39,137 nt of DNA, from the IMG/VR virus record IMGVR_UViG_3300047508_000194, positions 1 to 39,137 of that record; one strand, 5' to 3'. This DNA comes from a virus. Below are positions 1 through 39,137 of the stretch, in pieces. The notes under the pieces were generated by a model. The model saw only the letters and a list, made by a program, of their open reading frames with translations. It did not search any database and was not told the origin of the DNA. Made by a program: the position numbers and the translations under genes. How positions within the stretch are numbered: the first letter of the stretch is position 1; each line of letters starts with the position of its first letter.

Positions 1-126
1 CGCTGTCGCATCATCGGCTGGGGCAGATGGGGCTTGTGGTCTGACAATGCTGAAGTTTGCTGGCTGCATAAGTGCATCTTCAGACTCAACAAGTCAGGGC
101 ATGTCGCGCTCATCGCGCCCGACATA
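1..126. repeat. Terminal direct repeat, left copy
   Basis: Bases 1-126 are identical to 39005-39130, and the match breaks at base 127 (C) versus 39131 (G). The reading frame of the fibre gene is the same in both copies, so joining the ends gives one uninterrupted gene. This is the usual sign of a contig assembled from a circular or circularly permuted molecule. The length is close to a common assembler k-mer, so it is probably an assembly overlap rather than a biological terminal repeat. Confidence 0.95.
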
Positions 127-3100
127 CAGGGCGCGAACAAGCAACCGAACGCGAACGTCCTCAACTCATGTACATTCGATCAGGCGTTCTCGGATGCGAG
201 CACGAAACGCAGCGCGACTGGCTCGATGACGGCAGGCTCGAATATTCTCACAGTATCGGGCACTTCGTTGACAGCGAATGATAGAGGTCGAACAGTGATC
301 GTGCATGGCGGCGGCACATCGGGCTCGTTCATCTATTCATTCATCGATGTCGTCATCTCGCCGACTCAAGCGCAGCTGACGTATAACGCGCAGCAGCCTG
401 CTTCGAGTGTCACTGTCGAGATACTTCCGGTTAACATTGCGTCGATCTTTCTCAACCGCGCGAATGATACGGTCATCGACGGCGTGACTATCCAGGGCAA
501 CTTTGCGAAAGACGTCACTGGCGCGAATGTCGCGACGCCGCTGGCGAACGATGTCAACGCGATTCGCGCCGACAACTGCGGCAATTTGCGCATCGTCGGC
601 CTTCACGAAGAAGACAATGCAGGCGCAGGCGGCGCTGCTATCAGACTGCAGAGCTGTCAGTCAGTGACGATCGAAAACTACGGCGGCACGTCAGGCGATC
701 CAGCTCTGCGCAATGCTCATGGCGTCGACTTTCAGCTCATCGACTCTCATGGCGTTCGGGTCTCGCAATGCTTCTTCAACGATCGACCGCAGTTCATTGT
801 CGATGGCTTGTCTGATGGGATCAAGATCGACAACTCGCTCATCACTGGCTGGAATAATCTCTGGCAGCATGATGCCTCATGGGATCTCGTCCAAGTCGGC
901 AGCGGCGTTCATACCTACCAGCGTGCGAATCAGCTGACCAATCAGCTCGGCGGCAGCGAGTACATCTACGACTCGCTCTTCGGGCGCGACCTGCTCAGGA
1001 ATGGCCGCTTTCTCGACGGCGTCGGGGGCCTGGAAGGATGGACTAACTCTCAGCCTACCTGGTGGTCGAACCCGTTCTCATCGCTCACGCGCTTCGGCTC
1101 ATACGCGCGCATCAACGCGACTGCGATCGCTGATAACGGCGGCGTAGGTACGACGATTCTGAATCAGACAGTCGCGATCCCTGATTCACTTCCGGGCGGA
1201 CAGTTCGTTCTCGCGTTCGACTGGTATATCGAGAGCGAGCAGGGTAGCGCGAGCGTCTCGTCTCGCTACACAGAAGTTCGTCTGCATCCGTCGTCAGGCA
1301 TCGATGAAGCTCTGCAATGGGTAGTGCGTGGCTTCACATACGTTCAGCAGCGCTGGCTGACTGCGCAGATGCACTGCTTCTTGAATAACGGCACCGGGCG
1401 CACGATCGACGTGCAGATCAACGCGACTCCGGGCCCCAATAACGTCATTGTCAGAATCGCGAATCTGCGTCTCAGCGCTGGCAAGCATTCTTTCGGGTCG
1501 TACGAGCGCGCAGTGCATGACTTCGGCGGGCGAATGAGAGCCCCGCTCGAGCTGATGGCGATCTCATCTGTCAACTATCCTGCGCCGCCGACGACCGGGC
1601 AGGACACGTCGATGATCTCGCTCGTCAACATCGCGGGCGTTCTGAATCTGGGGAAGGCCGGCGTCTATACGCCGATCTCGACGGCAGCAAGCGGCGCGAC
1701 AGGTCACACGATCCAGGAAGACGGCACAGCGCTTGCTCAGCGAGCGAATCTCAACTTCGTCGGTGCTGGCTTTACTGCAGCAGATGATCCTGTCGCGGCA
1801 AATAATCGCACGAATGTTTCACTCAATCCGGCCACAGCGTCAGCAGAAGGGATCGTCTCGACCGGCGCGCAGACATTCGCCGGACGCAAGCAGTTCAATA
1901 ACGGCGTCTCTATCATTGATACAACTGGCGGCACAGATGTCGCGCTCGTCGTTCAGGATGCTGGAGTATCGGCAGGCTCTCATATTCAAGAGTGGTGGAC
2001 GACAGGCGTCACGCCGATGGCGTTTATCGACACGCAGCCCACCTTGCGGCTCGGCATCCCAGGCGGTGCCGATGGCTTCCTTGAGCTGTGCTCAGCAGGC
2101 GTAGGTTCGCAGACGGTCAAGCTCGCATGCGGCATTGGCGCGACTGCCGCACAAGTGATCTTCCTGCCAAAGACGTTTCCCGCAGCTGGCAATCTGCTGC
2201 AAGTCGCGACTGCAGGCGCCGGGAATGTTCAACTTCAATGGGCGTCTGGTTCGACGGGCATCACGATGATGGAAGAGGGCGGTGCGCTTATTCAACGCGA
2301 CAAACTCAACTTCGTCGGTGCCGGTATCACCGCGGCGGATGATATCCCGAACACGCGCGTCAACGTGACGCTCAACGCAGCGACGCAGACGACAGAGGGA
2401 ATAGTCTCGACGACGGCGCAGAACTTCGGCGGTCGAAAGACGTTCTTTGCAGGCGCAGTCATGCAAGGGACGGCGACGATTGATCCGGTGCTGCTTGTGC
2501 AAGGGCAGGCGTCATCGGGCGGCGCGCTGCATCTGCAGGAGTGGAAAGACAACGGCGGCGTCTTCTCGCTCGGCTACTTCACAATGGCTGCGACGCTCAG
2601 AGTAGGCAATCCGAGCACTTACACTGGCGCACTTGAATTGTGCTCAGCCTCATCATCGAACTACACAGCGCTGCAGGCAGCAGCGACGCCAGCTGCGTCG
2701 CTCGTCTATATCCTGCCAGCGAACACGCCGACAGCGAGTCAGGTGCTCGGCGTCTCATCGATAACAGGCGCGACAGTCAACCTGACCTGGCAGACCGCAG
2801 GTGGCACAGGCGCGAACATCTTTCTCTCGAACCTCGCTGAGACGAATCCCGCAGATCACTCGACGTCGCAAGTTCTCATCAATACATGGCTCCTGCCTGC
2901 AACTGATGCAGACGGCACAGCAGCGCACGCGATCAACATCGGCGGTGGCGCGTCGAAGAAGTTCAATGCCGCATACTTTTACAGCGGCGTCTTTGTCTAC
3001 CCTGCTGGCTCGTCGAGCGGCTCGCCTCGAGCGTTCGGCTTCATTCCCTCAGCATCACCCGGCTCAACAGGCGAATGCTCGCGCTTTCTTGTCTATGGTG

Positions 3101-3882
3101 ATCGCAACAACTTCCAGGCTGGTGATCAGTATCGGCATCAGATCAGCAGTTACTGGGGGCTTGAGATTCGCGGCTCGCGGCTGAATTCGGCACCGCCTGG
3201 ATACATCAGCGGTTTGACGACTGACCCCTGCGTCTCGATCATTCCTGAAGTCGGCGGCAATATCGCGCTGCTCGTCAAGCCTGCCGTGACGATTACAAAC
3301 AGCCTCGTTGAGCTGTGGAACAACACGGGAAATGCGCTCTTTAGTGTCGGGCCGCATGGCGAGTTGATCATCAACACTGTCGGCACGTCGACGACGCCGA
3401 TCTTCGCAAACGGCGCATCTGGTCTGACGCAGCCTTTATTCAGATTGCTCGTTGCCGGGACTGAGAAGTTTCGCATCACTTCTGCCGGAACTATCGTTGC
3501 GCAGCAGAGCGGTACGATCCTCGGTGTCAGTCAGATTCAGATGAGCGGAGGCGCAAGTTATACGCTGACGCCTCAAGATCGCACTGTCGTCGTTGATACC
3601 GCAATTCAATCAACGACCATCTTCCTGCCAGTTGCATCCACCTGCAGAGGGCAGATTTATGACATCTATGCGCTGCGCCAGATTCAATTGATCTTGAATT
3701 CGGGAGCTGCGACAGGTTCGGGCAACGTCATCACGATCACAGTGCAATCGCCCGACGAGATCAACGGCTGGGCAGCATCCGGGCAGACATGGCAAATGAA
3801 CACGGCGAGCGGTCGTAAAGCCGTCAGGCTGACCGCTGACGCCGTTCTCAACATTTGGTGGCTGATCCCATACAACATTTAG
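1..3882 (+). CDS. Giant tail fibre/spike, C-terminal part (gene continues from 37907)
   Basis: This is the 3' part of a gene starting at 37907. The joined product would be about 1659 residues. Base 1 is a codon boundary and the frame is open to the TAG at 3880-3882. The part seen here contains the remainder of a beta-helix, pectate-lyase-like region, then two tandem ~185-residue units (1708-2817). A further domain rich in Gly, Ala, Ser and Thr follows, with a C-terminal section that looks like phage fibre tips. The unit motif (EDG/EGG, then LNFVGAG, then NV[ST]LN) is of a kind common in phage tail fibres. The role is probably host-surface recognition or glycan degradation. No intramolecular chaperone domain was recognised. 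No true start lies near base 34, so any start drawn there is an artefact of the contig break. Confidence 0.85.
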   Translation, partial: RCRIIGWGRWGLWSDNAEVCWLHKCIFRLNKSGHVALIAPDIQGANKQPNANVLNSCTFDQAFSDASTKRSATGSMTAGSNILTVSGTSLTANDRGRTVIVHGGGTSGSFIYSFIDVVISPTQAQLTYNAQQPASSVTVEILPVNIASIFLNRANDTVIDGVTIQGNFAKDVTGANVATPLANDVNAIRADNCGNLRIVGLHEEDNAGAGGAAIRLQSCQSVTIENYGGTSGDPALRNAHGVDFQLIDSHGVRVSQCFFNDRPQFIVDGLSDGIKIDNSLITGWNNLWQHDASWDLVQVGSGVHTYQRANQLTNQLGGSEYIYDSLFGRDLLRNGRFLDGVGGLEGWTNSQPTWWSNPFSSLTRFGSYARINATAIADNGGVGTTILNQTVAIPDSLPGGQFVLAFDWYIESEQGSASVSSRYTEVRLHPSSGIDEALQWVVRGFTYVQQRWLTAQMHCFLNNGTGRTIDVQINATPGPNNVIVRIANLRLSAGKHSFGSYERAVHDFGGRMRAPLELMAISSVNYPAPPTTGQDTSMISLVNIAGVLNLGKAGVYTPISTAASGATGHTIQEDGTALAQRANLNFVGAGFTAADDPVAANNRTNVSLNPATASAEGIVSTGAQTFAGRKQFNNGVSIIDTTGGTDVALVVQDAGVSAGSHIQEWWTTGVTPMAFIDTQPTLRLGIPGGADGFLELCSAGVGSQTVKLACGIGATAAQVIFLPKTFPAAGNLLQVATAGAGNVQLQWASGSTGITMMEEGGALIQRDKLNFVGAGITAADDIPNTRVNVTLNAATQTTEGIVSTTAQNFGGRKTFFAGAVMQGTATIDPVLLVQGQASSGGALHLQEWKDNGGVFSLGYFTMAATLRVGNPSTYTGALELCSASSSNYTALQAAATPAASLVYILPANTPTASQVLGVSSITGATVNLTWQTAGGTGANIFLSNLAETNPADHSTSQVLINTWLLPATDADGTAAHAINIGGGASKKFNAAYFYSGVFVYPAGSSSGSPRAFGFIPSASPGSTGECSRFLVYGDRNNFQAGDQYRHQISSYWGLEIRGSRLNSAPPGYISGLTTDPCVSIIPEVGGNIALLVKPAVTITNSLVELWNNTGNALFSVGPHGELIINTVGTSTTPIFANGASGLTQPLFRLLVAGTEKFRITSAGTIVAQQSGTILGVSQIQMSGGASYTLTPQDRTVVVDTAIQSTTIFLPVASTCRGQIYDIYALRQIQLILNSGAATGSGNVITITVQSPDEINGWAASGQTWQMNTASGRKAVRLTADAVLNIWWLIPYNI
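1708..2817 (+). repeat. Two tandem ~555-bp coding repeats in the fibre
   Basis: Unit 1 is 1708-2262 and unit 2 is about 2263-2817, each 185 codons. Aligned signatures are TIQEDGTALAQRANLNFVGA versus TMMEEGGALIQRDKLNFVGA. They are followed in both by EGIVST.AQ.F.GRK.F, then LQEW or IQEW, LR.G.P, LELCSA and a terminal LQW or LTW. The repeats are diverged at DNA level, so this is an old internal duplication rather than an assembly artefact. Confidence 0.8.
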
Positions 3883-3889
3883 AGGAATT

Positions 3890-4204
3890 ATGGTTACTCT
3901 TGAACTCAAGAGCGTCATTCTGCGCAACGGCCAGCGGCTCGACTATAAGACGCATCTTTGCGAGATCATCAGATACGTCGCGCCGCTTGATGCGCAGGGC
4001 AACCCGAAGCGCGGATTCAGTGAGAGCGATGTCAGCGAAGCTGAAGCGCTCGCTGAGAAGATCGAAGCATCGAACGGCTCAGTCGATCTGACATCTGAAG
4101 AGGCAGTCGCGCTCGCGTCGAAAGCCGAGCGCGCTGAGTTTCCATTCTCAGATCGAGCGTTCGCGCAGTTCGTCAGGGATGTGAAGGCGCTGAAGAGTCA
4201 ATAG
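3890..4204 (+). CDS. Small hypothetical protein after the fibre gene
   Basis: A 104-residue protein starting at ATG 3890, with GAGGAA just upstream and only 7 bp after the fibre stop, so it is co-transcribed with the fibre. It begins MVTLELKSVILRNGQRLDY, contains an acidic helix-rich middle (SESDVSEAEALAEKIEAS) and ends in a Lys-rich helix. It has no signal peptide, transmembrane segment or cysteine pair. Position immediately after a fibre suggests a fibre-assembly chaperone or a late accessory protein, but this is inference from context only. I do not recognise the family with certainty. Confidence 0.75.
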   Translation: MVTLELKSVILRNGQRLDYKTHLCEIIRYVAPLDAQGNPKRGFSESDVSEAEALAEKIEASNGSVDLTSEEAVALASKAERAEFPFSDRAFAQFVRDVKALKSQ

Positions 4205-4284
4205 AGGAGGACGAAATAAGGCGGCTTCGGACTGGGCGGCGGCTGCGGAGGTTGGGTCGGTGGCGTTTGTGGCTTGTCAGACAT
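4198..4284 (-). CDS. Possible 28-residue proline-rich peptide
   Basis: Reverse-strand ATG at 4284, 20 bp after the stop of the HEPN-like gene, reads MSDKPQTPPTQPPQPPPSPK and ends PYFVLLY at the TGA 4198-4200. It converges on, and overlaps by 7 bp, the stop of 3890-4204. A weak GGTGAGAG lies 8 bases upstream of the start. The composition is low-complexity, so coding status is uncertain. On the + strand the same stretch carries an orphan AGGAGG (4205-4210) without a usable ATG, GTG or TTG start. Confidence 0.3.
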   Translation of the reverse strand: MSDKPQTPPTQPPQPPPSPKPPYFVLLY

Positions 4285-4303
4285 TGAGGCTCTCACCGGG
4301 AAT

Positions 4304-4948
4304 TCATCTGAACTCTTCTCTGAGGAGGCCCTCTACAAAAGCAAGCACAGCTCCCACCGTGGTGCGATCAATTTTCTCCCAGTCAGCATGCAGCGCATCA
4401 TTTCGAAACTTTAGATAAGAGGTAGTCATTGAAACCTTCGCCCCCTTGATGATCCCGTTCTCCTTTAATGCATCAACAACCCTGTGCAGCTTAGGCCTTT
4501 CAGAGCCCTCACTGTTAACTGTAGTAAAACGTTCGCCGAGCTGCCGAATTGTATCTTCGAACGCAGCAGCGACTAACACGCCAGCTACGTTCTTAGCGCC
4601 ATCGCTTTGATCTTGCTCAAATGCCCAACGAGCCAAACTCGTGAAGCTGGCCAGAACCTCTGCCTTCGCGTTCAGCCGGAGGTCGCCGAGCATTCCTGCA
4701 TCCAGTTCCGCCTTTAGATTGGCCAAAACACCATTGACTGCGCTTAGTACTGGTCTGGGATCGCCTATACCCAATGACTTATCCACTTCTATTAACAGTC
4801 TTTTGGCTTGCGTGCTGTCCTTGCCGTATAAGATATGCATGACCGTTAATGTTCCGGACAAAACTTCCTGAGCCAAAGCTCTCCCGGGACTACCACTGGC
4901 CTTGCTGGCTAGATCGGCAACGCGTTGCTTGAAAATCGATTCATCCAT
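4304..4948 (-). CDS. HEPN-like protein, possible RNase/toxin or defence factor
   Basis: A 214-residue, almost entirely helical protein. The C-terminus has SYLKFRNDALHADW, giving an R-x4-H motif (Arg182, His187), the catalytic signature of HEPN ribonucleases. The motif is followed by a long helix (VGAVLAFVEGLL), a typical HEPN arrangement. The N-terminal half (helices at residues 1-60 and 75-140) is unrecognised and could be a sensing domain. HEPN proteins act in toxin-antitoxin and abortive-infection systems, so a role in superinfection exclusion by the prophage is a reasonable inference. It is separated from the rest of the leftward cassette by 111 bp holding a palindrome at 4961-4984, so it may have its own promoter. 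No nucleotidyltransferase (MNT) antitoxin is adjacent. A related non-catalytic HEPN scaffold is the main alternative. Confidence 0.65.
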   Translation of the reverse strand: MDESIFKQRVADLASKASGSPGRALAQEVLSGTLTVMHILYGKDSTQAKRLLIEVDKSLGIGDPRPVLSAVNGVLANLKAELDAGMLGDLRLNAKAEVLASFTSLARWAFEQDQSDGAKNVAGVLVAAAFEDTIRQLGERFTTVNSEGSERPKLHRVVDALKENGIIKGAKVSMTTSYLKFRNDALHADWEKIDRTTVGAVLAFVEGLLREEFR

Positions 4949-4960
4949 GGGAGTTATATG

Positions 4961-4984
4961 ATCCTTTTCAAATTCAAAAGGGAT
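4961..4984. promoter_or_regulatory. AT-rich imperfect palindrome upstream of the HEPN-like gene
   Basis: An inverted repeat with arms ATCCTTTT and AAAAGGGAT around CAAATTC lies 12-36 bp upstream of the ATG at 4948. It could be an operator for the HEPN-like gene. With its A/T tracts it could also act as a weak bidirectional terminator. No second copy was noticed elsewhere. Confidence 0.35.
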
Positions 4985-5059
4985 GGGTCGGTACGTCTGA
5001 ACGACCGGCCCAATCCGTTTTTGTGACGGTTAGTTCAGATAGATCGCTGAATGACACTC

Positions 5060-5197
5060 CTATTCCGCGGCATCCCTCGCTCGTTCAACCACCGCCTTAT
5101 GTCCCGCATACGCGTCCTCGAGTGTGGCGTAACGCTCGAGGCGATCGCGGAGCTCTCCGCCAAACACCTGGACAACGTAATCGGCCCGCGGCTTCAT
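5060..5197 (-). CDS. Small phage-type protein (VFGGEL...RYATLEDAYAGH family)
   Basis: Reverse-strand ATG 5197 to TAG 5060 gives 45 residues: MKPRADYVVQVFGGELRDRL, then ERYATLEDAYAGHKAVVERA. The pattern VFGG-x(n)-RY-T-x(3)-A-x-AGH-x(2)-V resembles a small uncharacterised protein often carried by phages (family recalled from general knowledge, not searched). It overlaps 101 bp of the ORF 5097-5309 in another frame. Either it is translated from its own ATG, or it is the true C-terminus of that ORF after a frameshift. Codon content looks coding here, whereas the competing frame becomes Arg-rich in the overlap, so this frame is the better candidate for real protein. Confidence 0.55.
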   Translation of the reverse strand: MKPRADYVVQVFGGELRDRLERYATLEDAYAGHKAVVERARDAAE

Positions 5198-5309
5198 CCC
5201 GGAACATCAGCACGCCGATCGCCGGCGTAATCCTGGTCGCCTCGAGGAGCTTGTAGGTGGAACCGAGGCCTTCGATGTACGCGTGGATGGTGGGTGGAGA
5301 CTCGGTCAT
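5097..5309 (-). pseudogene. Small ORF, probably frameshifted near its middle
   Basis: The ATG at 5309 overlaps the stop of the upstream exported-protein gene (ATGA), so translation is probably coupled. The first ~42 residues (to GVLMFRDEAAG) look like protein. The remainder (RLRCPGVWRRAPRSPRALRH...) is Arg/Pro-rich, as in an out-of-frame reading of GC-rich DNA. The sensible continuation is in the frame of 5060-5197. A single-base deletion or insertion near 5185-5197 would fuse the two into one ~83-residue protein. Alternatives are a sequencing error, a decayed gene, or two genuine overlapping genes. Confidence 0.45.
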
Positions 5310-5992
5310 TTCAGCAGATCGCCGCTACCTTTGTTTTCAAGAGTGCGGCTGAGCAGACTCAAGTATTCGATCTTGCCAGGAAAGGCACCTGCGGCTTGCG
5401 ACGTATCACCCGCACCAAGTAGGGCTTCTCTGATCCCACTTGCGTTATCCACTCCGGCCGTCACCCATGCCTTGTCGGTCTCCGCTACGAGGCTGTACAT
5501 CCCTGGGAAAGCGCCCTGATAGGTGGCCCCGGCGAGTGGTCCGCCAAAGATAGTTGGGCCTAACCGGGGTCGATTCATCGTTCCCAACGCGCCAGTGCCA
5601 AATGATGGATTGAACGGCAGATTGTAGACTGCCTTCAATGATGCGGCGGGAAACTGTTTACCCTTCTCAAGAACCAAAGTAATCGAAACGAGTCTGTCGT
5701 CTTTGAACGCCAGGTCCACTTGGCTCATTCCTTCGAGCTTCTTCCATCTCAGATGCCGGAAGGCCTTTTCCTTCAGAATGCTCGTCAATGCGCGGCTCTC
5801 AATATCCATAGGATGAAAGGGACCTATAAAATCTTTCAGCGGTTTACCCAGTGTACTGATGGCATCGTTGGGTGTGCTCTGATCGATTACCAGACCATGC
5901 CAGCGATCTGGCTTAGGGCTGTCCTGACTGAATGCCGGTACGGCGGCCAGGAGGAAAATGATTGTGAGGTATATGGGGAGTCTGCGTGTCAT
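5306..5992 (-). CDS. Exported protein of unknown function
   Basis: A 228-residue protein with a classic signal peptide: MTRR, a hydrophobic core (LPIYLTIIFLLAAVPAF) and a probable cleavage after AFSQ near residues 22-23. The mature part starts DSPKPDRW and includes LVIDQSTPNDAISTLGKP, resembling periplasmic small-molecule-binding or SmpA/OmlA-like repeats (TP.DAI..LGKP), then a Gly-rich C-terminal half. There is no lipobox Cys and no catalytic motif was recognised. GAAAGGAAC lies upstream of the ATG at 5992 with longer than usual spacing. Secretion from a phage accessory cassette suggests a lysogenic-conversion or superinfection-exclusion factor, but that is inference. The signal-peptide style fits a Gram-negative or acidobacterial host. 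Confidence 0.75.
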   Translation of the reverse strand: MTRRLPIYLTIIFLLAAVPAFSQDSPKPDRWHGLVIDQSTPNDAISTLGKPLKDFIGPFHPMDIESRALTSILKEKAFRHLRWKKLEGMSQVDLAFKDDRLVSITLVLEKGKQFPAASLKAVYNLPFNPSFGTGALGTMNRPRLGPTIFGGPLAGATYQGAFPGMYSLVAETDKAWVTAGVDNASGIREALLGAGDTSQAAGAFPGKIEYLSLLSRTLENKGSGDLLK

Positions 5993-6060
5993 TACTGCTT
6001 TCTAGTTCCTTTCAAAATGATTCGTCTAAGCTATGTTGCACGGCTAAGCCGCTCCGACCA

Positions 6061-6882
6061 TTATCGGCCTCGCTTTGCTTTGTGCGGGATTTTCCTTTGC
6101 AAAGTGGGCGTCGGCGTCACCGATGGCGTTGGTTTTGCAACCGGAGTCGTGCTGCTATTTGATCCGACTATTCCCGTTGCGGCTAGGAGAGACAACCAGA
6201 GAAGGACAGCTCCCGCAAGCGCTGCGGCGATAATGCGGGGCAAGACCCTTCGTCGCGACTTTTGAGCCTGCTTAGGCACCCGTCGCAATTCAGTATCGAT
6301 GTTGTTCAATACAGAGAGAATCGTGTCCTTGTTCTGTTCTGTGATCTCTTTGCCTTGAGCATCAAAGAATGTAATTGTCAGGCGGGTCCCGGATTCACGA
6401 GCGGCCTCAAAAAGCATACGGGCTTCGAATTGATTTGCTTGATCAGCAAAGACGCTCATTGTCGGCGTCGAGCCCGTTAGATGGATGCCCTGCTCCCATT
6501 GCCGTGTTTCGAGCCTGTTCTTGTAGTCAGTCAAATCACAGTCAAAAATACGACTGTTCCAGCCCTCAATCGGCGTCTCCTCAACTGCGTGATCGTGATG
6601 TTCGGTCACATCAATTATTCGATCAAGAATGCTGCGATCCAGGACACTGTCAGAGACCGATTTCACAGTTGGCGGCGGCGGCGTTGACGGAGCTTTCTCT
6701 TTTACGTTGCCAAGCGTCTTGCGGTAGTAAATGCCGCCGCGCCCGGCAGCGACGTACCCCTTGCCTTTGCCGTTGATTCCAACGCGCGCACCTTTGACGC
6801 CAATGGATGCTCCGATTCCTGACTTCGACAGATTGAGGCGCAACGGGCCGATGTTGAAGCCCTTACGTAAGAAAAATCCCAT
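6061..6882 (-). CDS. DUF4236-domain membrane protein
   Basis: Residues 1-58 (MGFFLRKGFNIGPLRLNLSK, then SGIGASIGVKGARVGINGKG and GIYYRKTLG) match the DUF4236 domain, a glycine-rich domain of unknown function. A middle domain (about residues 90-205) is soluble and acidic/hydrophobic. It is followed by basic RRRVLPR and one transmembrane segment (about 218-238), then a Thr/Pro-rich tail (TTPVAKPTPSVTPTPT) ending in Lys/Arg. The arrangement suggests an inner-membrane protein with a cytoplasmic N-terminal part. DUF4236 proteins are common in mobile accessory regions. A role in membrane-linked exclusion is possible but unproven. GAAAGGAAC lies upstream of the start, as for 5306-5992. Confidence 0.75.
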   Translation of the reverse strand: MGFFLRKGFNIGPLRLNLSKSGIGASIGVKGARVGINGKGKGYVAAGRGGIYYRKTLGNVKEKAPSTPPPPTVKSVSDSVLDRSILDRIIDVTEHHDHAVEETPIEGWNSRIFDCDLTDYKNRLETRQWEQGIHLTGSTPTMSVFADQANQFEARMLFEAARESGTRLTITFFDAQGKEITEQNKDTILSVLNNIDTELRRVPKQAQKSRRRVLPRIIAAALAGAVLLWLSLLAATGIVGSNSSTTPVAKPTPSVTPTPTLQRKIPHKAKRGR

Positions 6883-6911
6883 TCTTGATTAACGGTTCCT
6901 TTCGCGAATTT

Positions 6912-7106
6912 CTAGACGGGGTGCTTGAGGTTGCGCTTCATCTCAATGACCTCTTCGATGAAGGCGTCGAGCTTGGCATCTTGGTTGGCCGTGCGGCGTT
7001 CGGTTCGATCCATCCGCGACTTCAGTTCCTTGAACTCGCGGTCGCAGAGTTCAGTTAGCTGCACCAACTTTTCGTAGACCATTTCTATTGTGATTGGACC
7101 GTTCAT
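6912..7106 (-). CDS. Small coiled-coil protein
   Basis: A 64-residue, highly charged helical protein (MNGPITIEMVYEKLVQLTEL, then CDREFKELKSRMDRTERRTANQDAKLDAFIEEVIEMKRNL). It is predicted to be one continuous coiled coil. Its ATG overlaps the stop of the HTH gene upstream by four bases (ATGA), so the two are translationally coupled and probably work together. It may be an oligomerisation partner of the DNA-binding protein or a small regulatory protein. No enzymatic motif is present. Confidence 0.7.
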   Translation of the reverse strand: MNGPITIEMVYEKLVQLTELCDREFKELKSRMDRTERRTANQDAKLDAFIEEVIEMKRNLKHPV

Positions 7107-7336
7107 TTGCCGTTGGCTTCCTTCTTCTTTCCCCGGCGCCTGCCGGCCCGAACTTTGCTAGCATCGACCTCGTAGGCCGTCACCTGGTCGATTGGTATGA
7201 AGATGTGCCCACCAACTCGGATCTCTTTGATCCGATGCTCGCGAATCGCCTGTTGGACAGCCTGATAGGACACTCCGATCAGCCGAGCCGCCTGCGGGAT
7301 TGTCAGCAATTTTTCTGTCTCAACCTTCATAGCCAT
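7103..7336 (-). CDS. Excisionase/MerR-like helix-turn-helix protein
   Basis: A 77-residue protein with the excisionase-family HTH: LLTIPQAARLIGVSYQAVQQ, then AIREHRIKEIRVGGHIFIP, followed by a basic tail (RAGRRRGKKKEANGK). This fold binds DNA as a phage excisionase or a small transcription regulator. It is the first gene of the leftward accessory operon and lies beside a palindromic operator pair, so it may be the local regulator. The predicted -10 (7339-7344) is so close that the ATG at 7336 would precede the transcript start. The inner ATG at 7330 (MKVETEKLL) may therefore be the real, near-leaderless start. It lies about 2.3 kb from attP, so an excision role is less certain than a regulatory one. 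Confidence 0.75.
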   Translation of the reverse strand: MAMKVETEKLLTIPQAARLIGVSYQAVQQAIREHRIKEIRVGGHIFIPIDQVTAYEVDASKVRAGRRRGKKKEANGK

Positions 7337-7338
7337 AC

Positions 7339-7370
7339 ATTGTAATAGATTGCTTGTGTCATTGCAAGCA
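7339..7370 (-). promoter_or_regulatory. Leftward promoter overlapped by palindromic operator copy 1
   Basis: On the minus strand, -35 TTGCAA (7367-7362) and -10 TACAAT (7344-7339) are separated by 17 bp. The -35 lies inside the palindrome TGCTTGTGTCATTGCAAGCA (7351-7370; arms TGCTTG and CAAGCA, 8-bp centre). Binding there would block RNA polymerase and control the cassette 7336-4304. The same palindrome recurs at 7460-7479 with identical geometry. Confidence 0.7.
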
Positions 7371-7459
7371 TTGCAATAAATAGGGTTGAGGGCCGTCAGG
7401 CATCCGCTTTACAGAAGGGGTTTCGGATCTGTCGATTTTCGAGAAAAATAATGCAATTG

Positions 7460-7491
7460 TGCTTGCGTCACTGCAAGCATTTTGGTAGGAT
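7460..7491 (+). promoter_or_regulatory. Rightward early promoter overlapped by palindromic operator copy 2
   Basis: -35 TTGCGT (7463-7468) and -10 TAGGAT (7486-7491) are 17 bp apart. The -35 starts at the fourth base of the palindrome TGCTTGCGTCACTGCAAGCA (7460-7479), exactly as in the leftward promoter. It would drive the operon 7606-9488. The predicted transcript start (about 7498) coincides with a perfect stem-loop. Confidence 0.7.
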
Positions 7492-7497
7492 TCTCTT

Positions 7498-7516
7498 GTC
7501 AGCGGGAGTCGCTGAC
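7498..7516 (+). promoter_or_regulatory. 5'-terminal stem-loop of the early transcript
   Basis: GTCAGCG and CGCTGAC form a perfect 7-bp stem with the 5-base loop GGAGT. It sits at the predicted 5' end of the rightward early mRNA, about 90 bases before the first gene. Stem-loops at mRNA 5' ends commonly protect against decay. The remaining leader to 7605 shows no ORF. Confidence 0.5.
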
Positions 7517-7605
7517 GATTGAAAAGTAAATGGCCCGGAAGCGCTAATCCCGCGAAGAACAAACGCGACCAGGCCGGTGTTCAAAACCTTTGAAAGGATC
7601 GAACA

Positions 7606-7926
7606 ATGTCAACTTATTCCACAGTCCCCGCCGTCGTCAATCCCGAAATCAACCGCGATGTTGACGAGATCATCGCCAAAAGCCAGGCGGCTGGTGCCGC
7701 AATGGATCTCGCTTACCGCGAGCTCGCGGACCGCCTTCAAAGCCTGATCAACCGGATGCACGCCGCAATGGCCGAGATTGCCGAAGTCACGGGCGCCTGG
7801 CACTGCGAGTCCTGCGGCGAATACACGCTCGAGGCAATCGAGCTCGAAGATTATTCCGAGGAGCTCGGCCGCGAGGTCGACACCTACTGCCCGCGCTGTG
7901 CGCCGGCCCGCAGGGAGGTCGCCTAG
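7606..7926 (+). CDS. Zinc-ribbon protein with helical N-terminus
   Basis: A 106-residue protein and the first gene of the rightward early operon. ATG 7606 is preceded by GAAAGGATC. Residues 1-65 are helical (DVDEIIAKSQAAGAAMDLAY, then LADRLQSLINRMHAAMAEIA). The C-terminus holds a zinc ribbon: CESCGEYTLEAIELEDYSEE, then CPRCAPARREVA. The same ribbon module (C.xCGEY...CP.CAP) ends the protein at 8726-9079, so the two share an ancestor in that domain. It probably binds nucleic acid or another early protein. The exact role is unknown. Confidence 0.75.
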   Translation: MSTYSTVPAVVNPEINRDVDEIIAKSQAAGAAMDLAYRELADRLQSLINRMHAAMAEIAEVTGAWHCESCGEYTLEAIELEDYSEELGREVDTYCPRCAPARREVA

Positions 7927-8274
7927 ATGTACCTACAAGGACACCCCCAAGAAATCGAACTGATCCTCTGCGACGTGGCCGAGCTTTCGGCCCGCGTCGC
8001 GGGGATCAGGGAGGACATGCGGATCGTCGAGATGCGCGCCCTGGCTGATGTGCTCTCGGAGACGAGCGAAGCTGGGAAGCCGGTCTACTCGAACGACAAG
8101 CAGCGCGATGTGGCTCTCACAGCCAGGCTCTTCGCCGACAAGGAATATCGCGACTGGCAGTACGAGCTCCGCACGCTCGACCTGGAGCGGCAGATCAAAC
8201 TCGCCAGGGTCGAGCGGCTTCGCGCCGAATGGAATCTATATCTCATCGAGCAGCAGCAGCTGGTCACCGTTTAG
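7927..8274 (+). CDS. Coiled-coil early protein, unknown function
   Basis: A 115-residue protein starting at the ATG directly after the preceding TAG (no gap). It is mostly helical and charged (MYLQGHPQEIELILCDVAEL; later RDWQYELRTLDLERQIKLAR and VERLRAEWNLYLIEQQQL). Proteins like this often sit beside phage annealing proteins, here the Rad52-like gene 10 bp downstream. A role as recombination accessory factor is inferred from position. There is no metal-binding or catalytic motif. Confidence 0.75.
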   Translation: MYLQGHPQEIELILCDVAELSARVAGIREDMRIVEMRALADVLSETSEAGKPVYSNDKQRDVALTARLFADKEYRDWQYELRTLDLERQIKLARVERLRAEWNLYLIEQQQLVTV

Positions 8275-8284
8275 GAGGAAAATC

Positions 8285-8716
8285 ATGGTTCAGGCAATTA
8301 CATCGATTAGTAAAACAATTGAACACGAGCGCGAATCAGTGGCGAGGCCGCTGCGCTCGATCGACGATATCATCACAGACCTCTCGAAGCCGATTGCCGA
8401 GCGCCACCTGAAGTCGCGCGTCCAGGGCGGCCAGCGGATTCTGTATATCGAGTGGCACATCGCCGTCCGTTACCTGGACTACTACGCACCAGGTTGGCAG
8501 GCAACGATCACGAATGTGGCCGAGGTTGGCGGGCGCTGCGTGGTTACGGCGAGGCTTTCCGTGCCCTGCCTCGAGGGAATCATCTCCCGCGAGGCTACGG
8601 GGTCTGAGGACGTCCAGAAGGCCGGCTACGGCGATCCCTCGAGCAACGCTGAGGCCATGGCCCTCAAGCGCGCCGCGGCGAAGTTCGGACTTGGACTTTA
8701 TCTCTACCAGAAGTAG
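8285..8716 (+). CDS. Rad52-like single-strand annealing protein
   Basis: A 143-residue protein. I chose ATG 8285 because GGAGGAAAATC directly precedes it; a longer frame open to 8048 overlaps the previous gene. The core includes YIEWHIAVRYLDYYAPGW, a beta-rich middle (VAEVGGRCVVTARLSVPCLE) and a C-terminal helix NAEAMALKRAAAKFGLGLYL, the Rad52/Rad22 signature (A-LKRA--FGLG-YLY). Such proteins bind single-stranded DNA and anneal complementary strands during phage recombination and replication. The length matches the DNA-binding core of the family without the eukaryotic C-terminal partner domains. A second, different annealing protein is encoded at 13201-14031. No partner exonuclease was found next to it. 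Confidence 0.8.
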   Translation: MVQAITSISKTIEHERESVARPLRSIDDIITDLSKPIAERHLKSRVQGGQRILYIEWHIAVRYLDYYAPGWQATITNVAEVGGRCVVTARLSVPCLEGIISREATGSEDVQKAGYGDPSSNAEAMALKRAAAKFGLGLYLYQK

Positions 8717-8725
8717 GAGGAAGCG

Positions 8726-9079
8726 ATGGGAGTCAGAATCACAAACGGGACTGAAGCAGTGCTTTACTGCTCGACGACGATGTGGGCCTTCGGGCCCGTC
8801 TTCGATGACTACGATGATGCCGAAGCCTTCCTCGAATGGTGGAAGGCTAAAGATGCCCGGGATCTGCGGTTGCTTACCGATGCCGAGCTCGAGCACGAGC
8901 ATTACGAATGGCGCAAGCAGAAGGATCAGGAAGTTCAGCCGGACGGCGCGATCATGTGCGACAACTGCGGCGAGTACGTAACCGAATGGATTGAGATGGA
9001 GAGCCTCACGCCTGGGGGTGAAGCTGACAAGTTTTGCCCAAGCTGCGCCCCGCGTTATCAGAAGAAGGGAGTTGCGTGA
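8726..9079 (+). CDS. Zinc-ribbon early protein, paralogous C-terminus
   Basis: A 117-residue protein; AGGAGGAAGCG precedes ATG 8726. The N-terminal region contains YDDAEAFLEWWKAKDARDLR and an acidic helix. The C-terminus has CDNCGEYVTEWIEMESLTPG, then FCPSCAPRYQKKG, the same spacing and flanking residues as in 7606-7926. It probably chelates one zinc ion and may bind nucleic acid or protein. Its stop overlaps the next start (TGATG), so translation is coupled. Confidence 0.75.
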   Translation: MGVRITNGTEAVLYCSTTMWAFGPVFDDYDDAEAFLEWWKAKDARDLRLLTDAELEHEHYEWRKQKDQEVQPDGAIMCDNCGEYVTEWIEMESLTPGGEADKFCPSCAPRYQKKGVA

Positions 9080-9228
9080 TGAAATACGAAACATGCCACC
9101 GGTGCGGTGAGGAATTCCCGCAAGCCGAGTCAGAACCCGAAGGTACTTGCTACGCCTGCCAGCGTGCCGACTGGCATGAGGAGTATCCTGATATTGTTGA
9201 TCTTGCACCGGTGGAGGCCTGCGAGTGA
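9079..9228 (+). CDS. Tiny zinc-finger protein
   Basis: A 49-residue protein with two Cys pairs: CHRCGEEFPQ, then CYACQRADWHEEY. ATG 9079 overlaps the stop of 8726-9079 by one base (TGATG), and its own end overlaps the next gene (GTGA). The longer upstream frame is excluded by the coupled start. Probably a single zinc-binding knuckle; partner unknown. Confidence 0.7.
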   Translation: MKYETCHRCGEEFPQAESEPEGTCYACQRADWHEEYPDIVDLAPVEACE

Positions 9229-9488
9229 TCGACAAGCTTGATACCATCATCGAAGATCTCCAGCGCCTGCGGCTGGAGATATCCGGCGAGGCCTGGCTCA
9301 AGGCGAAGATCATCGCGCACAAGGCGTTCGAGGACCTCTACCATCTGCTCGGCGAGATAGATAGGAAGTGGGCGCCGATGAAGATCAACGAGACTTACCT
9401 GGATGAGCTCAAGAAGCTCGATCCGCCGAAGCGTGAGCGGGTGAAGAAGCAGGAGAAAGAGGAGGTCGCGAAAGAAGAGGCAGCGTAG
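9225..9488 (+). CDS. Charged helical early protein
   Basis: An 87-residue protein starting at GTG 9225, which overlaps the previous TGA (GTGA). Helical throughout (MIDKLDTIIEDLQRLRLEIS; AHKAFEDLYHLLGEIDRKW) with a Lys/Glu-rich tail (RERVKKQEKEEVAKEEAA). It is the last gene of the early operon, followed by a terminator at 9519-9553. The function is unknown. It may be an adaptor or anti-host protein, a guess based only on size and place. Confidence 0.7.
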   Translation: MIDKLDTIIEDLQRLRLEISGEAWLKAKIIAHKAFEDLYHLLGEIDRKWAPMKINETYLDELKKLDPPKRERVKKQEKEEVAKEEAA

Positions 9489-9518
9489 AATCAACTTGCA
9501 GCGAATTGCTGCAGATTG

Positions 9519-9553
9519 GCCCGCCAGGTCTGAACCCGGCGGGCTTCCTTTTG
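9519..9553 (+). terminator. Rho-independent terminator ending the early operon
   Basis: Perfect 7-bp stem GCCCGCC (9519-9525) and GGCGGGC (9538-9544), 12-base loop, then TTCCTTTT. A smaller hairpin precedes it (TGCAGC-GAATT-GCTGCA, 9497-9513). It separates the early operon from attP. Confidence 0.8.
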
Positions 9554-9569
9554 GAAAGTTTCAAAAATT

Positions 9570-9806
9570 AGGGGAACAATAAGGGGAATTTTGGCTACTT
9601 TGTCCCGTAAACATAAGCCGGTGAAGGGATTCGAACCCATGACCTACTGATTACGAATCAGACAAACCCGGGTTTTGGCCATTCCCAACTGTTACCCTCA
9701 TGTGCCTTAAATAGCTGCGTTTGCAAAACTTGCTGTCCAATCTGTTCCTTTTCCTTCCCTGCCAAAACCCTCGAAATCCGCATCAAAAGGGGAACATTAG
9801 GGGAAC
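9570..9806. repeat. Paired direct repeats flanking attP (candidate integrase arm sites)
   Basis: AGGGGAA occurs as two close pairs: 9570-9576 with 9582-9588 (12-bp period), and 9788-9794 with 9799-9805 (11-bp period, about one helical turn). The pairs flank the tRNA-like core at 9617-9662. The spacing and flanking position are those of arm-type binding sites for the N-terminal domain of tyrosine integrases. The 9489-9829 interval holds no convincing gene; a 60-residue reverse ORF across it is treated as spurious. Confidence 0.6.
9617..9662 (-). other. attP core: 3' half of a tRNA-Thr(CGT) gene
   Basis: On the minus strand CTGATTCGTAATCAG forms an anticodon stem with loop TTCGTAA (anticodon CGT). 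AGGTC is the variable loop, GGGTTCGAATCCC the T arm, and CACCGGC the 3' acceptor strand. No D arm or 5' acceptor strand exists upstream, where AAACCCGGGTTT (9664-9675) lies instead, so this is not a complete tRNA gene. Temperate phages integrate into tRNA 3' ends and carry exactly such a fragment, so integration would restore the host gene. It lies about 540 bp beyond the 3' end of int. Confidence 0.8.
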
Positions 9807-9829
9807 TTTTTATATGGCGTCGCCACATA

Positions 9830-10183
9830 TCAGACGGCAATGAAGAGTTGATCGAGGACTGCGAGTTGCGCGTAAGTTTCTCTCCATCGTGGACTGTTTC
9901 GCCAACCTGGCGTCATTGACCGATAGAGCACGCCGCCTGATTGCCACACTACATGTAAATGATCGTCTTTCATCCAGGCCTCGCAGTCTTTAAAGTGGTA
10001 ATTCACGAGACCCCAAGGTATCCCGCAAAGATTGCCCGTCTGAGGGTCGATAATTTCGCGCTCAGGTAATTGCCGGAAAACTGCTAGAGTGACCTGCTTG
10101 CCACTAATGGTTAGTGTTTTAACCTCGACCGTAGCCGTGTGAATCACAGCATGTTCGGCGTCCAGCTTCTTCACGAAGGCCAT
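9830..10183 (-). CDS. Unknown protein between int and attP
   Basis: A 117-residue protein; GAGGAGGAA lies 8 bases before ATG 10183, a strong ribosome binding site. It starts 18 bp after the end of int, so it is co-transcribed with int. Features include VKTLTISGKQVTLAVFRQLP, CGIPWGLVNYHFKDC and DDHLHVVWQSGGVLYRS, with a regular beta-rich look. It has no HTH or membrane segment. I do not assign a function. In the prophage it would lie at the end of the element, a usual place for accessory genes. Confidence 0.7.
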   Translation of the reverse strand: MAFVKKLDAEHAVIHTATVEVKTLTISGKQVTLAVFRQLPEREIIDPQTGNLCGIPWGLVNYHFKDCEAWMKDDHLHVVWQSGGVLYRSMTPGWRNSPRWRETYAQLAVLDQLFIAV

Positions 10184-10201
10184 TGGTACGATTCCTCCTC
10201 T

Positions 10202-11362
10202 TCAGTTGACGAGATCGTTTGATGGGACTTCCTGGCTCTCGCTTTCGCCGTGGAGACGGTCCTGGAGCTCGGCAACGCTCTTGAGCAGACTTTCATCGGT
10301 TCGTTCGTAATGACGCCGCAGGACATCGGCCCTCGTGTGAGCGCTTAGCAGCCGGACTACTTCTTCCGGGCAACCGGCTTGCAGGAGTCGCATGACTCCG
10401 GTTGCCCTCAGATCGTGAAAACGGAATTTCTCGATTCCCGCCAGGCGGCAGGCCGTCTTGAATCCATGGGTGAAATTGTTCTTGATCCCAAACACGCTCG
10501 ATTCGGGATCCTGAGTGGATAGTTCATAGAGCCGCCTGAGCTCCCGCAAGAGCCGCTTCGAGATTGGATGATGGCTCGAGCGAAGCGTTTTCGTGGTCCT
10601 CGCCCGCGTGGTGATCATGCGCTTCTCGAGGTCGACATCCTTCCAGCAGAGCTTGAGCAGGCTCCCATTTCGGAGGAGCGTGTCGATCGCCGCGATGATG
10701 ATTGGTCGGATATGCAGGCGGATACCTGAACAGTGCTCGATCAGGCGCCGCTCTTCCTCGTCTGACAAGACGCGCTCACGGCGTGTCTCGTCGGCCGCGG
10801 AGATGAGCTTCGAAAAGAGCCGATGCGGTGAGGTAATGAGCCAGTTATTGTTCTCGGCGAATGTGAATATTTGGCGGACGATTTGCAGGTCGTAGTTGAC
10901 TGACCGGAATGTCCGTTCCCTGTTCGGGTCAATGACTGAGCTGGTCGCGTGGCGCATGACTGGCGCCTTGAACCGCTCGAATCGAAACTCCTCTATATCT
11001 GCCCTGGTGATCGATTGGATTGGCGTGTCGCCGAAATAATCCGCGGCGCGCCGGACGAGGGTGCTAACCCATTTGTGGCTTGCAATTCCGCGAATTTTGC
11101 GGCCCTGGGCATAGATGGGCGGGACACAGTGAACGCGCTCATACTCAAGAGCCACTTCACGAAATGTCCGTTTATTGCCCCGAATCCCTGGCTCGTTCTT
11201 TTCGAGGCCGGCCAGGAGCTCATTGATAAGCCGGCGGGCCTCGGATCTGGTGGAGGCTGGAAGCAGACGCTCATGCCGATCGCCTTCGTCGTCTGTCCAT
11301 CGCACTCGCCCGTATATGCGGCCTTTGATGACTCGGATAGTTCCCTGCCTCAATCTGGCCAT
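10202..11362 (-). CDS. int: Tyrosine-recombinase integrase
   Basis: A 386-residue protein. The N-terminal part (1-60) is a short beta/arm-binding-like region (RVRWTDDEGDRHERLLPAST). Residues ~65-190 are the SAM-like core-binding domain (TFREVALEYERV...). The catalytic domain follows with all residues visible: Arg231 (DTLLRNGSLLKL), Lys258 (RTTKTLRSS), His316 and Arg319 (FHDLRATGVM), His342 (SAHTRADVL) and Tyr352 (RRHYERT). It catalyses site-specific integration between attP (9617-9662) and a host tRNA-Thr gene. It is transcribed leftward after the repressor gene and directly before 9830-10183. Full length, no sign of decay. Confidence 0.95.
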   Translation of the reverse strand: MARLRQGTIRVIKGRIYGRVRWTDDEGDRHERLLPASTRSEARRLINELLAGLEKNEPGIRGNKRTFREVALEYERVHCVPPIYAQGRKIRGIASHKWVSTLVRRAADYFGDTPIQSITRADIEEFRFERFKAPVMRHATSSVIDPNRERTFRSVNYDLQIVRQIFTFAENNNWLITSPHRLFSKLISAADETRRERVLSDEEERRLIEHCSGIRLHIRPIIIAAIDTLLRNGSLLKLCWKDVDLEKRMITTRARTTKTLRSSHHPISKRLLRELRRLYELSTQDPESSVFGIKNNFTHGFKTACRLAGIEKFRFHDLRATGVMRLLQAGCPEEVVRLLSAHTRADVLRRHYERTDESLLKSVAELQDRLHGESESQEVPSNDLVN

Positions 11363-11371
11363 AAGGGGGGA

Positions 11372-11845
11372 TTATTCCTTTCTCTGTTCCGTTACTTCGC
11401 GAAAATAGACGATGCACTCGCTGATATTGACCAGGTGCTTGAGGACCAGCGCCTGTTCCTTCTCGCCAAGAGCATTTGCCTCGAACGTGATGGACATGCA
11501 CTCGAGGGCAATGGCAGTCTTGAAATCCAAAGAACTATCCGGGCTCAGATGATGAAGATGGTTTCGGAGTGCTCGATGATTGCGCTTTTTCATTGGTGCT
11601 TCCCTGTCGGCCGCAACCAGCATCAAAGCTTGATCGATATCGAACTCAAGAACAGCAGCAAGTCGCTCCAGTACCGAGCGTTTGATCCCACCAGAACCTG
11701 CCTCAATGCGAACAAGAGATGAGCGGCCAATACCTGTCATCTGGGCCACTTGACGCTGGCTCAAAATTTTTTTCTGTCGTTCCTGGGCAACAAAAGCACC
11801 GAATGATTCAGAGATACCAAGGTTTTCTCTAGTCGTTTTAGGCAT
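11372..11845 (-). CDS. XRE-family repressor (CI-like)
   Basis: A 157-residue protein. An HTH_3 domain at residues ~12-70 (SFGAFVAQERQKKILSQRQV, then AQMTGIGRSSLVRIEAGSGG and LERLAAVLEFDIDQAL) is followed by a helical C-terminal domain (FKTAIALECMSITFEANALG; ISECIVYFREVTEQRKE) that could dimerise. There is no S24 peptidase signature, so SOS self-cleavage is not evident. It is divergent from the HTH gene at 11952 and just upstream of int, the classic immunity layout. The start ATG 11845 has no clear ribosome binding site and may be near-leaderless. It probably represses the rightward promoter at 11889-11918. Confidence 0.85.
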   Translation of the reverse strand: MPKTTRENLGISESFGAFVAQERQKKILSQRQVAQMTGIGRSSLVRIEAGSGGIKRSVLERLAAVLEFDIDQALMLVAADREAPMKKRNHRALRNHLHHLSPDSSLDFKTAIALECMSITFEANALGEKEQALVLKHLVNISECIVYFREVTEQRKE

Positions 11846-11859
11846 TTATAACATAAACA

Positions 11860-11888
11860 GGGCCGAATAGTGGCCACTTTTTGTCCGG
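11860..11888. promoter_or_regulatory. Candidate immunity-region operator (motif repeated inside 12064-12086)
   Basis: Three blocks, GGGCCGAA, GTGGCCA and TGTCCGG, occur in the same order at 11860-11888 and again at 12064-12086 inside the next gene, with different spacers. GTGGCCAC (11870-11877) is itself palindromic. They lie between the divergent HTH genes, where operators are expected. This may be a repressor-binding pair with one site within the coding sequence. Confidence 0.45.
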
Positions 11889-11918
11889 TTGACGCGATTT
11901 CTGGAAAGGGAGTATTCT
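11889..11918 (+). promoter_or_regulatory. Rightward promoter of the Cro-like gene
   Basis: -35 TTGACG (11889-11894), 18-bp spacer, -10 TATTCT (11913-11918). The predicted start near 11925 leaves a leader of about 27 bases before the TTG at 11952. It directly abuts the candidate operator at 11860-11888. Confidence 0.6.
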
Positions 11919-11951
11919 GTCCGCCCTCACTGAACAGCCCGGGACATTGCC

Positions 11952-12230
11952 TTGGACGCTACGCTTTACAACCCGATTCGGGTCAGAAACGCCCGCCTTC
12001 ACCGGGCTTGGACTCAAACTGAACTAGCTCGCAAGACTCAAGTAAATGTCCGGACAATTCGCCGGGCCGAAAGTGGCCATGTCCGGGCGGAAGTTCTATG
12101 GAAAATAGCCGAAGCCCTGGACGTTGAGATCGGATGGTTCCTACGCACCGAACGTCGGTCCAGAGCGAGGATTAAACGGGGGAGCCGCAAACTGATGGGC
12201 CAGTCAACTGCGACGCGGATAGAAGGCTAA
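11952..12230 (+). CDS. XRE-family HTH regulator (Cro-like)
   Basis: A 92-residue protein with an HTH domain at residues ~8-60 (VRNARLHRAWTQTELARKTQ, then VNVRTIRRAESGHVRAEVLW and KIAEALDVEIGWFL) and a basic tail (RTERRSRARIKRGSRK). It starts at TTG 11952 without a visible Shine-Dalgarno and no in-frame ATG is available, so expression is probably weak. Divergent from the CI-like gene, it is the likely Cro counterpart of the lysis-lysogeny switch. Confidence 0.8.
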   Translation: MDATLYNPIRVRNARLHRAWTQTELARKTQVNVRTIRRAESGHVRAEVLWKIAEALDVEIGWFLRTERRSRARIKRGSRKLMGQSTATRIEG

Positions 12231-12258
12231 AACTGTCCGCTTTGTCTGTCAATACTGG

Positions 12259-12278
12259 ATCTTTATCTGATTAAAGAT
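12259..12278. promoter_or_regulatory. Palindrome upstream of the second small HTH gene
   Basis: Inverted repeat ATCTTTA-TCTGAT-TAAAGAT (7-bp arms, 6-bp centre) lies 29-48 bp before ATG 12307, in the gap between two regulator genes. It is a plausible operator for the small HTH protein itself. It is distinct from the 7351/7460 and 11860 motifs. Confidence 0.5.
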
Positions 12279-12306
12279 TCTGTTCACGATATTGAACGGT
12301 GAGGCT

Positions 12307-12540
12307 ATGAACGATAGACGTCAGGTGACGGAAAAGGAGTTCGCTCAACTAGTTGGGCTCCGCCCGAAGACTCTTGGCAATTACCGTCGGGCTCAGAAGG
12401 TCAAGCATCGACGTGTGGGTAACAAAGTTTTCTATTTGCTGCCGGACGATCTTAACGCCTGGTGGGATGCGGCCTGCCGTGAAAGCCGCGGGGCGCCGTT
12501 CCGGCGTTCGTCGAAGAATGTTCTCAAACAGGTCGGCTGA
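12307..12540 (+). CDS. Small excisionase/MerR-like HTH protein
   Basis: A 77-residue protein; ATG 12307 (GGTGAGG just upstream) is preferred over an in-frame TTG at 12292. It contains VTEKEFAQLVGLRPKTLGNY, then RRAQKVKHRRVGNKVFYLLP and DDLNAWWDAAC, a winged-helix excisionase-type fold. It is immediately downstream of the Cro-like gene, so it may be the true excisionase or a second early regulator. Its stop overlaps the next start (TGATG). Confidence 0.75.
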   Translation: MNDRRQVTEKEFAQLVGLRPKTLGNYRRAQKVKHRRVGNKVFYLLPDDLNAWWDAACRESRGAPFRRSSKNVLKQVG

Positions 12541-12806
12541 TGCCCTCAACGGTTCCCAGACAGCGCCGCCACCTTCCCCGCTCGCGCGAGCTCGAATGCC
12601 CCTGGTGCGGGTCGAATCACGACGAACGCCTGTCTTGTACTTTGGACATTGCCCTGCGGGGTGAACTTATAGCGATTTCTGATCGGTTGGATCATGTCGG
12701 GCAGGAGCTTCGGAACGGCGAGTACGCAGAGACGCTCAAGAATTCCCTGAACGCGCTTTCGCTTGAGTTTAAGGGCCTCGCCGAAAAGATCCGGCTATTT
12801 CTTTGA
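12540..12806 (+). CDS. Small zinc-knuckle and coiled-coil protein
   Basis: An 88-residue protein coupled to the HTH gene (TGATG). The basic N-terminus (MPSTVPRQRRHLPRSRELE) is followed by CPWCGSNHDERLSC, a probable zinc-binding knuckle, then an amphipathic helical part (LIAISDRLDHVGQELRNGEY; SLNALSLEFKGLAEKIRLFL). Function unknown. It is followed by the structured leader at 12820-12985. Confidence 0.65.
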   Translation: MPSTVPRQRRHLPRSRELECPWCGSNHDERLSCTLDIALRGELIAISDRLDHVGQELRNGEYAETLKNSLNALSLEFKGLAEKIRLFL

Positions 12807-12819
12807 CGGAGAAGGAATC

Positions 12820-12985
12820 GGAGGGGATGACCTCCCCTTCCGCGAGTTACGCATAGCTCGCGGTGCCCCAGCGGCGCCGCGTGAATCTTTCACGAAGAGG
12901 GAGCACGCGACGCCGCTTAAAGAATTACCTCTTGTTAGTGGGTGAACCTCTTTCCGGGCGGCGTTGCTTCCGCCGCCCACTTTTT
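12820..12985 (+). ncRNA. Structured leader or small RNA upstream of the recombination genes
   Basis: Four stem-loops occur in series within a 188-bp gene-free gap: GGAGG-GGATGA-CCTCC (12820-12835); CGCGAG-10 nt-CTCGCG (12841-12862); a long stem of AGCGGCG/CGCCGCT plus CGCGTG/CACGCG with one C-A mismatch and a 20-base loop (12870-12917); and an intrinsic terminator (12956-12985). The loop of the long stem holds AAGAGG, complementary to CCTCTT at 12927-12932, so a pseudoknot is possible. Either a ~165-nt small RNA or an attenuating leader for 12995-16577 would fit. It matches no riboswitch class I recognise. Confidence 0.55.
12956..12985 (+). terminator. Rho-independent terminator/attenuator
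   Basis: Stem GGGCGGC (12956-12962) and GCCGCCC (12972-12978) with a 9-base loop, followed by AC and TTTTT (12981-12985). It lies only 10 bp before the next gene start at 12995, so it could be an attenuator and not simply the end of a transcript. Confidence 0.75.
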
Positions 12986-12994
12986 GGACTGATC

Positions 12995-13204
12995 ATGCCC
13001 GACCTGCATATCACCTACTCGGTCACTTATATCCATCCTCGCTGGTATATCACGAAGTCGGTCGGCGACGAGTGCAGGACGCTTCCGCTCCACTTCGGCA
13101 GCCGCCACGAGGCCGAATCGGTAGCAAAATTCCTCGCCAGCCAGAAGGAACGCGAATGGGCTGGAACTGCCCGCGTGGGAAGCACGCAAGGAGACGCAGC
13201 ATGA
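12995..13204 (+). CDS. Small hypothetical protein
   Basis: A 69-residue protein; ATG 12995 is the first start after the terminator. MPDLHITYSVTYIHPRWYIT is beta-rich, followed by FGSRHEAESVAKFLASQKER and a flexible end. Its stop overlaps the next gene's start (ATGA), so it is coupled to the annealing protein. The family is unrecognised. A role in recombination is inferred only from linkage. Confidence 0.6.
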   Translation: MPDLHITYSVTYIHPRWYITKSVGDECRTLPLHFGSRHEAESVAKFLASQKEREWAGTARVGSTQGDAA

Positions 13205-14031
13205 GCCAGGCATTGAAACCGATTCCCCAGCCGGACGCCGATGAGATTCTCGGCCGAGTGATCGCCACCGGCGATCTTTCGAAGCTGCCCTGGATCGAGA
13301 AGATTGCACATTACAAGGCGGTCTGTGACGCCATGGGCCTCTATGCGGGCACGCGCCCGCTGGAGTATGTGCGGCTCAGGGGCAGGAACGGCCAGGAAGG
13401 CAAAGAGGTCCTCTACGTGCGGAAGGAGGCTACGGACCAGCTCCGGGCCATTCACAAAGTCTCGATCACGAAGGTCGAAGAAGTCCTCGAGGGCGACCTG
13501 TTCAAAGTGACGGTCTACGGACGGACGGCCGACGGCCGCGAAGACGTCGAGGTCGGGATTACCTCTGTCCGCAACCTGGTCGGTCAGGACCTTGCCGATG
13601 CCCGGATGAAAGCGGTCACAAAGGCAAAGCGCCGGCTGACTCTCTCGCTTGTCGGGCTCGGGATATTCCCTGAAGAGGAAGAGGTTCAGATGACGCACCA
13701 CAAAGCGCCCTGGCGTGGCGGCAATGTGCTTGCCGAGCCCGAGAAGCCCGCGATCGGCGAAGGTAAGGTTGAAGAGCAGGCCGCTGAGGCTGAAGCGTCG
13801 GATCGCCTCACGAAAGAGCAACTAGATCGCATTAATGAGCTGATCGAGCAGCTCAAGCGCCGGAGTGTCACCAATACAGACTTCAAGGGCGTCCTTCAGC
13901 GCGAATTCGGCGTCGACATGCGATTGAGTCTCAATCAGGACCAGGCTGACAAGTTTACAGTGATCTTGAAGGACTGGCTCGAGGAGCTTAAGCAGGACCA
14001 GGCTGAGCGTAATGAACCATCAGGTCCCTAA
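13201..14031 (+). CDS. RecT-like single-strand annealing protein (second SSAP)
   Basis: A 276-residue protein; AAGGAGA lies 6 bases before ATG 13201. The N-terminal domain has YKAVCDAMGLYAGTRPLEYV, LYVRKEATDQLRAIHKVSIT and, at residues 137-154, KAVTKAKRRLTLSLVGLG. This pattern is typical of a large group of phage proteins placed with RecT/Bet-like annealing proteins (family memory, not searched). An acidic linker follows, then a C-terminal helical domain (LTKEQLDRINELIEQLKRRS; DQADKFTVILKDWLEELKQD). It would coat and anneal single-stranded DNA. It differs from the Rad52-like protein at 8285-8716, so the phage carries two annealing proteins in separately regulated operons. Confidence 0.65.
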   Translation: MSQALKPIPQPDADEILGRVIATGDLSKLPWIEKIAHYKAVCDAMGLYAGTRPLEYVRLRGRNGQEGKEVLYVRKEATDQLRAIHKVSITKVEEVLEGDLFKVTVYGRTADGREDVEVGITSVRNLVGQDLADARMKAVTKAKRRLTLSLVGLGIFPEEEEVQMTHHKAPWRGGNVLAEPEKPAIGEGKVEEQAAEAEASDRLTKEQLDRINELIEQLKRRSVTNTDFKGVLQREFGVDMRLSLNQDQADKFTVILKDWLEELKQDQAERNEPSGP

Positions 14032-14034
14032 AGA

Positions 14035-14259
14035 GTGCCCCGATTCAATGAGGAATACCTAGCATACCTCCACTCAAAAAAGTGGTACAGGCGCCGAAAA
14101 GGGCGCCTCGAGGCAGCTAATTTCAGTTGTGAGCGATGCGGATGCGGTGAATGGCTGCAGGTCCATCACCGAACCTACGAGCGACTCGGCCGAGAACGGG
14201 ACGAGGATCTCGAGGTTCTTTGCCGGTATTGCCACGTGGAACATCACGGGACGAAGTAA
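14035..14259 (+). CDS. HNH endonuclease
   Basis: A 74-residue protein beginning at GTG 14035, three bases after the previous stop. HNH features: C32ERC35 and C63RYC66 zinc ligands, and the catalytic LQVHHRTYERLG (His44, His45), then DLEVLCRYCHVEHH. A complete minimal HNH nuclease that cuts double-stranded DNA. Possible roles are a recombination nuclease partner for the adjacent annealing protein or a free-standing homing enzyme. It lies far from terminase, so a packaging role is less likely. Confidence 0.85.
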   Translation: MPRFNEEYLAYLHSKKWYRRRKGRLEAANFSCERCGCGEWLQVHHRTYERLGRERDEDLEVLCRYCHVEHHGTK

Positions 14260-14338
14260 ATCCTCTAACGGGTGCGGCGCGTCACCCTGCCTTAAACGCA
14301 CGCGCGATTATCAACCAGATACTGAATCGCAATGCACA

Positions 14339-15064
14339 GTGACGAAGCGCAAGCTCCCTTACATGAAGTGGTATGTAGGCGACTGGATTAAAGATCCAAA
14401 CGTATCGCGGTGCTCGCCATCGACGCGAGGAATATGGTTTGACCTGCTTTGTTCGATGCATGAGATGGACCGCAGTGGACAACTCACGGGTACACTCGAA
14501 GAGCTCGCCCGCCTGGGCCGGTGTACTGCGGACCAATTCTTGGAGGCGATCGCTCAACTTAGCTCAAGCCAGACCGCTACGGTCCAACGACATTCCCACG
14601 GTAGGTGGAGCGTGACATGTCGCAGAATGTCCCGCGAAAGTCACATCCGAAAACAAGCGCAAATTCGCAAGCAGAACCAGCGAGTTAGAAAGAAGTCACG
14701 CGAAAGTCACACTCCCTCTTCATGTTCAGATTCATGTTCAGGAGAGAGAACAACTTCAAAAAACGAAGTTGCTCTCTCTCCCGCCGCGGCGGAGCCCGCC
14801 GCAAATGGCGCCGGGGGAGGGAGAGAGGCGCCTGCGGCGAGCCGGTTCTCGCTGAAGGATTGCCGGAGCTATGCCGATGCGCTCGCTGACATCAAATCGC
14901 CGGCAGCCTTTGCTAAATCCATCTGGCGGTCCGGCGAGGACGATGCGTTGATTGCCGAATTTCTCGAACGTGGCGGCCACGGGGAGACCGAGGAGGAGCG
15001 ACGTGCCCGGATTACGCGTAGTGCCCGAGAGCGCCTTGCTCGAAGCGCTCGGGGCGATAATTGA
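14339..15064 (+). CDS. Replication-initiator-like protein (DUF1376-type N-terminus)
   Basis: About 241 residues from GTG 14339 (MTKRKLPYMKWYVGDWIKDP). The frame extends upstream over the HNH gene but that part lacks coding character. KWYVGDWIKD-x(9)-STRGIWFDLLCSMHE is the N-terminal pattern of phage replication proteins of the DUF1376 or O-like kind, which form a winged helix. A Lys/Ser/Arg-rich linker (residues ~95-150) precedes a C-terminal helical domain (FSLKDCRSYADALADIKSPA). It probably binds the origin or recruits host helicase. The start is uncertain, with ATG 14363 region as alternative. The end overlaps the next gene by 62 bp. Confidence 0.65.
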   Translation: MTKRKLPYMKWYVGDWIKDPNVSRCSPSTRGIWFDLLCSMHEMDRSGQLTGTLEELARLGRCTADQFLEAIAQLSSSQTATVQRHSHGRWSVTCRRMSRESHIRKQAQIRKQNQRVRKKSRESHTPSSCSDSCSGERTTSKNEVALSPAAAEPAANGAGGGREAPAASRFSLKDCRSYADALADIKSPAAFAKSIWRSGEDDALIAEFLERGGHGETEEERRARITRSARERLARSARGDN

Positions 15065-15536
15065 AAAATCCCGAGCGATTACCGGCCACGCACCGCTTCG
15101 CGACAGCCAGCTCGAGGCGGCCGTCGTTGCCTGGGCGGAGATTCTCGAGGACCTCCCTTCCGAAGAACTCGAGATGTGCTATCGCGCAGTAATGCGTGAT
15201 AGGAAATTGCGCACTCCCGTTCAGCCGCAGGAACTGCTCGAAATCTGGCGTACCAGGTCGCGCGCGCGTGGTGCGCCGCCAGTGCCGCTCGAGGCAACTG
15301 AAAGATGCGGCCTCTGTGATTCGACCGGGTATCAGCTGCTTGAAATCTACTGCCCGACCCTGCAGTGGAACTACCGCGCAGCGCGCGCCTGCAATTGCAG
15401 CTTTACGCCGACTGCGCAAAGGCGCGAGCCGCGTAAGCCGCCCGAATGGCTCAAGGGCAAGGATAGTGTCTGGCGTGCACAGTTCGGGCCAGGTCTTCCG
15501 TGCCATTGCCGGAATTGCCAGGAACAACGGATATGA
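15003..15536 (+). CDS. Replication-associated Cys-rich protein
   Basis: About 177 residues from GTG 15003, chosen because AGGAGG (14991-14996) lies 6 bases upstream; a TTG at 14952 is less likely. The N-terminal two-thirds is helical (LEALGAIIEKSRAITGHAPL; EILEDLPSEELEMCYRAVMR). The C-terminus has CGLCDSTGYQLLEIYCPTLQ, CNC and CHCRNC, likely zinc sites. Location directly after the initiator-like protein fits a helicase loader or replication accessory role, but no AAA+ motif is present. Confidence 0.65.
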   Translation: MPGLRVVPESALLEALGAIIEKSRAITGHAPLRDSQLEAAVVAWAEILEDLPSEELEMCYRAVMRDRKLRTPVQPQELLEIWRTRSRARGAPPVPLEATERCGLCDSTGYQLLEIYCPTLQWNYRAARACNCSFTPTAQRREPRKPPEWLKGKDSVWRAQFGPGLPCHCRNCQEQRI

Positions 15537-15591
15537 ACGCCCAGGCTGTGCCAATCTGATGGCGATTCTGGCAATGCCTTAAAAAGGCGAA

Positions 15592-15693
15592 ATGAATCAC
15601 CCGCGGCCAATCAATATCGCGGTTATCGATTTTTGGGTGACGTTCATCGCGACCGTCGCATTCCTGGTCTACATCGCGTGGCGGTACGTATGA
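15592..15693 (+). CDS. 33-residue single-span membrane protein
   Basis: MNHPRPINIAVIDFWVTFIA followed by TVAFLVYIAWRYV, starting at ATG 15592 and ending at TGA 15693, coupled to the next gene (ATGA). One transmembrane helix covers residues ~10-31. AAGGCGA lies upstream. Such tiny membrane peptides in phages can be holins, exclusion factors or unknowns. This one is not near an endolysin. Confidence 0.55.
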   Translation: MNHPRPINIAVIDFWVTFIATVAFLVYIAWRYV

Positions 15694-15902
15694 CACCTGA
15701 CAAGAAGAACCCAACCTATCTTGGCGATGGAGTCTTCGCGAATCAGGAACGCGGAATGATCAGGCTGACTTCGTCGAATGGTGTTAGAGACACCAACACG
15801 ATATACCTCGAAGACTTTGTTGTAGCCGCTTTCATCAAGTATTTGCTCGATATCGGCTGGTTGTCTTTCCCGCAACCGAAAGTAAGCGAACCTGCTCAAT
15901 GA
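15690..15902 (+). CDS. Conserved small phage protein (LGDGV family)
   Basis: A 70-residue protein from ATG 15690 (ATGA overlap), MTPDKKNPTYLGDGVFANQE, then GMIRLTSSNGVRDTNTIYLE and FVVAAFIKYLLDIG. The opening YLGDGV[YF]A and the late IYLE--V-A----Y are typical of a small protein found in many tailed phages, with unknown function. A longer in-frame reading upstream is not supported. Confidence 0.65.
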   Translation: MTPDKKNPTYLGDGVFANQERGMIRLTSSNGVRDTNTIYLEDFVVAAFIKYLLDIGWLSFPQPKVSEPAQ

Positions 15903-16120
15903 CGGCTGACCAGGAGAAAATGCTGCTCAATGAGATCGAAGATCAGCGCGCTTTCAGGGCTGCTCTTGCAAGGAAGGTCGACAGGCTCGAGACGCTGCTT
16001 GAGAACGCGCTCGTTCAGCTCTGCGCCCTGCATGACCGAGTCGATGAATTTATCCTGTTGATCCCTCTCGCGGAGCCTGGTGAGCCAAAGATCAAAGGAA
16101 TTATTAGAGACAAGAAGTGA
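15899..16120 (+). CDS. Small coiled-coil protein
   Basis: A 73-residue protein, ATG 15899 overlapping the previous stop (ATGA). MTADQEKMLLNEIEDQRAFR, then LARKVDRLETLLENALVQLC is a heptad-rich coiled coil. A hydrophobic patch (FILLIPLAEPG) and basic end follow. It is coupled onward to a membrane protein (GTGA), so the two may interact. Confidence 0.6.
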   Translation: MTADQEKMLLNEIEDQRAFRAALARKVDRLETLLENALVQLCALHDRVDEFILLIPLAEPGEPKIKGIIRDKK

Positions 16121-16374
16121 TCTGGATCGGCATCATTATCGGCTTTGCAGCAGGCGTCATCGTCCTAACGCTCTGCTACACGCCGCTTGTCGAGAAGGTG
16201 AAGCTGCTCGAGGAGCATGAGCGGCAATATAGAAAACTGCTCGATGAAGCTCTCGCGACATTGCAGCAGTATGAGCGCGATAATGTGTGGCTTGCATCCG
16301 ACCTCAAGCAGATGGAGCGCCTCATATCGCCTGAAGCCTATGCGCGATTCTTCGATGCGCCGTACAAAAGCTGA
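16117..16374 (+). CDS. Membrane-anchored coiled-coil protein (spanin-like topology)
   Basis: An 85-residue protein from GTG 16117 (GTGA overlap). The N-terminal transmembrane helix (MIWIGIIIGFAAGVIVLTLC, residues 2-22) is followed by a coiled coil (VEKVKLLEEHERQYRKLLDE; ALATLQQYERDNVWLASDLK). This is the topology of an inner-membrane spanin, but no outer-membrane lipoprotein spanin is nested nearby. It is one of several candidates for a lysis function in a genome without a recognisable endolysin. Confidence 0.55.
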   Translation: MIWIGIIIGFAAGVIVLTLCYTPLVEKVKLLEEHERQYRKLLDEALATLQQYERDNVWLASDLKQMERLISPEAYARFFDAPYKS

Positions 16375-16577
16375 TGCCGTCACCTTACCAGCTTCCAGAT
16401 AGGTGGTTTGAGGACTGCAAGGATCTCGAGGAGAGAGTATTGCGAGTCTTACCAGAAGAGGAGATCGCTGTAAGGGAGTTCGTGCTTGGCTTTCTGCGAT
16501 CACTGCCGCCATCGATATTGCGTCAGGTTCTCGAGGAAAGAGAGAAATCGACTCCACAGGCGCCAGAAACGGCTTGA
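16374..16577 (+). CDS. Small helical hypothetical protein
   Basis: A 67-residue protein coupled by TGATG to the previous gene. MPSPYQLPDRWFEDCKDLEE, then RVLRVLPEEEIAVREFVLGF and LPPSILRQVLEEREKS. Acidic and helical, no membrane segment. Last gene of this operon, followed by a strong hairpin at 16600-16630. Confidence 0.55.
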   Translation: MPSPYQLPDRWFEDCKDLEERVLRVLPEEEIAVREFVLGFLRSLPPSILRQVLEEREKSTPQAPETA

Positions 16578-16599
16578 CGAGTCGGCGCTGGTGGTGGGT

Positions 16600-16630
16600 A
16601 AGTCGGAGCACCGCAGGGGGGCTCCGACTT
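16600..16630 (+). terminator. Strong hairpin, likely terminator
   Basis: AAGTCGGAGC (16600-16609) and GCTCCGACTT (16621-16630) form a perfect 10-bp stem with an 11-base loop. Only moderately T-rich sequence follows (GATTTGATTTGTTTT, from 16641), so it may be Rho-assisted or a processing site. The 16578-16719 gap holds no gene. Confidence 0.55.
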
Positions 16631-16719
16631 GCCCTACATCGATTTGATTTGTTTTACGATACAGTCTCGGTTAATCTTCCGCCCGTCAAGCCTTCCATCC
16701 ACTTCCATCATTCACGTCC

Positions 16720-18984
16720 GTGTCTACGCCGCTCCCTCAGTGTGATGCGTTCTACTACATCTACAACCAGCAGGGCGATGTTGCGCCTGGCGTTCTAGTT
16801 ACGTTGAAAGAAGTGATTGACGCGGGCGGCAGTTCGATCCTGCTCAGTCCCCTGACTACGCTTACCGACCCAGCCGGAAGCTTCCACTTCACCCTTCCTG
16901 AAGATGCCCAAGTCAATATTGCCGCTCGCGCAACCGGACTTTGGAACTGTCCAGAAGGCCGGTGGTTTAAAGTTCCGCCCGGACCATCGGGTGAACTGAT
17001 ACCCGACTTCACACTCCCTCCAAGCACGACCGTTGAGCCACCCCTCATCTACCTTGACGGCGTGCTCTCGATCCCGAAAGCCACAGCGACTCAGGATGGC
17101 TACTTGTCGGCTGCTGATTACGTCGCATTTCTCGCAGGAGCAACGAGCGATATGGGCGTCGTAAGTTTCAACACGCGCACTGGCGAAGTCATGCTGCTGA
17201 GCAATGACGTAATCTTCGCGCTCGGCTACGTACCGATCAACAAGGACGGCGACACCATGAACGGGCCGCTCGTTCTTCCGGGCAACCCGACATTGGGTTC
17301 TCAAGCTGCGAACAAGGCCTACGTTGATGCTAATAGAATCCAGAGCATTCCGGGCGTTGCGGGCACCTATCCCAATCCCTCGAGTATCACCGTCAATGCG
17401 CAAGGTCAGATTATCGCAATTACCAGAGGGACGCCCGATACCACGCCGCCCGTCATCAGTGCCGTTAGCGTGATAAGCATTACTGCGACTGGCGCAACGA
17501 TCACTTGGACTACGGATGAGCCTGCCGATTCCCAAGTCGAATACGGGCCGACGACCGCTTATGGCGCTTCGTCGACTCTCGACTCATCGCCTGTAACGAC
17601 TCATTCCGTAACGATCATCGGACTCGCGGCAAGCGCGCTTTATCACTATCGCGTCAAATCCCGAGACACTGCCTCAAATCTCGCAACGTCAGGTGATTTC
17701 ACTTTCACGACCACGGCAGCACCTGATACCACGCCGCCAGTCATTAGCGCCGTTGCCAGCTCCGGCCTGACTGCTACGGGTGCAACGATCACCTGGACGA
17801 CGGATGAACCAGGCGATTCGCAGGTGGAGTATGGGCCAACGACCGCTTATGGCAGTTTATCGACCATCAATCCGTCACTTCTAACAAGCCATTCCGTGCC
17901 AATTACGGGTCTCACGGCAAGCACGCTTTATCATTACCGCGTCAAGTCTCGGGATGCAGCTTCGAACCTCGCAATATCGACTGATTTCACTTTCACGACA
18001 ACAGCCGGACCGGATGTTACGCCGCCTGTCGTCAGCGCCGTTGCCAGTTCGAGCATTACCGGGACTGGAGCAACAATCACCTGGGCGACCGATGAGGCGA
18101 GTGATTCTCAGGTGGAGTACGGCACAACTACCAGCTATGGGTCTTCGACAGTGCTCGATCCGTCAATGGTCACGAGTCATAACGTCACGATCAGCAGCCT
18201 CACTCCATCGATGTTTTATCACTACCGCGTCAAATCGAAAGACGCAGCGGGAAACCCCGCAACATCGGCAGATTTCACCTTCACTACTACTGCGCTGATG
18301 GATCCGACCGTTGGGCTTGTCTCCTACTGGACGATGGATGAGACCTCGGGCACGCGAGCTGATACAAAGACCCTGAATCCACTGGCAGTGGGTTCAGCAC
18401 CTGTGGGAGCAATTGCGGGACTTCCAGGTCTTGGAAATGCCGCCGACAGCCCCGGTAACAACACTTTTCTCAGTGGCCCTGACAGTCCGAGTCTCCGCTT
18501 TACGGGTTCAATGTCCATTGTCGGATGGATGAAGATACACGCCACTAGTCCTCAATATCATACGCTCTTGGCGAAAATTGGCACCGGGACAGACTGCAAC
18601 TGGATAGTCTGGTACAGGTCCGATACTCACCAATGGGATTTTATAGTCTCCGCTGATGGAAATCTGCCGGGTGTCACGGCGACAGTCCCGAATTTGACGC
18701 CGACCTTGGAGACCTGGCATCACATAGCGGCAGTCTTCAATATGAGTACGGGCCAGATTCAGTTGAAGATTGATGACGGCGCGGTGGGCAGCGATACCAA
18801 GACGTTCGCCGGTCCGATCTTTGGGTCAGCAGCGAATATGAGTAGCCTTCTGACCTACATCGATTCTGCCTTGTGGGGCAATTGCGCCGTTGAGGAGGTT
18901 GGCATCTGGGATCGTGCGCTTAGTGATGCTGAAATTACTTATCTCTTTAATGCCGGATCGGGGCGTACCTATCCCTTTAGTTAA
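16720..18984 (+). CDS. Tail fibre/adhesin with three FN3 repeats and a LamG-like domain
   Basis: A 754-residue protein; GTG 16720 is the only sensible start. The N-terminal part (about 8-110) resembles a carboxypeptidase-regulatory or Ig-like fold. It is followed by a fibre motif SFNTRTGEVMLL...ALGYVPINKDGDTMNGPL (about 147-190). Three FN3 domains of exactly 96 residues occupy residues 240-527, each with ATITW[TA]TDE..DSQVEYG and a YHYRVKS[RK]D core. A LamG/concanavalin-like domain runs from about 532 (GLVSYWTMDETSG; ...GWMKI; WHHIAAVFN; EVGIWDRALSDAEI). It is a probable carbohydrate-binding virion adhesin. It shares the fibre motif and the LamG domain with the next gene and lies unusually upstream of terminase. 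Confidence 0.8.
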   Translation: MSTPLPQCDAFYYIYNQQGDVAPGVLVTLKEVIDAGGSSILLSPLTTLTDPAGSFHFTLPEDAQVNIAARATGLWNCPEGRWFKVPPGPSGELIPDFTLPPSTTVEPPLIYLDGVLSIPKATATQDGYLSAADYVAFLAGATSDMGVVSFNTRTGEVMLLSNDVIFALGYVPINKDGDTMNGPLVLPGNPTLGSQAANKAYVDANRIQSIPGVAGTYPNPSSITVNAQGQIIAITRGTPDTTPPVISAVSVISITATGATITWTTDEPADSQVEYGPTTAYGASSTLDSSPVTTHSVTIIGLAASALYHYRVKSRDTASNLATSGDFTFTTTAAPDTTPPVISAVASSGLTATGATITWTTDEPGDSQVEYGPTTAYGSLSTINPSLLTSHSVPITGLTASTLYHYRVKSRDAASNLAISTDFTFTTTAGPDVTPPVVSAVASSSITGTGATITWATDEASDSQVEYGTTTSYGSSTVLDPSMVTSHNVTISSLTPSMFYHYRVKSKDAAGNPATSADFTFTTTALMDPTVGLVSYWTMDETSGTRADTKTLNPLAVGSAPVGAIAGLPGLGNAADSPGNNTFLSGPDSPSLRFTGSMSIVGWMKIHATSPQYHTLLAKIGTGTDCNWIVWYRSDTHQWDFIVSADGNLPGVTATVPNLTPTLETWHHIAAVFNMSTGQIQLKIDDGAVGSDTKTFAGPIFGSAANMSSLLTYIDSALWGNCAVEEVGIWDRALSDAEITYLFNAGSGRTYPFS
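17437..18300 (+). repeat. Three tandem 288-bp FN3-coding repeats
   Basis: Units at 17437-17724, 17725-18012 and 18013-18300 each encode 96 residues beginning DTTPPVISAV or DVTPPVVSAV and ending FTFTTTA. They are alike at both protein and DNA level, showing recent duplication. Unit number may vary between relatives. Confidence 0.9.
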
Positions 18985-21461
18985 TGAAGGTCACGATCAA
19001 ATCTCAGACGGGCCGTATCAATGTTCGTCCTCCACTCCTCTTTGATGGTGCAACGCTTTCAATTCCACGCGCCTCGGCTACGCAAAATGGCTACCTCTCG
19101 CGCAATGACTTCATTCTCTTTTCTGGAGGTGAGGCTGTGGCAGTAACCTCTTTCAACACCAGAACGGGCGAGGTGCTTTTACTCGACGATGATGTCCTTG
19201 CCGCCCTGGGTTATACGCCCCTCAATAAGGCGGGCGACACGATGACGGGTCCGCTTACCCTTGCGGGACCTCCCGCCAACTCACTTCACGCAGTAACGAA
19301 AGCCTACGCTGATAGCCTGGTGGTGAGCGGCGCCAGTGCGCGTCCTGGGCTCTTCTTTGTTGCGGATTATGGAGCATCCGGCTCTAAGATCACCTTCAAT
19401 GGCGCAATCACGACAGGCTCGACAACTCTTACTCTAACGACCTCTGCGCACGACTTTGTAGTCGGTCAGGGTATCAACATCGTCGGGGCAGGAAACATCG
19501 CTTCGATAGATCCGGGGTCGAACCTGCTTGTCTCGACTATTACTGCAATCGCAGGGGCAACAATCACGATTGCAAACGCCGCCCTCCATACGGTCAGCGG
19601 GGCCGTAATCAAGCACGACGATACCGTAGCCATCCAGGCGGCCATAAATGACTGCTTTGCTGCCGGGGGGCTGACGGTCTACTTCGACACCTACGGGTAC
19701 TACCGGATCAACAAGGGCTTCACTGATTACGACTCGATCCTCAAGGTTCCGCACGTTTCGTGGCTTGGTCCGGGCGGAATAGGCGCGGCCCCGACGCCCA
19801 CCATCAGGTTTCACGGTGACGGGAACACCGTAGCTACGGCGCTCAACCAGGTAGCTACGGTGGGGCCGGTTATCCAGACAGACCTCATAGGTGCGACGGC
19901 CACAAGCTCGATGCTGAGTGCCCAGCAGTATGTTGCGAGCGCGGATATTGTCGGGACGTGCATCACGATCATCGTCGAGGGGCTGACCTTCAGAACCTAT
20001 GATAATCCCCAGATCTGCGGCGTCGATATGGGGATGGTCTGGAACTTCTACGCCAAGGACTTGTGCTTCGATGCTGGAGTGATGGGCCAGGAGAATACGC
20101 AGGTTGGCGGCTCACAGCCCGGAGCTTCCGAGCCGACACATAACACGTTTGGTATCAGATTCCCTCGCGTCAACGCCTGCACTATTTCCAACGCCGATAA
20201 CGTCTCTGTGACCAATTACGGGATTGGAATAATTGCTTCCGAGCTGTTCCACGCAACCACTCCCTGCTTTATTCAGCGATGCAAGGTGGGCTTTCAGACT
20301 CACGAGACAGCGGCTAACTACCCGTTTACGGGACAATTGCTTATCTGCCATTGTGCAACCGGGGTGCAATGGCTGTCACATTGTCCCTGCGACATTCACG
20401 TTGAATTTGAAACCTGCGGGAGTCCCGCGTGGGCGACGGCGATTGAGGGCAGATATTTTTACGACCCGAATGATGTCGCTACCGGAAAGATATCCTACCT
20501 GAATATCGGCAATGGTACGGCTTCGCCAGGCGGAAACAGAGCCGCGACCTGGACAGGATTGAGCAAGGTTGCCATCTCCTCCCTCGGAGGATTTGCGAAT
20601 CAGATTCCGAACGTCATCATCAATCGCGGCCACATATCGGCGGATGAAGTGATTGCCCGCAACTCCATCACTCTTTGGGACGGGGCGGGTTATCAGCCAT
20701 TACTGCTCGGTGCCAATGACAGCGGCATGCCAGGATTCAGGGATGTCATTACCCATAACGCGGTGGCGACATTACTAACAGGCCTCGTTTCCTACTGGAA
20801 GATGGATGAGGCGGGAGATGGGACGCAGGTCCGTTACGACCAGATGGAAGTCAACAACTTCGTACCTTCCATTTACGGGCCTGTTCCTGCTGTGGCGGGC
20901 AAGATTGGAAGCGGAGCTGCGAGTGGCAGTGGTGGTGGGGGGTTTATGACCGCTCGCGGGAATGCCAGCCAGAACTTCGCGGGATCGTTCTCAATTTCCG
21001 GCTGGATGAAGATCGTCAACCTATCCAGTGGAAGCGGGTTTGCCGTCCTTCTCTCCAAGGGCGGTACAACCCTAGACAGGTCATACGACATCTACTGGCG
21101 AAACGACCTTCTAAGATGGGAGTTTGGTGTAACCTCCAACGGCTCGACCGGGGCTACCGCGATAGTCTCGCATACTCCGACCGTGAACACTTGGTATCAC
21201 GTAGTTGCCGTATTTAATTCGAGCACCAACCAGATATTCCTGACGATCAATAACGGGGCAGTTGGCAGCGTGACCCAACCATTTACCGGACCCGTCTTCG
21301 GTAACATCGCAACGGGCTTGTCTACGATGCTGATGTATAACGGCACAGCCCTCCGCTCGGATTGCATCGTGGACGAGATTGGCCTGTGGAATCGCGCTCT
21401 GACTGGCGCGGAAATCACGGCACTCTATGGCGGGGGATCACCACCTGCATATCCATTCTGA
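18984..21461 (+). CDS. Pectate-lyase-like tailspike with C-terminal LamG-like domain
   Basis: An 825-residue protein; ATG 18984 overlaps the previous TAA (TAATG). The N-terminal fibre motif SFNTRTGEVLLLDDDVLAAL, then GYTPLNKAGDTMTGPL, is shared with 16720-18984. From about residue 124, FVADYGASGS and later KHDDTVAIQAAINDCFAAGG, FDTYGYYRINKG mark a pectate-lyase-type right-handed beta-helix, typical of depolymerase tailspikes. A LamG-like domain begins near residue 598 (GLVSYWKMDEAGDG; SISGWMKI; WYHVVAVFN; EIGLWNRALTGAEI). It probably degrades or binds host capsule or O-antigen. Catalytic residues cannot be assigned by eye. Confidence 0.8.
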   Translation: MKVTIKSQTGRINVRPPLLFDGATLSIPRASATQNGYLSRNDFILFSGGEAVAVTSFNTRTGEVLLLDDDVLAALGYTPLNKAGDTMTGPLTLAGPPANSLHAVTKAYADSLVVSGASARPGLFFVADYGASGSKITFNGAITTGSTTLTLTTSAHDFVVGQGINIVGAGNIASIDPGSNLLVSTITAIAGATITIANAALHTVSGAVIKHDDTVAIQAAINDCFAAGGLTVYFDTYGYYRINKGFTDYDSILKVPHVSWLGPGGIGAAPTPTIRFHGDGNTVATALNQVATVGPVIQTDLIGATATSSMLSAQQYVASADIVGTCITIIVEGLTFRTYDNPQICGVDMGMVWNFYAKDLCFDAGVMGQENTQVGGSQPGASEPTHNTFGIRFPRVNACTISNADNVSVTNYGIGIIASELFHATTPCFIQRCKVGFQTHETAANYPFTGQLLICHCATGVQWLSHCPCDIHVEFETCGSPAWATAIEGRYFYDPNDVATGKISYLNIGNGTASPGGNRAATWTGLSKVAISSLGGFANQIPNVIINRGHISADEVIARNSITLWDGAGYQPLLLGANDSGMPGFRDVITHNAVATLLTGLVSYWKMDEAGDGTQVRYDQMEVNNFVPSIYGPVPAVAGKIGSGAASGSGGGGFMTARGNASQNFAGSFSISGWMKIVNLSSGSGFAVLLSKGGTTLDRSYDIYWRNDLLRWEFGVTSNGSTGATAIVSHTPTVNTWYHVVAVFNSSTNQIFLTINNGAVGSVTQPFTGPVFGNIATGLSTMLMYNGTALRSDCIVDEIGLWNRALTGAEITALYGGGSPPAYPF

Positions 21462-21497
21462 AATCGTTTCGCAATCAAAAAGAGCCTTGAGGCGCAA

Positions 21498-21689
21498 ATG
21501 GTTGAACAACATAACCTGGACGTCATCGCGCTTTTCACGAGCTTTCTTGAAGCCTTTGGGAAAGCCACGCCTGAGGAACGGCGCTCATTTCTCGATTTCA
21601 TCTCGCCGCAATCACGCGCTGACCTCCTAAATCTCGCAGATGCGCTGCGACAGAAAGCTGAAAGGGATGATCCATCCAGGAAAGCCTGA
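21498..21689 (+). CDS. Small helical protein after the tailspikes
   Basis: A 63-residue protein from ATG 21498 with GAGGCG upstream. MVEQHNLDVIALFTSFLEAF, then GKATPEERRSFLDFISPQSR and ADLLNLADALRQKAERDD. All-helical, possibly dimeric. A longer frame starting at 21427 overlaps the spike end and is not preferred. Function unknown. Confidence 0.6.
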   Translation: MVEQHNLDVIALFTSFLEAFGKATPEERRSFLDFISPQSRADLLNLADALRQKAERDDPSRKA

Positions 21690-21737
21690 ATAGCACGGAC
21701 TTCTTTCTAACGACCGCATAACCCCGGGAGGTAAATC

Positions 21738-22190
21738 ATGGGCGAAAATTTAGAAAGCCTTCAAAAATCACTGAACACCATCCAGGCGGGCAATGCCGCA
21801 ATTGCTCAGGACCTTCAAACCATTTCTGATCGTCAGAAGAAACTGACTGAAGGACTCAAGAAAGTCGCGACCGCTGGAAGTGCCGCGAGGTCCGAATTGC
21901 AGGACCTGGCCAATCAGGCGGAAGAGATTGCAAAGAGCGTCGCACAAACCACGCAGAAGGCGCAGCAGGCTGCGCACCCTGCACATGCGGACCAGGGACT
22001 TCCGGGGCAAGGCCGACCCGATCAGGGACTCCCAGGGCAGCCTGGTCATCCCGATCACGACTTGCCGTCAAGCCCCGGTCATCCAGGCAATCGGCCGCCA
22101 GTCAGCGCAGGGCATCCTGATCACGACTTGCCGAATGCCCCTGCCAAGCCGGATGCGGGCTTACCGCCGGGTGCGCAGCCGAAGAAGTAG
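21738..22190 (+). CDS. Coiled-coil protein with PDxxLP/GHPDHDLP repeats
   Basis: A 150-residue protein with a strong ribosome site (GGGAGGTAAATC before ATG 21738). Residues 1-78 form a long coiled coil (SLQKSLNTIQAGNAAIAQDL; LANQAEEIAKSVAQTTQKAQ). Residues 83-144 are low complexity with recurrent [PH][PA]DxxLP units: HADQGLPG, RPDQGLPG, GHPDHDLP, GHPGNRPP, GHPDHDLP, KPDAGLPP. The tail is Pro/Gly/Asp/His-rich and probably extended, perhaps a metal-binding or assembly linker. The repeats are visible at DNA level. The location between fibres and terminase, and the coiled coil, suggest a virion or fibre-linked role, not proven. Confidence 0.7.
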   Translation: MGENLESLQKSLNTIQAGNAAIAQDLQTISDRQKKLTEGLKKVATAGSAARSELQDLANQAEEIAKSVAQTTQKAQQAAHPAHADQGLPGQGRPDQGLPGQPGHPDHDLPSSPGHPGNRPPVSAGHPDHDLPNAPAKPDAGLPPGAQPKK

Positions 22191-22194
22191 ACAA

Positions 22195-22326
22195 ATGAAT
22201 GGCGAACACCCATGGCGCGAATGGGCCGAGATTGTCGGGATACTAGCCGTCGGCATCGCGATCGTCGTCGCCGTCGTCCGGCTCATTATTCGATGGTCGC
22301 ATGACGAGAAACCGCCGGGGCAGTAA
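22195..22326 (+). CDS. 43-residue single-span membrane protein
   Basis: MNGEHPWREWAEIVGILAVG, then IAIVVAVVRLIIRWSHDEK, from ATG 22195, four bases after the previous TAG. One transmembrane helix (about 13-33) is flanked by charges. Its stop TAA is immediately followed by the next ATG (22327). A candidate holin-like or exclusion peptide with no direct evidence. Confidence 0.6.
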   Translation: MNGEHPWREWAEIVGILAVGIAIVVAVVRLIIRWSHDEKPPGQ

Positions 22327-22545
22327 ATGGACCTCAAAACCGAAACGCTCAGGCTTGCAATGGATCGCGTTACAGCGGCAACAAACGACCTCCGCGCGAT
22401 CGCGCTCGATCAACTGGCTACGCATTCGATCGACGACCTGACGGCCGGCCGGCTTGCGACGATCGCCGATAAACTCGAGACGGTCGTCGGCGTCCTCAAC
22501 GAAACGATTCACTCAAGAGTCGCTAAGCAGAAGGGTGACTCTTGA
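22327..22545 (+). CDS. Small helical hypothetical protein
   Basis: A 72-residue protein directly after the membrane peptide. MDLKTETLRLAMDRVTAATN, then LATHSIDDLTAGRLATIADK and LETVVGVLNETIHSRV. Helical, no cysteines or membrane segment. Last gene before the terminator at 22562-22610. Unknown role. Confidence 0.6.
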   Translation: MDLKTETLRLAMDRVTAATNDLRAIALDQLATHSIDDLTAGRLATIADKLETVVGVLNETIHSRVAKQKGDS

Positions 22546-22561
22546 AGTGTCCGATATCGGG

Positions 22562-22610
22562 AATCAAACGAACATCCCAAATGCAATGAATGACATGCGT
22601 TTGATTTTTT
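22562..22610 (+). terminator. Rho-independent terminator upstream of the packaging genes
   Basis: AATCAAACG (22562-22570) and CGTTTGATT (22598-22606) form a perfect 9-bp stem with a 27-base loop, merging into TTTTTT (22605-22610). It separates the early/fibre region from the late operon. The short AT-rich stretch to 22629 may hold the late promoter, but no clear -35/-10 pair was found. Confidence 0.7.
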
Positions 22611-22629
22611 CAAAGTTTTTCAAACAGTA

Positions 22630-22908
22630 ATGGCACGTGGTGGGCGCCGTCCGGGAGCGGGCCGAAAGAAGAAATCGAACGATTTGACTCTTAAGGAATT
22701 GCTCGATGGGTCATGGCCCGATAGGCAAAAAGAGAAAGCTATTCAGGCCCAGGCGAAGCTCGCAGCGCTTGGTGATACCAGGGCCTTTCTTGCACTCATG
22801 GCTTACGGCTTCGGCAGGCCGATCGAGCATCACGAAATCAGCGGCCCTTCGGCCGGCGGCGTGATTCTGAAATGGAGCGATGACAAGACCGGCCCTTCAA
22901 AACACTGA
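22630..22908 (+). CDS. terS: Terminase small subunit-like protein
   Basis: A 92-residue protein starting MARGGRRPGAGRKKKSND, the basic glycine-rich opening common in phage small terminases. It is followed by LTLKELLDGSWPDRQKEKAI and AALGDTRAFLALMAYGFGRP. Overlaps the large subunit gene by 29 bp. It would recognise the packaging site and regulate the large subunit. It is short for the family and lacks a clear HTH, so the assignment rests mainly on position and the N-terminal motif. Confidence 0.7.
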   Translation: MARGGRRPGAGRKKKSNDLTLKELLDGSWPDRQKEKAIQAQAKLAALGDTRAFLALMAYGFGRPIEHHEISGPSAGGVILKWSDDKTGPSKH

Positions 22909-24094
22909 GGTGACGCTCCCGCCGCTCCACCCGGCACAACTCGAGGTGGCTCAGCATCCTGCGCGGTTCCGCGTACTCTGCACGGGGCGCCGCTTCGGCA
23001 AAACCAAGCTCGGAGCTGTGCTCTGCGTTGCTTCGAGCCTTCAGGGAAAGCGAGTCTGGTGGGTTGCCCCAAGTTATCCCATGGCGTCGATTGGCTGGCG
23101 CGAGATCAAACAGCTGGCCGTTCAGATCCCAGGTGCGATCCTTCGTGAAAGTGAGCGAATGATTGAGATGCCGGGCCCTGGCCGGGTTCAGGTCAAGTCG
23201 GCCGACAATCCAGTGAGCCTCCGCGGTGAGGGCTTAGACCTCGTGATAATCGACGAGTGCGCTTATGTCGATGAGGAGGCTTGGGCCGAATCATTGCGTC
23301 CGGCGCTCTCCGATCGCCAGGGCCGCGCTCTCTTCATCTCCACGCCAAACCGTCGCAACTGGTTCCACGCGCTTTACATGAGGGGCATCGAGAACGATCC
23401 CGACTGGTGCTCCTGGCAATTGCCGACCTCGGCAAATCCCTTCATTGATCCGGCCGAGATCGAAGCCGCCCGCGGCGAGATGTCTGCAGATTCATTCCTG
23501 CAGGAATACGAGGCGCAGTTTCTCGAGGGCTCGGGTTCGGTGTTCAGGAACATCTTGGCCTGTCTCACAGCTCCGCGTGACGCAAAAGTGCGTGATCACG
23601 CCGGCCACCGCATCGTCGGCGGTGTCGATTGGGGCCAGATCAACGATGCCACGGCCCTGTCAATCCTCTGCGCGGATTGCCGCGTCGAAGTCTATCTCGA
23701 CCGTTTTCACCGGCTACCATGGCAACAACAGCGTGACAGGATCAAGACGGCGGCTGACAGGTGGAATGCGGAACTACTTGCGGAGGTAAACAGCATAGGA
23801 TCGCCTAATCTCGAAGCGCTGCTCGCCGGCGGCACCCGCATTCAGGGCTTCATTACATCGGCGGCGACCAAGCCGCAACTCATTCAATCGCTTGCCCTCG
23901 CATTTGAGCGGGAAGAGGCCCAGTGGCTTCCTGACCCGCATGGGCGAGCAGAGCTCGAGGCATACGAGGCCCGCATCTCGCAGGCGACAGGTCGCCCGCA
24001 GTACTCCGCGCCCGAAGGCTTGCACGATGACACGGTAATTGCTCGAGCGCTTGCTCTCAGAATGGCGCTCATTCAACCGCTGAGGCTGCTATGA
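22880..24094 (+). CDS. terL: Terminase large subunit
   Basis: A 404-residue ATPase-nuclease that packages DNA into the prohead. Walker A at CTGRRFGKT (34-42), Walker B LVIIDE (121-126), coupling motif FISTPNRRN, and the RNase H-like nuclease Asp at GVDWGQINDATAL (D250) with HDDTVIARA near residue 386. It starts inside terS and ends overlapping the Acb2-like gene (ATGA). The length is usual for the more compact members of the family. Confidence 0.92.
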   Translation: MTRPALQNTEVTLPPLHPAQLEVAQHPARFRVLCTGRRFGKTKLGAVLCVASSLQGKRVWWVAPSYPMASIGWREIKQLAVQIPGAILRESERMIEMPGPGRVQVKSADNPVSLRGEGLDLVIIDECAYVDEEAWAESLRPALSDRQGRALFISTPNRRNWFHALYMRGIENDPDWCSWQLPTSANPFIDPAEIEAARGEMSADSFLQEYEAQFLEGSGSVFRNILACLTAPRDAKVRDHAGHRIVGGVDWGQINDATALSILCADCRVEVYLDRFHRLPWQQQRDRIKTAADRWNAELLAEVNSIGSPNLEALLAGGTRIQGFITSAATKPQLIQSLALAFEREEAQWLPDPHGRAELEAYEARISQATGRPQYSAPEGLHDDTVIARALALRMALIQPLRLL

Positions 24095-24312
24095 TCTTGA
24101 AAACCTTTGCGTATCATTCGCCGTCGCCTGCTGGCTTAGCCAAAATCACCTCTCTGCGCGAAGCTTTCTCTCAAGTCGCAGACGCAATTCAGAAACATGC
24201 CCCCGACTCGCGAGAGAAGAGCGTCGCCCTGACGCAACTCGAAACGGCGGCGATGTGGGCCGTCAAAGCGGTCGTTTTCAACGACCCAGAGAGTCAACAT
24301 GAAACTTCGTGA
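24091..24312 (+). CDS. Acb2/Tad1-hairpin-like protein, candidate anti-CBASS/Thoeris sponge
   Basis: A 73-residue protein between terminase and portal, overlapping both (ATGA at 24091; 14 bp with portal). It reads FAYHSPSPAGLAKITSLREA, then SREKSVALTQLETAAMWAVK. The family pattern I know is F-YH-P------Y--LR, then SRE-SLA-TKLEEA-MWAN-AIAR, found in the Acb2 (anti-CBASS 2, cyclic-nucleotide sponge) group, often encoded among phage structural genes. Acb2 forms a compact hexamer that sequesters CBASS cyclic di- and tri-nucleotides; related members bind Thoeris signals. Here the core SRE-S-A-T-LE-A-MWA motif (residues 40-57) is intact, but the usual N-AIAR end is replaced by VKAVVFND. Binding specificity is unknown. 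Confidence 0.7.
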   Translation: MILKTFAYHSPSPAGLAKITSLREAFSQVADAIQKHAPDSREKSVALTQLETAAMWAVKAVVFNDPESQHETS

Positions 24313-25768
24313 TCGCGTCAAAGATGCTTGGAATGCGCTCACAGCGACGGCGTCAGGCGCGCATCCCTATGCAACCGGCTTCTTTCCTTCATGGCCCGAT
24401 CAGAATCCCTTCGTGCCGCTTTCAGGTCCGGGCGATCTGACGCTCTCGTCTGTCGTCATGGCCTGCGTCAACTGGGCAGGCACGACGTACCCGTCAGCGC
24501 CAGTCGTCGTGCAGGAGCAGAAAGGGCTGAAGGTCTGGGAGACGATACCGGATCACCCGCTCGTCGAGCTGCTCGAGGATCCAAATCCCTATTTCGCTGG
24601 CGTCACTTACTGGCGCTCGTTCGCTTACTGGTGGCTCGTTTACGGGAACGTCTACTACTACAAAGCGCGCAATCCGCGCGGTCAGGTCGTCGAGCTTTGG
24701 CAGCTGGATTCACGCGCTGTCATGCCGATGTGGCTCGGTGGGCCGGGAGCTGATCTGCCGATCAATGCTCTTGACGCCAGCAGCGAGCGCAGCGGGATCA
24801 CTTACAGGTACAGCGGCGCAGGCCTGCCGCCTGACATCCCGCCTTCAGACATCATTCATTTTCGCAGCGGCATTGATCCGAATAATCATCTGCTCGGCCT
24901 CCCGCCCGTTCGCGCGATTCTGCGCGAAGTCGCGACTGACAACGAGATCAGCACGTACTCGACGCAGATCATGGCGAATTTCGGCATTCCTTCCTTCGTC
25001 GTGGCCCCGAAGCCCACGCCGGATGGTGTCTACCGCCTCGATGAACAGGGCATGGATGAGGACATTCGCGCACGCACGATGGGCGCGATGCGCGGCAAGC
25101 CGCTCATCTTCTCGAAGCCGATGGACCTGACAGCGTTCGGCTTCTCGCCTGATCAGATGGGCGTCGAGAAGCTCAGCCGTCGACCAGAGACGCGCGTCTG
25201 CGCAGTCCTCGGCATCCCCGCAATCGTTGTCGGATTCGAAGTGGGACTCGAGCGCTCGATTTACAGCAATATCAGAGCAGCTGAAGAGCTTGCGTGGGTC
25301 AACCACGTCATCCCGACGCAGGACTACATTGCGCGCACGCTGACTGACGACCTGCTGAGCGAGCCGATCCTCTCTGAGAGCGGCGAATGGGCAGGTAGCG
25401 AGGCAGATGAGACATATCGGGTGATCTTCGATCGCTCAGCCGTCGCCGCGCTGCAGGAAGATCGCAATGAGCTTTATACGCGCGAGTCGATGGCCTGGAC
25501 TTCAGGCTGGAAGAAGCTCAACGAAGTCAGAAGTGCTGCCGGCCTCGAAAACGATCCGAACGGCGATGTCTACATCAGCCAGGCGAGCGGTGGCATCACG
25601 CAGCAGACCGATCGTCCTGTCGCGATCGGCACGCCGGCGCAGCCGCGGGCGAAGCAGTTCGGCGATCCCGCCTCGCTCGAACTCGCTGAGCTTGATCGCT
25701 GGTATGCCGCTGTCGCGCCACGAGGCGCGCAGGGGTTGCTCGATGCCGTATCAAAGCCCGCTTCTTAG
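24299..25768 (+). CDS. HK97-family portal protein
   Basis: A 489-residue protein. Portal features: LSSVVMACVNWAGTTYPSAP, a central region (YWRSFAYWWLVYGNVYYYKA), the clip/stem area (PPSDIIHFRSGIDPNNHLLG) and SRRPETRVCAVLGIPAIVVG. It forms the dodecameric ring at one head vertex, the docking site of terminase and connector proteins. Codon usage here avoids GCC and favours GCG/GCA, unlike the next gene. Length is typical. Confidence 0.92.
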   Translation: MKLRDRVKDAWNALTATASGAHPYATGFFPSWPDQNPFVPLSGPGDLTLSSVVMACVNWAGTTYPSAPVVVQEQKGLKVWETIPDHPLVELLEDPNPYFAGVTYWRSFAYWWLVYGNVYYYKARNPRGQVVELWQLDSRAVMPMWLGGPGADLPINALDASSERSGITYRYSGAGLPPDIPPSDIIHFRSGIDPNNHLLGLPPVRAILREVATDNEISTYSTQIMANFGIPSFVVAPKPTPDGVYRLDEQGMDEDIRARTMGAMRGKPLIFSKPMDLTAFGFSPDQMGVEKLSRRPETRVCAVLGIPAIVVGFEVGLERSIYSNIRAAEELAWVNHVIPTQDYIARTLTDDLLSEPILSESGEWAGSEADETYRVIFDRSAVAALQEDRNELYTRESMAWTSGWKKLNEVRSAAGLENDPNGDVYISQASGGITQQTDRPVAIGTPAQPRAKQFGDPASLELAELDRWYAAVAPRGAQGLLDAVSKPAS

Positions 25769-25859
25769 AATTGCATTGGTGGTTTATTACATTCTGTGGT
25801 TCCTGGTTCTCGTGTTCATTGGATATCTGGCATTCGAAGCTATGAAATATGGCCTTTAG
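25743..25859 (+). CDS. 38-residue single-span membrane peptide
   Basis: MPYQSPLLRIALVVYYILWF, then LVLVFIGYLAFEAMKYGL, starts at ATG 25743 inside the portal end (26-bp overlap) and ends overlapping the next gene by 11 bp. One clear hydrophobic helix (residues 8-30). Coding status is supported by tight overlaps on both sides, but it might be chance. The function is unknown. Confidence 0.5.
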   Translation: MPYQSPLLRIALVVYYILWFLVLVFIGYLAFEAMKYGL

Positions 25860-26616
25860 CGACACATTCTTTCAGGATGACGGGGATGAGCCGGTCTCTC
25901 AGATGCCGCCCGAAAAGCGGCATCGCGTACTCAGGGCGGCGCTCGCTGCCGGAATCCTCTTCCTTTGGGACAAACCGAGCCGTCGCTATTACTCGACGGA
26001 GACAGAACAGGTAGTCCGCGAGGCGACGATCAGGCGCTTTGTCAAGGAGATTGGGGACGCCGCCAAGAGCCGCCTGCGCCAGCTCACCGAAGCCAAAACG
26101 CGCGGGGAGATCAGCCAGGCGGCATGGGAAGTCGCCATGAAAAGCGAGATCAAGAACCTTCACCGGACGATGGCGGTCATGGCGCGCGGCGGCAAGGATC
26201 AGATGACGCAGCGCGACTGGGGCCGGGTCGGCCGCGTGATCGCGAACCAGAACAAGTATCTCAATCAGTTCAGCGATGATGCCGCTCTTGGACAATTGTC
26301 AGATGCTCAGCAGATCGCCCGTGCCGAGATATACGCAAATTCCGCATATTCGACTTATGAGAACGGTGTCGCCGTCCGCAACCTCGAGTCAGGAGTGACA
26401 CGTGGTCGCCGCGTGCTCGAGGAAAGCGCTCAGCACTGCGACGAATGCCCTGATCTTGCAACTGAAGAATTCATTCCGATCGACGAGATCACGCCGATCG
26501 GTGACACGCCTTGCCAGGCTAATTGCCGCTGCACGATCGAATACGAAGACGCGCCGCCTGCTGCTGTACCAGATGAACAACAACAATCAGACATCGCCGC
26601 AAACGAAGCAGCTTGA
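25849..26616 (+). CDS. Minor head / head-morphogenesis protein
   Basis: A 255-residue protein after the portal. Helical body (EVAMKSEIKNLHRTMAVMAR; GRVIANQNKYLNQFSDDAAL) and a C-terminal Cys-containing motif: SAQHCDECPDLATEEF, then PIGDTPCQANCRCTIEYED. The C--C...PG-TPC-NCRC pattern is characteristic of SPP1 gp7-like and Mu gpF-like minor head proteins. It probably assists scaffold assembly or DNA ejection. It has richer GCC use than the portal. Confidence 0.75.
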   Translation: MAFSDTFFQDDGDEPVSQMPPEKRHRVLRAALAAGILFLWDKPSRRYYSTETEQVVREATIRRFVKEIGDAAKSRLRQLTEAKTRGEISQAAWEVAMKSEIKNLHRTMAVMARGGKDQMTQRDWGRVGRVIANQNKYLNQFSDDAALGQLSDAQQIARAEIYANSAYSTYENGVAVRNLESGVTRGRRVLEESAQHCDECPDLATEEFIPIDEITPIGDTPCQANCRCTIEYEDAPPAAVPDEQQQSDIAANEAA

Positions 26617-26776
26617 GCTCAGGTGCGCGAGATGTGGTGCGGAGCTCGCCGTCATCAAGGCGGCCTCCGCTCATACCATGCGGCTCATCTGCGATGCGTG
26701 CCGTCGAGAGACGCGCTTCTATGAGAAGCAATTGACAGCCGAACGGTTAGCGAATAAAGTAACCTCGTTTTCATAA
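26573..26776 (+). CDS. Small zinc-ribbon protein (Com-like)
   Basis: A 67-residue protein from ATG 26573, overlapping the previous gene by 44 bp. MNNNNQTSPQTKQLELRCAR, then CGAELAVIKAASAHTMRLIC and DACRRETRFYEKQL. Two Cys pairs (CARC, CDAC) form a zinc ribbon like the phage Mu Com regulator, which binds mRNA. A Com function would imply a DNA-modification partner, and none is seen. So a generic nucleic-acid or protein-binding ribbon is more cautious. Confidence 0.6.
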   Translation: MNNNNQTSPQTKQLELRCARCGAELAVIKAASAHTMRLICDACRRETRFYEKQLTAERLANKVTSFS

Positions 26777-26807
26777 CCTGGCTGGTGTTTCACCAACTGC
26801 GGAGATT

Positions 26808-26854
26808 AGCGCCGCCGCGATTTCTAGAGAGAGAGAAATAGCGGCGGCGCTTTT
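26808..26854 (+). terminator. Very strong terminator/attenuator inside the late operon
   Basis: Stem AGCGCCGCCGC (26808-26818) pairs perfectly with GCGGCGGCGCT (26841-26851). After one G-A mismatch the inner arms ATTTCT and AGAAAT pair around an 8-base AGAGAGAG loop. TTTT (26851-26854) follows. A small hairpin TGGTG-TTT-CACCA (26784-26796) precedes it. It lies 6 bp before the protease start, in the middle of head genes. Confidence 0.85.
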
Positions 26855-26859
26855 CATTT

Positions 26860-27423
26860 ATGCCTACAGATAAATTGCCTGACATTGAATTCAAAGACTG
26901 TTTACTCGAGTTGAAAGCCGCTGCTGAGGGTGGTCCCGGCACGCTCGAAGGCTATGCAGCCGTCTTCAATAACGTCGATCGCGATGATGAAGTCATCGAT
27001 CCCGGCGCTTTTCAGCGTTCGCTCGACGACTTCAAAGCATCGGGCTTTCTCTGCAATGGCCACAACTGGAAAGAAGAACTCGGCACGATCGTTGACGCGA
27101 AAGAAGACGATCACGGCTTGCTCGTGACGGCTGAATTCTTCTCGACAGCAGACGCGCAGCAGGTGCGCCAGCGTCTCGCTGAGAAACACGCTCGCGGTCG
27201 CCGTCAGGGCATGTCGATCGGCTATCGCGTCAAGCAGGCGTCGAAAGTCAACGGCGTGCGACATCTGACTGATCTCGATCTTATGGAAGTCTCGGTAGTC
27301 ACCGTCCCGGCAAATCCGCAGGCGCGCGTCAGCGCTGTCAAACATTCCGATCCTGATTTCGAAGCGCGGCGCGCCGCCATGCGCCGTCTGAAGTTGAAGC
27401 AGCTCGCCCGTCACCGGGCCTGA
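26860..27423 (+). CDS. HK97-family prohead protease (S78)
   Basis: A 187-residue protein. Motifs: GTLEGYAAVFNNVDRDDEVI, catalytic His68 in FLCNGHNWKEELGTI, Ser119 in RRQGMSIGYRV and Glu143 in DLMEVSVVTVPANPQA. It matures the capsid by cleaving the scaffold or delta domain of the major capsid protein directly downstream. Its start lies 6 bp behind a strong terminator, so its translation initiation region is unusual (no clear Shine-Dalgarno beyond the stem's GGCGGCG). Confidence 0.92.
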   Translation: MPTDKLPDIEFKDCLLELKAAAEGGPGTLEGYAAVFNNVDRDDEVIDPGAFQRSLDDFKASGFLCNGHNWKEELGTIVDAKEDDHGLLVTAEFFSTADAQQVRQRLAEKHARGRRQGMSIGYRVKQASKVNGVRHLTDLDLMEVSVVTVPANPQARVSAVKHSDPDFEARRAAMRRLKLKQLARHRA

Positions 27424-27436
27424 AAGGGGAAACTCT

Positions 27437-28702
27437 ATGTTAGCAACAGCAACGGGCGAGAAGTTCAAATCACTGAGAAGCGATCTCGACAAGCTCCTGG
27501 CGCTCGAGGCGCCCTCAGCTGATGACCTCGAGAAGGCCGTCAAGCTCAATGAAGAGATTGATTCTGTCGAACAGGAGTACATCAAGCTCAAGGCAGTCGA
27601 TGACGCAGCCGAGGGCCGCAAAGCGGCTGACGAAGCGAAGCGCAAAGCAGACCGCTCGCCGATTATTCGCCCTGGCATGGAGTCAGGCGAGCCGAGAGGC
27701 AATCTCGACTATGAGCGGCAGATGAAGCTGCTGCGCGGCGAGCCGAACAAGAAGTCGTGGACTGAGATCTTCGGCGAAAGTGATGTCTATAAAGCAGCGC
27801 TCAAGAGCGGTCACTTTCACGGCATCTCATATCGGGTCGATGTCGACGACTACATGTGGCAGTTCAAAGCCGCTGGCGATCCGATCATGTCGTCGCAGTT
27901 CAATCCGATCGTCACCGACTACAACATGATCCCGCACGTCTTTGCGCCGACGACGGTGATCCCGCTCATCCCGACTCAGACTGTGACTGCGCCGTCGATT
28001 CGATACTTTCCGGCAGGGCCGATCACAGGCGCAGCGGCAGGCGTTCTTGAAGGCGCTCCGAAGGCTGAAGTTCAACCGCGCTGGGCGCCTGTCGACGCGA
28101 TCATGGAGACGATTGCTGACTGGACGGCAGTTACGCTTCAGGCTCTCGATGATCTGCCGCAGCTTCGATCGAATATCGATTTTGATCTGCGTCGCTCAGT
28201 CGAGATCAAGCTCGATAATCTGATTCTCAACGGCACAGGCACAGCGCCCGACTTCAAAGGCATTCTGCCGACTGTAGGCGTGCAGAACATTGCATTTGTC
28301 GCGACGACATCAATCCCCGATATGGTCGCGAAGGGCATCGCCGCGATTGTCGCAACTGGCAACGGCAGGCCGACTGCTGTCGTTCTGAATCCGACTGACT
28401 GGTGGAACACGCGCGTCAGCAAAGCGGCTGGCTCAGGCGTCTATTACTTCGGCTCGCCTGCCGAAGTCGGCGTCGCCAATCTCTTCGGCGTGCCTGTCGT
28501 GCAAGACCCTGCGATGCCTGTTGGTTTTGCGCTCGTCGGTGATTTCACTTACACGACGCTCTACATACGGCAGGGGCTGACCTTCATCGTCGGTCTGAAG
28601 AACGACGACATCATCCGAAATCAGATGACGATTGTCTGCGAAATGCGAGCGACGCTCGCCGTCAAGCGACCTGCAGCCTTTGCGAAAGTGGCACTCGTAT
28701 GA
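27437..28702 (+). CDS. HK97-fold major capsid protein
   Basis: A 421-residue protein; AAAGGGGAAA precedes ATG 27437. The N-terminal ~70 residues (SLRSDLDKLLALEAPSADDL; KLNEEIDSVEQEYIKLKAVD) form the coiled-coil delta/scaffold domain removed by the protease. The body has the usual HK97 flow: IPLIPTQTVTAPSIRYFPAG, DDLPQLRSNIDFDLRRSVEI, ILNGTGTAPDFKGIL, VLNPTDWWNTRVSKAAGSGV, FGVPVVQDPAMPVGFALVGD. It forms the icosahedral head lattice. Confidence 0.93.
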   Translation: MLATATGEKFKSLRSDLDKLLALEAPSADDLEKAVKLNEEIDSVEQEYIKLKAVDDAAEGRKAADEAKRKADRSPIIRPGMESGEPRGNLDYERQMKLLRGEPNKKSWTEIFGESDVYKAALKSGHFHGISYRVDVDDYMWQFKAAGDPIMSSQFNPIVTDYNMIPHVFAPTTVIPLIPTQTVTAPSIRYFPAGPITGAAAGVLEGAPKAEVQPRWAPVDAIMETIADWTAVTLQALDDLPQLRSNIDFDLRRSVEIKLDNLILNGTGTAPDFKGILPTVGVQNIAFVATTSIPDMVAKGIAAIVATGNGRPTAVVLNPTDWWNTRVSKAAGSGVYYFGSPAEVGVANLFGVPVVQDPAMPVGFALVGDFTYTTLYIRQGLTFIVGLKNDDIIRNQMTIVCEMRATLAVKRPAAFAKVALV

Positions 28703-29103
28703 TGACCGACCGCGAATATTGGAGTCGCGAAGACGGCTCGATTTGTGACGCCTACGACCCGCTGCGCCAGCGCATCGTCAAGATGTATGGCGAAGAGGTC
28801 GATAAGTCGTTCTTCCCGCCCGTCACGCTGACCGCGCTCGAGCCGGATACGGCAGTTCTCGGCTCAGATGACATCGTGCTGACGTGCGTCGGAAGCGGCT
28901 TCATTCCCGGCGCAGTGACGATCGTCTTCAACGGCTTCGACGAACCGACGACTGTCATCGATGACGCTCACTGCTCCACAGGCGTCAAGCCTTCAATCTT
29001 CACGGTCGCTGAATCGCTGCCAGTGACGATTAGAGGGGCAGCAGGCGAAACGGCATCGCTGCCCTTCACTTTCACTGAAGCAGCAGGGCGCAAGCGCAAA
29101 TGA
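28699..29103 (+). CDS. Ig-like (IPT/TIG) capsid-associated protein
   Basis: A 134-residue protein from ATG 28699 (overlap with capsid stop). After a short N-terminal extension (MMTDREYWSREDGSICDAYD), residues ~43-125 look like an IPT/TIG Ig fold: LTALEPDTAVLGSDDIVLTC, then VGSGFIPGAVTIVFNGFDEP and PVTIRGAAGETASLPFTF. Probably a head decoration protein or connector-associated factor. Decoration Ig domains are common in tailed phages and may bind surface sugars. Confidence 0.7.
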   Translation: MMTDREYWSREDGSICDAYDPLRQRIVKMYGEEVDKSFFPPVTLTALEPDTAVLGSDDIVLTCVGSGFIPGAVTIVFNGFDEPTTVIDDAHCSTGVKPSIFTVAESLPVTIRGAAGETASLPFTFTEAAGRKRK

Positions 29104-29576
29104 GCGAGAGCGAAGCATTCCAGATTGCTGTCGAGACAGTCGCAATCCAGGCGCGCGCGTGCGAGCCGCCCGAGCTTTCGACGGGCGAGCTCGAGATGGT
29201 CGTGCGGAAGTCTCAGCTCGCCTCGAGCTGGCAACCGTCAATCCCCTATCCGCAGGGAGCTATCGTCCTGCCGGTCACGGCGAATGGCCACCGCTATACC
29301 TGCGCCGTCGCAGGTACAAGCGGCGATATCGAGCCGGACTGGAATCAGTTTGCCGGGACATCAACAACCGACGGCACCGTCACCTGGATCGAAGCCGGCC
29401 TCGCGCGCGGCTTCTACGATGTCCAGAGCGCAACCTTCGAAGCCTGGGATCTGAAGAGTGGCAAGGCGAGCTCGCTCGTCGCGCAGTCTTCAGCCGGTCA
29501 GCAGTATCAGATGCAGCTTGTCTTCGATCACTGCAGAAAGATGGCCGCAGACTGGGAACCGACCCGAGTCTCATGA
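29100..29576 (+). CDS. Head-tail connector with inserted carbohydrate-module-like domain
   Basis: A 158-residue protein coupled by ATGA. The N- and C-terminal helices (MSESEAFQIAVETVAIQARA; QSSAGQQYQMQLVFDHCRKM) resemble adaptor proteins. The middle (YPQGAIVLPVTANGHRYTCA, then GTSGDIEPDWNQFAGTSTTD and GTVTWIEAG) matches a small beta module widespread in phage structural proteins, similar to chitin-binding modules. The combination is probably a virion surface connector. Confidence 0.6.
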   Translation: MSESEAFQIAVETVAIQARACEPPELSTGELEMVVRKSQLASSWQPSIPYPQGAIVLPVTANGHRYTCAVAGTSGDIEPDWNQFAGTSTTDGTVTWIEAGLARGFYDVQSATFEAWDLKSGKASSLVAQSSAGQQYQMQLVFDHCRKMAADWEPTRVS

Positions 29577-29935
29577 TGATTGATATGCAGACGGCAGTCT
29601 GCGCAATCAACTTCGATTCCAGGCGGCAGCTCAAGCTGCTGCCCGATAGCGTCATCTTCGAGCATCGCGAGCTTGACGGCACTTATACGACGCTCGGCTC
29701 TTTGTCGAGCGGCTGGTGCGTCGATGAAGTCGCAGGCGAAACGTTCGGCGGTTCGGTTGTCGAGTATCAGCTGCTTATCGCCACTGACGGAAGCATCGAT
29801 TACGTAGTTCAACGGTGCTCATCGGTGAAGATCGCTGAGACCAGGTACGAGAAGCGAGCTGTTGACCCTCGAGTCGGCTCACCTGCGGTCATTCGCATGC
29901 GCGTGCAGCCGATCACCGGTTACCAAAGTTTTTAG
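29573..29935 (+). CDS. Head-tail adaptor/stopper-like protein
   Basis: A 120-residue protein from ATG 29573, overlapping the previous stop (ATGA). MMIDMQTAVCAINFDSRRQL, then VIFEHRELDGTYTTLGSLSS, a beta-rich body and IRMRVQPITGYQSF at the end. The size, order and beta-rich composition fit the head-closure (stopper) slot before the tail-completion gene. I do not recognise a specific family motif. The longer upstream frame is not used. Confidence 0.55.
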   Translation: MMIDMQTAVCAINFDSRRQLKLLPDSVIFEHRELDGTYTTLGSLSSGWCVDEVAGETFGGSVVEYQLLIATDGSIDYVVQRCSSVKIAETRYEKRAVDPRVGSPAVIRMRVQPITGYQSF

Positions 29936-30412
29936 ATGATTACAGTTGAAGTCAAAGGGGCGGACGAGCTGCAGCGGGCTCTCACGGAGCTCGCAAAAAA
30001 GACGGGAGACCTGCGGCCGGTCTGGTCGCGGATCGCCGTCGAGTTCTACCGCCGCGAGCGCGATCTCTTCTCGAGCCAGGGAGAGGGCGCATGGGTGCAG
30101 CTTTCGCCCTCGTACAGTTCATGGAAACAAAAACATTTCCCAGGTTTGCCCCTGCTCGTGCTCAGCGGAAATCTCCGGGAATCGCTCGGCGGCCGAGGAG
30201 GCTCGTTTTCGGTCTACGAGGCTGAGCCGCTTTCACTCTCGATCGGCACCTCGGTTCCCTACGCGCAGTTTCATCAGACCGGAACTTCGAAGATGCCGGC
30301 CAGGCCGCCAATCATCATCGATGATGCGACGACTCAGAAGTTTCTCGATATTGCCGTTGATGCGCTTGGCGAGGACGCGGCAGGACTCGGTTTTGAAGTG
30401 AAGAAGGGCTAA
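29936..30412 (+). CDS. Tail completion / virion morphogenesis protein (Mu gpG-like)
   Basis: A 158-residue protein beginning one base after the previous stop. Family markers: VEVKGADELQRALTELAKKT, a helix with RIAVEFYRRERDLFSSQGEG, WVQLSPSYSSWKQKHFPGLP, LLVLSGNLRESLGG and PYAQFHQTGTSKMPARPPIII. The HQTG-x(5)-PARP motif is characteristic of the phage virion-morphogenesis family. It acts at the head-tail joint. Confidence 0.85.
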   Translation: MITVEVKGADELQRALTELAKKTGDLRPVWSRIAVEFYRRERDLFSSQGEGAWVQLSPSYSSWKQKHFPGLPLLVLSGNLRESLGGRGGSFSVYEAEPLSLSIGTSVPYAQFHQTGTSKMPARPPIIIDDATTQKFLDIAVDALGEDAAGLGFEVKKG

Positions 30413-30416
30413 TGGC

Positions 30417-30941
30417 GTGGGCCCATGGACACCAAAGATACCCGCTCAATTCATCCGGCCGCTCGTGAAGAACCTGCGGGCCATCCTCGAGCGCGATGCG
30501 CCCGCGGCTCTCGCCTGGGCGGCAGCTCCCGAGACCGTGGCGCCGTTCGCCTGGTTCGGAATCGCGGGGCACGTCGAGCCTCGCTATCCGTATTGCCTGG
30601 TCCTTGCCGATTCAACGGATTACGAAGCAGCTGATGATGCGGCAGCGATCAATGAAAACCATACGATTGCGATCGAGATCGGTGTCAATGGTAACGATCC
30701 TGACAAGCTTGCTGATGAGCTCTTCATACGTGTCAACGCGGTCGATTCAATCATTCAAGAGTCCAAATGGCCCGATATTCTCGAGGGAATCCCATTCTCA
30801 CAATACGGACCGTGCGTTCTTGGACCGGGCTCGCACAAATACGGGCAGTTTGCCCGCCGCAACGCCAATCAGCAATACGCCCATGTCGGCGTCGTGGGGA
30901 TCAAAATAAGTTATTTCGAAACTAAATTGGGGGTGCTCTAA
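30417..30941 (+). CDS. Tail terminator-like protein
   Basis: A 174-residue protein from GTG 30417; an ATG at 30412 lies in another frame and soon stops. WTPKIPAQFIRPLVKNLRAI, PRYPYCLVLADSTDYEAADD, TIAIEIGVNGNDPDKLADEL and VGVVGIKISYFETKLGVL give the alpha/beta pattern of tail terminators. It would cap the tail tube and bind the connector. The overlap with the tube gene start is one base. Confidence 0.65.
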   Translation: MGPWTPKIPAQFIRPLVKNLRAILERDAPAALAWAAAPETVAPFAWFGIAGHVEPRYPYCLVLADSTDYEAADDAAAINENHTIAIEIGVNGNDPDKLADELFIRVNAVDSIIQESKWPDILEGIPFSQYGPCVLGPGSHKYGQFARRNANQQYAHVGVVGIKISYFETKLGVL

Positions 30942-31555
30942 TGCCGACAACAGGCGAGCGGAATTCTGAACTAACACTCATCGGTCCGGGCTGGCTTTAC
31001 TTTGATGTGCCTGTTCCGGCCACGGGTACAGCCGTCACGCTCACTGTTGACCCTGATACGGGCGTCCCTGCGCCGACTTCGGGGCTGCTTGCCGGATACA
31101 CGACAGACGGCAACAAGTTTTCGTCAGGCTTCGATCTGGTAACCATCGAAGCGGATGAATCAAAGGCCCCGCTCTTCACCGATCCAGGCGTCGAGACGAT
31201 CACCATCGAAGGCGCGCTCATGCAGATCGTCGATCCTGCCGTCATCGACAAGATGCTGCCGAACGCGACGTATGACTCCGCTTTAGGCTTGTGGACGTTC
31301 GGCGGCGCAACGACATTCCCGCTTACGAAACAGCCCTCAGTCATGCTTGTCGCGAAGATGCGCGCGCCGAATGACGCGCTCTACTGTTACGCGATGTTGT
31401 ACAAGGCGATGAACGTCGAAGCGTTCGTGTTCAACGTCACTCGCAAGGCTTCTGCCGTCACGCCTTACAAGTTTCAGGCACTGCCGATCGGCTCCAGGCC
31501 TCCGAAAGATCAGCTCGCGCAGTTCCTTGAGATGCCGATCCCGGTCACACCGTAA
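30941..31555 (+). CDS. Major tail tube protein
   Basis: A 204-residue beta-rich protein; GGGGGTGC precedes ATG 30941. GERNSELTLIGPGWLYFDVP, then LLAGYTTDGNKFSSGFDLVT, ADESKAPLFTDPGVETITIE and QLAQFLEMPIPVTP. The phrase EADESKAP with later ETITIEGALM is typical of tail-tube monomers that stack into the tail. Position between terminator and tape measure fits. Confidence 0.75.
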   Translation: MPTTGERNSELTLIGPGWLYFDVPVPATGTAVTLTVDPDTGVPAPTSGLLAGYTTDGNKFSSGFDLVTIEADESKAPLFTDPGVETITIEGALMQIVDPAVIDKMLPNATYDSALGLWTFGGATTFPLTKQPSVMLVAKMRAPNDALYCYAMLYKAMNVEAFVFNVTRKASAVTPYKFQALPIGSRPPKDQLAQFLEMPIPVTP

Positions 31556-31573
31556 GAAAAGAGTGCTGATGTT

Positions 31574-33853
31574 ATGCCTGCAGGCAGCGGATCGCTCGCC
31601 CTCCTATTCAAGATCGACGCAGATACAGCCGAAGCTCGCGCTGCCTTCCAGCAGCTTCTAGCCTCACAAAATCAGTTGGTTCAAGGCGTTCTCGACGGCA
31701 TGCGAGCCGAAGCGCAGAGCGCGCTCAACACAATCAAAGACCTGAGCGAGAGACAGCGAGGAATCCTTGAAGGGATAGTTACGGCTTCGACTACCGCTCA
31801 GAAACAGATCGCAGAGGGTTCGAAGAACACTACTGATCAGATGAGCGAAGGCTTCAAGAAAGCCAGCACGAACGTCAAAGAGCTTGATGATTCGTCGAAG
31901 CAATTAGGCGTGACATTCAATCAAGTAAGAAATGCGGTTGCTGCGCTGCTCGGCGGATTGACTCTTCGCAAAGCCTTTAACGAGATTTCTGAGGCAATTG
32001 CGGACATCGGGACCAGATCAAAAGAGGACTTTGACGAGCTTCAGAAACGAGTCGAGAGTGCTGGTGGTCATATCACCGAGCTTCAGCGCCAGCTCTCGCG
32101 AGGCGTCGTTGACGCACTCGATCAGGTTAAAGGCGCATCAACCGGATTCATGGCTGAGGTTATCGAGAAGTCTGCGCCAGCACTAATCAATCTGCTGAAA
32201 CAGATTGCTCAATGGCTCGTTGATCTCAGACCGCTCGCGAAAGCTGTCGGTGATGACTTCGCTGACACCTTCAATCGGCTGAATGCCATTGGTCGAACCA
32301 TTATAGAGCTGCATCAGAGGCAGGCGGTACAGCAGCCGGGGATCGGGGAGACGATCTTAGAAGGCTTGTTTCCGCCGCTCGCAGCAAAGCGAGCGATGGA
32401 TGACATGAAGACGTTCGATGAGGCTTATGCGAGGCATCTCAAGAACGTCACGGCGGAAAATGAGAAGTTCAAACCGAAAGATGCCCCATTCGATCCCAAG
32501 AAGGTAAAGCAAACAAAGCAAGGTCTGGCTGAACTCGCGCAGGCGATGGCGGACTTCGATGAAGCGCAGCGTCTCGCGAATGAGGAGCGCCAGCGCATAG
32601 CTATTGACGAGGCTCACGGCGTCATCGACCGCGATCAGGCGGCAAGTCAACTTGTCGATATTGAAGAGCGTCTCTTCCAGGCTGAGAAGAAGCGCATCGA
32701 AGCCGAGCGCGATGTCGCACTTAAGAATGCTAAGACTGCAGATGCTCGCGCGGCGGCAAACATCAAGGCCGAGAATGCTATCGCCAATGCTCGCACGCAA
32801 ACCGACATCAAGACCTCACAGCTCTTTGAAAAGCGCGACAAAGAAAACCAGGCCGCTGATGAGAAGCTCATCAGCGAGGCAATCGAAGAAGATAAGAAAG
32901 AGCGGAAGCTCATCGAAGATCGTAATGAGTTTCGCATCAAGTCAGAAATCGAGACGCAGAAAGCGATCGCAGCCATCAACGCAGAAGATGTCAAAGCGCC
33001 CGGCCAGACGACTGTCGGGCAGGACATTATCTCTGACATTCACGACACCGTCACCGCACTCGATCCGGCAACCAAAGCATGGCGTGAAGCGAAGCTCGCA
33101 CTCGATGACTATCTGCAGTCAGTGCAGCAGGGCAAAGCTGACTTGTCGCAGATGCCCCAGATTCTCGATCAGATGGTGCAAGGTCTGATCCAGCAGTCGG
33201 TCCAGCTCGTTCTCGCAGGAAACGCATGGCAGGGTCTTGGCCTGCTCATTACAAAGGCGCTGCCGCTTGCCTTCCTGGCTGAATTCACAAAGCAGATTCA
33301 CAAGATGACGGATGCATTCATCGAGACAGGCAAGACAGGACCAGCAGTCTTCAAGCAACTCGTCGCCGGCACGCTCAGAGCGCTCGGTGAGATGGCTTCG
33401 CAGTGGGCAGCATTCATGTTCGCTCTCGCGATCGGCTATGCCGCGCTCGGTGACTGGGGCCAGGCAGCGCTTGCGACTGCTGCAGGCATCGGCTTCGAAG
33501 CGGTCGCGATTGCGCTTGGCTTTCTTGCAGGGAAAATCTCGCCAAAGCAGGGCGGCGCGACCTCAGCAGCAGCGACCCAGGTACAACCGCCGAATACGAC
33601 GATCAACATCGGCGGCACTGCTCAATTAGGCGGCACACCGGGCGATCTTTTCGGCGCTGTCATCGCATCAAACAATCAGAACACGGCAGCGATCACGCAA
33701 CTGCACGAAAAGATCGGCTCGATGAATCCGGGCGACGTTGTGACAGTTGCCGCTCAGACCTCTCCGCAATCATTCGCCACAGGCGTGACAAACGCGACGA
33801 AGCAGAATTCGAGCTTCGTGCGCGCGCTTGGATTAACCCTTCAACCGACTTGA
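31574..33853 (+). CDS. Tape measure protein
   Basis: A 759-residue protein starting ATG 31574. Long coiled-coil stretches (residues ~15-100, ~230-480; rich in Ala, Lys, Glu and Gln) and hydrophobic C-terminal segments: LVLAGNAWQGLGLLITKALP and MASQWAAFMFALAIGYAALG, with a following QAALATAAGIGFEAVAIALG. It sets tail length and is ejected into the host envelope. By length rule the tail would be about 110 nm (inference). It directly follows the tube gene, without the usual chaperone pair before it. Confidence 0.85.
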   Translation: MPAGSGSLALLFKIDADTAEARAAFQQLLASQNQLVQGVLDGMRAEAQSALNTIKDLSERQRGILEGIVTASTTAQKQIAEGSKNTTDQMSEGFKKASTNVKELDDSSKQLGVTFNQVRNAVAALLGGLTLRKAFNEISEAIADIGTRSKEDFDELQKRVESAGGHITELQRQLSRGVVDALDQVKGASTGFMAEVIEKSAPALINLLKQIAQWLVDLRPLAKAVGDDFADTFNRLNAIGRTIIELHQRQAVQQPGIGETILEGLFPPLAAKRAMDDMKTFDEAYARHLKNVTAENEKFKPKDAPFDPKKVKQTKQGLAELAQAMADFDEAQRLANEERQRIAIDEAHGVIDRDQAASQLVDIEERLFQAEKKRIEAERDVALKNAKTADARAAANIKAENAIANARTQTDIKTSQLFEKRDKENQAADEKLISEAIEEDKKERKLIEDRNEFRIKSEIETQKAIAAINAEDVKAPGQTTVGQDIISDIHDTVTALDPATKAWREAKLALDDYLQSVQQGKADLSQMPQILDQMVQGLIQQSVQLVLAGNAWQGLGLLITKALPLAFLAEFTKQIHKMTDAFIETGKTGPAVFKQLVAGTLRALGEMASQWAAFMFALAIGYAALGDWGQAALATAAGIGFEAVAIALGFLAGKISPKQGGATSAAATQVQPPNTTINIGGTAQLGGTPGDLFGAVIASNNQNTAAITQLHEKIGSMNPGDVVTVAAQTSPQSFATGVTNATKQNSSFVRALGLTLQPT

Positions 33854-33860
33854 GAAAACT

Positions 33861-34331
33861 ATGCCGATCACAAACGCAAAAGAATGGAAGTCACAGCAGT
33901 CCAGGCGCATCGAGCTTGAATTGCCTTCCGGTTTGACGGTCGCCGTTCGTCGACCACCGCTTCACATGTGGATCACCGCCGGAAAGCTGCCCGAGAACCT
34001 CGTCAAAGCGATGCTCGCGCAGCGCTCGAAGCAGGCGCTCGAAGAATCGTCGATGACGCCAGAGCAGTTCAAAGAGCTGTTCACGTTCATGCGAGAAGTT
34101 ATCGTCGCGACTGTCGTTGAGCCGCGCATCGTCGAAGGCGCGACAGCTGAAGATGAGATCGACCCTGAAGACGTGCCGCTTGATGACGCGATGTTTATCT
34201 TTCAATGGGCGCTCTCTGGCGGCGCGCTGCCTGCTCATCTGAAGGCTCAGCAGCAGCGCGAGCAGCAGACTCTTTCAGAAGGGAAGGTGCAGATCGACGT
34301 AAGCGATCTGCAGCGCTTTCGTACTTTCTGA
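33861..34331 (+). CDS. Tail assembly chaperone, first frame (G-like)
   Basis: A 156-residue protein. ELPSGLTVAVRRPPLHMWIT, then AGKLPENLVKAMLAQRSKQA and PEDVPLDDAMFIFQWALSGG match the G-type tail chaperones that bind the tape measure. It ends FRTF at TGA 34329-34331. An open frame beginning at 34303 lies +1/-2 relative to it and carries the typical second-frame sequence, so a G-GT type frameshift is likely. The location after the tape measure is unusual. Confidence 0.7.
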   Translation: MPITNAKEWKSQQSRRIELELPSGLTVAVRRPPLHMWITAGKLPENLVKAMLAQRSKQALEESSMTPEQFKELFTFMREVIVATVVEPRIVEGATAEDEIDPEDVPLDDAMFIFQWALSGGALPAHLKAQQQREQQTLSEGKVQIDVSDLQRFRTF

Positions 34332-34530
34332 AGACGGCAAACTGCTGCTCGTCATCGCGATGACTGCGCACAAGTTCGCAAAGCGCCCCTCAGAGATGAT
34401 CGGCGTAGACGACGAGGCACTCGCTCTGGACTTCGACATCGCGGCGATGCTCAAGCTGCAAGAGTGGCAAGACGAGCGCGAGCACGAGCGCTGGACTGCA
34501 ACGATCGGAAGCATTGATGGCAGTCACTGA
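34303..34530 (+). CDS. Tail assembly chaperone, frameshift extension (T-like)
   Basis: Frame open from 34303 (after TAA 34300-34302) to TGA 34528-34530, too short to stand out alone. It reads ...LSEDGKLLLVIAMTAHKFAK, then RPSEMIGVDDEALALDFDIA and AMLKLQEWQDEREHERW. The F-KRPSE-IG-DDEALALDFD pattern is that of the second-frame part of tail chaperones. Expression needs a +1 (or -2) shift inside 34303-34331, or internal start at ATG 34360 (56 residues). Slippery site not obvious; the region around ACT TTC TGA is the best candidate. Confidence 0.6.
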   Translation, partial: AICSAFVLSEDGKLLLVIAMTAHKFAKRPSEMIGVDDEALALDFDIAAMLKLQEWQDEREHERWTATIGSIDGSH

Positions 34531-35095
34531 CTGGAATTTCGGCCCGCACGGCCCTGAGATTCTGACCGACATCGGCACTGTCGGCTTGAAGCGCACGCTC
34601 GGCTATCCGCGCATCACTGCCGACTTCGGCGGCGGCTATTTCGCTGAAGTGCGCGTCGGTCTTGATCTCAGAAGATGGTCGCTGACATGGGCAGCGCAGC
34701 GGCACAACATCTCAGAGAATCCGCATAAGGTTATTCCGGTCTACGATGACGGCACGATCGTCGAAGGTCCCTCAGCTGGCGCAGCGCTGACGTTCGTCAT
34801 CGATCCTGCTGCCGGCTCGATCACGACGAACGCGACTTATGGCGATATGCAGTCGCGCATGAAGTATCTGCAGCGCTTCTTCGCGCGCCGCATGATGTCG
34901 ACATCTACGCCGTTTGTCTTTGTCGATCCTGCCGAGCGCGGCGATGTTAACTGGAATGAGCCCTACAACTACGCAACCGCCTTCAAGTGGCTCGTGCGCT
35001 TCACGAATCCTGAACTGGTCTTCACGCAGGTGAAGCGCGCCGATATGTGGAACTGGTCAGCCGACATTATTGAAGTCAGACCGGGTTATTACTGA
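34517..35095 (+). CDS. Distal tail protein (DUF2460-like)
   Basis: A 192-residue protein from ATG 34517 (a TTG at 34514 is less likely), overlapping the chaperone extension by 14 bp. MAVTDWNFGPHGPEILTDIG, FGGGYFAEVRVGLDLRRWSL, MKYLQRFFARRMMSTSTPFV and VRFTNPELVFTQVKRADMWN resemble phage distal tail proteins of the DUF2460 type (fold recalled, not searched). It would form the ring between tube and hub. Ends overlapping the next start (TGATG). Confidence 0.6.
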   Translation: MAVTDWNFGPHGPEILTDIGTVGLKRTLGYPRITADFGGGYFAEVRVGLDLRRWSLTWAAQRHNISENPHKVIPVYDDGTIVEGPSAGAALTFVIDPAAGSITTNATYGDMQSRMKYLQRFFARRMMSTSTPFVFVDPAERGDVNWNEPYNYATAFKWLVRFTNPELVFTQVKRADMWNWSADIIEVRPGYY

Positions 35096-37464
35096 TGCCT
35101 GCGCCGAATGTCCCGCCGATCGATCCTGCAAAAGTCGCAGCGCTCCAGGCGCTCGATACACCGCACTGCATCGAGATCGCTTCAGTCGGCTGGTTCGGCG
35201 CTCAGCAGTGGATTCACTACTCTGACGCAGAGTGGGATAAGCACTTTCCGGCGCTTGCTGCCTACAACCTGAGCGACATCCAGGCGCGGTTTGAGGCGAC
35301 GAAATGGCGGCTTGAGTTCACCAGGACATCTGATCTCGCAGACGACACGATGACGCTCGAATTCTCAGATCAGGACTGGAATATCACGGCGCTCTGGTGG
35401 GGCTACGGCGGCGAAGGCGTGCCTGTAATTATCACGCAATACTTCGCAGACGTCGATCTGCTCGTCGAGATTTTTGATGGTTACTTGAGAACGCCGAAAG
35501 AAGCAGACGGCTTCTCTTTCCCAGTCGACTGCGCTGCAGGCTTTCGCTCACCGAATCTGACTGTGCCGCGCAGAGTCATCTACACCGGATGCTCAGCGAT
35601 CTTCGGCGGCTTGATCAATCCGACAACCAACTCACCGTGGTTTCCGACACAAGCGATGATCGATGAGAACGACTGCCCTTATAACAGGCATATTCCGGGC
35701 GGCACGTTCGGCAATCTCGATCCACTCACAGGTCAGCCATACAAAGATTGCCCACGCCAGCGCCCGTCACAGTGCTCCGACCGCTTGAACGATACGCTCT
35801 CTTATCTCGGCTTTGATGTCGTCGTCGGCGTCGAGCGTATCGGTGCAGGCACGAAGAACGCATTCGATGCTGCGATCAGAGCAAACGAAAACGCGCTCAA
35901 GAAGCCGCTGCGTGTCGTCTACGGTGTGCAGCGTGTTCACGATCTGACATTGCTGGCTTACGAAGCGCAGTCGAATCCGAACAACGACGATCAAGCAGTC
36001 AACGGCTTTCTCAGATGTCTCTTCGCGATCTGTGAAGGCCCGATCGTCGGTTGCGGCCCTGCGCAGTCTGACGCGAATGATCCTGCAGATGACGGCAATC
36101 CCGGCACGTCATCGAAGGCGGTTGACTCGTCGATTCGTGTCAACGAGATGCCGATCTATTGCAATCACGTCGACTGGTCCGGTTTGTGGGGCTTGAAGCG
36201 ACAGGCGAAGGCATTAGGCGGCACCCAGGGCGGCGGGTTAGGCACGCAGCAGCTCAACTATTCAGGCACGTCGATCATCAATCTCGATTACGGACGCGCC
36301 GACTTTCGCAACTTTCAGCCAGACTCGATCAAAGCTGATGCGAAGATCACTGGCAAAAAAGACATCAAGACTTATGCGACGCCGACAAGCGCGGCTGTGC
36401 GCAAGTACACGACGAATCGCGCATGGGTGCTCTTTGATCTGCTGACGAATAAGCGCTATGGCTATGGCTTGGCAGTCTCGCGCTTCGATCTCGCAGAGTG
36501 GATCGCGCTCGCGAACTGGTGCGATGAGATCGTCTCAGGCTATAGCGACAGCGGCGCAGTCGTGAGTGTCAAGCGCTCGACGTTTAACGGCGTCGTCGAT
36601 GGCCGACCTGCCTCAGCAACGCTCGGTGATCTCTGCATGATGGGACGCTTTACGCCGCCTTTTCAGGATCAGGGCAAGCTCAGAGTGTTACCGCTCAGAG
36701 AAGACGAAGCGCCGCTCACGCTAGGCGGCTCGTGGGCTGGTCCGGTGATTGCCGATTATGACAACGAGATCGACACGTCTGTCAGGCAGAACATCATCTG
36801 GGAGAACGGGCGATCGTCGCTGACGTACTCGATCAAGACTGACGCCGACATCCCGAACGAAGTCGATCTCACGTTCAATGACGCGAACTACGACGACACT
36901 GAGCGCCCGATCGTCGTCCAGGACTTGAATGCGCAACTCCTGGCAGGGCGCGCGGCCGGTGATCTGTCATTCCGTGTCGTCGCGAAGTCGTATTCAGGCA
37001 TGGGCATCAACTCGCTGCCTGAAGCGGCGCGAATCGCAACGATGATGCTCTATTACGGTGAGTATGATTCAGGCGGCTTGCACTCGAACTTTACTGTCAG
37101 ATTCAAGACGTGGTCAGTGCTTGCGCGGCTCTTTGGCCTGCATCCGTATCGAGTCATCAGAGTGCTCTCGAAGCGCATTAATCGTTTCACTGAGCGCGGC
37201 ACGCTCGAGTGGTCGCCATATGCTTCGGATGCTTTTCAGTACTTCAGGATTATGAAGATGACGCGCACATCGAAGCTCGTGCTCGAGGTTGAAGCGCAGC
37301 TCTATGCTCGATCGTCGCTGCATACGTTCGCCGCGATTCCGCCAGCAGACGCGACAGGCAACGCGCAAGGCACAACATCGACTGGCGCTGGCGAGTCACC
37401 AAAACCGGAACCTTCGCCTGTACCAGCCGACGGCGGCGCAGCAATCAATCTGACGGTTCAATAA
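35095..37464 (+). CDS. Tail tip/hub protein, L-J-like fusion with Cys cluster
   Basis: A 789-residue protein. Residues ~1-160 carry a distal-tail-like beta domain (RLEFTRTSDLADDTMTLEFS). Cys166, Cys194, Cys219 and Cys227 (in YTGCS, NDCPYN, KDCPRQ and SQCSDR) resemble the four-Cys iron-sulfur site of lambda gpL and GTA hub proteins. A J-like section follows with NRAWVLFDLLTNKRYGYGLA and EWIALANWCDEIVSGYS, then tip domains and a Gly/Pro-rich C-terminus (STGAGESPKPEPSPVPADGG). It forms the central tail tip that contacts the host surface. The fusion of L- and J-type parts in one chain is a notable feature. Confidence 0.75.
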   Translation: MPAPNVPPIDPAKVAALQALDTPHCIEIASVGWFGAQQWIHYSDAEWDKHFPALAAYNLSDIQARFEATKWRLEFTRTSDLADDTMTLEFSDQDWNITALWWGYGGEGVPVIITQYFADVDLLVEIFDGYLRTPKEADGFSFPVDCAAGFRSPNLTVPRRVIYTGCSAIFGGLINPTTNSPWFPTQAMIDENDCPYNRHIPGGTFGNLDPLTGQPYKDCPRQRPSQCSDRLNDTLSYLGFDVVVGVERIGAGTKNAFDAAIRANENALKKPLRVVYGVQRVHDLTLLAYEAQSNPNNDDQAVNGFLRCLFAICEGPIVGCGPAQSDANDPADDGNPGTSSKAVDSSIRVNEMPIYCNHVDWSGLWGLKRQAKALGGTQGGGLGTQQLNYSGTSIINLDYGRADFRNFQPDSIKADAKITGKKDIKTYATPTSAAVRKYTTNRAWVLFDLLTNKRYGYGLAVSRFDLAEWIALANWCDEIVSGYSDSGAVVSVKRSTFNGVVDGRPASATLGDLCMMGRFTPPFQDQGKLRVLPLREDEAPLTLGGSWAGPVIADYDNEIDTSVRQNIIWENGRSSLTYSIKTDADIPNEVDLTFNDANYDDTERPIVVQDLNAQLLAGRAAGDLSFRVVAKSYSGMGINSLPEAARIATMMLYYGEYDSGGLHSNFTVRFKTWSVLARLFGLHPYRVIRVLSKRINRFTERGTLEWSPYASDAFQYFRIMKMTRTSKLVLEVEAQLYARSSLHTFAAIPPADATGNAQGTTSTGAGESPKPEPSPVPADGGAAINLTVQ

Positions 37465-37748
37465 TGGCAACTCTGCTCACAGGCGGCACAAACAAGCCGA
37501 CTCGCCGAGACGATCAGCTGACAGGCGTCGTCACTCGTCTCGCGTCGATCCCGATCAAGGTGTATCGCATCGCGCTCGACGGTTCAGGCAACTTCGTCTC
37601 AGCGACGCTCGAGACGACAGTCACCAGCGACGCCCAGGGCAATGTCTCGAATATCACGGTCTCAGGCGCAGCCGGAACGCTCTACCGTCTGGTCATCGAC
37701 GACGACGGCCAGAAAAGGTGCGGGTTTTGGGATCAACTAGCCGTTTAA
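37464..37748 (+). CDS. Small beta-rich tail-associated protein
   Basis: A 94-residue protein coupled by TAATG to the hub. MATLLTGGTNKPTRRDDQLT, then GVVTRLASIPIKVYRIALDG and ISVSGAAGTLYRLVIDDDGQ-like strands (actual ITVSGAAGTLYRLVIDDDG). Probably a small fibre base or tail-tip accessory. The family is not recognised. Confidence 0.65.
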   Translation: MATLLTGGTNKPTRRDDQLTGVVTRLASIPIKVYRIALDGSGNFVSATLETTVTSDAQGNVSNITVSGAAGTLYRLVIDDDGQKRCGFWDQLAV

Positions 37749-37761
37749 ATGGAGGTGCTCA

Positions 37762-37905
37762 ATGACAATGTCCTGGCGCATCATTTTTCTCGTCGCAGCT
37801 CTCGTTCTCTTCATCCTCGGCGCTCTCAACGCCCCGGTGCCGCGCGTGAACCTCGTCTCTGCGGGTCTTGCGTGCCTGGTAATCGCAATGTTCTTCACGG
37901 CTTAG
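37762..37905 (+). CDS. 47-residue membrane protein before the fibre gene
   Basis: ATG 37762 has GGAGGTG upstream. MTMSWRIIFLVAALVLFILG, then ALNAPVPRVNLVSAGLACLV and IAMFFTA: two hydrophobic helices with a short PVPR turn, stop TAG 37905. Small two-span proteins at this place (tail tip to fibre) are widespread in environmental siphoviruses. Two spans also fit a class II or III holin-like topology. Confidence 0.65.
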   Translation: MTMSWRIIFLVAALVLFILGALNAPVPRVNLVSAGLACLVIAMFFTA

Positions 37906-37906
37906 G

Positions 37907-39137
37907 ATGGATTGGGGCTTAATCAAGTCTATCGGCTTTTGGGGGCCGCTTGTCTCAGCCGACAAGAAGCTGACTGCGCCTGCAGGCGATGGTCTGCCCG
38001 AAGTACCGCTCATCAATAGCGACGTCTACTGGCACGAGGCGCAGCATCCTGTAAGCGGCGCGCAGCTGCTCGGCACGTTCAAGATCGGTGAGCCGATCGT
38101 CTTCAAGGTGCCGATCGCGGCAGACACAGACATCGCGCTTCGCACGATCGGTCGCTCAGCTCGTGGGCTGCGCACAGAATCGCAAGTCTCAGAAGCGAAC
38201 CCTGACATCTATCGCGCTGGCGGTTTAGGCGGCGGCGGATTCTCGCTGCGCCAGAATCACGGATGGGTCTACGGCGTCGATGTGCCCTCAGAGCCGAAGC
38301 TCAACTTCATAAACGCCTTTCAGCTGAAAGACGATACTGTCTTCGGTGAGACTGACATCTCGACGTTCGGCGTGCCGACAGGGATGCTCAACCTGCGCAC
38401 TGACAAGCTCGCTTCAGGCGTGATCGCTGTCACGACTGGCACGATCGCGGCAGGCGCGCTGACGACGCTCACGCTTGCCGCACGTCTCGATCTGCAGCCT
38501 GGCAGCGGCATCTACATCTCAGGCGCAGGGCCGTCAGGCGTAGCGCTCATCACGACAGTAACGTCGAACTCAGAGAACGGACTTGTTCTGCATCTCGCGA
38601 CAGCAGCGAGCGCGCCGGTGACAGGCGTGCTCGTCCAGGCTGATGACACGGCGGCAGTTCAGAGCTGGATTAGCGCGAAGGGCGATCTCGCAATGCCGCC
38701 TGGTTACTATCGCCTGACGTCATCGATTCTCTTTCCGCCTGCGAGTGAGGGCTTCTCGATCATTATCCACGGCGCCGGCTGGGACTTATCAGTCTTTGCC
38801 TTTCAGAATATAGGCGACGGCTTCGTCACTGACACATCGAACCCGGCCAATCTGCGCTTTGATTCAATCGTCTTCAAAGACTGCACGATCGCGACTGCGG
38901 TCGTGGGCGACTCAAGTGGCACAGTCTCATCGACTAATCGTGGTCACGGCTTTCGCATGACTGCCCCCGACATATACGGCATCTACGATCAGCTCGTGCT
39001 CGATCGCTGTCGCATCATCGGCTGGGGCAGATGGGGCTTGTGGTCTGACAATGCTGAAGTTTGCTGGCTGCATAAGTGCATCTTCAGACTCAACAAGTCA
39101 GGGCATGTCGCGCTCATCGCGCCCGACATAGATCGGA
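37907..39137 (+). CDS. Giant tail fibre/spike, N-terminal part (continues at base 1)
   Basis: ATG 37907 directly follows the previous stop. The first ~130 residues (SIGFWGPLVSADKKLTAPAG; EVPLINSDVYWHEAQHPVSG; LLGTFKIGEPIVFKVPIAAD) look like a virion-attachment Ig/FN3 domain. A Gly-rich linker (GGLGGGGF) precedes a pectate-lyase-type beta-helix: VQADDTAAVQSWISAKGDLA, MPPGYYRLTSSILFPP, IIIHGAGWDLSVF. The frame runs through the terminal repeat. With 1..3882 the protein is about 1659 residues. The last seven bases are adapter, not coding. Confidence 0.85.
   Translation, partial: MDWGLIKSIGFWGPLVSADKKLTAPAGDGLPEVPLINSDVYWHEAQHPVSGAQLLGTFKIGEPIVFKVPIAADTDIALRTIGRSARGLRTESQVSEANPDIYRAGGLGGGGFSLRQNHGWVYGVDVPSEPKLNFINAFQLKDDTVFGETDISTFGVPTGMLNLRTDKLASGVIAVTTGTIAAGALTTLTLAARLDLQPGSGIYISGAGPSGVALITTVTSNSENGLVLHLATAASAPVTGVLVQADDTAAVQSWISAKGDLAMPPGYYRLTSSILFPPASEGFSIIIHGAGWDLSVFAFQNIGDGFVTDTSNPANLRFDSIVFKDCTIATAVVGDSSGTVSSTNRGHGFRMTAPDIYGIYDQLVLDRCRIIGWGRWGLWSDNAEVCWLHKCIFRLNKSGHVALIAPDIDR
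39005..39130. repeat. Terminal direct repeat, right copy
   Basis: Exact copy of bases 1-126, inside the fibre gene that begins at 37907. After merging the copies the unique genome length is about 39,004 bp. Confidence 0.95.
39130..39137. other. Likely residual Illumina adapter bases
   Basis: The final bases AGATCGGA do not continue the sequence found after the left repeat copy. They equal the first eight bases of the common TruSeq adapter (AGATCGGAAGAGC). The A at 39130 matches both readings. This is most likely untrimmed adapter and not phage DNA. Confidence 0.8.

Follow-up and report, generated by a model that had tools for sequence, protein, structure and literature searches.

Upstream of the portal gene of an uncultured phage, directly behind the gene for the large terminase subunit (terL), lies an open reading frame of 73 codons. 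The question raised by this locus is whether the frame encodes a sponge for cyclic-nucleotide defence signals, as an earlier note on the DNA had suggested from a few motifs, and how such a gene came to stand among the packaging genes. The analysed stretch, hereafter the window, comprises the 39,137 nucleotides of IMG/VR record IMGVR_UViG_3300047508_000194. The Acb2 family, its mechanism and its occurrence in many phages are already established; demonstrated here are the membership of this protein in the family, its predicted monomer fold, the retention of pocket residues, the accessory insertion of the gene, and a conserved sub-family. It is highly probable that the product is an Acb2-family sponge binding cyclic-nucleotide defence signals, encoded by an accessory insertion between terL and portal. 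The locus offers a clear example of a probable anti-defence gene set cleanly into a packaging operon, and five close relatives display the empty site. Moreover, a large Acb2 sub-group can be defined, and its conserved tail yields testable predictions of ligand choice.

The gene and its position

The features of the locus are collected in Table 1. The translation of the short frame is MILKTFAYHSPSPAGLAKITSLREAFSQVADAIQKHAPDSREKSVALTQLETAAMWAVKAVVFNDPESQHETS, and the motifs on which the earlier note had relied (F-AYH-SP, LRE and SREKSVALTQLETAAMWA) are all found in it. Its placing between terminase and portal was also correct, with terL upstream, portal downstream and overlaps on both sides. A dedicated acb2 promoter, in the form of a sigma-70-like site, was not found within positions 22000-26000, and the gene would probably be expressed with the packaging and head operon.

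Table 1. Features of the acb2 locus in the window
Feature	Position	Strand	Remarks
terL, terminase large subunit	22880..24094	+	PF03237/phrog_2
ATGA overlap (4 nt) of terL and acb2, insertion point	24091..24094	+	same overlap between terL and portal in L059-L063
acb2-like gene, 73 aa, ATG start	24091..24312	+	PF24729 match at residues 7-61
Y8 codon	24112..24114	+	equals Vs.4 Y8 and PaP2 p26 Y11, base-stacking tyrosine; Tyr in 100% of the sub-family
R23 codon	24157..24159	+	equals Vs.4 K23 and p26 K26; Arg throughout the sub-family (100%) and in 97% of N-AIAR proteins
R41 codon, SREKS motif	24211..24213	+	aligned by hand with p26 R67
K59 codon	24265..24267	+	equals Vs.4 R79; basic counterparts are R in p26, K in 9ptq and R in CbTad1
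Signature tail V62-F63-N64-D65-P66-E67-S68	24274..24294	+	search pattern did not extend to residues 63-68
Overlap (14 nt) of acb2 end and portal start	24299..24312	+	
Portal protein	24299..25768	+	PF04860

Family assignment and predicted fold

The earlier note had called for a profile search. The only Pfam family that hmmscan assigned to the protein was PF24729 (Acb2_Tad1_hairpin), with a score of 64.8 bits (E 8e-18), more than double the curated cut-off of 27 bits. On the same model, Vs.4 of phage RB6, a near-identical copy of the proven cGAMP sponge of T4, reached 71.2 bits. The shortness of the frame might suggest a chance open frame; that reading was rejected on the Pfam match, is further contradicted by conserved homologues across many phages, and retains a negligible probability. 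Purifying selection was also indicated by pN of ~0.24-0.34 vs pS of 0.70-0.79 against three sub-family relatives, for which dS is saturated or nearly so. The PHROG match was phrog_1454 (E 5e-17), a family of unknown function. Among PDB sequences, phmmer matched 9ptq, "Acb2 homolog 43", and a profile of 10 sequences recovered 9ptq at 6e-11, the C-terminal hairpins of Tad1 (SRE...LT..EEALMW) at 6e-4, and Vs.4 at 0.022.

The AlphaFold2 monomer, predicted with 45 natural homologues, has a pLDDT of 92 and helices at residues 2-6, 13-36 and 41-63. The predicted fold consists of a short N-terminal helix and two long antiparallel helices, with no other domain, in agreement with the helical hairpin previously expected. 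The same helix architecture has been described for the Acb2 protomer (PMC12043709). In Foldseek, the best PDB match was 9ptq, a complex with 3'cADPR (TM 0.78, rmsd 1.6 A); the Vs.4-cGAMP complex came next among the relevant matches, and PaP2 Acb2 and Tad1 were found further down. The E-values of these fold matches are weak, 0.028 at best, because a hairpin of 73 residues is a small and simple fold.

The profile, the predicted fold and the pocket residues bear out that the protein belongs to the known Acb2 sponge family. Membership in Tad1, which the earlier note had named alongside Acb2, was rejected: Tad1 proteins possess an N-terminal antiparallel beta-sheet followed by a helical hairpin, in about 120-140 aa, whereas the window protein has an all-helical core of 73 aa without the N-terminal beta part. 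Elsewhere in the family, homologues of ~71 aa in Paenibacillus phage Heath (MH460826.1, L176:789-1004) and similar Paenibacillus phages carry the label 'putative phosphomannomutase', almost certainly a misannotation.

Pocket and interface residues

In the complex of Vs.4 with cGAMP, Y8 and F82 provide stacking contacts and Y8, H11, K23 and R79 polar ones, and the Vs.4 hexamer is held by L29, A66, A73 and A77 (PMC10097602). In HMMER and MAFFT alignments, the five contact residues correspond to Y8, P11, R23, K59 and V62 of the window protein, with F63 adjacent. Since F82 aligns with V62, and F63 lies one residue on, conservation in register is lost along one wall of the cGAMP pocket. The three interface alanines correspond to A46, A53 and A57, position 53 being mostly Thr in the sub-family, and Vs.4 S74 corresponds to A54. 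Vs.4 T68 corresponds to T48, which is invariant in the sub-family, and the change T68M reduces Acb2 binding in T4-like phages (PMC12657230). As far as alignment can tell, the residues of the Vs.4 cGAMP pocket are mostly retained.

Comparison with the solved relatives indicates both likenesses and differences. T4 Vs.4 (7uq2, with cGAMP) shares PF24729, Y8, the basic residues at 23 and 59, the threonine at T48/T68, the interface alanines and the W-A-x-[KR]-A-V end with the window protein, but it is about 26% identical, carries ~20 extra residues between the hairpin helices, and is without the SRE arginine (R41). 9ptq is also a single hairpin domain of ~70 aa with the REKS-x-x-x-T-x-LE-x-A core and a basic residue at 59; however, its identity is about 31%, threonine takes the place of Y8, and the FNDPxS tail is absent from the aligned part. 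For the Acb2 of PaP2 (p26; 8h2j, 8h2x, 8ixz), direct comparison with the window protein gave no detectable sequence match, and the link was made via Vs.4. Through it, the Tyr and Lys of p26 are 15 residues apart, the spacing of Y8 and R23, an arginine occupies position 59, and R67 falls opposite R41. R67 of p26 is a residue of the trinucleotide pocket, and R41, by its alignment with R67, would suggest a trinucleotide site.

The terL/portal junction in relatives

Five relatives (contigs L059-L063) were obtained by a terL search of viral contigs; a portal search there gave none. Their terL is 57-59% and their portal about 60% identical to those of the window. In all five, terL is joined straight to portal by ATGA, with no open reading frame between, and this is the overlap that joins terL to acb2 in the window; the ATGA can therefore be regarded as the insertion point. 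Because acb2 is missing from the junction in these close relatives, it is best read as an accessory gene inserted at a translationally coupled terL/portal junction. Additionally, a PF24729 search, which does detect the window gene, found no match over the whole length of six related records (two of 38-39 kb and one of 42 kb, possibly incomplete).

Other differences surround the portal. A small gene of 63-64 aa, 69% identical, has been relocated: in the window it precedes the terminase genes (21498-21689), and in relatives it lies directly 3' of portal (L059:3750-3944, L060:7693-7887, L061:7660-7854). The relatives also encode an extra protein of 312-360 aa, ~31% identical to the major capsid protein of the window (L059:3941-4879, L060:7884-8822, L061:7851-8933, L062:7854-8810, L063:7851-8795), and the window is without it at that place. 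A closer homologue of the window capsid protein exists further downstream in 4 of the 5 relatives, so the extra protein may be a second capsid-like paralogue.

A sub-family with a conserved tail

The earlier note had regarded the C-terminal end as an alteration of the usual N-AIAR. When viral contigs were searched with a DNA pattern for MWA[IV]KAVV, 103 stretches matched, and the Acb2 profile recognised the product of 101 of them; with earlier relatives added, the sub-family comprises about 79 distinct phage proteins. Uniformity extends outside the searched residues, with K4, Y8, P11, S12, R23 and R41 at 100% and F63-N64-D65-P66-x-S68 at 93-100%. Since KAVVFND is common to the whole sub-family, the supposedly altered ending is not private to this protein but a signature. 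Nor is the end unusual against characterised members, as had been supposed, for no solved Acb2 examined ends in N-AIAR.

The N-AIAR proteins, from Paenibacillus, Bacillus, Gordonia, Streptomyces and other phages or prophages, belong to the same Pfam family and share the F-x-[YF]-H-x-P...R...SREKS core. They differ in N58, A59 and R63 (49 sequences), where the sub-family has I/V58, K59 and F63. A single branch splits the two groups with support of 97/91, in a short alignment of groups picked partly by this motif. A basic residue at 59 is common to the solved relatives examined; the N-AIAR proteins are usually without one. No report of experimental work on the sub-family was found in the open literature, and it is apparently a large, uncharacterised sub-group of Acb2.

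For 76 distinct members of the sub-family, the adjoining genes are highly mixed and include some terminases, Sak4-like annealing proteins, methyltransferases, ParB-like proteins and unknowns. The statement that such genes often lie among structural genes applies to the window and a few relatives, but it does not extend to the mixed neighbourhoods or to the empty junction of the close relatives. Among the nearest Acb2 relatives (L002-L004), no terL/portal synteny was found. One sub-family member is present in the genome of Limnoglobus roseus, of the Planctomycetota (L014:7971-8213 and L084); since an IMG/VR contig of 43.9 kb carries the same sequence, the gene probably belongs to a prophage. 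In Limnoglobus, whose species L. roseus is the one named host of a sub-family member, and in Singulisphaera, no match to a SMODS nucleotidyltransferase was found.

Proposed function and alternative readings

Vs.4 is a hexameric sponge with a Kd of about 30 nM (PMC10097602), and the sequestration of defence signals by sponges has been reviewed (PMC12043709). The helical-hairpin protein of the window may likewise assemble into a hexamer, which would tightly bind, without degrading, the cyclic-nucleotide second messengers of the host. Candidate ligands are the di- or trinucleotides of CBASS and possibly the Thoeris signal 3'cADPR. With the signal sequestered, effectors would not be triggered and the infected cell would be spared early death. 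The counteraction of CBASS and/or Thoeris proposed in the earlier note is what we infer for the predicted sponge. The gene would have entered the phage as an accessory exactly at the terL/portal ATGA junction. Acb2 triggers Panoptes (PMC12657218, PMC12657230), a possible cost of carrying it.

The position between terL and portal, with reading frames overlapping on both sides, would be accounted for if the hairpin had been recruited to assist packaging or head assembly, for instance as a terminase-portal adaptor. However, five relatives with ~60% identical terL and portal are without the gene, homologues adjoin unrelated genes (Sak4, ParB-like, methyltransferase), and the pocket residues are kept, so that such a role is very improbable. 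Equally improbable is a decayed, non-functional Acb2 remnant. The changed equivalents of Vs.4 H11 and F82 might suggest decay, but the frame is intact, pN is well under pS, and the supposed alterations are conserved in about 79 distinct proteins.

For the Acb2-family sponge itself, the hints on the ligand diverge: Y8 resembles the cGAMP-binding members, and the nearest structure contains 3'cADPR, which makes Thoeris a serious possibility. That 3'cADPR, and not a CBASS oligonucleotide, is the main natural ligand is nevertheless only a tentative proposition. It is favoured by 9ptq as the nearest solved relative in both sequence and fold, and by the related hairpin of Tad1, a Thoeris antagonist, which also matches the family profile. 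Against it, the tyrosine at position 8 is that of cGAMP-binding Vs.4 and PaP2, with threonine there in 9ptq, and the low identity to 9ptq makes transfer of its ligand unsafe. A more speculative and rather unlikely reading is that the C-terminal pocket wall of the MWA[IV]KAVVFNDPxS sub-family has been remodelled and that these proteins sequester some signal not among the ligands of characterised Acb2 proteins. Under the same doubtful reading, that signal might be another oligonucleotide of CBASS, an isomer of cADPR, or a messenger of the Panoptes or CRISPR type. If true, this would imply a prevalent, unstudied signalling defence in the hosts of dozens of unrelated uncultured phages.

Lifestyle, host and other genes of the phage

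A tyrosine integrase (PF00589) is encoded at 10202-11845 on the minus strand and adjoins a Cro/CI-type HTH protein; the integrase together with this repressor-like gene makes a temperate lifestyle probable. Homologues of the portal were found in 4 of 294 Planctomycetota genomes, at 38% identity at best, which does not decide the host, and the identity to phage records is about 34% at most. Upstream of the packaging genes, a long protein with fibronectin III, purple-acid-phosphatase N-terminal and laminin-G-like lectin domains is encoded at 16720-18984, followed by a second long protein with a laminin-G-like domain (18984-21461). These two products are probably tail or receptor-binding proteins, and parts of them are arranged differently among the relatives.
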